Positions 1 to 64,000 of a stretch of DNA of 64,000 nt are shown one piece after another; position 1 is the stretch's first letter; every line of letters starts with the position of its first letter. Source of the DNA: Leptolyngbya iicbica LK (GTDB lineage: Bacteria; Cyanobacteriota; Cyanobacteriia; Phormidesmidales; Phormidesmidaceae); assembly GCF_004212215.1 (NCBI RefSeq), contig NZ_QVFV01000001.1, forward strand, positions 1,002,814-1,066,813. The letters run 5' to 3'. Position numbers and translations under genes: made by a program. Under the pieces are notes generated by a model. The model did no database searches, was not told where the DNA came from, and was given only the letters and a program-made list of their open reading frames with translations.

Positions 1-669
1 ATAGTAGAGCGAGAGGCAGGCTCCGCCAATGCCCGCGAGAAAGCTGCCCGCCACGATGCTGAGAAATCGCACTTTAAAGATGGAAATGCCCATGGCGCGG
101 GCCGCTTCAGGACTATCACCAACGGCGCGAATGTAGAGGCCCCAGCGGGTGGCACGAAAGAACCACTGCATGAGGGGCGCGATCGCCACCCCGATCAAAA
201 ATAAGGGACTGACCTTTAATGCTGACTGTACAGCCGGATTACTACTCCATGCGCCTAGCTGGAACGTAAACAGCTGAGGAGCTTGAGGTTGAATAAACGG
301 TTTACCCAAAAAGAAGGCCAAGCCGCTGCCGAAGATAATCATGGCAATGCCGACGGCGACATCATTGACGCGCGGCTGCTGCGCGAGCCAACCGTGAATG
401 GAACCGAGAAACATTCCCGCCACGCCAGCAGCTAACACTCCCAGCCACGGGGCCCAAAATTCGCCCACAGCCCCTTGCGTCAAATAGGAAACCCCGTAGG
501 CACTCATCGCCCCCATCAGCAGGGTGCCTTCGAGACCGAGGTTGATTTTGCCGCTCTTTTCGGTCAGGCATTCTCCCAAGCTTACGAAGAGAAAGGGGGC
601 GCTGCCGCGCAGGGTGCCCGCCAATATGCCCAGGGGTACGCCCCACCAGCCGAGTGCTTCAGTTGCCAT
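1..669 (-). CDS. ABC transporter permease, NupQ/YufQ type (partial, cut by left edge)
   Basis: This is one membrane subunit of a BMP-type (nucleoside or purine-like) ABC importer. The 223 visible residues form an open frame from an ATG at 669 to the window edge, so the C-terminus is missing. The protein is very hydrophobic, with about five to six membrane segments. It carries the family motif SGKINLGLEG at residues 39-48, which in this family follows the first helices, and later an RAVGDSPEAARAMGI stretch typical of the cytoplasmic loop that contacts the ATPase. It follows the other permease gene (791-1876) by 121 bases in the same direction, so the two form the usual heterodimer. The ATPase and substrate-binding protein are not visible and may lie beyond the left edge. 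The substrate is inferred from the family only. Confidence 0.85.
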   Translation of the reverse strand, partial: MATEALGWWGVPLGILAGTLRGSAPFLFVSLGECLTEKSGKINLGLEGTLLMGAMSAYGVSYLTQGAVGEFWAPWLGVLAAGVAGMFLGSIHGWLAQQPRVNDVAVGIAMIIFGSGLAFFLGKPFIQPQAPQLFTFQLGAWSSNPAVQSALKVSPLFLIGVAIAPLMQWFFRATRWGLYIRAVGDSPEAARAMGISIFKVRFLSIVAGSFLAGIGGACLSLYY

Positions 670-790
670 GGTGTGTCCTCAAAAATGGGGAGATATCGCT
701 ACAGTGCAAATCGATGTTTTGCCGCCAATAAGATGTCAACAGGGGTAGGCAGTGGACGTTCGCAGAGACGCGCCTACCCGCAAAGCTGCC

Positions 791-1876
791 TCAAACAATG
801 GGTTTTTCTTGGAACCAAGGCAGGCGACCGTAGAGGGAATCGCTAAATAGAACGCATAAAAACACAATGCCTTGGAAAACGAGAACCGTGGCATCCGGCA
901 GGTCGTGCGATCGCTGCAAGATACCGCCACTGGCCAAAATGCCCCCCAGCAACACCGCAACTAAAATGGTCGCGAGGGGATTATGCCGCGAGACAAACGC
1001 GACCAAAATGCCCGCATAGCCGTAGTTAGAAACCAGCGATTCATTGATGCGCTTTTGCACAGCAGCGACTTCGATCATGCCTGCCAGTCCAGCGCAGGAG
1101 CCGCCTAAAAAGCACACAGCCAGGGTCAACTTGCCGACCGGCAGGCCCGCAATTCGCGCGGCTCGCAAGTTACCGCCCGCAGTTCTGGCGGCAAAGCCAA
1201 AGGTCGTACGCTGAATTAGCACATAGGCTAAAACACAAGCAATCAACCCATAAATCAGACCATAGTGAATACGACTACCAGGGATCGTACCCATCCAAAG
1301 CACTTCATTCAGCTCTGCCGACGACGGCTTGGTAACAAATTCGGCATCGCGCATCGGCCCTTCGACTAAATGATTCATGAGGGCGATCGCAATGTAGTTC
1401 AGCAGCAAACTACTAATGGTTTCATTCACCCCGCGGTAGTGCCGCAGGGCTCCGGCCAACATAATCCAGACACCACCGCCGACAATGGCCGCGATCGCCA
1501 TCGTCATTTGCCCCATTAGTGGCGGCAGCGCAGCGCCCACACTCAGGCCCATCGCCACGGCACAGAGCCCACCAATGACTAAAGCCCCTTCGTTGCCAAT
1601 AATGACTAGCCCGAGGCGCGCTGGCAACGCTGTGCAGAGCGCCGTCAGCATCAGGGGCGAAGCGCGAATCAGCGTATTTTGCCAGGCACTCCAACTGCCA
1701 AATGCCGCTTTATAAATGGAGGCGTAAACCGCCAACGGATTGGCCCCAGCTAAGGCGCAAAAAATGCCAAAAATCAAAAGCGCTGTCACTAATGCCGCGA
1801 TCGGCAAAAGGATGGCCTCTAGGGGCCGTCGCCAGCGATACAGCCAGCTGGGAGCAACAGGGAAGGCAAGCGTCAT
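791..1876 (-). CDS. ABC transporter permease, NupP/YufP type
   Basis: This is the first membrane subunit of a BMP-type ABC importer, a family that includes the NupPQ nucleoside permeases. The 361-residue protein has a short cytoplasmic N-terminus, then about nine to ten hydrophobic segments. The family motif GNEGALVIGG is at residues 94-103, and an RTAGGNLRAARIAGL stretch corresponds to the ATPase-contact loop. The ATG at 1876 is preceded by a long leader with two hairpins (see 1877-2272), so expression may be controlled in the leader. It is likely co-transcribed with the downstream permease at 1-669. The substrate in cyanobacteria is not known from sequence; purine nucleosides are the best family-based guess. 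Confidence 0.88.
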   Translation of the reverse strand: MTLAFPVAPSWLYRWRRPLEAILLPIAALVTALLIFGIFCALAGANPLAVYASIYKAAFGSWSAWQNTLIRASPLMLTALCTALPARLGLVIIGNEGALVIGGLCAVAMGLSVGAALPPLMGQMTMAIAAIVGGGVWIMLAGALRHYRGVNETISSLLLNYIAIALMNHLVEGPMRDAEFVTKPSSAELNEVLWMGTIPGSRIHYGLIYGLIACVLAYVLIQRTTFGFAARTAGGNLRAARIAGLPVGKLTLAVCFLGGSCAGLAGMIEVAAVQKRINESLVSNYGYAGILVAFVSRHNPLATILVAVLLGGILASGGILQRSHDLPDATVLVFQGIVFLCVLFSDSLYGRLPWFQEKPIV

Positions 1877-2272
1877 AGACTCAACACCTAAAACCGCAGG
1901 GAATCACCGACATCGACACCCGTCGATTACCTCTGGCTGACTGCCTGTAGGCAGGTGACCGAAGGTTGTTAGGCATAGTCGCCTCAACTGGCAGATGGAA
2001 ACGTAGCCCGCGATACCAGAAGCCTGCACCTGCCGGTAAACTCCAGCGAACTCGCAGTTCAGTGGCGGCAGCAAAAATTCTCCCGCCAAGTATGACAGCC
2101 CATACCAGCCAGTGAGTCTACCCAGTATCCGCCTGATCTTGCCCGACGCCAGGTGGTTATCGATCAACAAAAATGCGTTTTGTAAGCATCTAAGCGATCG
2201 GTAGCGGGGAAGTGAGATGATAGGCTCTAATAAATTGTTGTGTTGAGTCTTCTGAATGAGGGGATGGAGTAG
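1877..2272. other. Divergent spacer between the ABC permease and psbU, with paired hairpins
   Basis: No convincing gene lies here. An 88-codon minus-strand frame across it has no recognisable features. Two compact hairpins lie 36-78 bases upstream of the permease start: ATCGAC-ACCC-GTCGAT at 1912-1927 and CTGCCT-GT-AGGCAG at 1941-1954. The psbU Shine-Dalgarno (GGAG, about 2266) is at the other end. The minus-strand hairpins could belong to a structured 5-prime leader of the transporter. No known riboswitch consensus fits fully. Confidence 0.5.
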
Positions 2273-2695
2273 ATGAAACGTTTGTTGGTTGGCCTGGTGC
2301 TGTCGTTAGGAATGCTGCTGGGTAGCTGGTCAGGTGTATCGGTACAGCCTGCGGCGGCAGCGTCCCTGTCTCAAGCATGGCAGTCACCCCTATTGGCCGA
2401 GGAAATTCGCAATGCAGTGGATGACAAGCTCAGTACTGAATACGGTTCTAAGCTGGATTTGAACAACGCTAACGTTCAAGCTTTTGTGAAATACAAGGGA
2501 ATGTATCCCACGATCGCCGGTAAAGTGCTCAAATACGCGCCTTACGACAGCGTTGAAGAAGTTTTAGAAATTCCCAATTTGAGCGATCGCGAGATTGACA
2601 TCATTAAGTCGCACTTGGATGAATTTGCGGTAACTCCCCCCGACCCCGCCCTGGTTGAAGGCGCTGATCGGTTTAACAATGGCGTTTACCGATAA
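2273..2695 (+). CDS. psbU: Photosystem II 12 kDa extrinsic protein PsbU
   Basis: PsbU is a lumenal extrinsic subunit of cyanobacterial photosystem II that stabilises the oxygen-evolving Mn cluster with PsbO and PsbV. The 140-residue precursor has a classic signal peptide (K-R then a hydrophobic run, ending near the AAAA at residues 27-30). The mature part carries the LDLNNANVQAF and GMYPTIAGK stretches followed by the tandem helix-hairpin-helix-like fold typical of PsbU. The ATG at 2273 is preceded by GGAGTAG, a good ribosome site. The gene appears monocistronic, as a strong terminator follows at 2768-2808. Confidence 0.96.
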   Translation: MKRLLVGLVLSLGMLLGSWSGVSVQPAAAASLSQAWQSPLLAEEIRNAVDDKLSTEYGSKLDLNNANVQAFVKYKGMYPTIAGKVLKYAPYDSVEEVLEIPNLSDREIDIIKSHLDEFAVTPPDPALVEGADRFNNGVYR

Positions 2696-2767
2696 ATCGT
2701 CTAAGTCGTCACCGCATTAGAGCTCAGCGGCTTTACCGCTGAATCTGAGACAATTTTTGAGTTTCAC

Positions 2768-2808
2768 AAAAAATCGACAGAGGCCATCAAGTCTTTGTCG
2801 ATTTTTTT
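2768..2808 (+). terminator. Rho-independent terminator of psbU
   Basis: AAAAAATCGACA (2768-2779) pairs with TGTCGATTTTTTT (2796-2808), leaving a 16-base loop. The descending arm ends in seven T residues on the plus strand. It lies 72 bases after the psbU stop and before nadB. Confidence 0.85.
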
Positions 2809-2941
2809 ATGGACAGGCTAGGGGGGCGATCGCCTTCAACCACACCGTGCTAAACGGACTGCCATTGACGGGCATCGTTTCCGTTCATAGATTCGACTAA
2901 AATGCTCAGAACCCCAGTCTGCGTCTGTCGAGGAAAAAGCT

Positions 2942-4630
2942 TTGCCAGTCCCCACCTTCGATGTTTTGGTCATTGGCAGCGGTGCCGCTGGCCTATACGC
3001 AGCGCTCTGTCTACCGTCAGACTATCAGGTTGGGCTCATCACCAAAGATGTGTTGAGTCAATCAGCGAGTGATTGGGCACAAGGGGGCATTGCCGCCGCC
3101 ATCACGACTGAAGATTCTCCCCGCTTACATTTTGCCGATACCTTGCAAGCGGGCGCAGGACTCTGTGATCCCGCCGCCGTCGATCTGCTCGTTCAGCAAG
3201 GGGCCGACTGCATCAATTCCCTAGTCGAGTTTGGCGTTCCCTTCGATCGCACAGAAGGGCAGTTGGCCTTAACCTTAGAGGCCGCCCATTCGCGCAAACG
3301 GGTCTTGCATGCCGCTGATGCCACCGGGCGAGCCGTCGTCAGTACCCTTGCCCATACTGTCCGGCAACGGCCTAACATTGCAGTGTTTGAGCACACCCTA
3401 GTGTTAGAGCTTTGGTGCCAGGCCAATCGCTGTCAGGGGGCGATCGTGGCCGACCAAGACACCTTAGCCTGCTGGCCAGCCCCAGCGATCGTCCTGGCGA
3501 CTGGTGGCGGCGGTCAAGTGTTTGCCCAAACCACCAATCCCCCTGCCAGCACCGGAGATGGCGTGGCGATGGCCTGGCGAGCGGGCGCTCAACTGCGAGA
3601 TTTAGAATTCTTCCAGTTTCATCCGACAGCGTTAAAAATTGCCGGTGCCCCGCGATTTCTAATCAGCGAAGCCGTGCGAGGCGAGGGAGCCCACCTGATT
3701 GATGCCAACGGCCATCGATTTGCGTTTGACTACCATCCTCAGGGCGAATTAGCCCCCCGTGATGTGGTTAGCCGCGCGATCTACCAGCACTTAACCCAGC
3801 AGTCCGGCTCTAGCAGTGATGACTGCGTCTGGCTCGATTTGAGTCCGATCGCGCCTGAACGGATTCGATATCGGTTTCCCAACATCATCAAGGTTTGCCA
3901 AAAGTGGGGCATCGACCCTTATCAACAGCCAATCCCAGTATCTCCTGCCGCCCATTATTGGATGGGAGGCATCACCACCGACCGTCACAGCAGTTCGACC
4001 ATTCCCGGCCTTTATGCGGTCGGAGAAGCCGCGAGCACTGGCGTCCATGGCGCCAATCGGTTGGCTAGCAATTCTTTGCTGGAATGCTTAGTCTACGGTC
4101 GCCAGCTTCAGCATTTGCAACTCAGCCAGCCCCCCCATGATGTTCCCATTGCCCATCAGCAGGCGGCCCTGACCGTTCACCTCCCCCCAATGGAAGTCCA
4201 GACGTTACACCAAATTCGGGACGAATTGCCAGAGTGGGTATGGCACGGCGCTGGTATTAGCCGCGATGGGCAGACGCTCACCACCGCCAGTCAAGCGATC
4301 GCCCGCCTGCAGTCTACTTTCGACGGCTTATCCATGACGCAACAGCTGTTGACTTGCCTGCAAACATCGCAGGGTGATATCTCGCAGGTGGATCCCCAAG
4401 ACCTGAGACTCTGGAGCGAGACCCGCAACTTGCTCAACCTGGCTCACTTGATTGTGACCAGTGCGGCCTTTCGGACGGAAAGCCGAGGCGGTCACTATCG
4501 CACCGACTTTCCAGAAACCAGTGCCGATTGGCAAGTCCATACCCTTGTGCAGGGCGATCGCTGGGAGCGCTCCGCCCCTCCCCAGCAATCAACGTCAACA
4601 CCGCCAGCACCGCACGATGGCTCTTCTTGA
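2942..4630 (+). CDS. nadB: L-aspartate oxidase
   Basis: NadB is an FAD enzyme that oxidises L-aspartate to iminoaspartate, the first step of bacterial de novo NAD synthesis, feeding NadA. The 562-residue length is normal. The N-terminus has the FAD dinucleotide-binding motif GSGAAG at residues 12-17. SQSASDWAQGGIAAA and the later GVHGANRLASNSLLE stretch are signatures of the succinate dehydrogenase/aspartate oxidase family. The reading frame begins with TTG at 2942, and the FAD strand starts only five residues later, so little room exists for a later start. It is convergent with sasA, with only 12 bases between the stops. No nadA or nadC is adjacent. Confidence 0.95.
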   Translation: MPVPTFDVLVIGSGAAGLYAALCLPSDYQVGLITKDVLSQSASDWAQGGIAAAITTEDSPRLHFADTLQAGAGLCDPAAVDLLVQQGADCINSLVEFGVPFDRTEGQLALTLEAAHSRKRVLHAADATGRAVVSTLAHTVRQRPNIAVFEHTLVLELWCQANRCQGAIVADQDTLACWPAPAIVLATGGGGQVFAQTTNPPASTGDGVAMAWRAGAQLRDLEFFQFHPTALKIAGAPRFLISEAVRGEGAHLIDANGHRFAFDYHPQGELAPRDVVSRAIYQHLTQQSGSSSDDCVWLDLSPIAPERIRYRFPNIIKVCQKWGIDPYQQPIPVSPAAHYWMGGITTDRHSSSTIPGLYAVGEAASTGVHGANRLASNSLLECLVYGRQLQHLQLSQPPHDVPIAHQQAALTVHLPPMEVQTLHQIRDELPEWVWHGAGISRDGQTLTTASQAIARLQSTFDGLSMTQQLLTCLQTSQGDISQVDPQDLRLWSETRNLLNLAHLIVTSAAFRTESRGGHYRTDFPETSADWQVHTLVQGDRWERSAPPQQSTSTPPAPHDGSS

Positions 4631-4642
4631 TGACCAGAGCAC

Positions 4643-5824
4643 TTACGCGGCGCGGAAGACGGGCAGCGTAAAATAAAACTCGCTCCCCTCGTTGGGCACC
4701 GACTCGGCCCAAATTTGCCCATAGTGCGCCCGAATAATGCGGCGACACAAAGCTAAACCGATGCCGTAGCCATCTTGCGCTTCATCCCGCTCTAAGCGAA
4801 ACCGATCCTCGAATATCGATTCCTGCATCGCAGCAGGAATCCCAGGGCCTGTATCTTTAATGCACACCTGGATTTTTTGCGTTGTCCGATGGAGCGCCGA
4901 AACCGATAACCCGCCCTCTTTGGGGGTGTATTTAATCGCGTTATCCAGCAAGTTCGACAACACGCGCTGAATTTGGCCCGCATCGACATACACCAAGGGC
5001 AAGTCTTGCGGAATATCAACGTCAATTTTTTGTGACTTCACCTCAGACTTATTGCGCATGGAAGCTAACGTCTCCATGACTAACCGCTCCAACGAGACGG
5101 CTTGCGGCTGAATCTGCAACTCTGCTGAGGCTCCTTTGGCCGTTTGCAAAATGTCAGAAATCATCCGATCCATGGCCCAGATTTGAGTCTTCGCATGACG
5201 CAGCAGTTGGGCTGTCAATTTTGGTGATAGCGATTGCCGATTATTTTCTGGTGGGTTGCCATATCCCAGTTCTAAGGTTTCCACTGCGATCGATGCCGCC
5301 GTCAGAGGATTGCGCAGATCATGGGCCAGCATCGCCACAATACGGTTCTTGAACTGTAGCTGTGCTTCCAGATCTTCCTTTTCTTGCTTGAGCTGAAACA
5401 GCTCATCCGAAAGCTTCATGATTTCGACCGAGTGGGCTAAATCATCGTCAAATAGCACCGACGCCTGCCCATCAGACTCACTAGGTAGAACGGGCTCAGC
5501 GGCCTGCTGAGCCTCGGCTTCTTTGCGCCAATGGGGCCACCACTGATCGAGTTGAGCCAGAATGTTTGTTCCAGAAATGACTTGTTGCTTGCCAGGAGAA
5601 AACTTAACTAAAGACGGCGTTGCAATCAACCGGAAATGCTCGACCAAATACGGCTGTTCGCTAACGTCCACTACCTCCAAAGAAAAGGCCTCATCGTAAT
5701 CCAACTCTTTGAGATGCTTGCGCAGCTGTTGCACATGCTCACCCGAGCTGGGACGCTTATCAATAAATAGTAGAAGTTTGATAGAAATTCGATCAGGCTC
5801 GAATTCATCAGTGAGATGGTTCAT
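4643..5824 (-). CDS. sasA: Adaptive-response sensory histidine kinase SasA
   Basis: SasA is the KaiC-interacting kinase of the cyanobacterial clock output pathway and phosphorylates RpaA. From the ATG at 5824 the protein is 393 residues, close to the 387 of Synechococcus elongatus. Domains in order: a thioredoxin-like KaiB-type sensor (about 14-100, with DVSEQPYLVEHFRLIATPSL), a charged coiled-coil linker (about 130-160), a HisKA domain with His168 in AMLAHDLRNP, and a HATPase with a DNAIKYTP N-box, DTGPGIP and GYGIGLALC. The frame stays open upstream to 5908, but those 28 residues are absent from the family, so the inner ATG is preferred. The kai genes and rpaA are not in this window. Confidence 0.94.
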   Translation of the reverse strand: MNHLTDEFEPDRISIKLLLFIDKRPSSGEHVQQLRKHLKELDYDEAFSLEVVDVSEQPYLVEHFRLIATPSLVKFSPGKQQVISGTNILAQLDQWWPHWRKEAEAQQAAEPVLPSESDGQASVLFDDDLAHSVEIMKLSDELFQLKQEKEDLEAQLQFKNRIVAMLAHDLRNPLTAASIAVETLELGYGNPPENNRQSLSPKLTAQLLRHAKTQIWAMDRMISDILQTAKGASAELQIQPQAVSLERLVMETLASMRNKSEVKSQKIDVDIPQDLPLVYVDAGQIQRVLSNLLDNAIKYTPKEGGLSVSALHRTTQKIQVCIKDTGPGIPAAMQESIFEDRFRLERDEAQDGYGIGLALCRRIIRAHYGQIWAESVPNEGSEFYFTLPVFRAA

Positions 5825-6285
5825 CTCGTCATTTAAAGTCAATTTAAACAGGAATAAGGTACGTATAGAATATCGCGAAACTGTCTTAGGCAAAGCCTTA
5901 CTGCCCATTATGAAGACAATCTTAAGCGGTGAGCCTGGGCTGGGTCAGGAAACCCACGAGCACTCTATGCACCCTGGCTGAATCTAGAAAATTGAGAAAT
6001 TCGAATAGTATGCGGCCTGACAGACATCAATGTCCCATAAGAGCGCAGTCTCCTAGCCGCCTCCAGACTGCCACACAAGCGCTGAACATCTCCTGCGATA
6101 GCTCCCTTTGACCATTTTGGCTAGATCTGACCTGTTCGCTGCCAACTGTCCCAACACACCTGAAACATCCGTCAATCAGCGAGCGATCGCCCCTGCCCAT
6201 CATTATCCAATTCATCAGAAAAAATGATTGCGGTTGTCGTTACCCACTACCCCGCCTAGGATGGCAAAAAGTACCTCTGGTTTTT
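5825..6285. other. Divergent spacer between sasA and the radical SAM gene
   Basis: This 461-base spacer holds the 5-prime regions of two divergent genes. Short frames in it have no recognisable features. One HIP1-type site (GAGCGATCGCCCC) lies near 6181-6193. No clear promoter, hairpin or RNA gene was seen. Confidence 0.5.
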
Positions 6286-7878
6286 ATGAACATCCTGCTG
6301 GTATATCCGCGCTTTCCTCAAAGCTTTTGGTCCTTTGATAAAACATTAGAGCTAGTTAACTTTAAGGCTCAACTGCCGCCCCTAGGATTGATTACTGTAG
6401 CCGGCATCTTGCCGCAGTCATGGGGTTACAAATTAGTCGATCGCAACGTTCGGCCCGTCACAGAAGCGGAATGGCAATGGGCTGACATCGTGATCATTTC
6501 TGCCATGATTGTCCAAAAGCCAGACTTTTTGGCCAGCATTCAAGAAGCCAAAGCCCACGACAAATTAGTTGCGGTGGGCGGCCCTTACCCCACTGCCTTG
6601 CCTCACGAAATTGAATCTTCTGGAGCCGATTTTGCCATTTTGGATGAAGGCGAAATCACCCTGCCCCTGTTTGTTGAAGCAATTGCGCGGGGCGATCGCA
6701 GCGGCACCTTCCGGTCTAACGGCGAAAAACCCGCCGTCACTGATACACCGATTCCCCGCTACGACCTACTGGAACTCGACGCCTACGCCGAGATGTCGAT
6801 TCAATTTTCGCGAGGCTGCCCTTTCCAATGCGAATTTTGCGACATTATCGTCCTCTACGGTCGCAAACCCCGGACCAAAGAACCTGAGCAACTGCTCGCC
6901 GAGCTGCAATGTCTCTACGATTTAGGCTGGCGACGCAGCATCTTTATGGTGGATGACAATTTCATCGGCAACAAACGCAACGTCAAGCGTCTATTGCAAG
7001 CGATGAAACCTTGGATGGCGGAACGCAACTATCCCTTCTCTTTTGCCACGGAAGCTTCCGTCGATTTGGCCCAAGATCTAGAACTAATGCAAATGATGGT
7101 GGACTGCAACTTTGGCACCGTTTTCCTCGGCATCGAAACCCCGGATGACGATAGCCTTAACCTCACCCGAAAATTTCAAAACTTGCGCGATCCCCTGGTG
7201 GACTCGGTACAAGCGATCGCCCACGCAGGTCTACGGGTCATGGCGGGCTTCATTATCGGATTTGACGGCGAAAAAAGTGGCGCAGGCCGACGGGTCACTC
7301 AATTTGTGGAAGAGACCGCCATTCCCACCGCCATGTTCAGCATGCTCCAAGCCTTACCCGATACGGCCCTATGGCATCGGTTAGCAAAAGAAGGACGCCT
7401 GCTCGGCCAAAGTGCCGATGCTAATCAGGTCACCCTGATGAATTTTGTACCAACCCGCCCGATTGAAGAAATTGCGACTGAATATATCGAAGCCTTTTGG
7501 CAACTTTACGATCCCCTGGTGGTGCTCAATCGGACTTATCGCCACTTCTTGATGCTCGGCGAAGGCCAAAAACAAGCCTATGAAGGCCGTAATCAGTCAG
7601 CGGGTAGCCCCGACATTAACTGGATTATTATTCGCGCCTTTCTAATCATCTGTTGGCGACAGGGCTTCTTGCGCAAAACCCGTTGGCGGTTTTGGGGCAA
7701 TCTCATCGTCATGCTGTGGCGTTATCCTCACGTGGCGGCCAATTATCTCTCCGTATGTGCCCAAGCCGAGCACTTCATCGATTTTCGTGAGCGGGTCAAG
7801 GCCAATATCGAAGCGCAACTCGGAGCTTATTTGGCCTGTAAACAAGAGACCGCTCCGACCACCGCAAAAGCAGCTTGA
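6286..7878 (+). CDS. B12-binding radical SAM protein (HpnP/HpnR-like, DUF4070)
   Basis: This is a class B (cobalamin-dependent) radical SAM enzyme of 530 residues. The N-terminal 150 residues form a Rossmann-type B12-binding domain without an obvious DxHxxG motif. The radical SAM core follows, with the 4Fe-4S ligands Cys178, Cys182 and Cys185 in GCPFQCEFC. The C-terminal domain resembles DUF4070, with the FVPTRPIEEIATEYIEAFW stretch. This architecture and length match the bacterial hopanoid methylases HpnP (C-2) and HpnR (C-3), but the same architecture occurs in other lipid-modifying enzymes, so the substrate is open. The ATG at 6286 begins a typical MNILLVYPRFP start. It is divergent from sasA, and the next gene downstream is a membrane fatty acid desaturase 582 bases away. 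Confidence 0.85.
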   Translation: MNILLVYPRFPQSFWSFDKTLELVNFKAQLPPLGLITVAGILPQSWGYKLVDRNVRPVTEAEWQWADIVIISAMIVQKPDFLASIQEAKAHDKLVAVGGPYPTALPHEIESSGADFAILDEGEITLPLFVEAIARGDRSGTFRSNGEKPAVTDTPIPRYDLLELDAYAEMSIQFSRGCPFQCEFCDIIVLYGRKPRTKEPEQLLAELQCLYDLGWRRSIFMVDDNFIGNKRNVKRLLQAMKPWMAERNYPFSFATEASVDLAQDLELMQMMVDCNFGTVFLGIETPDDDSLNLTRKFQNLRDPLVDSVQAIAHAGLRVMAGFIIGFDGEKSGAGRRVTQFVEETAIPTAMFSMLQALPDTALWHRLAKEGRLLGQSADANQVTLMNFVPTRPIEEIATEYIEAFWQLYDPLVVLNRTYRHFLMLGEGQKQAYEGRNQSAGSPDINWIIIRAFLIICWRQGFLRKTRWRFWGNLIVMLWRYPHVAANYLSVCAQAEHFIDFRERVKANIEAQLGAYLACKQETAPTTAKAA

Positions 7879-7937
7879 GCCTCTCATCTATAGACGCACT
7901 GACCACAACGCTCACGCACCTCCATTCAGTTCGACCC

Positions 7938-7983
7938 CAGACCTTTGGATACGAGCGTCAAGGCGATCGCATCCAAAGGTCTG
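7938..7983 (+). terminator. Terminator-like 13-bp hairpin with a HIP1 loop
   Basis: CAGACCTTTGGAT (7938-7950) is perfectly complementary to ATCCAAAGGTCTG (7971-7983). The 20-base loop contains the octamer GCGATCGC (7963-7970). No T-run follows, so it may block or protect RNA rather than act as a canonical terminator. It starts 60 bases after the stop of the radical SAM gene. Confidence 0.55.
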
Positions 7984-8246
7984 AGAATAAGGGGCATGCC
8001 TTTGCGGAGCTAGTTCAACAATCAACTCAGCACTAAAACTTTTGACTACAAGTCAGAGCAAACAAGGCTGCAGCAACTTTGGCACAGGGTATATCGTCTA
8101 ACTTCCGGAAGCTTTCCCGTTCCCATGGAGACGAGAGGAGGGCGATCGCTCCAATGGGGTAACTTCAACACCTTTCCGACTGCGGAAAGATAGTGCTACT
8201 GTAAACTTCTGTAAATCAACTCATAAGTAGGCTGCGAATGCTCTCA

Positions 8247-8315
8247 GTTGGCAGTGCTGATGCGGTTTGCCTTCAAGCTACTGACTTTGCCGGACCTTAC
8301 GCATGTCCTGCCAAC
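8247..8315 (+). promoter_or_regulatory. Structured leader element upstream of the desaturase
   Basis: GTTGGCAG (8247-8254) pairs with CTGCCAAC (8308-8315), and inside it ATGCG (8260-8264) pairs with CGCAT (8300-8304), closing a loop of about 35 bases. The element lies 146 bases before the desaturase start. It is seen directly but its role is inferred. It could be a leader RNA, a small RNA or part of an operator. Confidence 0.4.
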
Positions 8316-8460
8316 GTCAGCAGCGTTAGTGCCCTCAGTATCGTTATCGGCATACCTAACCTGATCTTGGTGCCCCCTGAGAACCACTACTAGCGGGACC
8401 ACCGATCAAACGCTTTCCATCAACCCGTGTGAATCCCTGTTTTAAGGAAAACATTCGTTA

Positions 8461-9585
8461 ATGCAGACCCCCATCAAAAAATCTGACTTTGTTCTGCGCC
8501 CCTACATGCAAAGTAGTAATCTGCGCGCCACTTTCCAGCTCTTAAACACGCTCGTGCCTTACGTGCTCCTCTGGGCATTGGCCACCCAAGTCGTCGAGCG
8601 ATCGCCATTACTCCTCATTCCCATCATCTGCCTCCTCGTGCTGTTCTCCCTGCGATGCTTTTCGCTCATGCACGACTGCGGCCATTACTCACTGTTTCGC
8701 AGTAAGCGGGCCAACCGCATTGCTGGGTTCATCCTTGGTCTGGTTAACGCCATTCCTCAACACTGGTGGTCACGCGATCATGCCTATCATCACAAAACCA
8801 ATGGCGATTGGGAGCGCTACCGCAGCATTGGCGATTTTCTCTCCACTGATGAATTTGCCCAGCTGAGTCCTTTCGACCAAAAACTCTACGGCAGATTGCG
8901 GCAGCCTTGGATTATTTTCCCCGGTGGCTTCTTTTACCTCGCCTTTAAACCTCGGCTGATTCTGATTGCGGAGCTGTGGGGCTGCTTGCGCTACACATGG
9001 CAAGAATGGCGCAAAAATCCCAAATGTTCTCCTGTCAAAATCATGTCGACCTATCAGCCTCAGCAGTGGCATGGCGCTGATGAATTTTGGGACATTTTGC
9101 TCAATAATCTAGTCGTGCTGAGTGGGTGGTGGATCCTTTGTCACTATCTCGGCACTGCTTTCTTTTTGGGCACCTATGCGATCGTGCTGATGCTATCAGC
9201 CGCAATCTTCATCTGCATTTTCTTTGTACAGCACAACTTTGAAGGTGCTTATGCCCACCAGACTGAAGGTTGGGACTATTTACAGGGGGCGATCGCGGGC
9301 AGCAGCTATCTCGACCTGCCACCGATTCTGAAATGGTTTACAGCCGATATTAGCTACCACAGCATTCATCACCTGTCTGAGCGCATTCCCAACTATCGGC
9401 TACGGGCCTGTCACGAGCACAACCGCCACCTGCTCACCCAAGTCACCACCATCCGATTCCGCGATTGGTTAGCTTGCTCCAAACTGATCTTGTGGGATGC
9501 CCCTAGTAATCAACTCGTTTCGATCGAGCAGTTTTATCAGCAAGAGCGCGCCCAGCGCATGACTGCCGTAGTGAGCCAGTCCTAA
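8461..9585 (+). CDS. Membrane fatty acid desaturase
   Basis: This is a membrane di-iron desaturase or hydroxylase of the FA_desaturase family, 374 residues. The three histidine boxes are present: HDCGH at 71-75, HAYHH at 107-111, and HSIHH at 300-304. Paired hydrophobic segments sit around residues 28-68 and after the second box. The final HHLSERIPNYRLRACHEHNRH region resembles bacterial acyl-lipid desaturases, but the boxes do not match the classic cyanobacterial DesA, DesB or DesC closely enough to assign a double-bond position. The ATG at 8461 has an AAGGA site upstream. The next genes make prenylquinones, so it sits among membrane lipid genes. Confidence 0.88.
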   Translation: MQTPIKKSDFVLRPYMQSSNLRATFQLLNTLVPYVLLWALATQVVERSPLLLIPIICLLVLFSLRCFSLMHDCGHYSLFRSKRANRIAGFILGLVNAIPQHWWSRDHAYHHKTNGDWERYRSIGDFLSTDEFAQLSPFDQKLYGRLRQPWIIFPGGFFYLAFKPRLILIAELWGCLRYTWQEWRKNPKCSPVKIMSTYQPQQWHGADEFWDILLNNLVVLSGWWILCHYLGTAFFLGTYAIVLMLSAAIFICIFFVQHNFEGAYAHQTEGWDYLQGAIAGSSYLDLPPILKWFTADISYHSIHHLSERIPNYRLRACHEHNRHLLTQVTTIRFRDWLACSKLILWDAPSNQLVSIEQFYQQERAQRMTAVVSQS

Positions 9586-9760
9586 GGAGTGCACTGTTGA
9601 GAAGTTCCGACTCGTCAATTTCACACGGCCTTCACCGAGCATCAATCCGCTTCCCTCAGCGCAATTTTGTGAAGTGGTCAGTAGGGAAACCTGCTAGTGG
9701 TTACGAACTCGATCTACAATCATGAAAGAACAGATTAATTATTGTTAAGGGTTCCTTTCG

Positions 9761-10747
9761 ATGGTTGTGTATTTTGCCCTGGGGCTAATTGCTGTGTTGT
9801 TGGTAGTCGGGACTATCATCTACCTCGCAACTCCCCGCAGTTACGAGTCCTCCAGCACAGTTGCTAACTCCTACGATCAATGGACACAAGATGGCATCTT
9901 GGAGTTCTACTGGGGAGAACACATTCACCTGGGGCATTACGGCTCTCCCCCCCGCCGCAAAGACTTTCTTAAAGCCAAATCTGACTTTGTTCATGAAATG
10001 GTGCGCTGGGCCGGGTTAGATACCTTGCCTCTAGGCACAACAGTGTTGGATGTCGGGTGCGGGATTGGTGGCAGTAGTCGAATCTTGGCTCGAGACTACG
10101 GATTCTCGACTACCGGCATCACTATCAGTCCTCAGCAGGTCAAGCGAGCGCGAGAGTTAACCCCGGAAACCCTAACGGCTAAGTTTCAGGTGGACGATGC
10201 TCTAGCATTATCGTTTCCCGACAACAGTTTTGACGTCGTTTGGTCGATTGAGGCCGGGCCTCACATGCCCGATAAAGAAAAATATGGTGCGGAAATGCTG
10301 CGTGTGCTGAAACCAGGCGGCATTCTAGTCGTTGCCGACTGGAACCAGCGAGACGATCGCCGCAAACCCTTAAATTTCTGGGAAAAGCCTGTCATGCGGC
10401 AGTTATTAGACCAATGGTCTCACCCTTCCTTCTCTAGCATCGAAGGCTTTTCTGAGCAGTTAGAGGCGACGGGTCTCACCGACGGGCAAGTCATCACTGC
10501 TGACTGGACTCGCGAAACTTTGCCGTCTTGGTTAGATTCCATTTGGCAAGGCATTGTTCGCCCTCAAGGTTTAGTGAAGTTTGGGTTCACTGGTTTCATT
10601 AAATCTCTGCGCGAAGTCCCAACAATGTTGTTGATGCGACTGGCGTTTGGTGCTGGGCTTTGTCGCTTTGGTATGTTCAAAGCTCGCAAGACCACTAACT
10701 TGCCGCAGTCTCAACAAAACGCTGTGGGCGAAACCGTTAACGCCTAA
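9761..10747 (+). CDS. MPBQ/MSBQ-type methyltransferase (prenylquinone biosynthesis)
   Basis: This is a SAM-dependent C-methyltransferase closely resembling Synechocystis Sll0418, which methylates 2-methyl-6-phytyl-benzoquinone in tocopherol synthesis (plant VTE3 acts on both phytyl and solanesyl quinols). It is 328 residues, with a single N-terminal membrane helix (about 1-22) anchoring it to a membrane. SAM motif I is VLDVGCGIGGSS, followed by GITISPQQVKRA and the FDVVWSIEAGPHMPDK region. The C-terminal REVPTMLLMRLAFG stretch is a hallmark of this subfamily. The ATG at 9761 follows GGGTTCCTTTCG, a weak ribosome site. A UbiH-like hydroxylase gene follows 174 bases later in the same direction. 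Confidence 0.9.
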   Translation: MVVYFALGLIAVLLVVGTIIYLATPRSYESSSTVANSYDQWTQDGILEFYWGEHIHLGHYGSPPRRKDFLKAKSDFVHEMVRWAGLDTLPLGTTVLDVGCGIGGSSRILARDYGFSTTGITISPQQVKRARELTPETLTAKFQVDDALALSFPDNSFDVVWSIEAGPHMPDKEKYGAEMLRVLKPGGILVVADWNQRDDRRKPLNFWEKPVMRQLLDQWSHPSFSSIEGFSEQLEATGLTDGQVITADWTRETLPSWLDSIWQGIVRPQGLVKFGFTGFIKSLREVPTMLLMRLAFGAGLCRFGMFKARKTTNLPQSQQNAVGETVNA

Positions 10748-10784
10748 AGGGGCAAACTGCACTACTTGCTCTTGTTCATGCGCT

Positions 10785-10826
10785 AAGGCCCTGGCATTGC
10801 TTGAAAGCATCTATGCACAGGGCTTT
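10785..10826 (+). terminator. Candidate terminator hairpin after the methyltransferase
   Basis: AAGGCCCTGGCAT (10785-10797) pairs with ATGCACAGGGCTTT (10813-10826) with one bulged A. The downstream sequence is TTTGCCATTTTAAAG, only moderately T-rich. It begins 38 bases after the methyltransferase stop. Confidence 0.4.
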
Positions 10827-10921
10827 GCCATTTTAAAGAAAAGCCCGCGTCACAGCAGAGATTTGCTCCGCACGTTACATTCAACTTTAAGTTCTCAATT
10901 TTTTGTCGAAGTCCGTTAATC

Positions 10922-12214
10922 ATGCCAGAGTTACTATCGACTGATTGCTCGCAGTCTTTTCACAGCCATCACTGCGATATTGCCATTGTCGGCGGCGGCG
11001 TTGTGGGCACGACTCTAGCAGCGGCCTTAGCGGGTTCAGGCTTATCCGTCCTCATTATCGAGGCTCAAACGCTAGAAGGGGCCGCCGCCCGTGAGCGAGG
11101 CTATGCTCTGTCGCCACTCTCGGGACAGATCCTTGATGGCATTGGGGTCTGGGAACGGATTTTTCCTTACATCGGCAAGTACCATGACATCTACTTGTCC
11201 GATGCTGACTGTCCCCGCTTGGTGAAGTTTCATCCCCAAGATCTGGGCACTGAGTTTTTGGGCTATGTGGGCGAACACCGCATCATGTTGAGCGCCCTGC
11301 AAGATTTCATCAATTCGGAACGTGAAACCGTGCAATGGCTATGTCCGGCACAGCTCCAGCAAGTTACTTATCAGTCAGAGGCAGTAATCCTGGATGTTGA
11401 GGTCGAGGGACAACTCCAGCAGGTGCGATCGCGTCTGGTAGTCGGTGCTGACGGTCCTCAATCCTACATCCGACAAACTGCAGGCATTCAGACCTGGGGC
11501 TGGAAGTATTGGCAGTCGTGCCTCACGTTTATGATCACCCATACCGCGCCTCGCAACGATATTGCCTTTGAGCGATTTTGGCCCGATGGCCCAATGGGGG
11601 TCTTGCCATTGACAGGCGATCGCTACCACATTGTTTGGACAGCGCCTCATGCAGAAGCAAAAGCCCTGCAAAACATGGAAGAGGACGAATTCCTTGCTGA
11701 GTTGGAATATTACACAGGCGGTTTTTTAGGCAAGCTCACGTTGACCAGCGATCGCCGCGTTTTTCCAGTCCAGCTTTTTCAAAGTCGACAGTATGTGCGC
11801 CCACGAGTTGCGCTCGTCGGCGACGCCGCTCATCGCTGCCATCCTGTCGCTGGCCAAGGACTCAACCTGGGTATCCGGGATGCCGCTGCTTTGGCACAAG
11901 TCTTAACAACAGCCTGGGCACGAGGTGAAGATCTCGGCAATTTAGCTGTACTGCGGCGCTACGAACGCTGGCGAAAAGTCGAAAATCTAGCCATCCTAGG
12001 CTTCACCGATTTTCTTGACCGCATATTTTCTAACCACTGGTGGCCCATCCTGCAAATCAGGCGACTCGGCCTCTGGCTATTGCGCAATGTTCCCCCCTTC
12101 AAGGTTTTAGCACTGAAATTTATGACTGGATTCTGGGGCCGTCGTCCGACTTTAGCTCAGGCGAGAACTAAAGCAAATCAGCCTTCTCCGGTAGCTCACA
12201 ATAGTCTCCTTTAA
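10922..12214 (+). CDS. FAD-dependent hydroxylase, UbiH/PHBH family
   Basis: This is a group A flavoprotein monooxygenase of 430 residues, related to UbiH/UbiF/UbiI of ubiquinone synthesis and to the Synechocystis homologue Slr1300. The FAD motif GGGVVG is at residues 24-29. The second FAD/NADPH motif is near VVGADGPQS, and the GDAAHRCHPVAGQGLNLGI stretch is diagnostic of the family. It follows the MPBQ/MSBQ-type methyltransferase in the same direction, suggesting a role in hydroxylating a plastoquinone or tocopherol precursor ring; this is inference from family and context. The ATG at 10922 directly follows a TAA in the preceding spacer. It is convergent with the reductase at 12375. Confidence 0.87.
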   Translation: MPELLSTDCSQSFHSHHCDIAIVGGGVVGTTLAAALAGSGLSVLIIEAQTLEGAAARERGYALSPLSGQILDGIGVWERIFPYIGKYHDIYLSDADCPRLVKFHPQDLGTEFLGYVGEHRIMLSALQDFINSERETVQWLCPAQLQQVTYQSEAVILDVEVEGQLQQVRSRLVVGADGPQSYIRQTAGIQTWGWKYWQSCLTFMITHTAPRNDIAFERFWPDGPMGVLPLTGDRYHIVWTAPHAEAKALQNMEEDEFLAELEYYTGGFLGKLTLTSDRRVFPVQLFQSRQYVRPRVALVGDAAHRCHPVAGQGLNLGIRDAAALAQVLTTAWARGEDLGNLAVLRRYERWRKVENLAILGFTDFLDRIFSNHWWPILQIRRLGLWLLRNVPPFKVLALKFMTGFWGRRPTLAQARTKANQPSPVAHNSLL

Positions 12215-12321
12215 AGCGGCCCGACACCTGATGACGTGGAGCGATCGCCACCCAGACAACGAGATCACTCACATCCACTCACGCATCCTCGCCCAGTCCG
12301 GCCATTAAAGATGGCGTTGAG

Positions 12322-12377
12322 TAATGCGGACAGCTAACACGGCTAATTTCCCAAGAGCCTAAATGCCGTCCGCATTA
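12322..12377. terminator. Inverted repeat between convergent genes
   Basis: TAATGCGGAC (12322-12331) is perfectly complementary to GTCCGCATTA (12368-12377). The right arm includes the TAA stop of the minus-strand reductase gene, so the hairpin could end transcription from both sides. There is no long T-run. Confidence 0.45.
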
Positions 12378-13607
12378 ATTGAGTACCGTAAAGGTAACAC
12401 CTGCCCATTGAGGCAAACGCTTTAGCAGTTGGGAACCCATTAGAGAGGCTGGCGTCCAAAAGCCTCCCGGCTGAGCACAATCGGTCAAATCTTTCGCTAG
12501 ACAAAGGCTTGCTTGCGTAATGAGCTTAGCCGTTGAGCCATATCCCGGATCGCGATCGCCCTTAACTTGAGTCTTCAAAACCTGGCCATCCGCTGTTTTA
12601 CCGACAAATCGCAAATCATAGAAACCTTGATCTTGCGCCTCCGCACTCGGACCTTGTCCTGGCTTCGGTAAAATCGTGGTTTCTAGCAACTGCCACAGTG
12701 GCGCAATTGCAGTTGCTAGCACTAGTCCATCCAAGCCCAACTTCAGCCCTTGGGCCACAAACCAACCGACCGGCCCACCCCGAGTCAAGATTCCTTCCGT
12801 ATAACGAAACTCAGTGCCGTAAGCGTAGTTTTGCAAGTAGTTCGACCGCAGCACTACCCGCACATTCACATCAGCCATGACAAAGGGAGTCACCCACTCT
12901 TGAAAGTCTTGGTCAAACTCCACTGGCATGAGCGGCTGTGGCTGGCTCGCAATTTGCTCACTGTCAGGACACAGAAAATAGGGATTCTTTAGTTCACCCC
13001 GCAAGTCTGGATCTTCCATGGCCTCTTTGACCAAATTCAACCCGCTGGCAATCGTTCCCCCAGAGACTCCTCCTTGAGCAGCCATTAACCGCATATTCAC
13101 CTCTGCACAAGGGTGTTGATACCGTTGCTGAGCTTGGCTTTGCAAATGATACACACCCAAATCAGAAGGAATAGAGTCAAACCCACAACAGGGAACAATG
13201 TAAGCTCCGGATTCTAACGCTTGGACTTGATACTGATCGATCATGCGACGAATCCACGGTGATTCTCCAGTTAAATCGCAATAATGCGTTCCAGTCTCAG
13301 CACAGGCTTTGACTAGGCGATCGCCATGTAGAGCGTAAGGCCCAACAGTCGAGAGTACGACCCGCGTCTGTAAACACATCGCTCGTAGCGCTGCGTCGTC
13401 ATCGGCATCGGCCACAATCTGCGTAGGCGCTTCTGCCTCAGGCGATAGGCGATCAGCCAACGCTTTGAGCTTGCTTGCGTTTCGTCCCACGATCGCCCAC
13501 TTCACCGTTTCACGTTGGCTCTGCTGCACGAACGATTGACAAACGAGCTGCCCGACAAAGCCAGTTGCCCCAAACACCACGACATCAAACAAGCGATTAT
13601 TCGCCAT
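12375..13607 (-). CDS. Saccharopine dehydrogenase-like NAD(P)-binding reductase
   Basis: This 410-residue protein belongs to the saccharopine dehydrogenase/trans-acting enoyl reductase family. The N-terminus is a Rossmann fold with VVFGATGFVGQ (residues 10-20), and the middle has TGESPWIRRMIDQY and CCGFDSIPSDLG stretches seen in this family. The substrate is unknown; relatives act in lipid reduction rather than lysine metabolism. I chose the ATG at 13607 because GAGG lies just upstream, while the longer frame to 13616 needs a TTG. It is convergent with the flavin hydroxylase gene. Confidence 0.82.
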   Translation of the reverse strand: MANNRLFDVVVFGATGFVGQLVCQSFVQQSQRETVKWAIVGRNASKLKALADRLSPEAEAPTQIVADADDDAALRAMCLQTRVVLSTVGPYALHGDRLVKACAETGTHYCDLTGESPWIRRMIDQYQVQALESGAYIVPCCGFDSIPSDLGVYHLQSQAQQRYQHPCAEVNMRLMAAQGGVSGGTIASGLNLVKEAMEDPDLRGELKNPYFLCPDSEQIASQPQPLMPVEFDQDFQEWVTPFVMADVNVRVVLRSNYLQNYAYGTEFRYTEGILTRGGPVGWFVAQGLKLGLDGLVLATAIAPLWQLLETTILPKPGQGPSAEAQDQGFYDLRFVGKTADGQVLKTQVKGDRDPGYGSTAKLITQASLCLAKDLTDCAQPGGFWTPASLMGSQLLKRLPQWAGVTFTVLN

Positions 13608-13726
13608 CGCCCTCAAATCCTCACCTTAAAGACACACGGTCTTTGCCACCCAAGCTAAGCCCCCCTTAACACACCAACGACTTCACTCAAAGTCGCTACA
13701 GACGGAGTAAAGTTAACTGTGCTCAG

Positions 13727-14164
13727 CTAGGCCGACTCCTCAAGCGAATTACTGAAAACCTCAAAGACCTGTTGGCAGCATTTCTTCAAGCGATCGCCAA
13801 CCGCAGGTTCCGGTACTGTCTCTCCAGTAAATCGCCAGCGGTGAATCGTTGAAAACGTCCATTGCTTACCCCGATGGTCATAACCACCAATTTCCATCCC
13901 AATGACGCGCTTGTCTTGGCTATCCGGGTCGTCGTAAAAACGAATTTGCAGCAATAGACTCCGGCAGTGAAAAAGTCGACTAACTCCCGGAAAATGTAAT
14001 CCAATGTCAATGGAATCGGGATCAACAAGATCCCGAGTATCCTGATCACTCGTCCAGGGTTTTAGATCAACCCTTAAATCAGGAAACTCTACCTTAAATA
14101 AGCGTACAACAGTCGCAATTTTGCTCGCGAACTCGATGCTGGTTGCCTGCTCGGCTGCGTTCAC
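13727..14164 (-). CDS. Conserved hypothetical protein, 145 residues
   Basis: I do not recognise a named family. The product is soluble and mixed-charge, with no signal peptide or membrane helix. It begins with a GTG at 14164, preceded by a GGAAGGTAAGGT purine-rich ribosome site. The coding quality (even codon use and acidic DPDSQDKR stretches) and the clean 119-base spacer to the next gene support a real gene. The central part, with a VSRLFHCRSLLLQIRF strand and a GGYDHRGKQWTFSTIHRW strand, suggests an alpha-beta fold. Confidence 0.65.
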   Translation of the reverse strand: MNAAEQATSIEFASKIATVVRLFKVEFPDLRVDLKPWTSDQDTRDLVDPDSIDIGLHFPGVSRLFHCRSLLLQIRFYDDPDSQDKRVIGMEIGGYDHRGKQWTFSTIHRWRFTGETVPEPAVGDRLKKCCQQVFEVFSNSLEESA

Positions 14165-14364
14165 ACCTTACCTTCCCTGAAAACGCAACTTTCAAACTAA
14201 GATAACGCTTAAGTTTCTACAGTCAACCTTGTAACGGACTTACCTAAAATCCCGAAACCTCTCAGAGAGCATCGTCAGATACCCCAGACCTTCTCACAAA
14301 TCTAATTAAATCTCTCCCCAAGCAACCGGTAACTGGTCACCGCTGACTAGCTAGCAGGCTAACC

Positions 14365-14934
14365 TTACAGCTCAGTCCCAACAGACGAGTAGTGAGCTTG
14401 ACAAGTCGATAAGATGGCTAGCTCAGATTCTCCGGGAGTACCGAGATCATAAAAGCCATCGAGGGCCAGCACAAAATCTGAATTACCCGTCGATGCAACT
14501 TGCAGATCATCAGTCACTAACGCGATCGCATAACCGTACACCTCTTGTGTGTAGCTGTTCGTGATCTGCAAAGCGAGTTCATTGCCGTCGCGATAACCCT
14601 GAAAACAATCAAACGACGATTGAGGCATGAACATAGCCCCCACCAGCTGTGCGTCTTGGGCTGCGAACACCATATATGCTGCGCCTAGCGTCTCCGGCTC
14701 TGGCGCAGAACCATATAGATAAACACCATCTGCGATCGCGGTAGATTGAGAAGCAGCCGCATCTAACACATTCGCACTGGGAATTTGATTTGCTGTTGCT
14801 GCGGCACATAGCATTAAGCTACCAGCCATACCGCCTAAGAGCAGCTGCCAATGACCACAAAGCAAGGAGCTGTGACGGCTGGCAACTGAAACAGCAGAAT
14901 TTAGAACTGTCTTGAGACGTGCACCGACACCCAT
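14365..14934 (-). CDS. Hypothetical exported protein, 189 residues
   Basis: I do not recognise the family beyond a general resemblance to cyanobacterial exported proteins. After a charged N-terminus a hydrophobic run (about residues 31-47) ends near AAATANQ, consistent with a signal peptide or anchor. The mature part is acidic and has two cysteines, Cys in SSFDCFQGY and Cys in LSTCQAHYS, that could form a disulphide. AAGGAG lies about 10 bases before the ATG at 14934. A TAGAGGA palindrome at 14978-14996 lies just upstream and may be its operator. Confidence 0.65.
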   Translation of the reverse strand: MGVGARLKTVLNSAVSVASRHSSLLCGHWQLLLGGMAGSLMLCAAATANQIPSANVLDAAASQSTAIADGVYLYGSAPEPETLGAAYMVFAAQDAQLVGAMFMPQSSFDCFQGYRDGNELALQITNSYTQEVYGYAIALVTDDLQVASTGNSDFVLALDGFYDLGTPGESELAILSTCQAHYSSVGTEL

Positions 14935-14977
14935 TACCCATCAACTCCTTCACTTATAAATTACTTATGATAATTAT

Positions 14978-14996
14978 TAGAGGAAGAAATCCTCTA
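14978..14996. promoter_or_regulatory. TAGAGGA-N5-TCCTCTA palindrome, possible operator
   Basis: TAGAGGA (14978-14984) and TCCTCTA (14990-14996) form a perfect 7-bp inverted repeat around AGAAA. A third TAGAGGA follows at about 15006-15012. It lies 44 bases upstream of the exported-protein start, in the position of a promoter or operator. No regulator is assigned. Confidence 0.4.
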
Positions 14997-15330
14997 TAAC
15001 CACATTAGAGGACCAGTTGTCTGCCTCAGCACGAGATCGCTTAGAGCTTAATATCTCTTTGTATCAGTCCCTGAAAGTGCCTCACAGAGGGTGATCAAGG
15101 TCACACAAGAAACGACATCTCGAAAGCATTGATCAGAAAATAGCGCGTTGCAAATCGCTTGTTCCAGTCCTGAGTGACAGACTTTCAACTGGTTAGCAGC
15201 TCAACATTAGGGGTTAGACAGGTCTTGACATTCAGACCGTCATTGAGGTGACAAAGTCCTAAATCAACCATGAACAGGCTTTAGTCGCATTTGGAATCAG
15301 TGTGTTTTCAGTAAATCAACATGAATTCAC

Positions 15331-15361
15331 AAAAAAGCTCGCCTTCGTACAGAAGGCGAGC
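15331..15361 (-). terminator. Rho-independent terminator of the gene at 15441
   Basis: GCTCGCCTT (15337-15345) pairs with AAGGCGAGC (15353-15361) around CGTACAG. On the minus strand the hairpin is followed by six T residues (15336 down to 15331). It lies 80 bases after the stop at 15441. Confidence 0.85.
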
Positions 15362-15440
15362 AAGCTAATGTGGAGGCAATGTGCGTAAATGAACTCGTCC
15401 AGAATCAAGTGTTCGCCAGTCGCTACAAACGGGAACTTAA

Positions 15441-16484
15441 TTACTGAAAAGAGGAAACTGGCTGTGCGGGAGGCAACAGCGGTACCGCAGCAACTGCCGC
15501 TGTTGAACCTCCATCATCACCTGGCGCTCCATCCGGAGACACATTAGAACCTACCGGCAAGGCAATTTCTTGACCTCTCTCCTCTAGCACCACCACAGGC
15601 GCTGAACCAGCGGGATTCTCAATTCGCTTAACCAATACAGTGCCATTAGCGATGCGATCGCCAACCCTCACGTAGCGACTGGTGGGCTCATTCGGAGCCT
15701 TCACAATTGCAAAAGACTCACCATTAACGCGGGCCACACCCGTTACCTGAACTTGAGATGCGACAACCGTGGGCTCAGGTAATTCAGGTAGCTCAGTCGG
15801 TGGGGTTGTCGTGCCATTATTATTTTGTCCGCCCCCAGGCTGTGTCGGTGAGATGCCGCCGCCACCGCCGCCAGCATTAGGCTGATTTTCGGGGCTAGTT
15901 CCACCATTCTCAGGTGCTGGTGGCGGTGCAGCCGGAGGGGGCGGAATCGGCACAAACGCATACGGATCATTCCGCTCTTTATTAATCTCGTTAAATCTTT
16001 CGTTCGGATCAGTAGAGGGCAGCAACTCAGCCCGAGCAATCTCAGCTGCCGTAGGCAATCCAGGCAACATCGCTTCTTCAAACAATTCGGCTTCACCCTC
16101 GCCGGTTGGGGTTTCGCCTTCAGTAGCTGAGTCTGGGACGACAACCGCGTCGCTGGGAACTTCGACGCCATCACCTTCAATCACAAAGTCGTCGTCTTGC
16201 TGCTCAAGAGAATTTCGAGCAGTCAATGCTGCTAGGCCACCCCCTAAAGGAATTGGTAAGACCATCGCTAACAAGCCCAGCAAACTCATGATCAAGCTAT
16301 TGCGGGCCCATTTACGCTCTCGCCAAAACTTGATACAGAACACCAACAACGCAAATGGTACCAGCAGCGCGAGCACTCCCCAAAGGGTGCTTACTCGGAA
16401 AGCATCCACTACGCCAATAATGCCCCCTATAAAGGAGAGTAAAACTCCCAAGAAGAACAGCAATAATAACAGCATGGCGCTCAT
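15441..16484 (-). CDS. Membrane protein with proline-rich linker and PilP-like C-terminal domain
   Basis: The 347-residue product has three hydrophobic helices within residues 1-90, then an acidic low-complexity region and a Pro/Gly/Asn-rich linker with PPPPAAPPPAP and GGGGGG runs. A compact C-terminal domain follows (VQVTGVARVNGES, RYVRVGDRIANGTVLV, VVVLEERGQEIALPVG), which resembles the small beta domain of PilP/GspC-type pilus and secretion proteins. GGAGG lies 9 bases before the ATG at 16484. It sits 77 bases after sigF and probably shares its transcript, so a surface or pilus-assembly role is plausible. The domain call is by eye only. Confidence 0.7.
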   Translation of the reverse strand: MSAMLLLLLFFLGVLLSFIGGIIGVVDAFRVSTLWGVLALLVPFALLVFCIKFWRERKWARNSLIMSLLGLLAMVLPIPLGGGLAALTARNSLEQQDDDFVIEGDGVEVPSDAVVVPDSATEGETPTGEGEAELFEEAMLPGLPTAAEIARAELLPSTDPNERFNEINKERNDPYAFVPIPPPPAAPPPAPENGGTSPENQPNAGGGGGGISPTQPGGGQNNNGTTTPPTELPELPEPTVVASQVQVTGVARVNGESFAIVKAPNEPTSRYVRVGDRIANGTVLVKRIENPAGSAPVVVLEERGQEIALPVGSNVSPDGAPGDDGGSTAAVAAVPLLPPAQPVSSFQ

Positions 16485-16561
16485 GGCTCTGCCTCCTCGC
16501 CCATTGTTTAGTCAGCTAGTGCTTCTAAACGATAGCTCACTTCTTAGGGGATGGAACGTTA

Positions 16562-17353
16562 TTAAGCCGTTTCATCTTCAGAAGCAACAACCATCACCCT
16601 TTTCAGATGTTTTAAACCTTGCTTGACGCGCCGCGAAACTGTAACCGAACTAATGCCGAGGCGCTCAGCAGTTTCTTTCTGAGTCAGATCTTGCAAAAAG
16701 ACGAATTCAAGGATGTTACGGGTGCGTTCTTCTAACTGTTGAAGAGCTTGATGTAGGCGGATGCGGTCCTCTTCGGCTAGCTGGAAGCTCCGATATTTCG
16801 GATCGGGCAGCATGTCTGATAGAGAAGCTGAATCAGCATCTTCATCTAACACCGGAGCATCTAAGCTCAGTAAAGAGCGGTTACGAATGGCCAGTTTTAC
16901 TTCACTCCATTCAGTCAAAGAAATTTCCAGATGGTTAGCAATTTCGTAGTCTGTAGGCTGGCGGTTTAGTTGTTCTCGCAATGTAGTAATCGCTTGACGA
17001 GACTGACTCGCGAGACTGTGCCATTTACGAGGAATGCGTACCGTACTGCTGCGATCGCGTAGATAATGCTGGATTTCACCCCGGATATAGGGAATCGCAA
17101 ACGAGCTAAACGCAAAACCTTTAGTCAATTCAAATCGCTCAATTGCACGAATCAAGCCCAGACTGCCAACTTGCATTAAATCATCAAAAGATTCGTCAGA
17201 TTGCCGAATCCAACGATGAGCTTCGCGTCGCACAAGTCCTAGATTAAGCTGAACCAGCTGATTTCGAATAGCTGGCTGACGATTTTGCTGATAAAGCTGC
17301 AGGAGTTCAGCTGTCTTACCTTTCAGATCCGAGTGCAGGGTTGAGGAGGTCAT
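16562..17353 (-). CDS. sigF: Group 3 RNA polymerase sigma factor SigF
   Basis: This is a 263-residue alternative sigma factor of the SigB/SigF/SigG type. Region 2 has DDLMQVGSLGLIRAIERFE and FAFSSFAIPYIRGEIQHYL, region 3 follows RIPRKWHSLA, and region 4 has the helix-turn-helix LTQKETAERLGISSVTVSRR. There is no region 1.1, as expected for this group. In Synechocystis, SigF controls type IV pilus and motility genes. The ATG at 17353 has GGAA upstream. The downstream membrane protein with a PilP-like end is consistent with a cell-surface regulon. Confidence 0.92.
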   Translation of the reverse strand: MTSSTLHSDLKGKTAELLQLYQQNRQPAIRNQLVQLNLGLVRREAHRWIRQSDESFDDLMQVGSLGLIRAIERFELTKGFAFSSFAIPYIRGEIQHYLRDRSSTVRIPRKWHSLASQSRQAITTLREQLNRQPTDYEIANHLEISLTEWSEVKLAIRNRSLLSLDAPVLDEDADSASLSDMLPDPKYRSFQLAEEDRIRLHQALQQLEERTRNILEFVFLQDLTQKETAERLGISSVTVSRRVKQGLKHLKRVMVVASEDETA

Positions 17354-17613
17354 GCTAATTCCGTGACGATTCTAGAGATCGGTGAACAAGGCTATCAAAA
17401 ATAACTGTTAGACGTCTGAGATTGCTGTTTGCTAGCCCAAAGCTCAAATCAAGTGAACGATAAGCATTGCATAAATTTCCAGGATATCTGCATGCACCCA
17501 TACTTAACCCTAATTACCTGCTTCATCGTCAACAATGTTGAATTCACTGATTCCGGAACAGGCTCAAAAAAGTTCACATGTATAAAACAGAGATGAAATC
17601 AGACATGCCCCAA

Positions 17614-18372
17614 CTAGTCGACAGTCGCTAACTGTGCTTGAAACAGTTCCAGAACCTGAGTCCAGGCATCTTGTGCAGCATGAGCATCGTAACTGGCGCG
17701 TTGATCACAGAAAAATCCGTGAGTCGCTTCGGGATATCGGTAAATACGGTGATCAACTTGATGAGTTCTTAATGCATCTTCAATTTCGTCTACCTCAGCG
17801 GGAGTAATTAGGGGATCCTGCATCCCGAAAAAGGCGTAGACCGTACCGTGAATGTCTGGAGTGTGGCTGATGGTTGGTGCCCCACCGCCGGGCGCCAACT
17901 GGCAAATGCCTGCACCGTAAAAGCTCGCAGTAGCTTGTATCGCAGGTAAAGTGGCCGCGAGGTAGGCCACATGCCCCCCGAAGCAAAAGCCAATGCAACC
18001 GACAGCTTGAGGTACTCCCGTAAAATGCTGCTGGACGTATGAGATCGCCCCTTGAATATCACTCAACAATTCGTCAACCTGAGTGCCGTTCTTATATTGT
18101 CTTCCTAGCGCAAGCGCGGTTTCGTCATAACCAACTTCGAAACCCGGCGCTTGGCGATGGTAAATGTGGGGAGAGATCGCAATGTAGCCTTGCTGAGCAA
18201 TCCGCTCTGTCACAGCGCGAATGTGAGCGTTTACCCCAAACACCTCTTGAATGACTACAACCGCCGGACAGTCTTTGGATTCGGTAGGATGAGCAAGATA
18301 CGCGGGAATGGTGAGTCCCTGACTGAGGATATCAACAGTATGCGTTTGAATGGGAGGAGTTGCTGCTGCCAT
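17614..18372 (-). CDS. Dienelactone hydrolase family protein
   Basis: This is an alpha/beta hydrolase of 252 residues. The catalytic triad of the dienelactone hydrolase family is present: Cys130 in GFCFGG, Asp186 in GMQDPL and His218 in THGFFC. The oxyanion-side EVFG motif is at 43-46. The physiological substrate in cyanobacteria is unknown; an ester or lactone is likely. It is divergent from the BMC-domain gene, with 146 bases between the starts. Confidence 0.9.
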   Translation of the reverse strand: MAAATPPIQTHTVDILSQGLTIPAYLAHPTESKDCPAVVVIQEVFGVNAHIRAVTERIAQQGYIAISPHIYHRQAPGFEVGYDETALALGRQYKNGTQVDELLSDIQGAISYVQQHFTGVPQAVGCIGFCFGGHVAYLAATLPAIQATASFYGAGICQLAPGGGAPTISHTPDIHGTVYAFFGMQDPLITPAEVDEIEDALRTHQVDHRIYRYPEATHGFFCDQRASYDAHAAQDAWTQVLELFQAQLATVD

Positions 18373-18518
18373 TAGTTAATTATTCGGTTGAATGCAAGAT
18401 CGATTTTATTAAAAAGGGTCGACAATCAACCTGTCGAGAGGCACGCGACAGTTAGGACCCAGAACTTTTTATCACCAACCACTCGCGAAACCATTACTTA
18501 AAATCAGGTCAGTGTCAT

Positions 18519-18845
18519 ATGCAGCAAGCCATTGGGGTAGTCGAAACTTGCGGGATGCCAGGGGCATTAGTGATTGCCGATATCATGGGTAAGAGCGCAA
18601 ATATTCGAGTGGTTGGGCTAGAAAATACCGACTCGGGACGTATCAGTGTGATTATTCGCGGCTCGACGGGAGCACTCCAAGCAGCCATTGCGGCTGCTCA
18701 GGCGGCCCAGACCGCCCATCCCAGCGTTAGCCTCCTGGGACATCACATTGTGCCCTGCCCAGACAACTCGGTTGAGCCGATGGGCCAGCCGCGCCCCAGC
18801 CGTCGCTTTTCGCAAAGCAATAGTGTCGAGTGGTTAGACGATTAG
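18519..18845 (+). CDS. BMC-domain carboxysome shell protein, CcmK-like
   Basis: This 108-residue protein is a single BMC-H domain, which assembles as hexameric tiles of the beta-carboxysome shell. AIGVVET, ADIMGKSANIRVVG and SGRISVIIRG match the CcmK pattern. The pore loop that reads KIGS in CcmK2 and RAGS in CcmK4 is NTDS here (residues 36-39). The C-terminal 25 residues are a polar extension. The gene is apart from any ccmKLMN cluster in this window, like the satellite ccmK3/K4 or K5/K6 loci of other cyanobacteria. It was named only to the family level because the pore loop is divergent. Confidence 0.86.
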   Translation: MQQAIGVVETCGMPGALVIADIMGKSANIRVVGLENTDSGRISVIIRGSTGALQAAIAAAQAAQTAHPSVSLLGHHIVPCPDNSVEPMGQPRPSRRFSQSNSVEWLDD

Positions 18846-19002
18846 ACCTACAAGCGTCAAAGTGTCACATTTTGTTGAATTTACATTAATTATCGGACAG
18901 GCTGATTCAGCCTTATGTGAGGAGCGTTCATAGCAGCACTATTGAGGCTGCACGACCTCGGAGACAACGTCCCAATTAAGGCGGGCACTGGGAGAGCTAT
19001 CT

Positions 19003-19992
19003 GTGCTTAAATTCCATATCCAAACTGACAGCGAAATTCCAGCATCTACTCAACTCTATGACCAGTTGTGGTTTGCGATCGCCTCGCGTCAGTTCCCCCC
19101 AGGTTATCGGTTGCCCAGTACCCGTCAATTAGCGATGCAAACCGGGTTGCACCGAAATACCATTAGCAAGGTCTATCGACAACTGGAAGAAGCAGGCGTA
19201 GTAGAAGCTCAGCCTGGTTCCGGTATCTATGTCCGAGCCCACTCCACAGTCGAAAGCTCTCGGCCCCATCTAGGACTGTGGGATAAATTTCCTAAAGCCC
19301 GAAAAGTCGTTGAAGATGTCTTGGACGAGTTGCTGCGCCAGGGGTGTTCCCTAAACCAAGCTCGCGAACTCTTTTTTGCCGAAGTGGACTGGCGATTGCG
19401 GTGTAGCGCTCGCGTTTTAGTCACCGTGCAGAGTCAAGATTTAGGAGCGGGCGAACTTATCGTGCGCGAATTGGAAGCCGCTTTGCACATTCCAGTACAG
19501 TTGGTGGCGTTGGAAGAATTGGAAGATAGCCTGGCGCAGGCCCGATCTGGGACGGTAGTGACGAGTCGCTACTTTTTAGCGGAGGCGGAGGCGATCGCTG
19601 GACCTAAGTCTGTCCGAGTTATTCCCATTGATATTTACGACTACAACCGCGAGCTGGGACTGCTCAAAGAATTGCCTCAAGACACTTGTTTAGGCATGGT
19701 CAGTCTGAGTTCCGGTATTTTGCGGGCAGCAGAAGTGATTGCCTACAGTTTGCGGGGCGAAGACGTGCTGGTGATGACGGCACAAACCGAGGATGCCTAC
19801 AAACTGAATGCGCTGGTGCGAAGTGCCCAAACCATTGTGGTGTTTGACCAAGCCAGCTTGCCTGTTGTCAAGCAGGCCATTAATAGCGCCCGTGAAGACC
19901 TGATCAGAGCACCACAAATTGTCGTATGCGACAACTACATTGGCGAAAAATCGATCAACCTACTGAAGCGAGAGCTGGGCTTAGAAAGCTAA
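19003..19992 (+). CDS. plmA: GntR-family transcriptional regulator PlmA
   Basis: PlmA is a cyanobacteria-specific GntR regulator known to interact with the PII-PipX complex. This 329-residue protein begins with a winged helix-turn-helix (about residues 12-72, with LPSTRQLAMQTGLHRNTISK). The C-terminal half is not the aminotransferase domain of MocR proteins but the cyanobacterial effector domain. The start is GTG at 19003, preceded by GGAGAG at 18991-18996, which gives good spacing. The last 4 bases overlap the stop of the convergent rnhB gene. Confidence 0.88.
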   Translation: MLKFHIQTDSEIPASTQLYDQLWFAIASRQFPPGYRLPSTRQLAMQTGLHRNTISKVYRQLEEAGVVEAQPGSGIYVRAHSTVESSRPHLGLWDKFPKARKVVEDVLDELLRQGCSLNQARELFFAEVDWRLRCSARVLVTVQSQDLGAGELIVRELEAALHIPVQLVALEELEDSLAQARSGTVVTSRYFLAEAEAIAGPKSVRVIPIDIYDYNRELGLLKELPQDTCLGMVSLSSGILRAAEVIAYSLRGEDVLVMTAQTEDAYKLNALVRSAQTIVVFDQASLPVVKQAINSAREDLIRAPQIVVCDNYIGEKSINLLKRELGLES

Positions 19993-20651
19993 TGGCTGCG
20001 GCCCGGCTCGGGCAGTAAACTTAGCTGCTGAGCAACCTTAAAAGATTGGCGATGCTGGGGCGATCGCCCTAACCGGGCGATGGCTTCGCGGTGTCGGGCA
20101 CTCCCATATCCTTTATTAGAGGCGAGATCATAGCCGGGATAGCGGCGATCAAGGCGCACAATGAGCGCATCGCGCCACACTTTTGCCAAAATGCTGGCTG
20201 CCGCGATCGCCACATCGACCTGATCCCCCTTAACCACCGTCTGCTGGGGCACCGCTAGATCGGGAATACGTTGATTGCCATCTACTAAGCACAGTTCAGG
20301 GGCTACAGATAGGCGGCAAATTGCCCGTCGCATTGCTAAGAGTGAAGCCTGTAAAATATTGAGCCGATCAATTTCGTGAACGGTTGCTAAGCCGAGGGCA
20401 TAGGCCCGCGCCTGCGATTTAATCTGCGGCACCAAGGCCTCTCGTCGGGGAGCGGTCAAGCGCTTGCTGTCTGTCACTCCTAAGGTAGCCAAGTCAGCGC
20501 TAGTGCTGGCGTCAAGAATGACCGCTCCGGCCACCACTGGACCAAACAAAGCTCCTCTTCCCACCTCATCGACGCCCGCGATGATCGCCGCGGGCGTCGA
20601 CGCTAACGTTGGCGTAATCGCCACCGAAGTGTTGCGGACTTTAACCATCAT
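19989..20651 (-). CDS. rnhB: Ribonuclease HII
   Basis: RNase HII cleaves the RNA strand of RNA-DNA hybrids and removes single ribonucleotides from DNA. In the 220-residue protein the catalytic acids are Asp28-Glu29 in AGVDEVGRG, Asp123 in LVDGNQ, and Asp160 after SILAKVWR. The ATG (20651 or 20648) lies inside the last codons of rne, overlapping it by up to 11 bases, so translation is probably coupled. The gene pair rne-rnhB is also adjacent in Synechocystis. The 3-prime end overlaps plmA by 4 bases. Confidence 0.95.
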   Translation of the reverse strand: MMVKVRNTSVAITPTLASTPAAIIAGVDEVGRGALFGPVVAGAVILDASTSADLATLGVTDSKRLTAPRREALVPQIKSQARAYALGLATVHEIDRLNILQASLLAMRRAICRLSVAPELCLVDGNQRIPDLAVPQQTVVKGDQVDVAIAAASILAKVWRDALIVRLDRRYPGYDLASNKGYGSARHREAIARLGRSPQHRQSFKVAQQLSLLPEPGRSH

Positions 20652-22707
20652 CTCCGCTGGCCGAAGATCGGCGGCGACGGCGACGGCGCGTTTTAGGTGC
20701 CGATTCAGCCACCGTTTCGGCTATGTCACTTGCCTCAGCGTTATCAGTATTGGCTTCCGCCGTCTCGACTGCCACTGTCACTGCCGACTCTGTCGAACTC
20801 CCATTTTCATCTGCGGAGTCAGCAGACTTACGACGAGATTTGAGGATTGGTTCAGCCACCGTTGAGCTCGACTGCTCAGGCACTGCGTCGGTATTTTCTG
20901 GGGAGTCATTACTGCTGCCGTCATCGGACAGTTGTGCCGCCTCCCCTGGTAACACGACCTGCACGATCGCATTCTTGGCGTCCTTAATTTCTTTCGTGCT
21001 CAACACCAGCGGCGAAATGCCCATCATGGCGTAGACGCTTTGTTCTTCAGGGGTCATTTCAACGATGACTGTTTCGGGCGGCGTGGCGGGCTTGCGATCG
21101 CCTCTGCCGCCTCGACTACGACTAGATCGACCGCTACTGGCAGTCGATTCATTACTCGTCGACTTGGCTGGTGGCTCCGCTGGCGTTGCTTCAACCGTCA
21201 CAGGTGCAGGTGTCGAGGGCCGCGCAGTGTCACTGCTTTTACCATTGCTGCGGCTAGGTGCGGGTGAATCACGACGACGGCGACGGCGCCCTCCCCGGTT
21301 ACCCTTCGACTCCTGATAGCTGGGATGATGGAGCAAGTCCAACTCTTGTAGGTCAGAATGAGGCTCTAAATCTTCGGTGAAGGCTTCTTTCAAAGAGGGA
21401 TGAGCGCGATTACTGGTACTTGCTAACTCGCGACTCGGCTCACTCGTCGACTCATGCACGGTCGAGGGCTGCTCTCCCGGCAAATGCACCACATGCCCTA
21501 AGCCACCACAAGTGGGACAAGGGCGTCCAAACAGTTCGTAGAGGTTTTGGCCCTGGCGCTTTCGAGTCAACTCGACCAGCCCCAGTTCTGACAGTTGCGA
21601 AATTTGGGGCCGGGCTTTGTCAGCCCGTAGGGCGCGGTTAAAGGTTTCCAACACTTGTAGTTGGTCACGGCGCGAGTCCATGTCGATGAAATCAACAATG
21701 ATCACACCGGCAACGTTACGCAATCGCAGTTGACGGGCAATTTCTTCCGCTGCTTCACAGTTCGTCCAGAGCACCGTTTCCCGTGCGGTCGCCGATCGCG
21801 TAAAGGACCCGGAGTTCACGTCAATGACCGTCAGCGCCTCGGTGGGCTCCATAATGATGTACCCACCCGAAGGCAAGTCGACCCGGGGTTGGAGGGCTTC
21901 CCGAATGGCTGCATTGACCCGGAAAAATTCCAACAAGGGCACGCGATCGCGATGATGATCGATCAAAACTCCGGAGGGAATGCGCCCAGCGTTCCAATTC
22001 ATCAAATGCTGTTTTACCCGCTTTAGTCCCGTATGGGAATCGGTCACAATGCGGTTCACATCAGCGCTGTAAACATCTCGCAGCACTCGTTGAATAAAGT
22101 CATCATCACGATTCAACAACTCGGGCGGCCGCTTCGTTACCGCTTCTTGCTGAATCGTTTCCCACTGTTTTTGCAACGACTCTAAGTCTTCAATGATGGC
22201 TTCTTCAGGAACATCCTCCGCCTCGGTTCGCACTAGCAAGCCCATCCCTGCTGGCTTAAGCAAAATCGCTAAAGCTCGCAGACGGTTCCGCTCTTGCTCA
22301 TTTTGAATGCGACGGGAGAGATTGACCCCCTTGCCGTAAGGCATCAACACCAGGTAACGGCCCGGCAAGGTGACATTACCGGTGAGCCGAGGGCCTTTGT
22401 TCCCCGTCGGCTCCTTCATAATTTGCACCAGCACTTTTTGCTGAGGCGCTAGCAACTCAGTAATCGAACCAGCCGCACGCTTAAGCCGCAGCGGGCCTAA
22501 ATCTGTGACGTGCATAAAACCGTTGCGTTCACTGTCACCAATGTTGACAAACGCCGCGTCAATACCCGGCAAAACATTTTCAACAGTTCCCACATAAATG
22601 TCGCCAACTTGATGGGTCCCTGTGGCAACAATGAGTTCTTGTATCTGATCTCCTTGAAAAACAGCAGCTATGCGATGCTGTTCAGCAATAACAATCTGCT
22701 TAGGCAT
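20641..22707 (-). CDS. rne: Ribonuclease E/G
   Basis: RNase E is the main endonuclease of mRNA decay and RNA processing. The 688-residue protein has an S1 domain (about 36-120), a catalytic DNase I-like subdomain with the metal ligands Asp296-Asn298 in IDVNSG and an acidic DFIDMD near 339-344, and the Zn-link CPTC at 397-400. After about residue 430 comes a disordered tail with two arginine blocks, one near GGRRRRRR and one at the extreme C-terminus (RRRRRRR followed by SSASG). The terminal basic block matches the cyanobacterial RNase E motif known to bind PNPase. GAGGA precedes the ATG at 22707. Confidence 0.95.
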   Translation of the reverse strand: MPKQIVIAEQHRIAAVFQGDQIQELIVATGTHQVGDIYVGTVENVLPGIDAAFVNIGDSERNGFMHVTDLGPLRLKRAAGSITELLAPQQKVLVQIMKEPTGNKGPRLTGNVTLPGRYLVLMPYGKGVNLSRRIQNEQERNRLRALAILLKPAGMGLLVRTEAEDVPEEAIIEDLESLQKQWETIQQEAVTKRPPELLNRDDDFIQRVLRDVYSADVNRIVTDSHTGLKRVKQHLMNWNAGRIPSGVLIDHHRDRVPLLEFFRVNAAIREALQPRVDLPSGGYIIMEPTEALTVIDVNSGSFTRSATARETVLWTNCEAAEEIARQLRLRNVAGVIIVDFIDMDSRRDQLQVLETFNRALRADKARPQISQLSELGLVELTRKRQGQNLYELFGRPCPTCGGLGHVVHLPGEQPSTVHESTSEPSRELASTSNRAHPSLKEAFTEDLEPHSDLQELDLLHHPSYQESKGNRGGRRRRRRDSPAPSRSNGKSSDTARPSTPAPVTVEATPAEPPAKSTSNESTASSGRSSRSRGGRGDRKPATPPETVIVEMTPEEQSVYAMMGISPLVLSTKEIKDAKNAIVQVVLPGEAAQLSDDGSSNDSPENTDAVPEQSSSTVAEPILKSRRKSADSADENGSSTESAVTVAVETAEANTDNAEASDIAETVAESAPKTRRRRRRRSSASGDDG

Positions 22708-23179
22708 TCAATATCCTCAAATCTTGTAATGATTCGACTCCGCCTGTTAACGCTGCGGCAGCGAACCGTAATAACACAAACAATGCTGTCTTTCAGAAGC
22801 GAACATCACTGCCGTTGACCAGTAACGACGCAGGCAGGCGGAACGCGATCGCAGATAGCTCATTCACCTTTGAAGAGCTGGAACGGTCTCGAAAACCGCA
22901 AGTACCACGGTTCCAGGGCTACCAAAATCTTTGTCGAATCTCAAAAATTCTGACAGAAGCCTTTGGTAAGCGGCTGCAATTGGCTCTCTTGCTTGTCAAT
23001 GCTCAAGCCCAACCACAGGTCTGCTTCTGTTGGGTGCATTATAGCGCCCAGTGGCGAGAACAAGCACATTCATTAATAAAACCTCCGCTCAGCCCCGTCG
23101 AAACGGCCACTAAGCGGAGGTTAAGTTTTACAACATTCATCAAACCGCTATAGCGGCTAAGTCCCAGGAATCCAGCAGC
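22708..23179. other. Long structured leader region of rne
   Basis: This 472-base spacer separates rnj from rne on the same strand. It begins with the rnj terminator (23080-23122). Nearer rne is a nested inverted repeat: CTGGAAC (22878-22884) with GTTCCAG (22910-22916), enclosing CGGT/ACCG. CGCTG-CCG-CAGCG is a further small stem close to 22750. Frames in the region have no recognisable features. A long structured 5-prime UTR would fit RNase E autoregulation, known in other bacteria. Confidence 0.5.
23080..23122 (-). terminator. Terminator of rnj
   Basis: AACCTCCGCT (23080-23089) is complementary to AGCGGAGGTT (23113-23122). On the minus strand the hairpin runs into TTTTATTAATG, a short T-rich tail. 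It lies 58 bases after the rnj stop. Confidence 0.75.
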
Positions 23180-24904
23180 TTACGATGCGGTTAGCGCGGG
23201 GACTGGCGCATTATTTTCTGCTGTTTCTACCCAGTTCAGCAATAGAACCGTCACAGGATACCGCTTCGGCAACTCTTTACGGATCAGTCGGCGTAACTCT
23301 GATTCGATCGCAGGCTGAATGCCGTCACGCTCAATACCTTTCTTATTGGTGCGTTCTCGCAAAACTCGCCCAATCAAATCAGACACTTTGTTTTGGAACC
23401 GCTCCAAATCTAGGGTTTGTGAAATCCCCCGAATATCGACCGTTGGCGGAGTGACGAGTTTGCCTCGTTGGCTCACGATCGCCGCCACTGTAATAATGCC
23501 GTCCTCAGCGAGCTGCTGGCGATCGCGCAGGGTTTCTCGGTCCACCACACCTTGGCGAGAGGAATCAACCAGTTCAATCCCCGAAGGCACTTTGCCACCA
23601 ATCCCAATACTGTTTTGGGTCAGTTCGACGACATCGCCGTTGTTAATGATGACCATGTTTTCCGCAGGCACGCCCATACTTTGGGCCGTCTGAGAATGTT
23701 TCACTAACATCCGATGCTCACCATGCACCGGCAAGAAAAATTTCGGTCGGGTCAGGGCCAGCATGAGTTTTTGATCTTCCTGGGCACCATGTCCCGAGAC
23801 GTGAATCCCTTGATGCTTGCCGTAAACGACCTTGGCACCTTTCATCATCAGTTTATCGATGTTATTAACCACTGAGATCGTGTTGCCGGGAATGGGATTC
23901 GCGGAGAAGACAACGGTATCGCCTTCACGAATTTTGATCTCTCGGTGAGAGCCATTAGCAATGCGGGTTAATGCCGCCATCGGCTCACCCTGCGACCCGG
24001 TCATGAGAATCATCACGTCGCGATCAGAATATTGGCTCAAGTTCCGCAGGGGTTGAAAGCGATCTTCTTCGCATTTGATGTACCCCAACTCGCGGGCATG
24101 GGCAATCACATTAAGCATGGAACGTCCCACCACAAAAACCATGCGGTGATGCTTTTTCGCCAGTTCCAAGATCATGTTGACCCGATGGACCGACGAAGAG
24201 AAGGTGGTGACCAGCAGGCGGCCGTCGGCTTGGGAAAAGACTCGATCCAAGTTAGGAAACACCGATCGCTCGGAAGGGGTATGACCGGGTACTTCCGAAT
24301 TGGTTGAGTCGCTGATCAGACAGAGAACGCCTTTTTCGCCGTACTCGGCCAGCTTTTGCACATCAAAATGTTCGCCATCGACCGGGGTATGGTCAAACTT
24401 AAAGTCGCCCGTATGGATCACCACGCCCAGAGGGGTGTGAATCGCCACACTACAGCTATCGGCAATGGAGTGGGTGTTGCGAATATATTCCACCACAAAG
24501 GATTTGCCGAGGCGCACCATGTCACGAGGCCGCACCGGACGCAGTTCAGTGCGATCGCTGACCCCAGCTTCTTCCAACTTGCCTTCTAGCAAAGCCATTG
24601 CCAAGCGTGGACCATAGATCACCGGAATGTCGAACTGCTTGAGGTGGTAAGCAATGCCGCCAATGTGGTCTTCGTGGCCATGGGTGACGATCATGCCCTT
24701 AATTTTGTGGCGGTTGTCTCGCAAATAAGTCACATCCGGCAGCACAATATTCACACCATGCATACCGTCAGTGGGGAAAGCGAGGCCTGCATCGAGCAGA
24801 ATAATCTCGTCATTGATTTCAAACACACAGGTGTTTTTACCAATTTCATGCAGTCCACCGAGGGGAATAATCTTGAGCTTTGCATCAGGATTGGGATTAG
24901 TCAT
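23180..24904 (-). CDS. rnj: Ribonuclease J
   Basis: RNase J is a metallo-beta-lactamase/beta-CASP nuclease with 5-prime exonuclease and endonuclease activity. The metal-binding motif HGHEDH is at residues 75-80, and the beta-CASP region contains SDSTNSEVPG and MTGSQGEPMAALTRI. The C-terminal domain ends shortly after RRLIRKELPKRYPV. From the ATG at 24904 the protein is 574 residues. The frame is open further upstream to 25027, but that part is hydrophobic, Trp/Cys-rich and unlike the family, so the inner start is preferred. The order asd-dapA-rnj is also seen in Synechocystis (slr0549-slr0551). Confidence 0.94.
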   Translation of the reverse strand: MTNPNPDAKLKIIPLGGLHEIGKNTCVFEINDEIILLDAGLAFPTDGMHGVNIVLPDVTYLRDNRHKIKGMIVTHGHEDHIGGIAYHLKQFDIPVIYGPRLAMALLEGKLEEAGVSDRTELRPVRPRDMVRLGKSFVVEYIRNTHSIADSCSVAIHTPLGVVIHTGDFKFDHTPVDGEHFDVQKLAEYGEKGVLCLISDSTNSEVPGHTPSERSVFPNLDRVFSQADGRLLVTTFSSSVHRVNMILELAKKHHRMVFVVGRSMLNVIAHARELGYIKCEEDRFQPLRNLSQYSDRDVMILMTGSQGEPMAALTRIANGSHREIKIREGDTVVFSANPIPGNTISVVNNIDKLMMKGAKVVYGKHQGIHVSGHGAQEDQKLMLALTRPKFFLPVHGEHRMLVKHSQTAQSMGVPAENMVIINNGDVVELTQNSIGIGGKVPSGIELVDSSRQGVVDRETLRDRQQLAEDGIITVAAIVSQRGKLVTPPTVDIRGISQTLDLERFQNKVSDLIGRVLRERTNKKGIERDGIQPAIESELRRLIRKELPKRYPVTVLLLNWVETAENNAPVPALTAS

Positions 24905-25307
24905 ACAGTTTGTCGTTAATAAAAAATGCCAAAAATGGCTGAACAAAAGATTGAAAGGGCATTGCCCTACTGATTGGTCGCTCCTGTCTCCGTAGTGCCA
25001 AGGCAACGACCCGCACAGGTAAAGCAAGACTTATTTAGAAAACTCTGGAAACTACTGCAGTAAGACAGATTTTTCAAAAAATATGCTGACTTCGAGCCCA
25101 CCCAGCAAAGCTGAAGCGACCTTTCCAGCAACTTGCAAGGCACTAAAGGTGAGCTCAAAAACGTAATTACCGTCAGATAACGGCGCTAATCGGTCAAGGT
25201 CGGGTTGGATAAGGCCATACACACTCCGTGAATCAATGTACATAAAGAAATTAGATGTATTCAGTTGTGCCAAGCTCTTAGGGTTGCAGCCCTGATAATT
25301 AACGGCG
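24905..25307. other. Spacer between dapA and rnj
   Basis: This is a 403-base gap within a same-strand gene set. A 73-codon frame (25052-25273, TTG start) has reasonable codons but no recognisable family or ribosome site, so I do not call it. The region would form a long rnj leader if transcription continues from dapA. Confidence 0.45.
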
Positions 25308-26186
25308 CTAGGCCAATGAGTTCAAAACGGCCTGCAATTCACTTTTTACGGCATCACTCGCCGGCAACAGGGGCGAACGCAGAGAACCAACCTGCCACCC
25401 TTTCAGGGCCAAGGCTGCTTTGACCGGAATCGGATTTGTTTCCAAGAACAGTGCCTTAAACAAAGGGAACAACTTCAGATGGCTTGCTGTGGCCGCTTGA
25501 ACGTCACCTGATTCGAAAGCTCTGATCATCTGCTGCAGCTGATTACCGACCAGATGACTCGCCACACTTACGACACCACAGCCCCCAACCGCCAACAACG
25601 GCAGCGTTAGAGAATCATCGCCAGAGTAAATGGCAAATGCACTGGGAGTTACAGACCGCAAATGACTCGCGAAATCAAGATTTCCACTGGCCTCTTTAAT
25701 GGCCACGATGTTGTCGATCTCTGACAGTTGCACAAGGGTGTCAATCGAGAAGCTCTGCCCTGTCCTACCAGGAATATTGTAGAGCATGACTGGGAAATCG
25801 TCGCAGGCATCAGCGATCGCCCGAAAATGCTGCAGCAATCCAGCTTGGGTCGGCTTGTTGTAATAGGGCACGACTTGCAACGTCCCATCCAGATTTAGGG
25901 CCGCCGCTTTGCGGGTGGCTTCAATCGCTTCTGTAGTGGAGTTCGAGCCAGTTCCGGCAATCACTTTAGCGCGATCGCCCACCGCTGCCTTGACACATTG
26001 AAAGAGTTGGAACTCTTCGTCCCAGGATAGGGTGGGAGACTCGCCAGTGGTACCACAAACCACCAAACCATCGCTGCCGTTATCGACTAGATGCGCTGCC
26101 AGCTTTTCTGCCACTGAGTAATCGACAGTGTTGTCGGCCCCAAAAGGCGTCACCATTGCCGTCAGTACCCGTCCAAAATATCCCAC
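25308..26186 (-). CDS. dapA: 4-hydroxy-tetrahydrodipicolinate synthase
   Basis: DapA condenses aspartate semialdehyde with pyruvate in lysine and peptidoglycan precursor synthesis. Family residues are present: GTTGES at 45-50, Tyr136 in LYNIPGRTG, and the Schiff-base Lys164 in VAIKEASG. I chose the GTG at 26186, giving 292 residues, because AAAAGGA lies 9 bases upstream. The open frame continues to a TTG at 26207 without a ribosome site. It lies downstream of asd, which makes its substrate, in the same direction. Confidence 0.94.
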
Positions 26187-26380
26187 GCGCTCAAATCCTT
26201 TTATCAACCCAGGCTAGTCGCTCCTAATGCAAAAGCCAATTGCCTGATGTGAGTTGGTGTCAGCAATAACATAGCAACCTTGCGCCCGCAAAGCCATAGG
26301 GTAGCAGCGGCAAAGCCCCTCATTTAATTCATTCGCCTCAGCCACATCCTTAACCGACGCGGCTGAAGCGCGTTAAAGAA

Positions 26381-27418
26381 TTAGGCCAGCGTCGCCATGG
26401 GTTTCACCCACTGCTTTTGCACAAGCAGTTCCGCAATTTGGACGGCATTGAGTGCCGCGCCTTTGCGGATTTGGTCACCGCAAAGCCAAAGCTCCAGGCC
26501 GTTGGGATGCGATAAGTCGGACCGAATGCGTCCAACCAACACATCATCCTGACCACTCGCGTCCTGGGGCATGGGAAAATAATTTGCTTCCCAGTCCTCG
26601 AGCAGCTTGACCCCCGGTGCAGCGACCAGAGCAGCACGCGCCTGATCCGGCGAAAAAGGAGCCGCAAACTCTAAATTGACCGCTTCGGAGTGGGCACGCA
26701 ATACCGGCACTCGGATACAGGTGGCCGTTACTCGCAAATCGGCCTCCCCGAAAATTTTGCGGGTTTCGTTCACCATTTTCATCTCTTCTTGACAATAGCC
26801 ATTGTCATTCAAAGGCGAGTTGTGGGGGAACAAATTGAAAGCCAGCGGATAGGGAAACGCCTCAGTTTTGGGTTCTGTACCATCCAAAATGGCTTGGGCC
26901 TGCTGCTTCATCTCTTCCATGGCCTGAGCACCAGCGCCGCTTGCGGATTGATAGGTAGCCACCACAATGCGCTGAATCGGCTGAATTTGATGGAGTGGCC
27001 AAAGGGCAACCGCCATCAAAATCGTGGTGCAGTTGGGATTCGCAATCACGCCTTGATGGTGGGCAGCAGCCTGCGGGTTCACTTCGGGGACAACAAGTGG
27101 CGTCTTCGGATCCATGCGAAAGGCACTGGAGTTGTCAATGACGACCGCTCCGGCGGCAGTGGCTTTGGCCGCCCATTCGCGAGAAACGCTAGCACCTGCT
27201 GAGGCCAGCACAATATCAATATCGTCGAAGGCGCGATCGCCGAGGGGCTGCACCGTGAGTGATTGGCCTTTGAAGGGTAGGGTTTTGCCTGCCGAGCGAG
27301 GAGACGCCAACAGTCGGAGTTCGGTCAGTGGAAACTGCCGCTCCTCTAACAGCGCCATCAATTCCGTCCCCACGGCTCCAGTGGCCCCCAAAATTGCTAC
27401 CCGATATCCCTCAGCCAC
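26381..27418 (-). CDS. asd: Aspartate-semialdehyde dehydrogenase
   Basis: Asd reduces aspartyl phosphate to aspartate semialdehyde with NADPH. The 345-residue protein has the nucleotide-binding motif GATGAVG at 11-17, the catalytic Cys130 in ANPNCTT, and a C-terminal His in the RVPVLRAHSE stretch. The frame begins with GTG at 27418. dapA follows after about 195 bases, giving two successive steps of the lysine pathway. It is divergent from tig. Confidence 0.95.
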   Translation of the reverse strand: MAEGYRVAILGATGAVGTELMALLEERQFPLTELRLLASPRSAGKTLPFKGQSLTVQPLGDRAFDDIDIVLASAGASVSREWAAKATAAGAVVIDNSSAFRMDPKTPLVVPEVNPQAAAHHQGVIANPNCTTILMAVALWPLHQIQPIQRIVVATYQSASGAGAQAMEEMKQQAQAILDGTEPKTEAFPYPLAFNLFPHNSPLNDNGYCQEEMKMVNETRKIFGEADLRVTATCIRVPVLRAHSEAVNLEFAAPFSPDQARAALVAAPGVKLLEDWEANYFPMPQDASGQDDVLVGRIRSDLSHPNGLELWLCGDQIRKGAALNAVQIAELLVQKQWVKPMATLA

Positions 27419-27739
27419 GTCGCTTACCCTCCATCTTCATAAACTTTTTGTATTGCTGGCCAAGTCAAGGCTCGCCCCGTCCTAATAAAACGAGCAATGC
27501 CGAGTCACTGTTTGGAACCAGCGGATTTGTCTGACACCATGTTCTCACTGGGGTGCGATCGCAATCGTTAAGATGCCTTGAAATCCGCCAGCCATGTTGT
27601 CCCATGAATGCAGTATCATAGCTAACTGCGTCAAAATTCGACAGTCATCGCACTAAGACAGCATCGCTGCTTCCAGCACTGTTCTTTGGAGCAAAGCCAG
27701 ATATTTTTCGACGATTCGCAAGGAAGTTAGGACTCTTTC
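27419..27739. other. Divergent promoter region of asd and tig
   Basis: This 321-base spacer separates divergent asd and tig. It contains one HIP1-like site (GTGCGATCGCAATCG, near 27553) and an AGGA ribosome site just before tig. No hairpin or small gene was seen. Confidence 0.5.
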
Positions 27740-29197
27740 ATGAAAGTTACTCAAGAACAACTGCCCGATAGTCAAGTGGGGTTGCAAATTGAAGTGCCCG
27801 CTGAGGTTTCTAAGCAAACCTATGAAAAGGTCCTAAAAAAATTAATCAAAACGGTGCGAATTCCGGGGTTTCGTCCCGGCAAGGTGCCTCGTCCAGTCTT
27901 TTTGCAGCGTTTTGGCACAGCCCAGATCAAAGCTGCGGCCCTGGAAGAACTCGTGCAAACGGCAGTTGAACAGGCTATTAAAGACGAATCGATTGAAGCG
28001 ATCGGCAATTATCAACTAACCACCGAGTTCGACGAACTGATCGAGCAATACACTCCGGGCGAAACGCTCACGTTTCAAGCCTCGGTGGATGTGCCGCCTC
28101 GAGTCACTCTGGAGCAATACACCGGCTTAGAAGTGCAGGCTGAAGAGATTAAGTACGAAGCCAGCAAAGTCGATGAGGTCTTGGAGCAATATCGCCTCAA
28201 TCTTGCCACCTTGGTGCCCGTCGAGGATCGCGCCGTTCAAATGGGTGACGTGGCCGTGGTGGACTTTGAGGGCAAGGTCGAGCAGGCCGATGGCTCTTTT
28301 GAAGTTTTTGAAGGCGGCAGTGCTGAAGACTTCCAGCTGGATATTAAAGAAGGCGGCTTCATTGACGGCTTTGTCGAGGGCATCGTGGGGATGTCTCTGG
28401 ATGAAACTAAAGAGTTGTCGCTGCAGTTTCCCGAAGACTATCCACAGGCAGATTTAGCAGGCAAGGCGACGATTTTCACCGTGACAGTCAAGGAACTCAA
28501 GGAAAAGGAATTGCCTGAGTTAGACGATGACTTTGCAGAAGAAGTCAGCGAGTTTGAAACGTTGGAAGCACTCCGTAATTCTCTAGAAGAGCGGTATCAA
28601 CAGGAGGCGCAAGACAAAACTGAAGCGAATCAGTTTGAAGCGTTGCTCGCGGCCCTGCTTAAGCACCTAGACGCCGAAATCCCAGAAACGCTGATTCGTC
28701 GCGAGGCCAATCATCTGGTACAGCAAGCTGCCATTCAACTCAGCCGCCAGGGCATTGACATCGGCAAAATGTTGACTCAGGAAATCATTGAAAACATGCG
28801 CGAGCGATCGCGCCCTGAGGCCATTGATCGGCTACGTCGCACCCTCGCATTGGGCGAAGTCGCCAAGCAGGAATCGATCAAGGTCGAAGAGGACGAAGTG
28901 GCTGAGCGGATGAAGGAGATGCTGGAAGAAGTCAGCAACCCCGAGCAGGTTGACCGCGATCGCCTACGTGAGGTCGTTAACGAAGAACTGCTACAAGAAA
29001 AAATTCTGAAGTGGCTGGTCGAAAATAACACAGTTGAAATGGTGCCTGAGGGCACACTGTCGGCCGCTGAAGCGGCAGCTGATGAAGAGAGCGAGTCCAC
29101 CCCGGAAACCGCTCCTACGATTGAGCCAGCCGCTGACCCAGAGACCACAACGACGGTCGAAACTACCGCTGTCTCCACCACCAGCGAAGAGGAGTAG
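27740..29197 (+). CDS. tig: Trigger factor
   Basis: Trigger factor is the ribosome-bound chaperone and peptidyl-prolyl isomerase. In this 485-residue protein the N-terminal ribosome-docking loop includes GFRPGKVPRPV, close to the canonical GFRxGKxP signature. The FKBP-type domain is about residues 160-250 and the helical chaperone part follows. After about residue 430 the chain becomes an acidic Glu/Thr/Ala-rich tail. The ATG at 27740 follows AAGGAAGTTAGGA. The order tig-clpP-clpX is conserved in cyanobacteria and links folding with proteolysis. Confidence 0.96.
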   Translation: MKVTQEQLPDSQVGLQIEVPAEVSKQTYEKVLKKLIKTVRIPGFRPGKVPRPVFLQRFGTAQIKAAALEELVQTAVEQAIKDESIEAIGNYQLTTEFDELIEQYTPGETLTFQASVDVPPRVTLEQYTGLEVQAEEIKYEASKVDEVLEQYRLNLATLVPVEDRAVQMGDVAVVDFEGKVEQADGSFEVFEGGSAEDFQLDIKEGGFIDGFVEGIVGMSLDETKELSLQFPEDYPQADLAGKATIFTVTVKELKEKELPELDDDFAEEVSEFETLEALRNSLEERYQQEAQDKTEANQFEALLAALLKHLDAEIPETLIRREANHLVQQAAIQLSRQGIDIGKMLTQEIIENMRERSRPEAIDRLRRTLALGEVAKQESIKVEEDEVAERMKEMLEEVSNPEQVDRDRLREVVNEELLQEKILKWLVENNTVEMVPEGTLSAAEAAADEESESTPETAPTIEPAADPETTTTVETTAVSTTSEEE

Positions 29198-29530
29198 CGG
29201 CACAGCCACCCCAAGGTTCACCAGATAGTCAGACGATCGGCTCAACGCTCAATGATCAGACTTCAAAGATTAATGAAGCGCATGGGGATCAGAAACCGAG
29301 AAATTGGTCTACACTTTGGGGCAAATCGCGACTTTTCCGGATTCAGCTCGTTCCTGAACCTCCGGTAGTGAGTTCGTGGTTGGGGCATAATGTTGTCTAG
29401 CGGCTAAAACGACTAGGCTGTGTGACAACTGTGGCAAAGTTGCTGGCTTTCACAAGCCAAACCAGTTGTCAGAATGCGGAAAGTTGCTAGCTGCGGTGAC
29501 TTAATAGATTTGGAAATACTCAACAGTTTA

Positions 29531-30211
29531 ATGGCATTGCAATCTCACACAAATCACATCCTGACGAGTCAAAGCCAGCTGCACCAACAGGTTCAGAACG
29601 TTTTACCCATGGTGGTTGAACAGTCTGGCCGGGGTGAGCGCGCTTTTGATATCTATTCTCGACTACTGCGGGAGCGCATTATTTTTCTAGGCACTCCGGT
29701 GAATGACAAGATTGCCGATGCCATTGTTGCCCAACTGCTATTTTTAGATGCAGAAGAGCCTGAGAAAGACGTCCAAATTTACATCAATTCTCCCGGTGGT
29801 TCGGTAACGGCAGGCATGGCCATTTATGACACTATGCAGCAGATTCGACCGGATGTGGTCACGATCTGTTTTGGTTTAGCTGCTAGCATGGGTGCGTTTC
29901 TGCTATGTGGTGGTGCTCCCGGCAAGCGATTGTCACTCCCTAGTGCACGCATCATGATCCACCAACCGTTGGGCGGTGCTCAAGGCCAAGCTGTGGATAT
30001 CGAGATTCAAGCCAAAGAAATTTTGTACCACAAGCAGCGATTAAACGAGCTCATCGCACACCACAGTGGGCAGCCCATAGAGCGCATTGAAACCGATACT
30101 GAACGTGACTTTTACATGTCGGCGGAAGAAGCCAAAAATTACGGCTTAATTGACCAGGTGCTAGCACAAAACTCACTGACAACTGCTGCCACAGCTGCTG
30201 CATCGCAATAG
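29531..30211 (+). CDS. clpP: ATP-dependent Clp protease proteolytic subunit (ClpP2 type)
   Basis: ClpP is the serine peptidase that partners ClpX, encoded just downstream. With the ATG at 29531 it has 226 residues and the catalytic triad Ser119 (GLAASMGAF), His144 ([12 protein letters not shown]) and Asp193 (TERDFYMS). The conserved core starts near residue 29 ([19 protein letters not shown]), so the first 28 residues are a leader peptide. The frame continues upstream to 29474, giving 245 residues, but neither start has a strong ribosome site. Its length and sequence resemble Synechocystis ClpP2. It is separated from tig by about 330 bases and from clpX by 9. Confidence 0.93.
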
Positions 30212-30220
30212 GGGTACACC

Positions 30221-31555
30221 ATGTCTAAGTACGACTCCCATCTCAAATGTTCCTTTTGTGGCAAGTCACAAGAGCAGGTACGCAAGCTGATTGCTGGGCC
30301 TGGGGTTTACATTTGCGATGAATGTGTTGACCTGTGCAACGAAATTTTGGATGAAGAACTCTTTGACTCAGGCGCGACGGTTCCTCAGTCAGTGCCCCGG
30401 CGAGAGCAAACGCCTGAGCGGCGGCGGACCCCTTCCCCAATTTCTTTCAGCCAGGTGCCAAAGCCGCGTGAGATCAAGAGCTACTTAGACGAACATGTAA
30501 TTGGTCAAGATGAGGCCAAAAAAGTCTTGTCCGTTGCAGTTTATAACCACTACAAACGCCTCAGTCATTTGCAAAGCCAAGCTGAGAATGCTGAGGATGC
30601 GGTCGAAATTCAAAAAGCTAATATCTTACTAATCGGCCCAACGGGATCTGGGAAAACGTTGCTGGCACAGACGCTGGCCCGCGTCTTGGATGTACCGTTT
30701 GCCGTAGCTGATGCGACAACCCTCACAGAAGCGGGCTACGTCGGCGAAGACGTGGAAAACATTCTGCTGCGGCTGCTGCAAGTAGCGGATCTCGATGTCG
30801 AAGAGGCCCAACGCGGCATTATTTACATCGACGAAATCGATAAGATTGCCCGCAAGAGCGAAAATCCTTCGATTACCCGCGATGTCTCTGGTGAAGGCGT
30901 GCAGCAGGCTCTGTTGAAGATGTTGGAAGGCACAGTCGCCAATGTGCCGCCGCAGGGCGGTCGCAAGCATCCTTATCAGGATTGCATCCAGATTGATACG
31001 AGCAACATTTTGTTCATCTGCGGGGGCGCCTTTGTGGGGCTCGAAAAGCTGGTCGAGCAGCGGGCTGGCAAAAAGTCAATGGGCTTCATTCAACCGGGAG
31101 ACAGCCAAGCCTCTCGCGAAAAGCGCACCGCCGATGTGCTGAAGCAGTTAGAGCCGCAAGACCTGGTGAAATACGGCCTTATTCCTGAGTTTATCGGTCG
31201 GATTCCGGCCATTACGGTCGTCGATCCGCTAGATGAGGAAATGCTGGTCGAGATCATGACCGAGCCGAAGAATGCGCTGATCAAGCAATTCCAAAAGCTC
31301 ATGGGCATGGACAACGTGCAGCTGGAGTTTAAGCCGGATGCGATTCGCGCGATCGCTCGGGAAGCCTATCGGCGCAAAACCGGAGCACGGGCACTACGCG
31401 GCATCGTTGAAGAATTGATGCTCGATGTGATGTACGAGCTGCCCTCGCGGAAAGATCTGAAGCGCTGTACCATCACTCGGGAAATGGTCGAACAACGCTC
31501 CACGGCTGAGTTGTTGGTGCATCCGTCTTCATTGCCCAAGCCTGAGTCGGCATAG
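30221..31555 (+). CDS. clpX: ATP-dependent Clp protease ATP-binding subunit ClpX
   Basis: ClpX is the AAA+ unfoldase of the ClpXP protease. The 444-residue protein has a zinc-binding domain with Cys10, Cys13, Cys32 and Cys35, then Walker A GPTGSGKT (139-146), the pore loop GYVG (172-175), Walker B IIYIDEID (200-207), and a sensor region with [10 protein letters not shown]. The ClpP-docking tripeptide appears as MGF in [14 protein letters not shown] lies 8 bases before the ATG, and the gene follows clpP by 9 bases, so the two are surely one transcript. Confidence 0.97.
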
Positions 31556-31565
31556 GGGCTGACGT

Positions 31566-32435
31566 ATGGCTTACGCAAATGTCTCTGGCGTTAACCACTA
31601 CTACGAGTGGCTAACCGCCTCTGGTGAGGCTCCCCAAGGCGATAAACCGATCATGGTATTTATCCACGGGTGGGGCGGTTCTTGTCGATATTGGCAGTCC
31701 ACTGCGCGATCGCTGAGTGATGAGTTTGACTGCCTGTTGTATGACATGCGCGGGTTTGGACGATCACCCATCGCCCCCGAAAATCGCGCAGCGGTCTTAG
31801 CTCGCGGCTACGAGCTTGATACGTTTGCGGATGATCTGGTCGAACTGATGAACGTATTGGGACTGGAGCAGGTTTGGCTCAACTCCCATTCCACCGGAGC
31901 GTCGGTGGCAGTTTTGTTTTGCAATCAGTATGGCGATCGCATCAAGCAATCCATCCTGACCTGTAATGGCGTCTTTGAATACGACAAAAAGGCATTTGAG
32001 GCATTTTATAAATTTGGCGGCTACGTCGTTGGCTTCCGGCCCCATTGGCTCAAGCAGATTCCGCTTATGCCGAGAATCTTTATGGCTCGCTTTTTAAGTC
32101 GCCCGATTCCGGCAGCGGAGCGCTACGCCTTTTTAGAAGATTATTTAGAAGCAGATGGCGATGTGGCCTTAGGGACTATCTACACCGCAGTTAGTAAGCA
32201 GGCCACTGAAATTATGCCAGCGGCATTTGCTGAACTTAGCGTGCCCACCCTCCTGGTTTCGGGGCAATATGACCAAATCACTCCAGCTAAATTGGGGCAA
32301 GCTGCGGCTGAGCTAAACCCCGAGATGATTCAGTATGTAGAGATTGAAAATACCGGGCATTTTCCGATGCTGGAAGCGCCCAAGCTCTATTTGGATGCAG
32401 TACGGGCTTTCTTAAAGACCCCTTCTTTGTGCTGA
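31566..32435 (+). CDS. Alpha/beta hydrolase
   Basis: This 289-residue alpha/beta-hydrolase fold protein has an oxyanion-side HGWGG (34-38), the nucleophile elbow with Ser109 in SHSTG, an acid in SGQYDQITP and the catalytic His in NTGHFPML. The substrate is unknown. It begins 10 bases after the clpX stop with AGGGG before the ATG, so it is likely the last gene of the tig-clpP-clpX set, though a link to proteolysis is not shown. A small spacer separates it from the convergent cyclic-nucleotide-binding gene. Confidence 0.86.
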   Translation: MAYANVSGVNHYYEWLTASGEAPQGDKPIMVFIHGWGGSCRYWQSTARSLSDEFDCLLYDMRGFGRSPIAPENRAAVLARGYELDTFADDLVELMNVLGLEQVWLNSHSTGASVAVLFCNQYGDRIKQSILTCNGVFEYDKKAFEAFYKFGGYVVGFRPHWLKQIPLMPRIFMARFLSRPIPAAERYAFLEDYLEADGDVALGTIYTAVSKQATEIMPAAFAELSVPTLLVSGQYDQITPAKLGQAAAELNPEMIQYVEIENTGHFPMLEAPKLYLDAVRAFLKTPSLC

Positions 32436-32531
32436 GTCAGCGATCGCTCTAGCTCAGACAATCCACAGCAAAACGAATCAGGACCAATACCCTAGCTGGG
32501 ATAGAGCTGCGTCGGGATAAATACCGCCAAT

Positions 32532-32906
32532 TTAATTGATCTCGGGATGCTTGAAGCGGCGGAGGCGATCGGAATAGCTACGCATCACCTCGATCGCAAA
32601 CATTGGCGTGTTGGTAATCAAAAATTTGAACCGTTCTTCGTCGAGCACGGCTAATTGACAGGCCGTTTGTGCCAACGCCGTCGAGCGGCGTAGTTTGTCG
32701 GAGTGAACGAGTGCTCCCTCTCCGAAGACATCGCCTGCATTGATGGTTTCCACCGTTTTGCCATTTACCTGCATGGCCACTGTGCCCTCAATGATGCCGT
32801 ACATCTCTGTCCCGGAGTCGCCCTCGCTGAAAATGATCTCCCCGGCTTGGAAGGATTTGCCATCAGGAATTTTGGAGAACAGTTCAACCGTGCGTGCAAC
32901 AGACAT
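32532..32906 (-). CDS. Stand-alone cyclic nucleotide-binding domain protein
   Basis: This 124-residue protein is essentially one cNMP-binding (CRP/cAMP receptor-like) beta-barrel with no DNA-binding, kinase or channel domain attached. The phosphate-binding cassette reads GDVFGEGALVHSDKLRRSTA, with the expected Gly-Glu and an Arg-Ser pair. The C-terminal helix (TNTPMFAIEVMRSYSDRLRR) may serve as a dimer or partner contact. A close paralogue lies 177 bases upstream on the same strand. Partner and ligand are unknown. Confidence 0.88.
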   Translation of the reverse strand: MSVARTVELFSKIPDGKSFQAGEIIFSEGDSGTEMYGIIEGTVAMQVNGKTVETINAGDVFGEGALVHSDKLRRSTALAQTACQLAVLDEERFKFLITNTPMFAIEVMRSYSDRLRRFKHPEIN

Positions 32907-33083
32907 GCAATTTCTCTAAAACGCTAACGCTAGTGTACTCATTTTGATCGAGGGTTTCGCAGCTCAATGTCAGTCACGAACCACGAGCCCCGACAAATAT
33001 TATGGGCGACCTCGGACAACCCTCGAAGGGCAGTGACAGTCGCAGTTGGTCGCCCACAACATCCCCTCAAGCTAGACAGCTAG

Positions 33084-33461
33084 TTAAGCAGCTTGAGGAT
33101 GCTTGAAACGTTGAAGCCGATTGGAGAAACTCTGCAATACTTCGATCGCAAACATCGGGGTGTTCTCAATCAAAAACTTAAATCGACTTTCGCTGACGGC
33201 AATCAATTGACAGTCGGTTTGCGCGATCGCTGTGGTTGCTCGCGTGTGGTCAGTCTGCACCAGGGCACCTTCGCCAAAGACATCACCCGCTTCGATGGTT
33301 TCAACGGTTTTGCCATCAACCTGCAAGTCCACGGTGCCGGAAACGATGCCATACATCATGTGGCCAAACGTACCGCTCTTAAAGATGACTTCCCCAGCCT
33401 CAAAAGTCAGGTGCTCATCAGCATTGGCAAACAACTCCACTGTTCTCACAACAGCCATCAT
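33084..33461 (-). CDS. Stand-alone cyclic nucleotide-binding domain protein (paralogue)
   Basis: This 125-residue single cNMP-binding domain is a paralogue of the product at 32532-32906. The two share the NTPMFAIEV tail, the YGIxxGTVxxQVxGKTVET strand and the GDVFGEGALV cassette start. Here the cassette continues with QTDHTRATTA, which keeps an Arg. AGGAGG precedes tandem ATG codons at 33461 and 33458, a very strong ribosome site. The tandem pair suggests a recent duplication. Possible roles are sensing cAMP or cGMP or acting as a trans-acting subunit. Confidence 0.88.
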   Translation of the reverse strand: MMAVVRTVELFANADEHLTFEAGEVIFKSGTFGHMMYGIVSGTVDLQVDGKTVETIEAGDVFGEGALVQTDHTRATTAIAQTDCQLIAVSESRFKFLIENTPMFAIEVLQSFSNRLQRFKHPQAA

Positions 33462-33620
33462 GCACCTCCTACCTTAGATGTTTGTCTATACCAATTTTGC
33501 CCAATACTGAGGGGCGAACGTAGCCTGTGTCACAATCAGCACGGATTTCTCAATGAAACGATAAGGTTCGTAAGGTGAATGGGGGTAATGTCGCGCGGCG
33601 AAAATTGATCAATCGTGAAC

Positions 33621-33680
33621 GGGGCAAGCAGACCAAAGGGCAGGGGAGCAGAGGGGCAAGGGGGCTAGAAAAGCGAGGGG
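33621..33680 (+). repeat. G-run cluster, possible G-quadruplex
   Basis: The plus strand carries runs of three to five G residues in order (GGGG, GGG, GGGG, GGGG, GGGGG, GGGGG) within 60 bases. The spacing between runs is irregular. It is just downstream of the helicase stop on the opposite strand, in a spacer with no gene. Confidence 0.45.
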
Positions 33681-33702
33681 GCTTGCAGCAAAATCGATGG
33701 AC

Positions 33703-35313
33703 TTAACGGCGATCGCTCTGCCGTTTCGACATCATCTGCGCGAATTGCTCCCAGGTACCGGGGCCAAACTCTTTTTCAAATTCCCGCATAATCCAATCTA
33801 AAGGGTTACTGCCGTAGCGTTTGGCGTGAGGTTCCAAGTATTCAAAGAAATTCTGCTTATCGATGTTAGTTGGATTAGAGCCAAATATTGAATTTCGACA
33901 CCAGTTTGCCTGATGCCTTCTGCCACACTTCTCTCGGAAAAGGTGTTCCGCATACGGCGGAGCGGAATTACTGTTATATGCTTTACGCCTACAACTGTGA
34001 AACATCTCCATGAGCGTAGGAACATCTTTGATTTTGTGGGCCTGCTCCCGCGAATAAACTTGGATCATATTTTCTAAATTAACAGGTCGCTCTGAAGACC
34101 ACTGATGTTCGCATTCAGGACATTTCATGATGAAGCTCAAAACTGACCTTCCACATTGAGGACATACTTTCTGGGGGGGAGGCCCTCCGCCTCCAGGGCC
34201 ATCTTCCTTCGCTTTCGGAAGACGATATTCGTCGATGTCTTCGGGGAAGCCGAGGCGTTCGAGATTGCCCGCCTGGTCAAGGATGATGCCGCAGGCTTTG
34301 CCCGTTTGCGGTGAAATGCGCATGACGCGGCCAATCTGCTGAATGTGGAGGGCACTGGACTGGGTCGGGCGCAGCATTAATCCAACTTCGACACTGGGTT
34401 CATCGAAGCCGATGCTGATGACGTTGCACGAGGTGAGCACGAGGATGCGCTCGTCGCGCAGATCGGCATACATCCGCTGCCGTTCTTTAATCGGGGTGCT
34501 GCCCTCGACGGTATCAGCGGGGATGCCTGCGTGGCGAAATTCTTCCGCGACGTGGCGAGCATGTTCAATATCGACACAAAAGGCGATGGTGCGTTTGCCG
34601 GGCACCAGGCGCTTCCACTCTTGCACGATTTTGCTGACGAGTTCGGGGCGATCGCAGGCATTCTTCAACCCGGCTTCGTCGTAATCGCCGCGCACGGTCT
34701 TCACTTCTTTCAAATCTGCCACCCCATCCGGCGGCATACTGAAATATTTCATCTGCGACAAAAATCCCATCGCCTGTAACTCAGCGGGCGGCGGTGCTGA
34801 TACGAGCGTTTCCAAATGTTCACCTAGTTGGTCTTTGCCCAGGCGCTCGGGGGTAGCCGTCATCGCCAAATGAAACGCATTGGGATGAGTCGTATACATA
34901 ACAGACTGTCCGACGCGACTAAAGAGTGTTGTATGGGCCTCGTCATAAAAGACAATTGTCGCAGGCCACTTGCGCCACCACTTTCGCTGGGCCATCGTTT
35001 GCACGCTGGCAATTTGAATGGGGGCGTCGCGGTCTTCTTTCCACCCGGCTTTGATGAACCCGCAGTGCAGGCCAAAAGCTTTCATCTTGTCGTAGGTCTG
35101 GCCAACTAAGACATCCAGATGAACAAGGAATAGAAGCTTCTCCCCCCTCGATTCTGCATCCTGGCAGATTTTGCCACTGATTACAGTTTTGCCTGCACCA
35201 GTACCAGCAATGATGGCGATTTTTTTATGACCCTTTTGAACTTTGCGATAGAGGTCGTTGATCAGTTCGACCTGATAGGGACGCAAACGGGGGGCTGAAG
35301 AAGGAGCAGACAT
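33703..35313 (-). CDS. DEAD/DEAH-box (SF2) helicase with C-terminal zinc ribbon
   Basis: This 536-residue protein has a full SF2 motor: Walker A AGTGAGKT (36-43), DEAH (124-127), TAT in AMTATPE (motif III) and QQIGRVMR (325-332, motif VI). A Gly/Pro linker leads to a four-cysteine zinc ribbon, Cys384-Cys387 and Cys398-Cys401, spaced C-x2-C-x10-C-x2-C. The last 130 residues are Cys/His-rich and not recognised as a known domain. The architecture resembles phage-type and type III restriction-like helicases. No nuclease or methylase is adjacent. I used the ATG at 35313; the longer frame starts with TTG at 35319. Confidence 0.86.
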   Translation of the reverse strand: MSAPSSAPRLRPYQVELINDLYRKVQKGHKKIAIIAGTGAGKTVISGKICQDAESRGEKLLFLVHLDVLVGQTYDKMKAFGLHCGFIKAGWKEDRDAPIQIASVQTMAQRKWWRKWPATIVFYDEAHTTLFSRVGQSVMYTTHPNAFHLAMTATPERLGKDQLGEHLETLVSAPPPAELQAMGFLSQMKYFSMPPDGVADLKEVKTVRGDYDEAGLKNACDRPELVSKIVQEWKRLVPGKRTIAFCVDIEHARHVAEEFRHAGIPADTVEGSTPIKERQRMYADLRDERILVLTSCNVISIGFDEPSVEVGLMLRPTQSSALHIQQIGRVMRISPQTGKACGIILDQAGNLERLGFPEDIDEYRLPKAKEDGPGGGGPPPQKVCPQCGRSVLSFIMKCPECEHQWSSERPVNLENMIQVYSREQAHKIKDVPTLMEMFHSCRRKAYNSNSAPPYAEHLFREKCGRRHQANWCRNSIFGSNPTNIDKQNFFEYLEPHAKRYGSNPLDWIMREFEKEFGPGTWEQFAQMMSKRQSDRR

Positions 35314-35480
35314 AGACAAACCGATTTGCAGTAGGTGGGCGATCGCTCACCCATTGCGGTCAATCCCTCTCAGGATAATACATCGGCACTATCCCCAGTT
35401 TCTAGTCAAGCGGCGCATGCCAGCGGTAAATATCGGGGCATCGTCTATGATTTGGAGCGATCGCCCATCCCCTAACCCCC

Positions 35481-36038
35481 ATGCCGCTGACTGAACGGGA
35501 AAAAATGCTAGCCAATGAGCCGTACCTCGCCAATGATCCAGAATTGGTCGCCTTGCGCCTGGCCGCAGCGCGTCAACTCCATCGATTTAACCAGTCAGCG
35601 CATGATGAGACGGCCACCCGATCGCAGATCATCCAAACCCTGTTCGATACCGTTGGGGAGAGCTGTGAGATTTATCCGCCTTTCCATTGCGACTACGGGC
35701 GGCACATTCGGGCCGGACACAATGTCTACATCAATGTGAACTGCACGATTTTGGACTGCAACTGGGTGACCATTGGCGACGACGTGCTGATGGGTCCGAA
35801 TGTACAACTCTACACGGCCTATCATCCCGTTGATCCCCAGGTGCGGCTGACGGGGGTAGAAATGGCAGCCCCGATCGCCATTGGCAATAACGTTTGGTTA
35901 GGCGGCGGCGTGATTGTTTGTCCGGGTGTCACCATTGGCGACGGCAGCACCATTGGGGCGGGCAGCGTAGTCACCAAATCGATTCCCGCCAACGTGGTGG
36001 CGGTGGGCAATCCATGCCGGGTTGTGCGAGCGGTTTGA
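35481..36038 (+). CDS. Sugar O-acetyltransferase (maltose acetyltransferase type)
   Basis: This is a left-handed beta-helix acetyltransferase of the Maa/LacA/NodL family, 185 residues. The N-terminal helix pair has EREKMLANEPY. The hexapeptide repeats follow, with NCTILDCNWVTIGDDVLMGPN, the catalytic His in TAYHPVDP, and the closing PAVAVGNPCRVV-like end. It transfers acetyl from acetyl-CoA to a sugar. No sugar cluster is adjacent, so the acceptor is unknown. The ATG at 35481 directly follows a C-run without a clear ribosome site. Confidence 0.92.
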   Translation: MPLTEREKMLANEPYLANDPELVALRLAAARQLHRFNQSAHDETATRSQIIQTLFDTVGESCEIYPPFHCDYGRHIRAGHNVYINVNCTILDCNWVTIGDDVLMGPNVQLYTAYHPVDPQVRLTGVEMAAPIAIGNNVWLGGGVIVCPGVTIGDGSTIGAGSVVTKSIPANVVAVGNPCRVVRAV

Positions 36039-36111
36039 CCGGAGGAACATTCGCTGAGTGCCGTTCCCTTCTAAGATGGGGACACGTAAAACCATCTGCC
36101 AACGGCGAGCT

Positions 36112-36798
36112 ATGCAGGGAAAACTGATTGTTTTTGAAGGCGTTGAGGGCAGCGGCAAAAGTACGCAACTGGCTCGGTTGCAGCATTGGTTGGTGGCACA
36201 TTCTGCGTTTCAAAAACTACAGACAGCAGGAATTGTGCCGGAGTTAATCGTGACTCGCGAACCCGGCGGCACAAATCTGGGGCGATCGCTGCGATCGCTG
36301 TTACTCGACCATCAGCCCGAAACGGCCCTGGGTGCTCGTGCTGAACTGTTGCTGTATGCGGCCGATCGCGCTCAGCACATCGAAGAAGTCATTTGTCCGG
36401 CGCTGCAAGCGGGCAGTTGGGTGTTGTGCGATCGCTTCATCGACTCCACCGTGGCGTATCAGGGCTATGGCCGTGGCCTCAGCCTCTCGTTGATTGAGCA
36501 GTTGAATGACATTGCCACGGAGGGCATCTCGGGCGATCTGACCTTTTGGCTCAAACTCGATGCCGCCCAGGGACTCAGCCGCAGTCGCCGCCGGGGATCG
36601 CTAGATCGGATGGAACAGACCCACCTGGAATTTCACCAACAGGTACAGCAAGGCTTTGAAACCTTGGCAGAGCGTCATCCCGAACGGATTGTGACCATTG
36701 ACGCAGCGGTCACCGAAGACACGGTGGCGCAGCAGATTCAAACCATCATGGAGCAAAAGCTGAAGACGTGGTATCGGAAACATTTGCCGATCTCTTAG
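36112..36798 (+). CDS. tmk: Thymidylate kinase
   Basis: Tmk phosphorylates dTMP to dTDP. From the ATG at 36112 the protein is 228 residues with the P-loop GVEGSGKS at 10-17, the DR-containing stretch CDRFIDSTVAYQGYGRG, and the LID region with SRRRGSLDRME. The longer frame from 36058 adds 18 residues absent from the family. The last 31 bases overlap the holB start, so these two genes are coupled, an arrangement common in cyanobacteria. Confidence 0.95.
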   Translation: MQGKLIVFEGVEGSGKSTQLARLQHWLVAHSAFQKLQTAGIVPELIVTREPGGTNLGRSLRSLLLDHQPETALGARAELLLYAADRAQHIEEVICPALQAGSWVLCDRFIDSTVAYQGYGRGLSLSLIEQLNDIATEGISGDLTFWLKLDAAQGLSRSRRRGSLDRMEQTHLEFHQQVQQGFETLAERHPERIVTIDAAVTEDTVAQQIQTIMEQKLKTWYRKHLPIS

Positions 36799-37718
36799 GC
36801 CAAACGACAGCGATTGATTTGCTGAGTCAGGCGATCGCTCAAGCTCAGATTGCTCCCTCCTATTTATTTGCGGGGCCGTCTGGAGTGGGACGACGGTTGG
36901 CCGCACTTCGATTTGCCGAATGCCTGCTCGGCAACGGTTTGAGCCTTGAGCCGACAACGCTGCGGCGACGCATCGCATCCCGCAACCATCCCGATCTACT
37001 GTGGGTCGAGCCCACGTATCTGCACAAAGGCAAGCCCGTCACTGCTGCCGAAGCCGAAGAACTGGATCTGAAACGCAAAAGTCCGCCGCAGATTCGCTTA
37101 GAGCAGATTCGGGAGATTGCCCGATTTTTGGCGCGACCGACCCTGGAAGCGCCGCAAGCCGTGGTGGTCATTGAAGGGGCGGAAACCATGGCCGAAGCGC
37201 CCGCCAATGGATTGCTGAAGACGTTGGAAGAGCCGGGAGCCGCCACCCTGATTTTGCTGGCCGAAGACAGCGCTCAACTCTTGCCCACGATTATTTCTCG
37301 TTGTCAGACGATCCCCTTTCGGCGGTTGGCGGCTGATACGATGAGCAGCATTTTGCAGCAGGCGGGCTACGCAGAGATTTTGCAGCGCCCCGACATCCTC
37401 GCGATGGCCCAGGGCAGCCCCGGTCAGGCGATCTCTGCTTGGGAGCAACTCAACACGATTCCCGACCCTATCCTCGCAGCCCTTAGTCGCCCGCCCAGCA
37501 CCTTGCGTGACGCCCTCGATACCGCGCGACAAGTCAGCAAAGAACTGGATATTGAATCGCAACTCTGGCTAGTGGATTATTTGCAGCATATGACGTGGGA
37601 GCAGCAGCGATCGCCTCAGCCGCTGCAAGCGCTCGAACAAGCCCGCATCCACCTCCGTCGCTTTGTGCAGCCGCGCCTCGTGTGGGAAGTCACGCTAATG
37701 CGCTTCGTCCAACCCTAA
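36768..37718 (+). CDS. holB: DNA polymerase III delta-prime subunit
   Basis: HolB is the clamp-loader delta-prime subunit. The 316-residue protein begins with a GTG at 36768 inside tmk and shows the expected degenerate P-loop GPSGVGRRLA, which lacks the lysine, as delta-prime is catalytically inactive. Other clamp-loader motifs are LLKTLEEPGAATLILL, with the SRC sensor motif in IISRCQTIPFRR. The protein has no zinc finger cysteines, unlike E. coli. It is translationally coupled to tmk. Confidence 0.9.
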   Translation: MVSETFADLLGQTTAIDLLSQAIAQAQIAPSYLFAGPSGVGRRLAALRFAECLLGNGLSLEPTTLRRRIASRNHPDLLWVEPTYLHKGKPVTAAEAEELDLKRKSPPQIRLEQIREIARFLARPTLEAPQAVVVIEGAETMAEAPANGLLKTLEEPGAATLILLAEDSAQLLPTIISRCQTIPFRRLAADTMSSILQQAGYAEILQRPDILAMAQGSPGQAISAWEQLNTIPDPILAALSRPPSTLRDALDTARQVSKELDIESQLWLVDYLQHMTWEQQRSPQPLQALEQARIHLRRFVQPRLVWEVTLMRFVQP

Positions 37719-37903
37719 AGCAATCAGAGTCCTAAATAATGTTGCAAACGGCGATGAAATCGGCGCGACTAGAACCATGAACGCTAAACCAAATAGAGAA
37801 TCGAACAATCAAACTGTTCGGTTTAGGCTTCAGAGCGGCAGCGAACCTGGCTGACGAGTCCGCTGACTCACCCGCTGCGGCGATTTATCTCAGAGCATGA
37901 TTC

Positions 37904-39073
37904 ATGGCCATCAAACAATTGCGCTCCTTATCCGGCACCCAATTTTGGCTGCTGCTGGTCGGTTTGTTGGTGCTGGCCGGGGGCTCGTTTTGGCTGGTGC
38001 GATCGCGGCTGCAAGCGCAACAAGCAGAGGTGGCTGAAACGGCAGCGCCCGCTCCCCAGCGAGTACAAGTGGCGGCACTGGGACGGGTTGAACCAGCAGG
38101 CCGCGTCGTCGATGTCGTCGCGGGCGAAAGTGGTCGCCTGGGCCAACTAGAAGTGGCGGAAGGGGAGGTCGTGCAAGCCGAGCAGATCCTGGCCTATTTA
38201 GACATTTATGCGGTGCGTCGCGCCGAACGGGACTTCGCCGCCAGTCAACTCGCCGAAGCCGAGGCGCTGCTGGTGGCCCAAACCGAGGCCGGGCAAGCCA
38301 CCATTCAAGAAGCAGAAACGCGGATCAGCCAAATTGATCAACCGCAACTGGCCGCTATTGAAGCCCAACAGCGCACCATCGAAAGCCTGCAAGCTGACCT
38401 GCAAATTGCCGAGGCCGATTTGGCCCGCTTTGAAGCGCTGTATGCCGATGGGGCGATCGCCCAGCAAGAGCGCGATCGCCAGCGGGCCACCGTGCAACGT
38501 CTGCGGGAAGAAGTGTTAAGTGCCCAAGCCCGCAAACAAGAACTCACCGTCGCCCGGACCACCAGTCTGGCGAACGCCGACGCCCAGGTCAACAGCCAGA
38601 CCGCCAATTTGCAACTGGCCCAAGCCCAGGTGAATGTCGAGTCTGCCACCCAAAACCTGGCCCTAGCCGAAGCCCGCCTGGAGCAGACCATCGTTCGGGC
38701 TCCCCGCGCCGGGCAAATCTTGCAATTGTATGCGGAACCGGGCGAAGCGGTGACCACTAACGCCCCCATTTTGGCGCTGGGGGACACCCAGCAAATGTAT
38801 GTCGTGGCAGAAGTCTACGAAACGGATGTGTCGCTGGTAGAGCCCGGGCAACGAGCCACCATCACCAGCCGCAACGGGGCCTTTGCTGACGTGCTGACAG
38901 GCACGGTAGAACAGGTGGGTCTGCAAATTTTCAAAAATGACGTGCTGGACGATGACCCCGCCGCCAACGCCGATGCCCGCGTGGTGGAGGTGCGGGTGCG
39001 GGTCGATCAGAGTGAGGTGATTGACGGCCTCACGAATTTGCAGGTGGATGTGGTGATTGATGTGGAGTCGTAG
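37904..39073 (+). CDS. devB: DevB-type HlyD family membrane fusion protein
   Basis: This periplasmic adaptor links the inner membrane exporter to an outer membrane TolC-like channel. The 389-residue protein has one N-terminal membrane helix (about 13-31), a lipoyl half (GRVEPAGRVVDV), a long alpha-helical coiled-coil hairpin (about 95-240, rich in Gln/Ala/Glu) and a second lipoyl half with VRAPRAGQILQLYAEPGE. The beta-barrel follows with EVYETDVSLVEPGQ. In Anabaena DevBCA exports heterocyst glycolipids, and related sets in non-heterocystous strains have other cargo. It is the first gene of a four-gene operon and its stop abuts the next ATG. Confidence 0.92.
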   Translation: MAIKQLRSLSGTQFWLLLVGLLVLAGGSFWLVRSRLQAQQAEVAETAAPAPQRVQVAALGRVEPAGRVVDVVAGESGRLGQLEVAEGEVVQAEQILAYLDIYAVRRAERDFAASQLAEAEALLVAQTEAGQATIQEAETRISQIDQPQLAAIEAQQRTIESLQADLQIAEADLARFEALYADGAIAQQERDRQRATVQRLREEVLSAQARKQELTVARTTSLANADAQVNSQTANLQLAQAQVNVESATQNLALAEARLEQTIVRAPRAGQILQLYAEPGEAVTTNAPILALGDTQQMYVVAEVYETDVSLVEPGQRATITSRNGAFADVLTGTVEQVGLQIFKNDVLDDDPAANADARVVEVRVRVDQSEVIDGLTNLQVDVVIDVES

Positions 39074-40213
39074 ATGCAACGAACGCCCCTCGCCCTCTTA
39101 AACCTGTTGCATGAAAAGACCCGGCTGATTGTCGCGATCGCGGGGGTGGCCTTTGCCGTGCTGCTGATTTTTATGAACCTGGGGTTCCAGGGGGCGCTGC
39201 TCGCCACGACCGTCACTTTCTATGAGCAACTGCAAGCGGATATTTTTCTCACCTCGCCCGAATCTCTCGAAATCAGTTCCACCAAAGCCTTTCCTCGCAC
39301 TCGACTGGTGCAGATCGCCGGGGTAGAAGGGGTCGAGCGGGCCATGCCGCTGTACATGGAATATCTGCTGTGGCGGAATCCTGAGACGCGCATCAGCCGC
39401 GCCATGTTTGTGTTTGGCATCAATCCCCAAGACCCCGTGTTTGGGATGCCCGAGTTGCAAACGCGAGCCGCGCAGCAAGTGCTCGAAACGCCCAACACCG
39501 TGCTGATCGATCGCCTCTCTCGCGAAGAATTTGGTCCCCAGACTGTGGGCTTGGAAACGGAGGCCGATCGCCGCCGCGTCACCATTGGCGGGCAATACAC
39601 CCTGGGGGGCGGATTCGCGGCTGATGGCACCCTGATCATGAGCGACCAGAACTTTATTCGCTTTTTTGCGCCGCGCCCCTTTAGCCAGATCAACCTGGGG
39701 CTCATTCAAGTGGAGTCAGGGGCCAATGTGGACGCGATCGCCACCACCCTGCGTCGCTTGCTGCCCGCTGATGTGCAAGTTCTGACCCGCCGCGAAATGA
39801 TTCAAAACGATTTGCAGTTCTGGCTCCAAACCACCGCGATCGGCTTCATTTTTACCCTCGGCGTGATTGTGTCCTTCATCGTCGGCACGGTGATTGTGTA
39901 TCAGATTCTCTACACCGACATCCGCGACCACATGACCGAATACGCCACCCTCAAAGCCATGGGCTATAGCGGTCGCTATTTATTCGGCGTCGTCCTCCAA
40001 GAAGCCGTCATTCTGGCCATTGCCGGATTTGTGCCCGGCTGGGTGGTCGCTGTGGGGCTATATCGCCTCACCCGCGAGGCGACCAATCTACCGATGATCA
40101 TGACCGTCAACCGCCTGGTGTTGGTCTTAGCCTTGACCGTAGTCATGTGCAGCCTCTCGGGGCTCATTTCCGTGCGCCGCGCCGTCACTGCCGACCCAGC
40201 GGAGGTGTTTTAG
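39074..40213 (+). CDS. devC: DevC-type FtsX-like ABC permease, first copy
   Basis: This is a MacB/FtsX-type permease of 379 residues. One membrane helix at about 17-40 is followed by a large periplasmic domain and three helices near the C-terminus. It begins with RTPLALLNLLHEKTR and ends with SGLISVRRAVTADPAEVF, both typical of DevC. The ATG immediately follows the devB stop. A second, paralogous permease gene follows after 2 bases, so the transporter may be a permease heterodimer. Confidence 0.92.
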   Translation: MQRTPLALLNLLHEKTRLIVAIAGVAFAVLLIFMNLGFQGALLATTVTFYEQLQADIFLTSPESLEISSTKAFPRTRLVQIAGVEGVERAMPLYMEYLLWRNPETRISRAMFVFGINPQDPVFGMPELQTRAAQQVLETPNTVLIDRLSREEFGPQTVGLETEADRRRVTIGGQYTLGGGFAADGTLIMSDQNFIRFFAPRPFSQINLGLIQVESGANVDAIATTLRRLLPADVQVLTRREMIQNDLQFWLQTTAIGFIFTLGVIVSFIVGTVIVYQILYTDIRDHMTEYATLKAMGYSGRYLFGVVLQEAVILAIAGFVPGWVVAVGLYRLTREATNLPMIMTVNRLVLVLALTVVMCSLSGLISVRRAVTADPAEVF

Positions 40214-40215
40214 CC

Positions 40216-41400
40216 ATGCTGACTTGGTGGAAACGGACGCCCCTGGCGTGGCTCAACCTGACCCACGATCGCCGCAAATTTGCCACCTCTATGGCCGGAG
40301 TGGGGTTTGCCGTGTTGCTGATGTTCCTGTTCACCGGCTTTCAAAACGCCCTTTACGACAGCCAAGTCCAGCTCATCAACCGCCTCAACGCCGACATCAT
40401 CATCATCAATCGGCTTAAAAACAACATGTTTGTGCCGTCCGCTTTTGCGCGGCGACGCCTCTATCAGGCTCAGGCGTTGGCCGGAGTCAAGGCCGCTTAT
40501 CCGATGTATATGAGTGATGTGCGCTGGCGCAATCCTGAGACTCGCAAGACGCGGCCCGTGCGCGTCCTCGCCTTTAACCTGGCCGATCCGGTATTGCCCT
40601 TGCCGGGCGTCACCGCGAATCTGGCAGCCCTGCGGCTGCCCAATACGGCGTTAATTGACACCCGCGCCCGGGCCGAGATTGGCCCCCGCGAGGCGGGCAT
40701 TCAGTCCGAGTTGGCGGATCGAGCCATCAAAATTGTCGGCACCTTTAGTCTGGGCACCGACTTTGCCGCGGGCAACGGCAACCTGATCATGAGCGACCAA
40801 AACTTTTTGCGCTATTTTGCCAATCGGGGTCCCGAGGAGGATGAGCGCAGTTTTGCGACGGTAGATATTGGTCTGGTGCAAGTGCAGCCGGGGATCAACG
40901 TGGATGAGATGGTGCAAGCGTTGAGCGACTTTTTGCCCAATGATGTGAAGGTGCTGCGGCGATCTGGTCCCGGCAATAGCTTCGAGGCACAAGAGCGCGA
41001 CTACTGGCGCGAAAGTACCAACATTGCCTTTGTGTTTTCGCTGTTGACGGTGATGAGTTTTTTTGTTGGCATCATTCTCGTTTACCAGATTTTGTATACC
41101 GATGTGGCCGATCACTGGCAGGAATATGCCACCCTCAAGGCCATGGGCTACAGCAATCGCTTTTTGTTCACCGTTGTCATTCAAGAAGCGTTGATTCTCT
41201 CGGTGCTGGGCTTCATTCCGGGCCTTCTGGTGAGCCGCTTGCTTTACACAGCTGCCAGCAATGCCATCGGGCTCGTGTTTCTCATGACGCCGGGCCGCAT
41301 CGCCCAAATGTATCTGGCGACGTTCGCCATGTGTTTGATTTCCGGGGCGATCGCCGTGCGCAAGGTCCAGTCCACTGATCCTGCTGAGGTATTTGGCTAA
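40216..41400 (+). CDS. devC: DevC-type FtsX-like ABC permease, second copy
   Basis: This 394-residue paralogue of the preceding gene shares RTPLAWLNLTHDRRKFATSM at the start, the MSDQNFLRYFA region and the KVQSTDPAEVFG end. It differs in the periplasmic middle. The longer frame from 40147 adds 23 residues in the previous gene, so the ATG at 40216, just after the devC stop, is preferred. Its TAA overlaps the devA ATG by one base, indicating coupling. Two different permeases argue for an asymmetric complex, though alternate use is possible. Confidence 0.92.
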   Translation: MLTWWKRTPLAWLNLTHDRRKFATSMAGVGFAVLLMFLFTGFQNALYDSQVQLINRLNADIIIINRLKNNMFVPSAFARRRLYQAQALAGVKAAYPMYMSDVRWRNPETRKTRPVRVLAFNLADPVLPLPGVTANLAALRLPNTALIDTRARAEIGPREAGIQSELADRAIKIVGTFSLGTDFAAGNGNLIMSDQNFLRYFANRGPEEDERSFATVDIGLVQVQPGINVDEMVQALSDFLPNDVKVLRRSGPGNSFEAQERDYWRESTNIAFVFSLLTVMSFFVGIILVYQILYTDVADHWQEYATLKAMGYSNRFLFTVVIQEALILSVLGFIPGLLVSRLLYTAASNAIGLVFLMTPGRIAQMYLATFAMCLISGAIAVRKVQSTDPAEVFG

Positions 41401-42188
41401 TGGCAAATTCCCCATCACCTGAGTCCAGCGCTTCGGGCACCGTCACTTCGACGTCCAGCGCTGTGCAGATTCGCAATCTCAACTACTCGTTTGGGCTGGG
41501 TGATCTCACGAAGCAGGTCTTGTTCGACATCAATTTAGACCTGCCCCGCGGCCAAATTGTGATTATGACGGGACCGTCTGGCTCCGGCAAAACGACGCTA
41601 CTGACGCTGATTGGCGCACTACGCACCACCCACGAAGGCAGCCTGCAAGTGCTCGATCAGGAAATTGTGGGGCTCAGTCGCCGCCGACTGGTGAGCGTAC
41701 GCCGCCAGATCGGCTTCATTTTTCAGGCGCACAATCTGTTTGCATCCCTCACCGCCTCCCAGAATGTGGAAATGGCGGTGGAATTACAGGGGCAGTACGG
41801 GACCAAGCGATCGCAATCCGTGGAAATTCTCAGCGAACTGGGCCTCAGCGATCGCGTCGACTACAAGCCCGACTCCCTTTCTGGCGGGCAAAAGCAGCGA
41901 GTCGCGATCGCCCGCGCCCTGGTGAACCAGCCGCCCTTAATTCTCGCCGACGAACCCACCGCCGCCCTGGATAAGAAATCGGGTCGCGACGTCGTCACCC
42001 TCATGCAAAAACTCGCCAAAGAAGAGAACCGCACCATTCTCATGGTCACCCACGACAACCGCATTCTGGATGTGGCCGATCGCATCATCAACCTGGTGGA
42101 CGGTCGCCTGGAATCTGACGATACCCTCGATACCTTTGTCAGCACCCACGATCCCAAAAGTCTTGATCGCCGCATGTTCATCATGTAG
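41400..42188 (+). CDS. devA: DevA-type ABC transporter ATP-binding protein
   Basis: This 262-residue ATPase drives the DevBC exporter. Walker A GPSGSGKT is at 58-65, the ABC signature LSGGQ at 160-164, and Walker B ILADEPT at 181-187. Residues 95-110 contain the RRQIGFIFQAHNLF Q-loop stretch of the MacB/LolD class. The first 20 residues are a Ser/Thr-rich extension. It overlaps the second devC by one base and closes the operon. Confidence 0.93.
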   Translation: MANSPSPESSASGTVTSTSSAVQIRNLNYSFGLGDLTKQVLFDINLDLPRGQIVIMTGPSGSGKTTLLTLIGALRTTHEGSLQVLDQEIVGLSRRRLVSVRRQIGFIFQAHNLFASLTASQNVEMAVELQGQYGTKRSQSVEILSELGLSDRVDYKPDSLSGGQKQRVAIARALVNQPPLILADEPTAALDKKSGRDVVTLMQKLAKEENRTILMVTHDNRILDVADRIINLVDGRLESDDTLDTFVSTHDPKSLDRRMFIM

Positions 42189-42580
42189 AGCGCCCAATCT
42201 GTTATGGCAGGCGCGCTGCCGAGTAACTACCGGCAACGAGCCCAGCAGTCGGTAAATTATCTGACGTGATAGGTTACCAGCATCACTGTGGCCAGCTGTC
42301 CATTAGCGTAAAAATGGATTCGTACAGCAAACCTGTAGCCTCTGGCCTATCTGCGGGCATCTTAAGCCCATTCCGTCTTTCTCCCCTCGGGGATTGATCG
42401 CTAGCTTGAGCCAGCCAGCCGGCCCAGCGCGATCGGCGTCTACCGACCCCCCAACCCCGTTCGCCATGCTGACCCCCATCGTTGGCCTCCGCAGTTGCTG
42501 GAATGCCCGTTTCCAGACTGCCAAGGCAAGCGGCGGGGCTGACGTTTCGTTACGGTTTTGCCCCGCCATTCACTAGCTTA
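42189..42580. other. Spacer before the permease-kinase gene
   Basis: This 392-base region holds no recognisable gene. A 27-codon frame at about 42311 (ATGGATTCGTACAGC start) and an 88-codon minus-strand frame are both without support. No strong hairpin was seen. The open frame of the kinase extends into this region to a TTG at 42482, without a ribosome site. Confidence 0.45.
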
Positions 42581-45448
42581 ATGACTGCCAGCCCGCCACC
42601 CATTTCTCGCTTACCGCGTAGCCTCAGTTCATTTGAAACTTGGGGCTTTGGCTTAACCGGTTTGCTGCTGTGGCTCGGCATCGCCCCGGCTATGCAAATC
42701 GAATTAGGCTGGCAAGCCCTCGCAGTCTGGCTACCCGGCACGGTGGTCGGCATGTTGATTAATCTGCAAGTGCAACGGTTGGGCCAACAATGGGCGGACT
42801 TGGCGGGGGGCACCCCCAGCTATCTGAGTCGGTTATGGCCGGAGGCTCCCTGGTTGGCGACCTATGGCGCGCTGGGCTACTACATCAGCTGGGTGGCCGT
42901 GTTGCCGGTGAATGCGATCGTGCTGACCGATTTGGTGCAGGCCAATCTCGCTCCCTTTGGTATTGACTGTCCTACCGTCCCGTTACAGGTGGGGTTTACC
43001 GCGATCGCCTTTATCGTGGCCTTTAGTGGCACCCGGGCGTTGGGCGTATTGCATTTATTTTTTGTCGTCCCCGCTGTCTCTCTCGTCTTGCTCTTTTGCC
43101 TGCAAGGCATTGGCTGGGTCGCGCTCTCGCAAACCGTGTCCGAAATCACCTGGGGCACCTTTGCGATCGGCGACTGGGCCAAGTGGTATGTCGTCGCCAG
43201 CTATGCCGTCTATGCCTGCGAAAGTGGCGCGGCCTTTGTCGCCGACAGCCGCTATCCGCAAAAAACGCTGCAAATTTTACCGATCGCCGCCGCGCTCATT
43301 CCCATCGTTTATCTAGTGGGCAGTTGGCTCTTGCTGCAGTTGGGCTCTGCCGATGCCGACATCACCACCCCCTATGAGCAGCTGCTAGCCGCCAGTCCCT
43401 TTTGGGGTGAAGGGGCAGCGTTTGTGGTGACGTTTTTGCTCGCGTCGGCGAGTTTGCTGAGCTGTGCCACAGCGGTCTCCAACAGCCCTCGGATGCTCTA
43501 CCAACTGTCCCTCGATGGCCAGTTGCCGCCCGTATTTGCCCAGGTCTCGCGCCAGGGCATTTTGGGCGTCGGCTTACTGGTGACCATGATGCTGAGCATC
43601 GCCTTTCTCTGGTGGGGCGACATCGCTCAGATTGTCTTTGTCACCGGACTCGGCTGGTTAGTCTCGTTTGTCATCTTTCACGGGGGGCTCTGGCGGCAGC
43701 GGCAGCAAGCCTATGTGCGCTGGGCGCGGGCTTCGCTAGTCTTTGCCATCCTCGAAGGGCTGATCGTCATGGTCGGCGGCATCGCCTGGAACAGCTTCGA
43801 TCTGGTGTTGGGGTTGTTGCTACCTTTGGGCATTTGGGCGATTTGCCAACTCGTCGGGCTGATCCCAGCCGCTGGGTGGCACTGGGGAGAGCGCGATCGC
43901 CCTTTCTCCCATACCCTCAATGCCCCTCAACAAGACTGGGCCCTGGTGCAAATTGGCGGGCTGATCGGGTTGCTCAGCGGGGCCATGACGGTGAGTTGGT
44001 TCATCCATGGTCAAATCGATCGCTTGCCGCTCACCAATCAGGTCAATGTCTTGGTGGTGGTGCTGATGATTGGCGCCGCCGTGGGAGTGGCGATCGCCGG
44101 ATGGACGACCCTGCCCCAAATCACCCTGATTGGGGCCGCCCGGGAACAAGCCGAGCAATTTTTCAACATGGCCGCCGATAGTATTCTCGTCTTGCAGACC
44201 GACGGCACCATTCTGCAAGCGAATGCCGCCAGTCAATCCCTATTTCAATCCGATGAGGCGGCTTTGCAAGGGCGATCGCTGTACGCCCTGTTACCCGACC
44301 TGCGCCCCACCGCCGACGTACGTGGCCCCACGATCAATGTGCCCCTCACCGTTCAGCTAGCCAGCCACACCCTCGAAGTCACCCTGTCTAACGCGATGGT
44401 TGATCCGGTTAGTGACGTTCCCACCCCGACTGAACAGCTGGTCGCGGTCATTCGTGATATCACCGAGCGCCAAGCTGCCGAAGATGCGCTGCGCCAAAAA
44501 GCCACCGAACTGCAACAGCTCCTCACTCGCCTCACCCAAACTCAAAGCCAACTCGTCCAAGCCGAAAAGATGTCGAGCCTGGGGCAACTGGTCGCCGGGG
44601 TCGCCCACGAAATCAACAATCCGCTCTCCTTTATCGCTGGCAACATTGACTTTGCTCAGGACTATGCGCTGGATCTGATGCAGGCGATCGAGGTGTATCA
44701 AAAGACCTATCCCAACCCGCCAGCCAATGTCACCCAGACGCTCAGCCGCCTGGATGTTGATTTTCTCTGCAAAGACTTTCCCAAACTGCTGGCATCTATG
44801 CAGGATGGCTCCCAGCGTATTCTCAGCATTGTGCAAAGCTTGAAAAACTTTTCCCGTCATGAAGAATCCCCCACCAAGGAGGTCAATCTCTATCACGGCC
44901 TGGAAAGCTCGCTTGTCATTTTGCGCAATCGATTAAAGGCCAGTGGCCCTCGCCCCGAAATCAAGGTCGTCCAGCAGTTAGCGCCGCTGCCCCTGGTGGA
45001 ATGCTTTCCTTCGGCGGTCAACCAAGTGCTGATGAACCTGCTGGTGAATGCGATCGACGCCCTGGAATCAGTGGCGCTGAACGAGACCGACACCCCCACC
45101 ATCACTATCACCGGCCAACCGCAAACCTACGACAATGTGCCAGGGGTCGCCCTCACCGTTGCGGACAATGGCCCTGGCATCCCGGAGCATTTGCGCGATC
45201 GCCTCTGCGATCCGTTTTTTACCACCAAGCCCATTGGCAAAGGCACCGGACTGGGCCTTGCCATCAGCTATCAGGTCATTGTGGACAACCATCAGGGGCG
45301 TTTCACCATTGAGAGCGAACCCGGTCAGGGCGCCCAATTTCACATCTGGTTACCACAGTCGTTACAGTCCCGCCCCCCAAGCGCGCCGCTCACTGACCCG
45401 CCCTCTCAAACGGCAGCAGGCGTCGCCGCGACTGAAGCGGGCTCGTAG
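42581..45448 (+). CDS. APC-type permease / PAS / histidine kinase fusion
   Basis: One 955-residue polypeptide joins a transporter to a sensor kinase. Residues 20-510 hold about 14 membrane helices, with [20 protein letters not shown] (301-320) typical of amino acid/polyamine/organocation transporters. A PAS domain follows (about 524-630, with [20 protein letters not shown]), then a short coiled coil. The kinase has an H-box His676 in [12 protein letters not shown], an N-box with Asn814, Asn819 and Asn823, G1 DNGPGIP (862-868), and G2 [11 protein letters not shown] (886-896). All catalytic landmarks are intact. The ATG at 42581 leads directly into the membrane part; the TTG start at 42482 would add 33 residues. 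No response regulator is adjacent, so its partner lies elsewhere. Its substrate and signal are unknown. Confidence 0.9.
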
Positions 45449-45780
45449 AGATATTCAAACCAGTTGCCATCGGGGTCTTTGCCGTAGAAAGAGGCCGTGC
45501 CATCCCGATGCTCGTGAATTTCGGTAACAAAGACCCCGTCAGCTTTGAGGCGAGCATAGGCAGTATCGACTTCGGCGCGATCGCTAAACACAAAGCCAAA
45601 ATGCGGGCCCGCCTGTTCATAATTCGGGCTGAGTAGGGCCAGACCATCTTCCCCCGCTTTGACGTAAGCCCAATCTTTGTCATGCCAGGCGACTTCCATC
45701 CCTAAGCCCTGGTAAAACGTCACCGCCCGATCAATGTCTTCTACACAAATGGCTACATGGCCGAGACGAGAGGGTTTCAT
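45406..45780 (-). CDS. VOC family (glyoxalase-like) protein
   Basis: This 124-residue protein is a vicinal-oxygen-chelate superfamily member with the glyoxalase fold. It has LGHVAICVEDIDRAVTFYQ at the start, with the metal His near residue 8, and the C-terminal [13 protein letters not shown] motif with an acidic ligand. It may be a lactoylglutathione lyase or a dioxygenase-like relative; the metal ligands alone do not decide. It is convergent with the permease-kinase gene, overlapping its last 43 bases. Confidence 0.85.
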   Translation of the reverse strand: MKPSRLGHVAICVEDIDRAVTFYQGLGMEVAWHDKDWAYVKAGEDGLALLSPNYEQAGPHFGFVFSDRAEVDTAYARLKADGVFVTEIHEHRDGTASFYGKDPDGNWFEYLYEPASVAATPAAV

Positions 45781-45835
45781 ATGCGCGTAAACCTGTATTC
45801 AATCCATCATTTCCATTGTAAAAGGGGGCCATCCT

Positions 45836-46627
45836 TTAAGGGGCGGAGTCGGCTGGTGGGGCGGTCGTGATCGCCCCACCAGTTAGCAAGTGGGGGCGCT
45901 CATTAAACCGTTGGATTTGCCACAAGGTGCTGGTGTGCCGGGCCATGCCCGTTTGCGACCAGCGATCGCAATCTAACCAAAATTCAAACAGGGCCGTGTT
46001 GCCCATGGAAATTTGCCAGGTGCGATCGCTGCCCATGAGCGCCGCAATCAAATGCTCCAAAATCCACTGATGGGCCATCACCCACACGGCGTCCCCGTTG
46101 CGGTGTTGCACCAACAGCTGCGCGACAAAGGCCTCAGCCCGTCGCCGTCCCTGGCGTGGCGTTTCTGCCTGGGGAATGGGCAACCAATCCAGCGATGTGA
46201 CGAGTGCCTCACATAAATCGGGATAGCGCTGCTGGGCCTCGGTCCACGTCAGCCCCGTCAAAATTCCTGCCTGAAATTCTTGCAGTTCGGCAGCGTAGCA
46301 AAACCTCGGTGGCGGGTGCTCGCCCCGCGCCGCGAGTGACAGGTTGCGCCATGCCCTCGAGCTGGCCGTTGGCGTTGCCTCAACCCCCTGGCTATCAGGC
46401 AATTGCCACTGCCAGGGGTGCAGCAAAACAGTGGTGGATTCCACAGCGCGGCGAAGTGGACTGCTGTAAATGTGGCTGGGCTGCCAACCCTGGTCATATA
46501 GCCAGGTCGCCAACTGCTGACATTGTTGAACGCCGAGTGCCGTTAGCGGCGCGTCATCTTGGCCAGCCATGCGGCGATCGCGGTTACTGGTCGATTCACC
46601 ATGACGCAACAGCAGCAGTTTCAGCAT
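45836..46627 (-). CDS. Histidine phosphatase family protein
   Basis: This is a branch 1 histidine phosphatase (phosphoglycerate mutase-like) of 263 residues. The catalytic His9 is in LLLRHGEST, followed by the DAPLTALGVQQC stretch and SSPLRRAVEST. The second catalytic His is in VMAHQWILEHL. The substrate is unknown; related proteins act on sugar phosphates or alpha-ribazole phosphate. The frame is open to 46669, but the family begins at the ATG at 46627. Confidence 0.87.
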   Translation of the reverse strand: MLKLLLLRHGESTSNRDRRMAGQDDAPLTALGVQQCQQLATWLYDQGWQPSHIYSSPLRRAVESTTVLLHPWQWQLPDSQGVEATPTASSRAWRNLSLAARGEHPPPRFCYAAELQEFQAGILTGLTWTEAQQRYPDLCEALVTSLDWLPIPQAETPRQGRRRAEAFVAQLLVQHRNGDAVWVMAHQWILEHLIAALMGSDRTWQISMGNTALFEFWLDCDRWSQTGMARHTSTLWQIQRFNERPHLLTGGAITTAPPADSAP

Positions 46628-46991
46628 GACAGCAGGGACTTTCCAAACAGCCTTATCATCTTGCCGCAATCATCACCGTCGCGGCTGACGCTGACGTGGC
46701 CTGTCTCCAGTGTCGAGTTGGGCGGCGATTCACGGCCCAACCAGGGCCGCTGATCTGGCTGTCAGCTTAACCAGATTTGATGGATGAGCGATTGGATAAG
46801 CACAACCGTCATCACCGCCAAACAGCCTGCCAACACTGGAAAGTAAAGGCATGAATCAGACCAATCGCCAGCGGCGCAGCAGCGCTCCAACCACGCATTA
46901 TTTATTCACATAAATCTGAAAAAAAGGTTGCAGAACCCCCGAGTTTTCTATATCGAGACGATATTCAGGATATGGATTGAGAAGAAGCGCC
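46628..46991. other. Divergent spacer between the phosphatase and pfkA
   Basis: This 364-base region holds no recognisable gene. A TTGCAG (-35-like) and TATATC (-10-like) pair sits about 50 bases before pfkA, with 15 bases between them, a weak match to a promoter. GAAG precedes the pfkA ATG. Confidence 0.4.
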
Positions 46992-48101
46992 ATGGCAGAT
47001 ATCAAACGCATCGGAATTTTGACGAGTGGTGGTGATTGCGCCGGGCTCAATGCCGCCGTTCGAGCAGTCGTGCATCGTGCCGTTGATACCTACGGCTGGG
47101 AAGTTTACGGCATTTCACGCGCGACCCATGGCCTGCTTCAGCGGCCACCTGAGTTTCATCCCTTAACCCGGGTCCCCGATGATTACGATTTGCTGGTCAA
47201 AGGGGGCACCTTCTTAGGCACCACCAACAAGGGCAATCCCTTTGCGTTTCCTATGCCAGATGGCACCGTGGGCGATCGCTCCGAAGAAATCATCGAGGGC
47301 TATCACCAACTCGGCCTCGACGCGCTCATTGGCATCGGGGGCGATGGCAGCTTAGCAATTTTGCGCCGTTTGGCCCAGCAAGGTGGCATCAATTTAGTCG
47401 CCATTCCGAAAACGATTGATAACGACTTAGGCAGCACCGAGCGAGCGATCGGTTTTGACACCGCCGTTAACATCGCCACCGAAGCGGTTGACCGCCTCCA
47501 CTTCACCGCCGCCAGTCACTCCCGCGTCATGATTCTCGAAGTGATGGGCCGCGATGCCGGACATATTGCCATCAGCGCGGGCATTGCCGGCGGTGCCGAC
47601 ATTATTCTGATTCCCGAAATTCAATACTCGATGGATCGCATTTGTGATCACATCACCACCCTCAACGATCGCGGCAAAGACTACGCCATCATGATTGTGG
47701 CCGAAGCCGTGTGTAACGAAAATGGCGAAAAAATGACCCACCAACTCGCCCTCAGCCAATGTCGTCTGGGCGGAGTCGGTCAGTACCTGGCAGACAATAT
47801 TTCGACCCGCACCGGGGCCGAAACCCGCGTCACCGTCTTAGGCCACGTGCAGCGAGGGGGCATTCCCTCGCCGTTAGATCGCCTCACCGCGACGGCCTTT
47901 GGGGTAGCCGCCACTGACCTCATCGCCGAAGGTCGTTTTGACCGCATGGTGAGTTGGCAAAATCGTCAGGTCGTCGATGTGCCGATTGAAAGTGCGATCG
48001 CCCATTACCAAGCCGTAGATCTGAATGGCACCTTAGTCAAAACCGCCCGGGCCATGGGGATTTGTCTCGGCGAGCCCGTCCGCGTGCCGTTGAGCGTTTA
48101 A
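46992..48101 (+). CDS. pfkA: 6-phosphofructokinase
   Basis: PfkA phosphorylates fructose 6-phosphate at the committed glycolytic step. The 369-residue protein has GGDGS at 116-120 and PKTIDND at 139-145, with catalytic Asp142 in TID. The Gly at position 119 favours ATP as donor, while the Lys at 140 (a Gly in E. coli PfkA) is more usual in the long or PPi-type clade. The family nucleotide region ILTSGGDCAGLNAA starts at residue 9. I used the ATG at 46992; the frame has an earlier TTG at 46977. Confidence 0.95.
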   Translation: MADIKRIGILTSGGDCAGLNAAVRAVVHRAVDTYGWEVYGISRATHGLLQRPPEFHPLTRVPDDYDLLVKGGTFLGTTNKGNPFAFPMPDGTVGDRSEEIIEGYHQLGLDALIGIGGDGSLAILRRLAQQGGINLVAIPKTIDNDLGSTERAIGFDTAVNIATEAVDRLHFTAASHSRVMILEVMGRDAGHIAISAGIAGGADIILIPEIQYSMDRICDHITTLNDRGKDYAIMIVAEAVCNENGEKMTHQLALSQCRLGGVGQYLADNISTRTGAETRVTVLGHVQRGGIPSPLDRLTATAFGVAATDLIAEGRFDRMVSWQNRQVVDVPIESAIAHYQAVDLNGTLVKTARAMGICLGEPVRVPLSV

Positions 48102-48177
48102 CCTGACCCCTGTTTGCAAAAGTTGAGGTGGCCGCGCGGTAGCCAGGGTTCCAGAGTATAGTGACGACAAGACTGCC

Positions 48178-49161
48178 GTGGTGCCTTCATGGGATGCTGG
48201 CAGCCCCTTCACCGCATGTCTTGGGCTCTTGATTGTGACTTCTGAGCGACCGTCTCCCCCCTCTGATGACTCCCGCGTGCCCGATCACCGCCAGGCCGTG
48301 CGTCGGGTATTGGTTATCACGTTGGTGCTAAACCTACTAGTGGTCGGTTTAAAATCGCTGGTGGGATTTTGGACGGGGTCGCTGAGTCTGCTAGCCGATG
48401 CGCTGCACAGCGTCACCGATAGCGCCAACAATGTTTTAGGTTTAGTCACGAATCAACTGGCCTCGCCCCGCCCCGATCGCGATCATCCCTACGGACACCA
48501 AAAGTATGAAGCCGTTGGGGCGTTGGGCATTGCCGCTTTTTTAGGCATTGCCTGTTTTGAAATTCTAAAAAATGCTGGAGAGCGCCTGGTCTCGGGGGGA
48601 GAACCCGTCACCATGTCGGCGATCGCTCTATGGATCATGCTGCTCGTGTTGGGCATCAACATTGGCGTCGCATTTTACGAGCGTCGCGTGGGCCTCCAGC
48701 TCGGCAGCAAAATTTTGATTGCCGACGCTCACCACACCATGAGCGACGTGTGGATTACCATTTCCGTGCTCGGTGGCTTGGTCGGCGTGTGGCTGGGCTG
48801 GCAATGGCTCGATGTGGTAATGGCATTTCCGGTAGCGCTATTGGTGTTTAAAAGCGGCTGGGAGGTGCTGCGCGAAAATTTGCCCTGGCTAGTGGATGAG
48901 ATGGCGATCGCCCCCGAGGCCATTCACACCGAGGTCATGCGCGTGCCGGGGGTCGTCAACTGCCATGAGATCGCCTCTCGGGGCCTGTTGGGCCGACAAG
49001 TTTTTATCGATATGCACCTCATTGTGGAACCCCGTGACCTCAAAGACGCCCACGAAATCACCGAACACGTCGAAGCCATTCTTGAAGAAAAATACGGCCC
49101 TACCCGCGTCACGATCCACTTAGAGCCGCTGGGCTACCAGTCACCCAAGATCACCTATTGA
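48178..49161 (+). CDS. Cation diffusion facilitator family transporter
   Basis: This CDF exporter of divalent metals (Zn, Co, Fe or Mn) has 327 residues. Five to six membrane helices occupy roughly residues 40-220. The metal site motifs are visible, with HSVTD near residue 80 and the AHHTMSD near residue 185, each giving the His-x3-Asp pair. A cytoplasmic ferredoxin-like domain follows with HEITEHVEAIL. The frame starts at a GTG (48178), but a GTG at 48235 is also possible, as the first 20 residues are not conserved. Metal specificity is not decided. Confidence 0.9.
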   Translation: MVPSWDAGSPFTACLGLLIVTSERPSPPSDDSRVPDHRQAVRRVLVITLVLNLLVVGLKSLVGFWTGSLSLLADALHSVTDSANNVLGLVTNQLASPRPDRDHPYGHQKYEAVGALGIAAFLGIACFEILKNAGERLVSGGEPVTMSAIALWIMLLVLGINIGVAFYERRVGLQLGSKILIADAHHTMSDVWITISVLGGLVGVWLGWQWLDVVMAFPVALLVFKSGWEVLRENLPWLVDEMAIAPEAIHTEVMRVPGVVNCHEIASRGLLGRQVFIDMHLIVEPRDLKDAHEITEHVEAILEEKYGPTRVTIHLEPLGYQSPKITY

Positions 49162-49328
49162 GATGCCTACCCAGACCAGCGGCCTGATCTGACCGCCAAA
49201 CCGCGATCAAGTATAGCGAACCGCAATCAGATTAGGTCACGTTCAGTTGCCGAATTGCCGACGGTAAAAGCATTCCGTGTACCGTACACCTTGAACCTTT
49301 CACCCCTCTGCTATACAAGCACGACGCT

Positions 49329-49850
49329 ATGAATTTGCCCACCTGGATTACTGTTTCCCGCTTGCTGGGTGCGCCCTTAGTGTTAGCCCTGTTGCTAGAG
49401 CCGACACCCCAGCGCGCCTGGTGGGCCACCGGCATTTTTTTGCTCGCCGCCAGCACCGACTGGGTCGATGGTTATTTGGCCCGTCGCCTGGATCAAGTCA
49501 CCGATCTGGGCAAGTTTTTAGATCCACTGGTCGATAAGCTGCTGGTTTTCGCCCCCTTGTTAGCCCTTATAGAACTCGGACAGGTACCCGCCTGGGGCGT
49601 TTTTTTGATTTTGGTGCGTGAACTCACGATCGCCGGGTGGCGGGTGAATCCGGCTTTTCAAGCCCAGACAGTACCCGGGGCAAATCTCTGGGGCAAAGCT
49701 AAAACTGTTTTGCAGATCGTCGCGATCGCTTGCCTGCTTGCCCCTCTGCCCACCCCAGGCCCCCAGATCGGCATCATCTTATTTTGGGGAGCCGTCCTGT
49801 TGACCTGGATCTCAGGAGCGCTTTATGTGCTGCCGCGATCGACCCCTTAG
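49329..49850 (+). CDS. pgsA: CDP-diacylglycerol-glycerol-3-phosphate 3-phosphatidyltransferase
   Basis: PgsA makes phosphatidylglycerol phosphate, needed for PG in thylakoids. The 173-residue protein has the CDP-alcohol phosphotransferase motif D-G-x2-A-R-x8-G-x3-D-x3-D at residues 47-69, from DGYLARR to DPLVD. There are about five hydrophobic helices. No Shine-Dalgarno sequence is clear before the ATG at 49329; a weak TTGAAC / TATACA pair (15-base spacing) sits just upstream. Confidence 0.94.
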   Translation: MNLPTWITVSRLLGAPLVLALLLEPTPQRAWWATGIFLLAASTDWVDGYLARRLDQVTDLGKFLDPLVDKLLVFAPLLALIELGQVPAWGVFLILVRELTIAGWRVNPAFQAQTVPGANLWGKAKTVLQIVAIACLLAPLPTPGPQIGIILFWGAVLLTWISGALYVLPRSTP

Positions 49851-50052
49851 CACCCTGGGCTCTCACGAGCCAACGCCCCATCCTTAACTTAGCCACCTCT
49901 GCATCCGCGTCGCCAATTTGAGCTTCTTCATCAACTGGCACATGGTTTAGCAATGATTGTTACCAAGCTGTGACGCCGTATCTGTTAACAGAGTGTATAG
50001 TCACACTCCTGACCTCACGGTCGTTAGGAGCACTGCCGCAGACTCCACTCCT

Positions 50053-51012
50053 ATGCGCATAGAGCAACTCGAAGCATTTTTATCCGTCTCCGAAACCGGC
50101 AGCTTTCAAAAAGCGGCTCAAACTTGCGGGGTGACCCAATCGACGATTAGTCGCCAAATCCAAGCGTTAGAAGCAGAGCTCGACGCACCGCTGCTGCACC
50201 GGGGCACGCCCGTTAAGCTCACTATCGCAGGCGAGGCCCTCTTGCCCAAAGCCCGTCGCATCTGCCAAGACTGGCGGCAGGTCACCCGTGACATCGCTGA
50301 TTTGATGGCGGGCAAACAGCCCGAACTCTGCATTGCCGCTATCCAATCAGTGTGTTCGCACCTGTTGCCCCCCGTTTTACAGCAGTTTTGCCAGAGCCAC
50401 CCCCATGTGCAGCTCCGTGTGACGGCCCTGGGCAGCGATCGCTCCCTCAAGGTGCTGCGCGATGGCCTCGTGGATGTGGCGATCGTGATGGATAACGAGC
50501 GTCTGACCACCAGCACCGACATGAACGTGCAGCCCCTGTACGAAGAGCCCGTCGAAGTTTTGATGGCTGCAAACCATCCCCTCACCCAGTTTGACGAGGT
50601 GCCCTGGGCTGCCCTGGCAGACTATCCCCAAGTCGTTTTTAAAGATGGCTATGGGATGCAGCGCCTAGTACAAGCCCAATTTGCCGAAAGCGGCGGCGAA
50701 CTACAGGCGGCACTAGAACTCAATACGTTGGATGCCTTTCGCGGTGTGGTACGTCAGGGCAACTTGACGGCACTCTTGCCCCAGTCCGCGCTCACCGAGA
50801 GTCGTCGTGACCCCACGCTAGCCATTCGCCCTACGGCGGCCCCGCAGCTCACTCGCAAAGTGGTGCTGGTTACGACCAGCGATCGCCTGCGCATCCCCAT
50901 CATCCGAAATTTCTGTCAATTAGTTCAAGAGCGAGGAGCCATCTTTTTACCCCAGTCGTCGCTGACAGAGTTGATGGCGGTGGAACAGTCGTCAGTCACC
51001 GAAGTCCTATGA
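50053..51012 (+). CDS. LysR-family transcriptional regulator (NtcB-like candidate)
   Basis: This 319-residue regulator has an N-terminal winged helix-turn-helix (about 16-36, with FQKAAQTCGVTQSTISRQIQ) and a periplasmic-binding-like effector domain. The opening MRIEQLEAFLSVSETGSFQ and the VFKDGYGMQRLVQ stretch resemble cyanobacterial NtcB, the nitrate-assimilation activator. That resemblance is from memory and uncertain, and no nir/nrt genes are visible here. I used the ATG at 50053; the longer frame would add 32 unsupported residues. Its stop overlaps the next gene start as ATGA. Confidence 0.85.
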   Translation: MRIEQLEAFLSVSETGSFQKAAQTCGVTQSTISRQIQALEAELDAPLLHRGTPVKLTIAGEALLPKARRICQDWRQVTRDIADLMAGKQPELCIAAIQSVCSHLLPPVLQQFCQSHPHVQLRVTALGSDRSLKVLRDGLVDVAIVMDNERLTTSTDMNVQPLYEEPVEVLMAANHPLTQFDEVPWAALADYPQVVFKDGYGMQRLVQAQFAESGGELQAALELNTLDAFRGVVRQGNLTALLPQSALTESRRDPTLAIRPTAAPQLTRKVVLVTTSDRLRIPIIRNFCQLVQERGAIFLPQSSLTELMAVEQSSVTEVL

Positions 51013-52064
51013 GTCAAGCCTTTCGCGATTTGCTGAAAAAAGTGGGCAGTGGCCAGCACACGTCGGAAGTGCTCACTCGCCAAGAAGCTGCCGAGGCCGC
51101 TCAACTCATGTTGTCAGGCGAGGCCACCCCGGCCCAAATCGGCGCATTTATGATCGCTCATCGCATCAAACGCCCCAAATCCATAGAATTAGCGGGCTTT
51201 TTGGATGCTTATGCTCAGCTCGGACCGACGCTTCAGCCCATCACAGCTGACTATCCGGCTTTAGTCTTTGGCTTGCCCTACGACGGGCGCTCGCGCACCG
51301 CTCCGGCTCAACCTTTAGTGTCACTCATGCTTGCGGCTTCTGGTTGTCCCGTGGTGCTGCACGGGGGCAACCGCATGCCCACTAAATATGGCCTGCCTCT
51401 GGTGGATATCTGGCAGGCGATCGGCATCGATTGGACGGACCTACCGCTAACCGCCATTCAAGCCATTTTCGAAGAAACTCATCTCGGCTATTTGCATCTC
51501 CCTGACCACTTTTCTGCGGCGCAAAGCCTTGTCCCCTATCGCGAAGAAATTGGCAAACGTCCTCCCCAAGCCACCTTAGAGCTGATGTGGTGTCCCTACG
51601 CGGGCGACTGTCAAGTCATCGTCGGCTACGTACATCCCCCCACCGAAGGACTTGCCCAAGGCACGTTATCTGCCATCGGTGTCCCTAACTTCACCACCGT
51701 TAAAGGGTTAGAAGGCAGCTCCGACCTTCCCCGCGCTCGCGCTGCCATCATCGGCATTCACACCCCCAGTGGGATAGAACGACTGGTGCTTCATGCCCGT
51801 GACTACGACTTAGGCACCCAGAGCGAAACCCCGTTGGAGACAGAAGCCGAATACCTGTCTACTTTGCGAGATACCCTCAACGGCAAACCCACTCATCTGC
51901 AAGCGATCGCGCTGTGGAATGGCGGATTCTATCTCTGGCACAGCGGCATTACCCCCAGTCTGAGCGAGGGCATTGCCGCCGCCCGCGAGTTGCTGCAGGG
52001 AGATCGCCTCACTCAACATATTCAAGTCATACAACAAGCGATCGCCCAGCATCGTTCTGCCTAG
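51009..52064 (+). CDS. TrpD2-like glycosyltransferase family 3 protein
   Basis: This 351-residue protein belongs to the anthranilate phosphoribosyltransferase/nucleoside phosphorylase class. The N-terminal helical domain (LTRQEAAEAAQLMLSGEATPAQIGAFM) is characteristic, but the PRPP-binding glycine-rich loop (LHGGNRMPTKYG) departs from true TrpD (KHGNRAVSS). It therefore resembles TrpD2/YbiB proteins, which bind nucleic acid and lack TrpD activity. It starts within the LysR stop codon (ATGA), so the two are translated together and the LysR protein may control it or share its function. Confidence 0.85.
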   Translation: MSQAFRDLLKKVGSGQHTSEVLTRQEAAEAAQLMLSGEATPAQIGAFMIAHRIKRPKSIELAGFLDAYAQLGPTLQPITADYPALVFGLPYDGRSRTAPAQPLVSLMLAASGCPVVLHGGNRMPTKYGLPLVDIWQAIGIDWTDLPLTAIQAIFEETHLGYLHLPDHFSAAQSLVPYREEIGKRPPQATLELMWCPYAGDCQVIVGYVHPPTEGLAQGTLSAIGVPNFTTVKGLEGSSDLPRARAAIIGIHTPSGIERLVLHARDYDLGTQSETPLETEAEYLSTLRDTLNGKPTHLQAIALWNGGFYLWHSGITPSLSEGIAAARELLQGDRLTQHIQVIQQAIAQHRSA

Positions 52065-52090
52065 CCCTGACGACCTGATATTGATCAGCA

Positions 52091-52918
52091 TCACCCTGCA
52101 TGCACCAACCGCAACACCGTCAGTTCTGGCGGACAGCGCCATCGTCCCGGAAAATAGCTGCCCAAGCCCCGATTGACATACAGTTGCGTCGCGCCCACCT
52201 GATGCAGACCCGCCGACCATTGCCAATTGCGAAACAGGCGATCGCAGTCTTGTTTCAAAAACGGTACCAAGGGCCGCGCCCATTTAGGCACCACCGCACC
52301 CCAAGTCTGCAACAGGGCCGGGACTGGCCCCCAGCGCGGCAAAATCACTTGGCCACCATGGGTATGCCCCGATAGCACCACATCAGCCCGATAAGGTTGC
52401 AACATCACCACGCTGTCAGGGTTGTGCGACAACACCAGACGCGGCACCTGCTCATCCAACTGCTGAAATACGACCTCAGGGGCAAAAGCCCGGGCATAAA
52501 AGTCCGCCAATCCTACCAGGGGAAAATCTGCCCCAAACGGATACGCCACCTCATTCCATAACGGGCAAATTCCCACCGATTGCAGTCCCGCAACGACTCG
52601 CGATCGCGCCTGCGGATGATGATGGTCATGATTGCCCAAAATGGCATAGACCCCGGTGCGACTGCGCAGCTGCTTCAGATAAAGCACCAGGCCCTCAATG
52701 TCTTGGGGCTCATGGGTGATAAAGTCTCCCGTCAGCACAATTAGATCAGGCGCAATGGCATTACAGCGAGCGATCGCCTCCTGCAAAACCTTAAGCGCCA
52801 AGCTACGACCATCAAAATGAAAATCAGATAACTGCACCACAACCGTCCCCTGCAACCGCTCCGGCAAATCCGTAACGGCAACAGTGACATGTTCCGTGAT
52901 TAACGGCTCAATCAGCAT
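52091..52918 (-). CDS. Metallophosphoesterase
   Basis: This 275-residue calcineurin-like phosphoesterase resembles the YkuE/YaeI group. The metal-binding motifs are in order: Asp32 and His34 in LSDFHFDG, Asp65 in TGDFITH, Asn96-His97-Asp98 in GNHDHHH, and the closing GHTHGGQV. A UDP-2,3-diacylglucosamine or phosphodiester role is possible, but the substrate is unknown. The ATG at 52918 is preferred over a TTG at 52930. It is convergent with the TrpD2-like gene. Confidence 0.9.
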   Translation of the reverse strand: MLIEPLITEHVTVAVTDLPERLQGTVVVQLSDFHFDGRSLALKVLQEAIARCNAIAPDLIVLTGDFITHEPQDIEGLVLYLKQLRSRTGVYAILGNHDHHHPQARSRVVAGLQSVGICPLWNEVAYPFGADFPLVGLADFYARAFAPEVVFQQLDEQVPRLVLSHNPDSVVMLQPYRADVVLSGHTHGGQVILPRWGPVPALLQTWGAVVPKWARPLVPFLKQDCDRLFRNWQWSAGLHQVGATQLYVNRGLGSYFPGRWRCPPELTVLRLVHAG

Positions 52919-53132
52919 GGGGGGCAACAAGCGTAATCCTTCCGCACAGCGACCATTTCGCCTTCAGTATGACGCAACTGTGATCAGTTCAGTTGCCCTT
53001 CCAAAACCGTCCCGTATCTAGCTCGGCCCAATTATGGATACCTGCATTCACTTTCTCCTTTGCTTCCAGGCAGTCACCGAACCGATGCAGTCTCTTCGCA
53101 ATCTAGCCACATCGAAAGACTTTTAATCGAGT

Positions 53133-53783
53133 ATGATCGATGGGTTATTAACTACAGACATTGCAACGGACGCTGTGCCTGACATGACTGACTTTCCTCA
53201 GCCTCCGCAAAAACCGGAAACCGCCCCCGCTAAAACCGCCGAACATAAAGTCAACCCTGTGGTCGAAGGGCTTCAAACCTTGGGCCTCAGCATTGTTCTG
53301 GCCTTGGGTATTCGCACTTTTGTGGCCGAAGCCCGATACATTCCATCTGGCTCGATGGAACCGACCCTCGAAATCAATGACCGACTCGTCGTTGAGAAAA
53401 TTAGCTATCACCTAAATCCGCCACAACGGGGCGACATCATTGTCTTTTGGCCCCCTGACAGCCTCTTCCCCGAAGAAGAACAGCGCAAAGATGCCTTCAT
53501 TAAACGAGTCATCGGCCTACCAGGCGATACGGTAGAAGTGCGAGACGGCACGGTCTTTATTAACGGCATGCCCCTCGAAGAAGACTACATCAAAGCAGAA
53601 CCCGACTACACTTGGGGGCCAGAAACGGTACCCGCCGATTCGTATTTAGTCCTCGGCGATAATCGCAACAGCAGTTTTGATAGCCACGCTTGGGAACCTG
53701 ATTCCTTCGTTCCGGCCGAAAATATCATTGGTAAAGCCGTCGTGCGTTTCTGGCCCATCAGCCGCATCGGTGGTTTGAATTAA
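53133..53783 (+). CDS. lepB: Signal peptidase I
   Basis: LepB removes signal peptides from exported and lumenal proteins such as PsbU. The 216-residue protein has one membrane anchor (about 46-62), the catalytic Ser74 in PSGSMEPTL and the general base Lys124 in IKRVIGLPGD. The C-terminal GDNRNSSFDSHAWEPD box is conserved. The N-terminal 44 residues are a polar extension. The ATG at 53133 lacks a strong ribosome site. A hairpin at 53952-53983 follows the gene. Confidence 0.95.
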   Translation: MIDGLLTTDIATDAVPDMTDFPQPPQKPETAPAKTAEHKVNPVVEGLQTLGLSIVLALGIRTFVAEARYIPSGSMEPTLEINDRLVVEKISYHLNPPQRGDIIVFWPPDSLFPEEEQRKDAFIKRVIGLPGDTVEVRDGTVFINGMPLEEDYIKAEPDYTWGPETVPADSYLVLGDNRNSSFDSHAWEPDSFVPAENIIGKAVVRFWPISRIGGLN

Positions 53784-53951
53784 TCGCGGGCAACACTGCC
53801 TCTGATCGTCACCTTCTGTCTCTAAAGTTCTGAGGACAGAAACGAAGTCACGGTCACCTTGATAACTCCAGCGAAGGTTGCGAGCAGGAATATTGCTGGC
53901 GATCTCAAACCGCCACTCACTCGGGACTCACAGACAGCGAAGACTAATCAG

Positions 53952-53983
53952 AAAACCCCAGCCCTCAATGAGGACTGGGGTTT
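53952..53983. terminator. Bidirectional terminator between lepB and rpoC2
   Basis: AAAACCCCAG (53952-53961) pairs with CTGGGGTTT (53975-53983) around CCCTCAATGAGGA. T-rich tails occur on both sides (TTTATT on plus and TTTTCTGATT on minus). It can serve convergent lepB and rpoC2. Confidence 0.75.
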
Positions 53984-54007
53984 ATTCATATTGACTGTTC
54001 CACCCGA

Positions 54008-57000
54008 CTAGATAATGTCGCTGTTATCGTCAATCAGCAAATTATCGTCATCCAAGATGGGATTTTGAGCTGAAGCAGAATTACCAGACTTTTCCGCATT
54101 GCCTTCACCATTGTCGGTAAAGCCAACCATCTCATCATCCTTCAGAATATTGCCGAGCCCTGAATCGAGTTGGTAATTGCGAGCCGTCTCGTCATCCAAC
54201 ACCACATCTCGGGCTAAAGCGTCATCAATCATTGCCCCTTCAAAGCCTGCACCCGGATCGCTATCTAAGCTAGGGGTAGGCTCTTCGTAGGCATTGAAAC
54301 CCGTCCCCGCAGGAATCAAACGGCCAATAATGACGTTCTCTTTAAGGCCTCGCAACCAGTCGGACTTTCCTTCGATCGCCGCCTCGGTCAACACGCGCGT
54401 CGTCTCTTGGAAGCTCGCGGCTGAAATAAAGCTGTCGGTATTCAACGAAGCCTTCGTAATGCCCAGCAAGACTGGCGTATATTCCGCCGGTGCCCCCCCG
54501 GTAATCGCCATCGCCTCATTGACCTGCTCGATCTGATAGATTTCCATCAGTTCGCCTGGCAGCATCGTCGTGTCACCACCATCTTCAACCCGGGCCTTCG
54601 AGGTCATCTGACGCACAATCACCTCAATGTGCTTGTCAGAAATATCGACCCCTTGAGACTGATACACCGACTGCACTTCGTTCACTAAGAAGGTCTGCAC
54701 CTCTTGCAGTGCTTTCATTGAGGCAACGTGGATGCCCTCGCCTTGAGATTTGTAGTACTCAAAGAAGATTTCCAAAATCTGGTGAGGATTCGCTGGCCCG
54801 TCTGTCAACGGTTCCCCAGCATTAACGTACTGGCCATCGTTAATCAACAGGTTTTGTCCCGGACTCAACGGATACTCAGTCACGACGCCATCGGCTTCCA
54901 CCACTTTGACGTTGGCTGTTTCGTCATCCGTAAAGACCACCTCAGCAGTACCAGGACGCTCCACTAACACACAGGCTTCCTTCGGTTTGCGGGCCTCTAG
55001 CAACTCCTCAATCCGGGGCAAGCCCTGAATGATATCGCCCGTCTTAGCGCGCTCAAACACCAGTAGCACTAAACTGTCGCCCCGCTGTACCAGGTCGCCA
55101 TCCTCGATGTGCAGCACGGCACCGGTGGAGACGCGATAGGGACGAGCCGTGCGGAGGGTGATGTAGGAGTCATTGATCTCGATCACTTGACCCGATTCTT
55201 CGAGCACAATGCCCGGAGCCACTTCATTCCCATCAACCAACAAATCACCTACGGCGACCGTCGGCTGCTGACCGTTTAATTCCAATTGCGATAAGTCATT
55301 GGAGCGCACGACCAAAATTCGGCGAATGGCTTCCATGCCCTCGCGAATCCCTCGGACTTCCCCTTCTTCTTTACACTGAATTTCCGTACGCGCTACCACG
55401 GCACCAGGTTCGATCTGCTGCCCCTCTTCGACCAGAATGCGGGTGAGGGTACTGCCTTGGGTTTGGTCGGCTACTACATCGCGACGAATGATAATCGCTT
55501 CGAGAATTACCAACTGCAAACGCATGACATCAGGGTCATTCTCGTCTGGCACTTGCTCAATGTCAGCTTCGAGATGAGAGGATTCTTCACCAATTTCCAA
55601 CACGAGCTGAGTCCGCAGCAGCTCTTGCCCTTCAACTGACTTGACGCGATCACCATCTTTAAAGGAAATTCGCTGTACCGCCCGCAACCGAATATGGCAG
55701 CCCGAATCGCTCGTTGACTCCTGACTCGGCACATCCGGCTCATCCGGCACGGTATATTCTTCGACTGGACGCAGCAAAATCGCTGGTCCTTCTGGCGACT
55801 CAATAAACTCGACGTACGTCAGCGCCTCAGTTGTGAGACCTGCCATTAACTCTTCCCCAGGCGGCACAATCGTGCCGTCCCGATCCATCACTTCTTCCGG
55901 GTTGTCCACCATATGCAGGGCTCCCGGCTTCACGACGATCTCGCGAAGGATGTCGTTTTTCTGGGTGACTTCTACGACACCACTGCTCTGGCAAAAGATG
56001 TCTTTAACGACTTCAGTACCCGCGTCGACATATTGGCCGTCTTCCACCAACAGCAGCGACAAATCCTTATTGACTTCGTGGGTTTCTTCGGGAATCCACA
56101 ACAGTTGGCCACCTTTAGTGACTTCGTATCCCTGCTTGCCTTTCCCTTTCTTGGCAGCTTCCACTCCGGCATACTTAATCATGCCGCCAGTGCTGGTGTG
56201 GTAGCCACTTTCTTCCATCTCCGCGACCACGCCATTATTGAGCAATTTCGTCCCAGGCGTCGCAATCAACGAAAAGCGCTGACCATTCGCCGTCTCAATA
56301 ACGTAATGCTCACCGCCCTGGCCGCTTTCCATTTTGACTTCGGCTTGGTCCAGTAAGACAGAAGCCGTGATCACTTCCACTTCCCGCGCATCTTTGCCTT
56401 CAGGTACCTCAGGAATGCGCACGAGGCCACCGCGCTCACTGACCTGACGAGTTTCCGCAATCACACTACCCGGCATAATGCGATCGCCGTTCTTCACCAC
56501 GGGCTCAGCGTTGGGCGGCAGGTTATACACCTCACCCGATAGCACCCAAATCAAGCCCCCCCGCTGAGCTAGGCGAGTTGTGTTGCCTTGCCGGTCAATT
56601 TTCTCTTCCTGCACCAAGCCCGCAAACTTGACCTCACCCGAGAGATCACTGTTAACGTCCTTAGTAGCCTTCTCCGTCACTTTACGAATACGACTAGAGG
56701 TCGGCATCTCCGCTATCAACTGTTCTTTGCTGACGCGATCGCCCTGCTTCACAAACAGAATTGCCCCTTGAGGCAAATTCTCTGACTGATTCTTGCCAGT
56801 ATCACTTTGCACCACTAGCTTCGTGGCACTTTCCAGCACTAAAGCATCTTCGCCATGTCGAGTCCGAAACGCGCGGCTCTTAAACTTCGCAGGCAATTCA
56901 ATGACCCCATCTCGCTTCGCCCGTACTTGCGGAGCCATCTCCCCCGTAAACGTACCGCCCGTGTGGAACGTCCGCATCGTCAACTGCGTACCTGGTTCCC

Positions 57001-58000
57001 CAATCGATTGGGCCGCGATAATTCCGACCGCTTCACCCAAATCCACCATCTCTGAATGAGCCAGACTCCAGCCATAGCAGTGCTGACACACAGAACGAGT
57101 TGCCTCACAGGTCAAACCCGACCGCACAATAACCTCTTCCACCCCCGCATCACAGAGCTCATCAGCTCGCGCTTGCGATAGCGATTCATTCCGCTGAGCG
57201 ATGACCTCACCTGTCTCAGGATGCACAACATCAGCTGCCAGCACACGACCTAACAGTCGATCTGATAGCGGAATCAACACCTTCTCGCCAGCCGTCATAC
57301 TCCGTAGTGGAATTCCGCGATCGGTGCCACAATCAACTTCGCGAATAATGACATCCTGCGAAACGTCCACTAAACGACGGGTCAAATACCCAGAGTCAGC
57401 TGTTCGTAGAGCAGTATCTACCAACCCTTTCCGGGCACCGTAAGAAGAAATTACATATTCAGTAACCGACAACCCCTCGCGGAAGTTAGTCCGAATCGGC
57501 TGGTCAATAATCTCGCCTTGCGGATTCGCCATCAAGCCCCGCATACCCACTAATTGACGGACCTGAGAAATATTGCCTCGAGCCCCCGAAAAGGCCATCA
57601 TGTAGACCGAATTTAAAGGATTATTTTCCTTGAAATTCTTGACCACCTGATCTTTCAGCTCTTCACTAGTACCGTTCCAGGTATCAATTACTTTCTGGAA
57701 TCGTTCAACTTCAGTAATTTCGCCGCGAGTATAGCGTTCCTCGGTCGTACGGATTTGTTCATCAGCAGCATCTAGCAACCCACGCTTCTCTGAGGGTACC
57801 TGTAGGTCTTCCACACTAATGGACACCCCAGCCCGAGTCGCATAATGAAATCCCAGAGTTTTCATCTGATCAGCCATCTGCGAGGTTCTGGCAGTGCCGA
57901 AATTTTCAAATGACCAAGAAATCAACTTCTTAAGTTGTTTTTTATCAATCACCCGATTGCGAAACACCATCGGAGACGTATTTGTCGACTGCTCTGCCAT
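54008..58000 (-). CDS. rpoC2: RNA polymerase beta-prime subunit (beta-double-prime)
   Basis: In cyanobacteria and plastids the beta-prime chain is split, and RpoC2 is the C-terminal part. The 1330-residue protein contains the zinc ligands [13 protein letters not shown] and the following [35 protein letters not shown] trigger-loop stretch (abbreviated here; residues about 300-345). A long cyanobacterial insertion of about 600 residues of repeated beta domains (SBHM-type) follows, seen as many GDxVxxGxxxA blocks. The C-terminus is acidic. It lies 109 bases downstream of rpoC1. Confidence 0.97.
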
Positions 58001-58109
58001 GTTGCCCTCTCTGACCTATTCTGGTTGACCACTATTAATTTTCGCTATCACCGCGAGGGGAGAGTTATTGTCTCAAATCTCTGCTCCCCATAACGATGTG
58101 ACAATGACA

Positions 58110-59981
58110 TCAGCTTGATAAAGCTTCATGCACCGTCTTGTTGTAAATGATTCGTCCAGCCGTCGTCTTGATGTACTGAGAAATCAAATTACCTTCGGCG
58201 TCTTCTCGCGTGCGACGTTGCGCATACAATCGGCGAACCGTGCCATCGGTTTCGGTTTTCTCTTCAACTAATTCATCCGACCCCTCAGCTTCTACCGGGC
58301 CATCAAATCGAAGCCAAACCTTAGCGTGCAAACCAATTAACCCCTGCTCAAAGGCTAGAATCGCATCTTCCATCGTGCCAAAAGTTTGGCCAGCACCCTT
58401 TTGCTCGTAAGGATTCTCCGCCGTGAGATAGTAGCAACCCAACACCATGTCTTGACTTGGCGTAATAATGGGTCGCCCGGTTGCAGGTGACAGCACGTTG
58501 TTAGAAGCCAACATTAGGAGTCTTGCTTCCGACTGGGCTTCTAACGACAACGGCACATGCACCGCCATTTGGTCACCATCAAAGTCCGCGTTAAAAGCCG
58601 GACAGACAAGAGGATGCAGCTGAATCGCTCGCCCTTCCACCAAAATCGGCTCAAATGCCTGAATTCCCAGTCGGTGCAACGTTGGAGCCCGGTTCAGTAG
58701 CACTGGGTGACTTTCAATCACCTCTTCCAGCACCTCCCAAACACTAGGATCATTGCGCTGGATCAGCTTCTTAGCCGCTTTGATGTTGTTCACCAGTCCC
58801 TGACGAATCAATCGATGAATCACAAACGGCTGAAATAGCTCGATCGCCATTTCCCGTGGTAGACCGCATTGGTGAATCTTCAATTTAGGACCCACCACGA
58901 TAACCGATCGCCCTGAGTAATCGACCCTCTTACCCAAAAGGTTTTGCCGGAATCGCCCTTGCTTGCCCTCGATAATATCTGACAGAGACTTCAAGGGGCG
59001 ATTATTCGCACCCACAACTGTGCGGCCCCGGCGACCATTGTCAATCAAAGCATCTACCGCTTCTTGCAGCATCCGCTTCTCATTACGCACAATAATTTCC
59101 GGTGCGAGAATTTCCTGTAATCGAGCTAGTCGGTTGTTCCGGTTAATCACCCGACGATACAAATCATTCAGGTCAGAAGTTGCAAATCGACCACCATCCA
59201 GCTGCACCATCGGCCGCAAATCCGGAGGAATGACCGGAATCGCATTGATCACCATCCACTCAGGCTTGGAACCGGTTGCGATAAAGTTATCAATCACGCG
59301 CAACCGCTTGATCAACTTAGCTCGCTTTTGCCCCTTAGAATTGGCAATATCTTCTCGCAGTTGCTCCGCTTCTTCCTCAAGCTGCAGATCCTGAAGCAGC
59401 CGCTGCAAAGCCTCTGCCCCAATGCCAACCTCAATGCCGACCAACTGAGATTCTTCGTCATACAGCTGATCTTCAATTTCAATCCACTGATCTTCAGTCA
59501 GCAGTTGCTTGTACGAGAGGTTATCAGCATTGCCCGGATCAAGCACGACGTAGGCATTGAAATAGACAATCTGCTCAACATCCTTGAGCGGCATATCTAA
59601 GAGAATCGCAATGTAACTCGGAATTCCCTTGAGATACCAAACGTGAGCAACGGGTGCCGCCAGCTTGATATAGCCCATGCGGTGACGCCGCACTCGCGAC
59701 TCAGTTACCTCAACTCCACAGCGCTCACAAACAATACCCCGGTGCCGTACTCGCTTATATTTGCCGCAGTGACATTCCCAATCCTTCGCTGGGCCAAAAA
59801 TTCGCTCACAGAACAAGCCATCCATTTCTGGCTTAAGTGTGCGGTAGTTAATCGTCTCTGGCTTTGTGACTTCGCCCACCACCATACCGTTAGGCAGGGT
59901 GCGTTCACCCCACTGCCGTACCCGTTCCGGAGAGGCCAATCCAATTTTGACGTAATCGAAACGCTGCTCTAGCTTTGCCAT
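58110..59981 (-). CDS. rpoC1: RNA polymerase gamma subunit
   Basis: RpoC1 (gamma) is the N-terminal part of beta-prime. The 623-residue protein has a zinc site in CHCGKYK and CERCGVEV, the rudder/lid region, and the active-site [12 protein letters not shown] that binds catalytic Mg. It begins with the conserved [17 protein letters not shown]. It is 85 bases downstream of rpoB, with a perfect 11-bp hairpin in the gap, and 109 bases upstream of rpoC2. Confidence 0.98.
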
Positions 59982-60031
59982 GCCCAGCCTTTTCCTTCAG
60001 ATATGCGCTTAATGTTTACCGATGCAGTAAT

Positions 60032-60058
60032 GCTAGGGCGGCTGTATGCCGCCCTAGC
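60032..60058 (-). promoter_or_regulatory. Perfect 11-bp hairpin between rpoB and rpoC1
   Basis: GCTAGGGCGGC (60032-60042) is complementary to GCCGCCCTAGC (60048-60058) with a five-base loop. There is no T-run on the minus strand. It starts just after the rpoB stop at 60067. It could be an RNA processing or stability site within the polymerase transcript, or an attenuator. Confidence 0.6.
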
Positions 60059-60066
60059 GGTCAAGT

Positions 60067-63000
60067 CTATTCCTCAGACTCTTCCATACTTTCAGACGGC
60101 GTAATCACCGATTCGTAAGTCGGACGAGAAGGCGTCCGACGACTGCTGAGATCCGCCATCAAATCAACCTCAACATCGCGACTTGTACCGTCTTCATGGG
60201 TTTCGACTTTATGAACAGCGATATCCAACCCTAGAGATTGCAGCTCTCGCATCAACACCTTGAACGATTCAGGCGTACCCGGACGCGGAATCGCTTTACC
60301 CTTGACGATCGCATTCAGAGCCTCATTGCGTCCTTGCATATCGTCTGACTTGACCGTCAACAATTCTTGCAAAGTATAAGACGCACCGTAGGCTTCCAAC
60401 GCCCAGACTTCCATTTCGCCAAATCGCTGACCACCCTGCTGGGCTTTACCACCCAAGGGCTGCTGCGTCACGAGAGAGTAAGGCCCGGTCGAACGAGCAT
60501 GAATCTTATCATCGACCAGATGCACCAGCTTCAACATATACGCCACCCCTACGGTGACAGGACGATCAAACGGCTCGCCGGTGCGGCCATCATAAAGCTG
60601 GATTTTGCCCGGATCATCAGGGTTATACACCCAGTCCTGACCGCTCTCTTCTCGAGCATTTTGCAACTGACCATGGGTCGTATTGCGAGACGCTTCAGGA
60701 TCGTACATCTCGTCAAAAGGCGTGATTTTGAACCGGACATTCAGATTTTCCGCCGCCCAGCCCAAGAGACATTCAAAGACCTGACCGACATTCATCCGAG
60801 ACGGCACCCCAAGCGGATTCAGCACAATATCGACGGGTGTGCCATCAGGCAGGTAAGGCATATCTTCCAACGGCAAAATCCGGGAAATAATGCCTTTGTT
60901 ACCGTGGCGACCGGCCATCTTGTCGCCCACCTGAATCTTGCGCTTTTGAGCCACATAGACTCGCACCACCATGTTGGCCCCTGGCGGCAATTCGTCTCCC
61001 TGCTCTCGGGTAAAGACGCGCACATCAACGACCCGCCCCTTTTCACCATTAGGCACCCGCAGCGAGTTGTCCCGCACATCGCGAGCTTTTTCACCAAAGA
61101 TGGCACGCAGGAGCTTTTCTTCAGGCGGCTGATCAGACTCCCCCTTGGGAGTGACTTTACCGACCAAAATATCGCCTGATTCGACCCAAGCTCCGATGCG
61201 AATAATGCCGCCCTCATCCAGTTGCCGCAGAGAATCTTCACCTACGTTAGGAATTTCGCGCGTAATCTCTTCTGGACCCAACTTGGTTTGACGTGCTTCG
61301 ATCTCAAACTTTTCGACGTGAATTGACGTATAAACGTCTTCAAAGACCAAGCGTTCACTGATCAAAATTGCGTCTTCGTAGTTGTAGCCTTCCCATGGCA
61401 TGTAGGAAATGATGACATTTTGCCCCAGGGCAATTTCACCACCTTCGGCAGCCGAACCGTCGGCCAAAACTTGCCCTGCTTCAACATGCATCCCTTGGAA
61501 GACCAAAGGTCGCTGATTCAAGCAGGTATCTTGGTTCGAACGCTGATATTTCTGCAAGGGATAGTTGTGCACCTTACCCTCAGCGTCTTGCACTTGAACC
61601 AGATCGGCATCAACATACACAACGTCACCAGCAGTGCGACTGACAATCACCATGCCAGAGTCGCGAGCTGCTTGGGCTTCTAGTCCAGTACCGACCAAAG
61701 GACGCTCGGGACGCAACAGCGGCACCGCTTGGCGCTGCATGTTGGAGCCCATCAAGGCGCGGTTCGCATCATCGTGCTCCAAAAAAGGAATCAACGAAGT
61801 TGCCACAGAGATAATCTGCACGGGCGAAACAGCAACATAGTCAATTTCCTCCGGCACAGTCACGGCAAAATCTTGCCGGTAGCGCACAGGAATCGCGTCG
61901 CCCAAGATGTAACCATCAGCATCGGTAGGCAGGTCACCGGCCGCCACCCGCAGATCGTCCTCTTCATCTGCAGTCATATAGACGGGCGGAATATCACGCC
62001 GCACCCGGCCATTTTCAACACGGTAGAATGGTGTCTCAATAAAGCCAAAGTCGTTGACTCGACCGTGGGTTGCTAATGAACCAATCAGGCCCGCATTCGG
62101 CCCTTCCGGTGTTTCAATCGGGCAAATCCGACCGTAGTGAGAGGGATGAATATCACGCACTGCGAAGCCCGCCCGCTCACGGGTAAGACCACCAGGCCCC
62201 AATGCACTCAAACGACGTTTGTGAGTTAACTCAGCTAGCGGATTCGTTTGATCCATAAACTGAGAAAGCTGGCTAGAACCGAAGAATTCTTTAATTGCCG
62301 CGACTAAGGGCTTGGGGTTCACCAGCGAAGCCGGAGTCAACGATTCAGCATCGGAGACGGTCATTCGCTCCCGAATAATGCGCTCCAAACGATTGAGGCC
62401 AACACGTACTTGGTTCTGCAGCAACTCACCGACTGATCGCACCCGGCGATTACCCAAGTGATCGATGTCATCGACCATGCCGATGTCGAATTCCAAGTTG
62501 ATCAAGTAGTCGATCGCCGACAGAATATCGACTGGCGTCAACACTCGCGTCGTGTCGGGAATACTCAGTCGCAACTTGCGATTCAGCTTGTAGCGTCCGA
62601 CTCGCCCTAAGTCGTAGCGTTTTGGGTCAAAGAAGCGGGACTCTAAAAGCTGTTGTCCCCCAGAAACTGTAGGCGGCTCACCGGGACGCAATTTGCGGTA
62701 CAGCTCTAGCAGCGCTTCGTCTTCGCTAAACTGACCTTCCTTATCAATTGTCTTCTGAAAATATTCGGGATGGCGCAGCGAGTCAAAAATTTCCGCATCA
62801 GTCAGCCCCAGAGCTTTCAACAGCACTTGCGCGGATATTTTGCGCGTCTTGTCAATCCGCACCCAAACCAAGTCGTTCTTATCTGTTTCAAACTTCAGCC
62901 AAGCGCCTCGGTTTGGAATCAGATTCGCATTGTAAGTTCGGCGACCATTTTTGTCCGTATCCGCCTTGTAGTAAACACCTGGACTGCGGACGATCTGATT

Positions 63001-63372
63001 GACAATCACTCGCTCAGCACCGTTGATAATGAAGGTGCCGCGATCGGTCATCAACGGCAAGTCGCCAATAAAGACTTCCTGCTCTTTGATTTCACCCGTC
63101 TCCTTATTTATGAGACGAGTGGGCACGTACATTTGCACACCATAGGTAGCATCACGACGCTTAGCCTCGTCTACCATGTATTTGGGGCTCTTGAGCTTAT
63201 AGTCTTTGCCCACAAAATGGAGCTCTAACTTGCCCGTGTAGTCGGTGATGGGTGAGAAGCTGTCTAGTTCTTCGATCAGCCCCTCCTCCAAAAACCAGCG
63301 AAAGCTTGATCGCTGGATTTCAACTAGGTCAGGCAGAGTGAAGTTAGGTGCCGTGGCGATTTGTTCGGTCAT
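60067..63372 (-). CDS. rpoB: RNA polymerase beta subunit
   Basis: RpoB is the catalytic partner of beta-prime. With the ATG at 63372 the chain has 1101 residues. Typical landmarks are the rifampicin-binding region ([20 protein letters not shown] and [10 protein letters not shown]), the [20 protein letters not shown] stretch, and the C-terminal [23 protein letters not shown] block. The longer frame to 63444 adds 24 residues outside the family, and GGAGACGC precedes the inner ATG. The tail is acidic. It is the first gene of the rpoB-rpoC1-rpoC2 set. Confidence 0.98.
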
Positions 63373-64000
63373 GCGTCTCCTCAGGCGGAAAAACCCTACA
63401 GTTTCTACAGTAAAGTCGCTATCTGCTTCACTCCTCCTGATCAATTAGGAACAGAGTAGAAGCCCAACGAATCTCAAAGCTGATAATTGGCGGTCGGTTG
63501 CGTCAAAGGGGCGAAGATATTTTCAATAAAATTCCAAACACTAAATCTTGATCCCATTTGGGGTAGAGTGATGAGCCGAGATGGCAGAGAACATGACAAA
63601 CATGGTTAAGCAGCAAATCACTTAAGACAGATGAGCCATCGAGTTCACAAGCGGGCATAACAGAAAAACCCTACAACTTCAACACCTCGGCCCGCTAGTT
63701 TTACACACTTCAAACAAGCTTAGCAAAAAAGAGCCCACCTACAGTCATTTGTCAACACCTATTTCATTAAGAACACGCTTGCCTTACTCCATCGTTTGAC
63801 CATCTATGACTCCCCAGTGGGCAGGTAATAGTCACGACGGAGTCACAAGGTTACGCACGACGGCAGCTTGAACAGCAGTCGTGCATTTCGAGTCGTCTGT
63901 TCTGCCAGCCTTTCCAAAGACTCATGGCGGAGTGCTGCGAGGTAACTAGCGACGTGGAAAACATTTGCAGGCTGGTTACGACGCTCTTTGCGTTTAGGTA
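63373..64000. other. Upstream region of rpoB to the window edge
   Basis: This 628-base stretch contains no credible gene or tRNA. It is AT-richer than the coding part. Two copies of an AAAACCCTACA block occur (near 63390 and 63665), 275 bases apart. The rpoB promoter should lie here on the minus strand, but no convincing -35/-10 pair was identified. A neighbouring gene could begin past the right edge. Confidence 0.45.

Follow-up and report, generated by a model that had tools for sequence, protein, structure and literature searches.

To our knowledge, described fusions of a transporter with a kinase are few and are mostly built on SLC5 or Amt domains. The APC permease LysP regulates CadC through interaction and not through fusion. 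As comparison systems we used the SLC5-STAC kinases CbrA and CrbS (PMC13022988, PMC5715377, PMC9100948) and the Kuenenia ammonium transporter-histidine kinase, an ammonium sensor kinase (PMC5764959). A search of the open-access literature brought up no account of an APC-kinase fusion in cyanobacteria. The window analyzed here, a stretch of 64,000 nucleotides from Leptolyngbya iicbica LK, contains one gene of this kind (42581–45448, + strand; 955 amino acids), delimited by its open reading frame, Pfam matches and an orthologue, that encodes an APC-like membrane module followed by PAS, HisKA and HATPase_c domains. Our preferred reading, which we hold with a probability of roughly 0.6, is that the product is a receptor histidine kinase whose APC-fold transporter module was recruited as the sensor, be it as a transceptor or as a pure receptor.

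Starting from the ATG at 42581, 955 codons are open without interruption; upstream, the frame stays open to a TTG at 42482, and the alignment of homologues begins at the ATG. The open reading frame, Pfam and the hydrophobicity profile bore out the original prediction of one intact frame encoding about 14 APC-type helices, a PAS domain and a HisKA/HATPase core. The HisKA phospho-acceptor helix (PF00512, residues 667–696; 44579–44668, + strand) carries the phospho-acceptor His676 (CAC at 44606–44608) within AHEINNP. The HATPase_c ATP-binding domain (PF02518, E 3.2e-23, residues 812–926; 45014–45358, + strand) contains the N-box, G1 (DNGPGIP) and G2 in translation, so that the earlier assignment of His676 and of all three boxes held. 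Judged by these sequence features, the phospho-acceptor His together with the HATPase boxes, the window protein is a HisKA sensor histidine kinase, and a loss of the His in homologues, considered beforehand, did not occur, as it was retained in 76/76 kinase members of the family. The PAS domain was placed at residues ~525–626 (44153–44458, + strand) on the basis of a Pfam PAS_4 match at 532–574 and a PAS-like order of strands and helices in the model.

The APC-like sensory module itself spans residues 9–516 (42605–44128, + strand), with 14 predicted transmembrane (TM) helices, as delineated by the family profile, hydrophobicity and fold matches. The profile averaged over homologues displayed 14 hydrophobic helices with Lys and Arg residues mostly in the loops after even-numbered helices, pointing to an N-in/C-in topology. 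Family alignment, motifs and structural matches define a 12-TM APC core at residues 17–426 (42629–43858, + strand); the structural matches stop near residue 435 and leave helices 13 and 14 uncovered. These two are predicted to form an extra TM13-TM14 hairpin outside the core (residues 449–509; 43925–44107, + strand), with model helices at 449–479 and 484–509, in line with hydrophobicity and the positive-inside profile. The window member matched Pfam AA_permease weakly (E 2.7e-4, under the curated cut-off), while the best family member matched AA_permease_2 (PF13520) at 2e-19 and three fused copies passed the Pfam cut-off for the latter. A profile-profile alignment (hhalign) of the module with ordinary cyanobacterial APC permeases gave a probability of 98.9%. 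Foldseek searches with the module model returned 45 matches at E<=0.001, those listed all being APC-superfamily structures, with KimA, BasC, AdiC, ApcT, LysP, LATs and NKCC1 among those named, and VIA-align yielded Z values of about 18–21 over residues ~19–435 (19–21 for KimA, AdiC, BasC and LAT structures). The AlphaFold models were built from six-row alignments and are of low confidence (mean pLDDT 51.7 and 42.8), so that pocket geometry and the helix leading from TM14 to PAS are not reliable in them. At the family level, the module is by homology and predicted fold clearly a member of the APC superfamily. Two further host proteins of ~780–810 amino acids (G000:C1:338172-339260 and G000:C1:140092-141171) also match AA_permease_2 and have the look of cation-chloride-cotransporter-type APC proteins.

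Searching with a profile built from 19 modules, we detected the module in 73 of the 390 Cyanobacteriia genomes sampled, representing 47 of 159 genera; the fusion is conserved across genera, which the original prediction had named as support, with a patchy distribution. The host genome harbors one copy, and four of the five others in its genus have none. Genomes sampled from the phylum's other classes (n = 38) lacked the module, no plasmid-borne homologues were detected, and a contig scan restricted to close relatives gave cyanobacterial matches alone. Full-length members scored >500 bits, the best ordinary permease ~55 bits. In each of the 82 full-length copies extracted, the module is N-terminal in a longer frame, and none of the 82 is a stand-alone permease. 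The outputs, classified by sequence motifs and, for representatives, by Pfam, comprise 76 histidine kinases, three GGDEF-EAL proteins (loci L086, L087 and L136) and two SpoIIE phosphatases, with one copy cut by a contig end. Both SpoIIE-type proteins have the order module, PAS and phosphatase (L030:5941-8766 in UBA8803; L031:5965-8724 in Limnofasciculus baicalensis). The kinases fall into 64 AHEI-type (26 without PAS) and 12 SHEL-type proteins, several of the latter being hybrids with receiver domains. About half of the family has a PAS-sized insertion between module and kinase, called by linker length in most homologues and confirmed by Pfam for representatives. On the module tree, the output class changed in three steps, twice to SpoIIE and once to GGDEF-EAL. 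Recombination with several output types typically identifies a module as a sensor, or input, domain; the kinase is only one of the outputs that this one carries, a point overlooked in the original prediction. Judged by sequence, the module forms a separate family that recurs across cyanobacteria on different signalling outputs. Stop-interrupted copies at G252:C1, G192:C1 and G143:C55 appear to be decaying pseudogenes.

In APC permeases, the GSGIF motif in TM1 binds the carboxylate of the amino acid. Its absence from the first helix of the window protein, remarked on from the start, extends to the entire family (0/82 full-length members with GSGIF), such that the TM1 substrate motif by which a functional amino-acid permease would be recognized is missing. 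In the window protein, G-L-L-L-W around residues 27–31 replaces GSGIF, with an uncertain residue-to-residue correspondence between the two. The TM1 motif differs by clade, GLLLW in most and GHxxW or GPPGW elsewhere, as expected of a tuned pocket, and this counts for the receptor reading. The TM6 motif YACES includes Glu214, retained in 98% of members; in the family alignment the TM8 motif R304/Y307/D312 is preserved, and W31, G76 and G77 are likewise nearly invariant. Since TM6 Glu214 and the TM8 motif are retained and the TM1 motif is changed, an altered pocket has probably been kept in the module: of the preserved pocket named beforehand as support, the TM6 and TM8 motifs are present, whereas the TM1 part is not a classical amino-acid site. 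As first suspected, a role as sensor is more likely for the transporter half than one as carrier, because this half is always fused, has lost GSGIF and has its helix register fixed to the kinase (see below). The alternative would be a transporter that still carries its substrate across the membrane, with the attached kinase reporting the flux, as has been suggested for histidine and CbrA. Such a role would agree with the APC fold and the preserved TM6 and TM8 core motifs, and the SLC5 part of CbrA is reported to mediate histidine uptake (PMC13022988); yet the family-wide loss of GSGIF, the lack of any stand-alone member among the copies extracted and the coupling of some modules to GGDEF-EAL or SpoIIE outputs make a flux reporter unlikely, albeit a candidate to be taken seriously.

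If the module acts as a receptor, its ligand would be a small molecule, most likely an amino acid or a compound resembling one, that binds in the 12-TM core between TM1 and TM6, upon which the bundle would rock against the scaffold. This motion would be passed on to the TM13-TM14 hairpin, the exit motif WTxLPQ and a helical coiled coil; in the window protein, the helix would act through PAS on the DHp helix and so alter both the autophosphorylation of His676 and phosphotransfer from His676 to an unlinked response regulator. We infer these steps, from ligand binding and ligand class via bundle rocking and the TM13-14 relay to control of His676, as well as the direction of the kinase response. 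In the original prediction, binding or transport of a substrate may set kinase activity directly, by which uptake of amino acids or polyamines would be monitored. The cue might also be a physical or ionic one (K+, membrane state, pH) instead of an organic solute, the APC fold then being a scaffold. The top structural match was indeed KimA (Z 21.2), which transports K+ and belongs to the APC superfamily, and the Na-K-Cl cotransporter NKCC1 matched the module model as well, so an amino-acid ligand does not follow from the fold; moreover, TM1 has bulky Leu and Trp residues where amino-acid carriers have Gly. However, LAT, AdiC and BasC were tied with KimA (within 1 Z), the sequence profiles favour amino-acid permeases and the clade-variable TM1 loop fits different organic ligands, for which reasons we consider an ionic or physical cue rather improbable.

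How the module could be coupled to its output is best seen at the membrane exit. The exit motif WTTLPQ (WTxLPQ in the family; residues 508–513; 44102–44119, + strand), with W508 present in 82/82 members, leads into a cytoplasmic signalling helix from TM14 to PAS (residues ~511–532; 44111–44176, + strand) that is predicted with low confidence. The distance from W508 to the phospho-acceptor His in the 26 AHEI-type kinases without PAS is 48 (n = 14), 55 (n = 10) or 62 (n = 2) residues, each value being 6 modulo 7; in the five SHEL-type kinases without PAS, it amounts to 57 (n = 4) or 64 (n = 1) residues, both 1 modulo 7. The heptad phase of linker hydrophobicity in PAS-less kinases is constant across these lengths. 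On the tree, the 48- and 55-residue groups are distinct clades and the two 62-residue linkers belong to separate lineages, so that one inherited length is not the explanation. About four independent length changes have kept the register each time, for which a simple estimate, made without a formal test, gives a chance of ~(1/7)^4. As the lengths within each kinase type differ by whole heptads, there is direct sequence evidence in the PAS-less kinases for a register-preserving coiled coil, i.e., an unbroken helix that connects the transporter fold with the kinase. Since PAS lies between membrane and kinase in the window protein, the heptad argument holds directly for the PAS-less relatives alone; helical coupling of module and kinase, with PAS in the path, would apply here by analogy.

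PAS could be the main sensor in the window protein, which we count against the receptor reading. Taken further, the module would be a mere anchor or dimerization platform and PAS the real sensor, an idea that draws on the PAS-sized insertions in the window protein and in about half of the family. It is contradicted by the 31 PAS-less kinases, in which module and DHp are joined strictly at spacings of whole heptads, and an anchor would need neither 14 helices nor near-invariant core residues nor the constraint observed: compared with the Halomicronema sp. CCY15110 orthologue, dN was 0.067 and dS 0.69 for the module, and 0.076 and 0.84 for the kinase, the resulting dN/dS of ~0.1 indicating strong purifying selection on both halves. 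We therefore regard an anchor role as very unlikely. The reading as a membrane receptor, in turn, is favoured because the modules are N-terminal in 82/82 members, are portable between outputs, keep the heptad register in PAS-less kinases, have lost GSGIF and retain Glu214, and because module and kinase are constrained alike.

The orthologue at locus L028 shares 87% identity and has an unchanged frame. In Halomicronema sp. CCY15110, the neighbours in common with the window gene are ABC exporter genes on the 5' side and glyoxalase, phosphoglycerate-mutase-like and PFK genes on the 3' side. Since the gene in CCY15110 is fused in the identical frame and gene order, and the same fusion occurs in 73 genomes of many families, a chimeric gene, frameshift or assembly join between permease and kinase, against which the original prediction had cautioned, can be dismissed as having virtually no chance. 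The convergent glyoxalase-like gene (45406–45780, − strand) overlaps the 3'-terminal ~43 bases of the kinase gene, and comparable overlaps were seen at loci L028 and L067. On the 5' side (37904–42188), the window encodes an HlyD-type adaptor, two adjoining DevC-like permeases and an ABC ATPase, putative labels given by sequence appearance; their order is kept in CCY15110.

In line with the original prediction, the genes lying within 4 kb of the window gene included no response regulator, and no neighbour of the module was found to be conserved family-wide. At loci L095 and L124, a single-receiver protein of 127–129 residues adjoins the module gene; in the latter (L124:3488-12751), three APC-PAS-kinase genes in tandem are followed by genes for a 127-residue single receiver and for receiver-kinases. 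SHEL-type members are often followed by a receiver-kinase gene. In the PAS-less SHEL clade, an adenylation-thiolation-reductase enzyme is encoded immediately upstream in 5/5 genera (L102:5505-8531, L104:2800-5883, L109:9595-12675, L110:9714-13988 and L114:374-2830). These neighbours are mutually orthologous (57–66% identity), and the one at L110 carries a complete alanine racemase in fusion. For this clade, and not beyond it, such a neighbour points to a ligand derived from an amino acid; the window protein belongs to a different clade. A more far-reaching and rather doubtful proposal would be that the module represents an undescribed portable APC-derived receptor of cyanobacteria, one clade of which forms a self-contained cassette: the adenylation-thiolation-reductase enzyme would make an amino-acid-derived signal, the neighbouring APC-kinase-receiver protein would detect it and relay it to the adjacent receiver-kinase, with the window protein, as a relative, sensing a similar small molecule.

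If the receptor reading is true, an APC-fold input with fixed helix register would offer a clean system for studying the conversion of a transporter into a receptor and the way in which its movement leads to phosphorylation, and many cyanobacterial signalling proteins of unknown input would gain a candidate amino-acid or metabolite sense. CbrA, CrbS and RpuS resemble the window protein in having a LeuT-type transporter domain N-terminal to PAS/DHp/CA parts in one polypeptide. However, theirs is an SLC5 domain (SSS family, 13 TM) with a cytoplasmic four-helix STAC domain, whereas the window family combines an APC fold of 14 TM helices with an exit straight into a heptad-phased helix and also carries GGDEF-EAL and SpoIIE outputs. 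The Pfam matches were to AA_permease families with none to SSF (SLC5/SSS), and the full window protein gave no Pfam match to STAC; in PAS-less homologues, W508 and His are only 48–64 residues apart. Because transporter family and domain content differ, we rule out membership in the SLC5-STAC (CbrA) family. In Kuenenia Ks-Amt5, too, a transporter fold serves as the sensor of a histidine kinase to which it is fused, but the fold is Amt/Rh and the ligand ammonium. AdiC, BasC, ApcT, LysP and KimA share the 12-TM APC core, the TM6 Glu and the TM8 motif, yet are stand-alone carriers without a TM13-14 signalling hairpin or fused kinase, and bacterial amino-acid APC permeases typically carry the GSGIF-type TM1 motif that the window family lacks. 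Ssy1, the yeast SPS receptor, also evolved from an APC-family transporter into a receptor; it is eukaryotic, signals via Ptr3/Ssy5, for which release of a C-terminal latch has been proposed, and has no fused kinase. The best reading by analogy is that the window protein would work like CbrA or Ssy1 while being a member of neither family, and an APC-fold input that appears common to kinases, c-di-GMP enzymes and a phosphatase would add a new variant to the transporter-derived sensor kinases.
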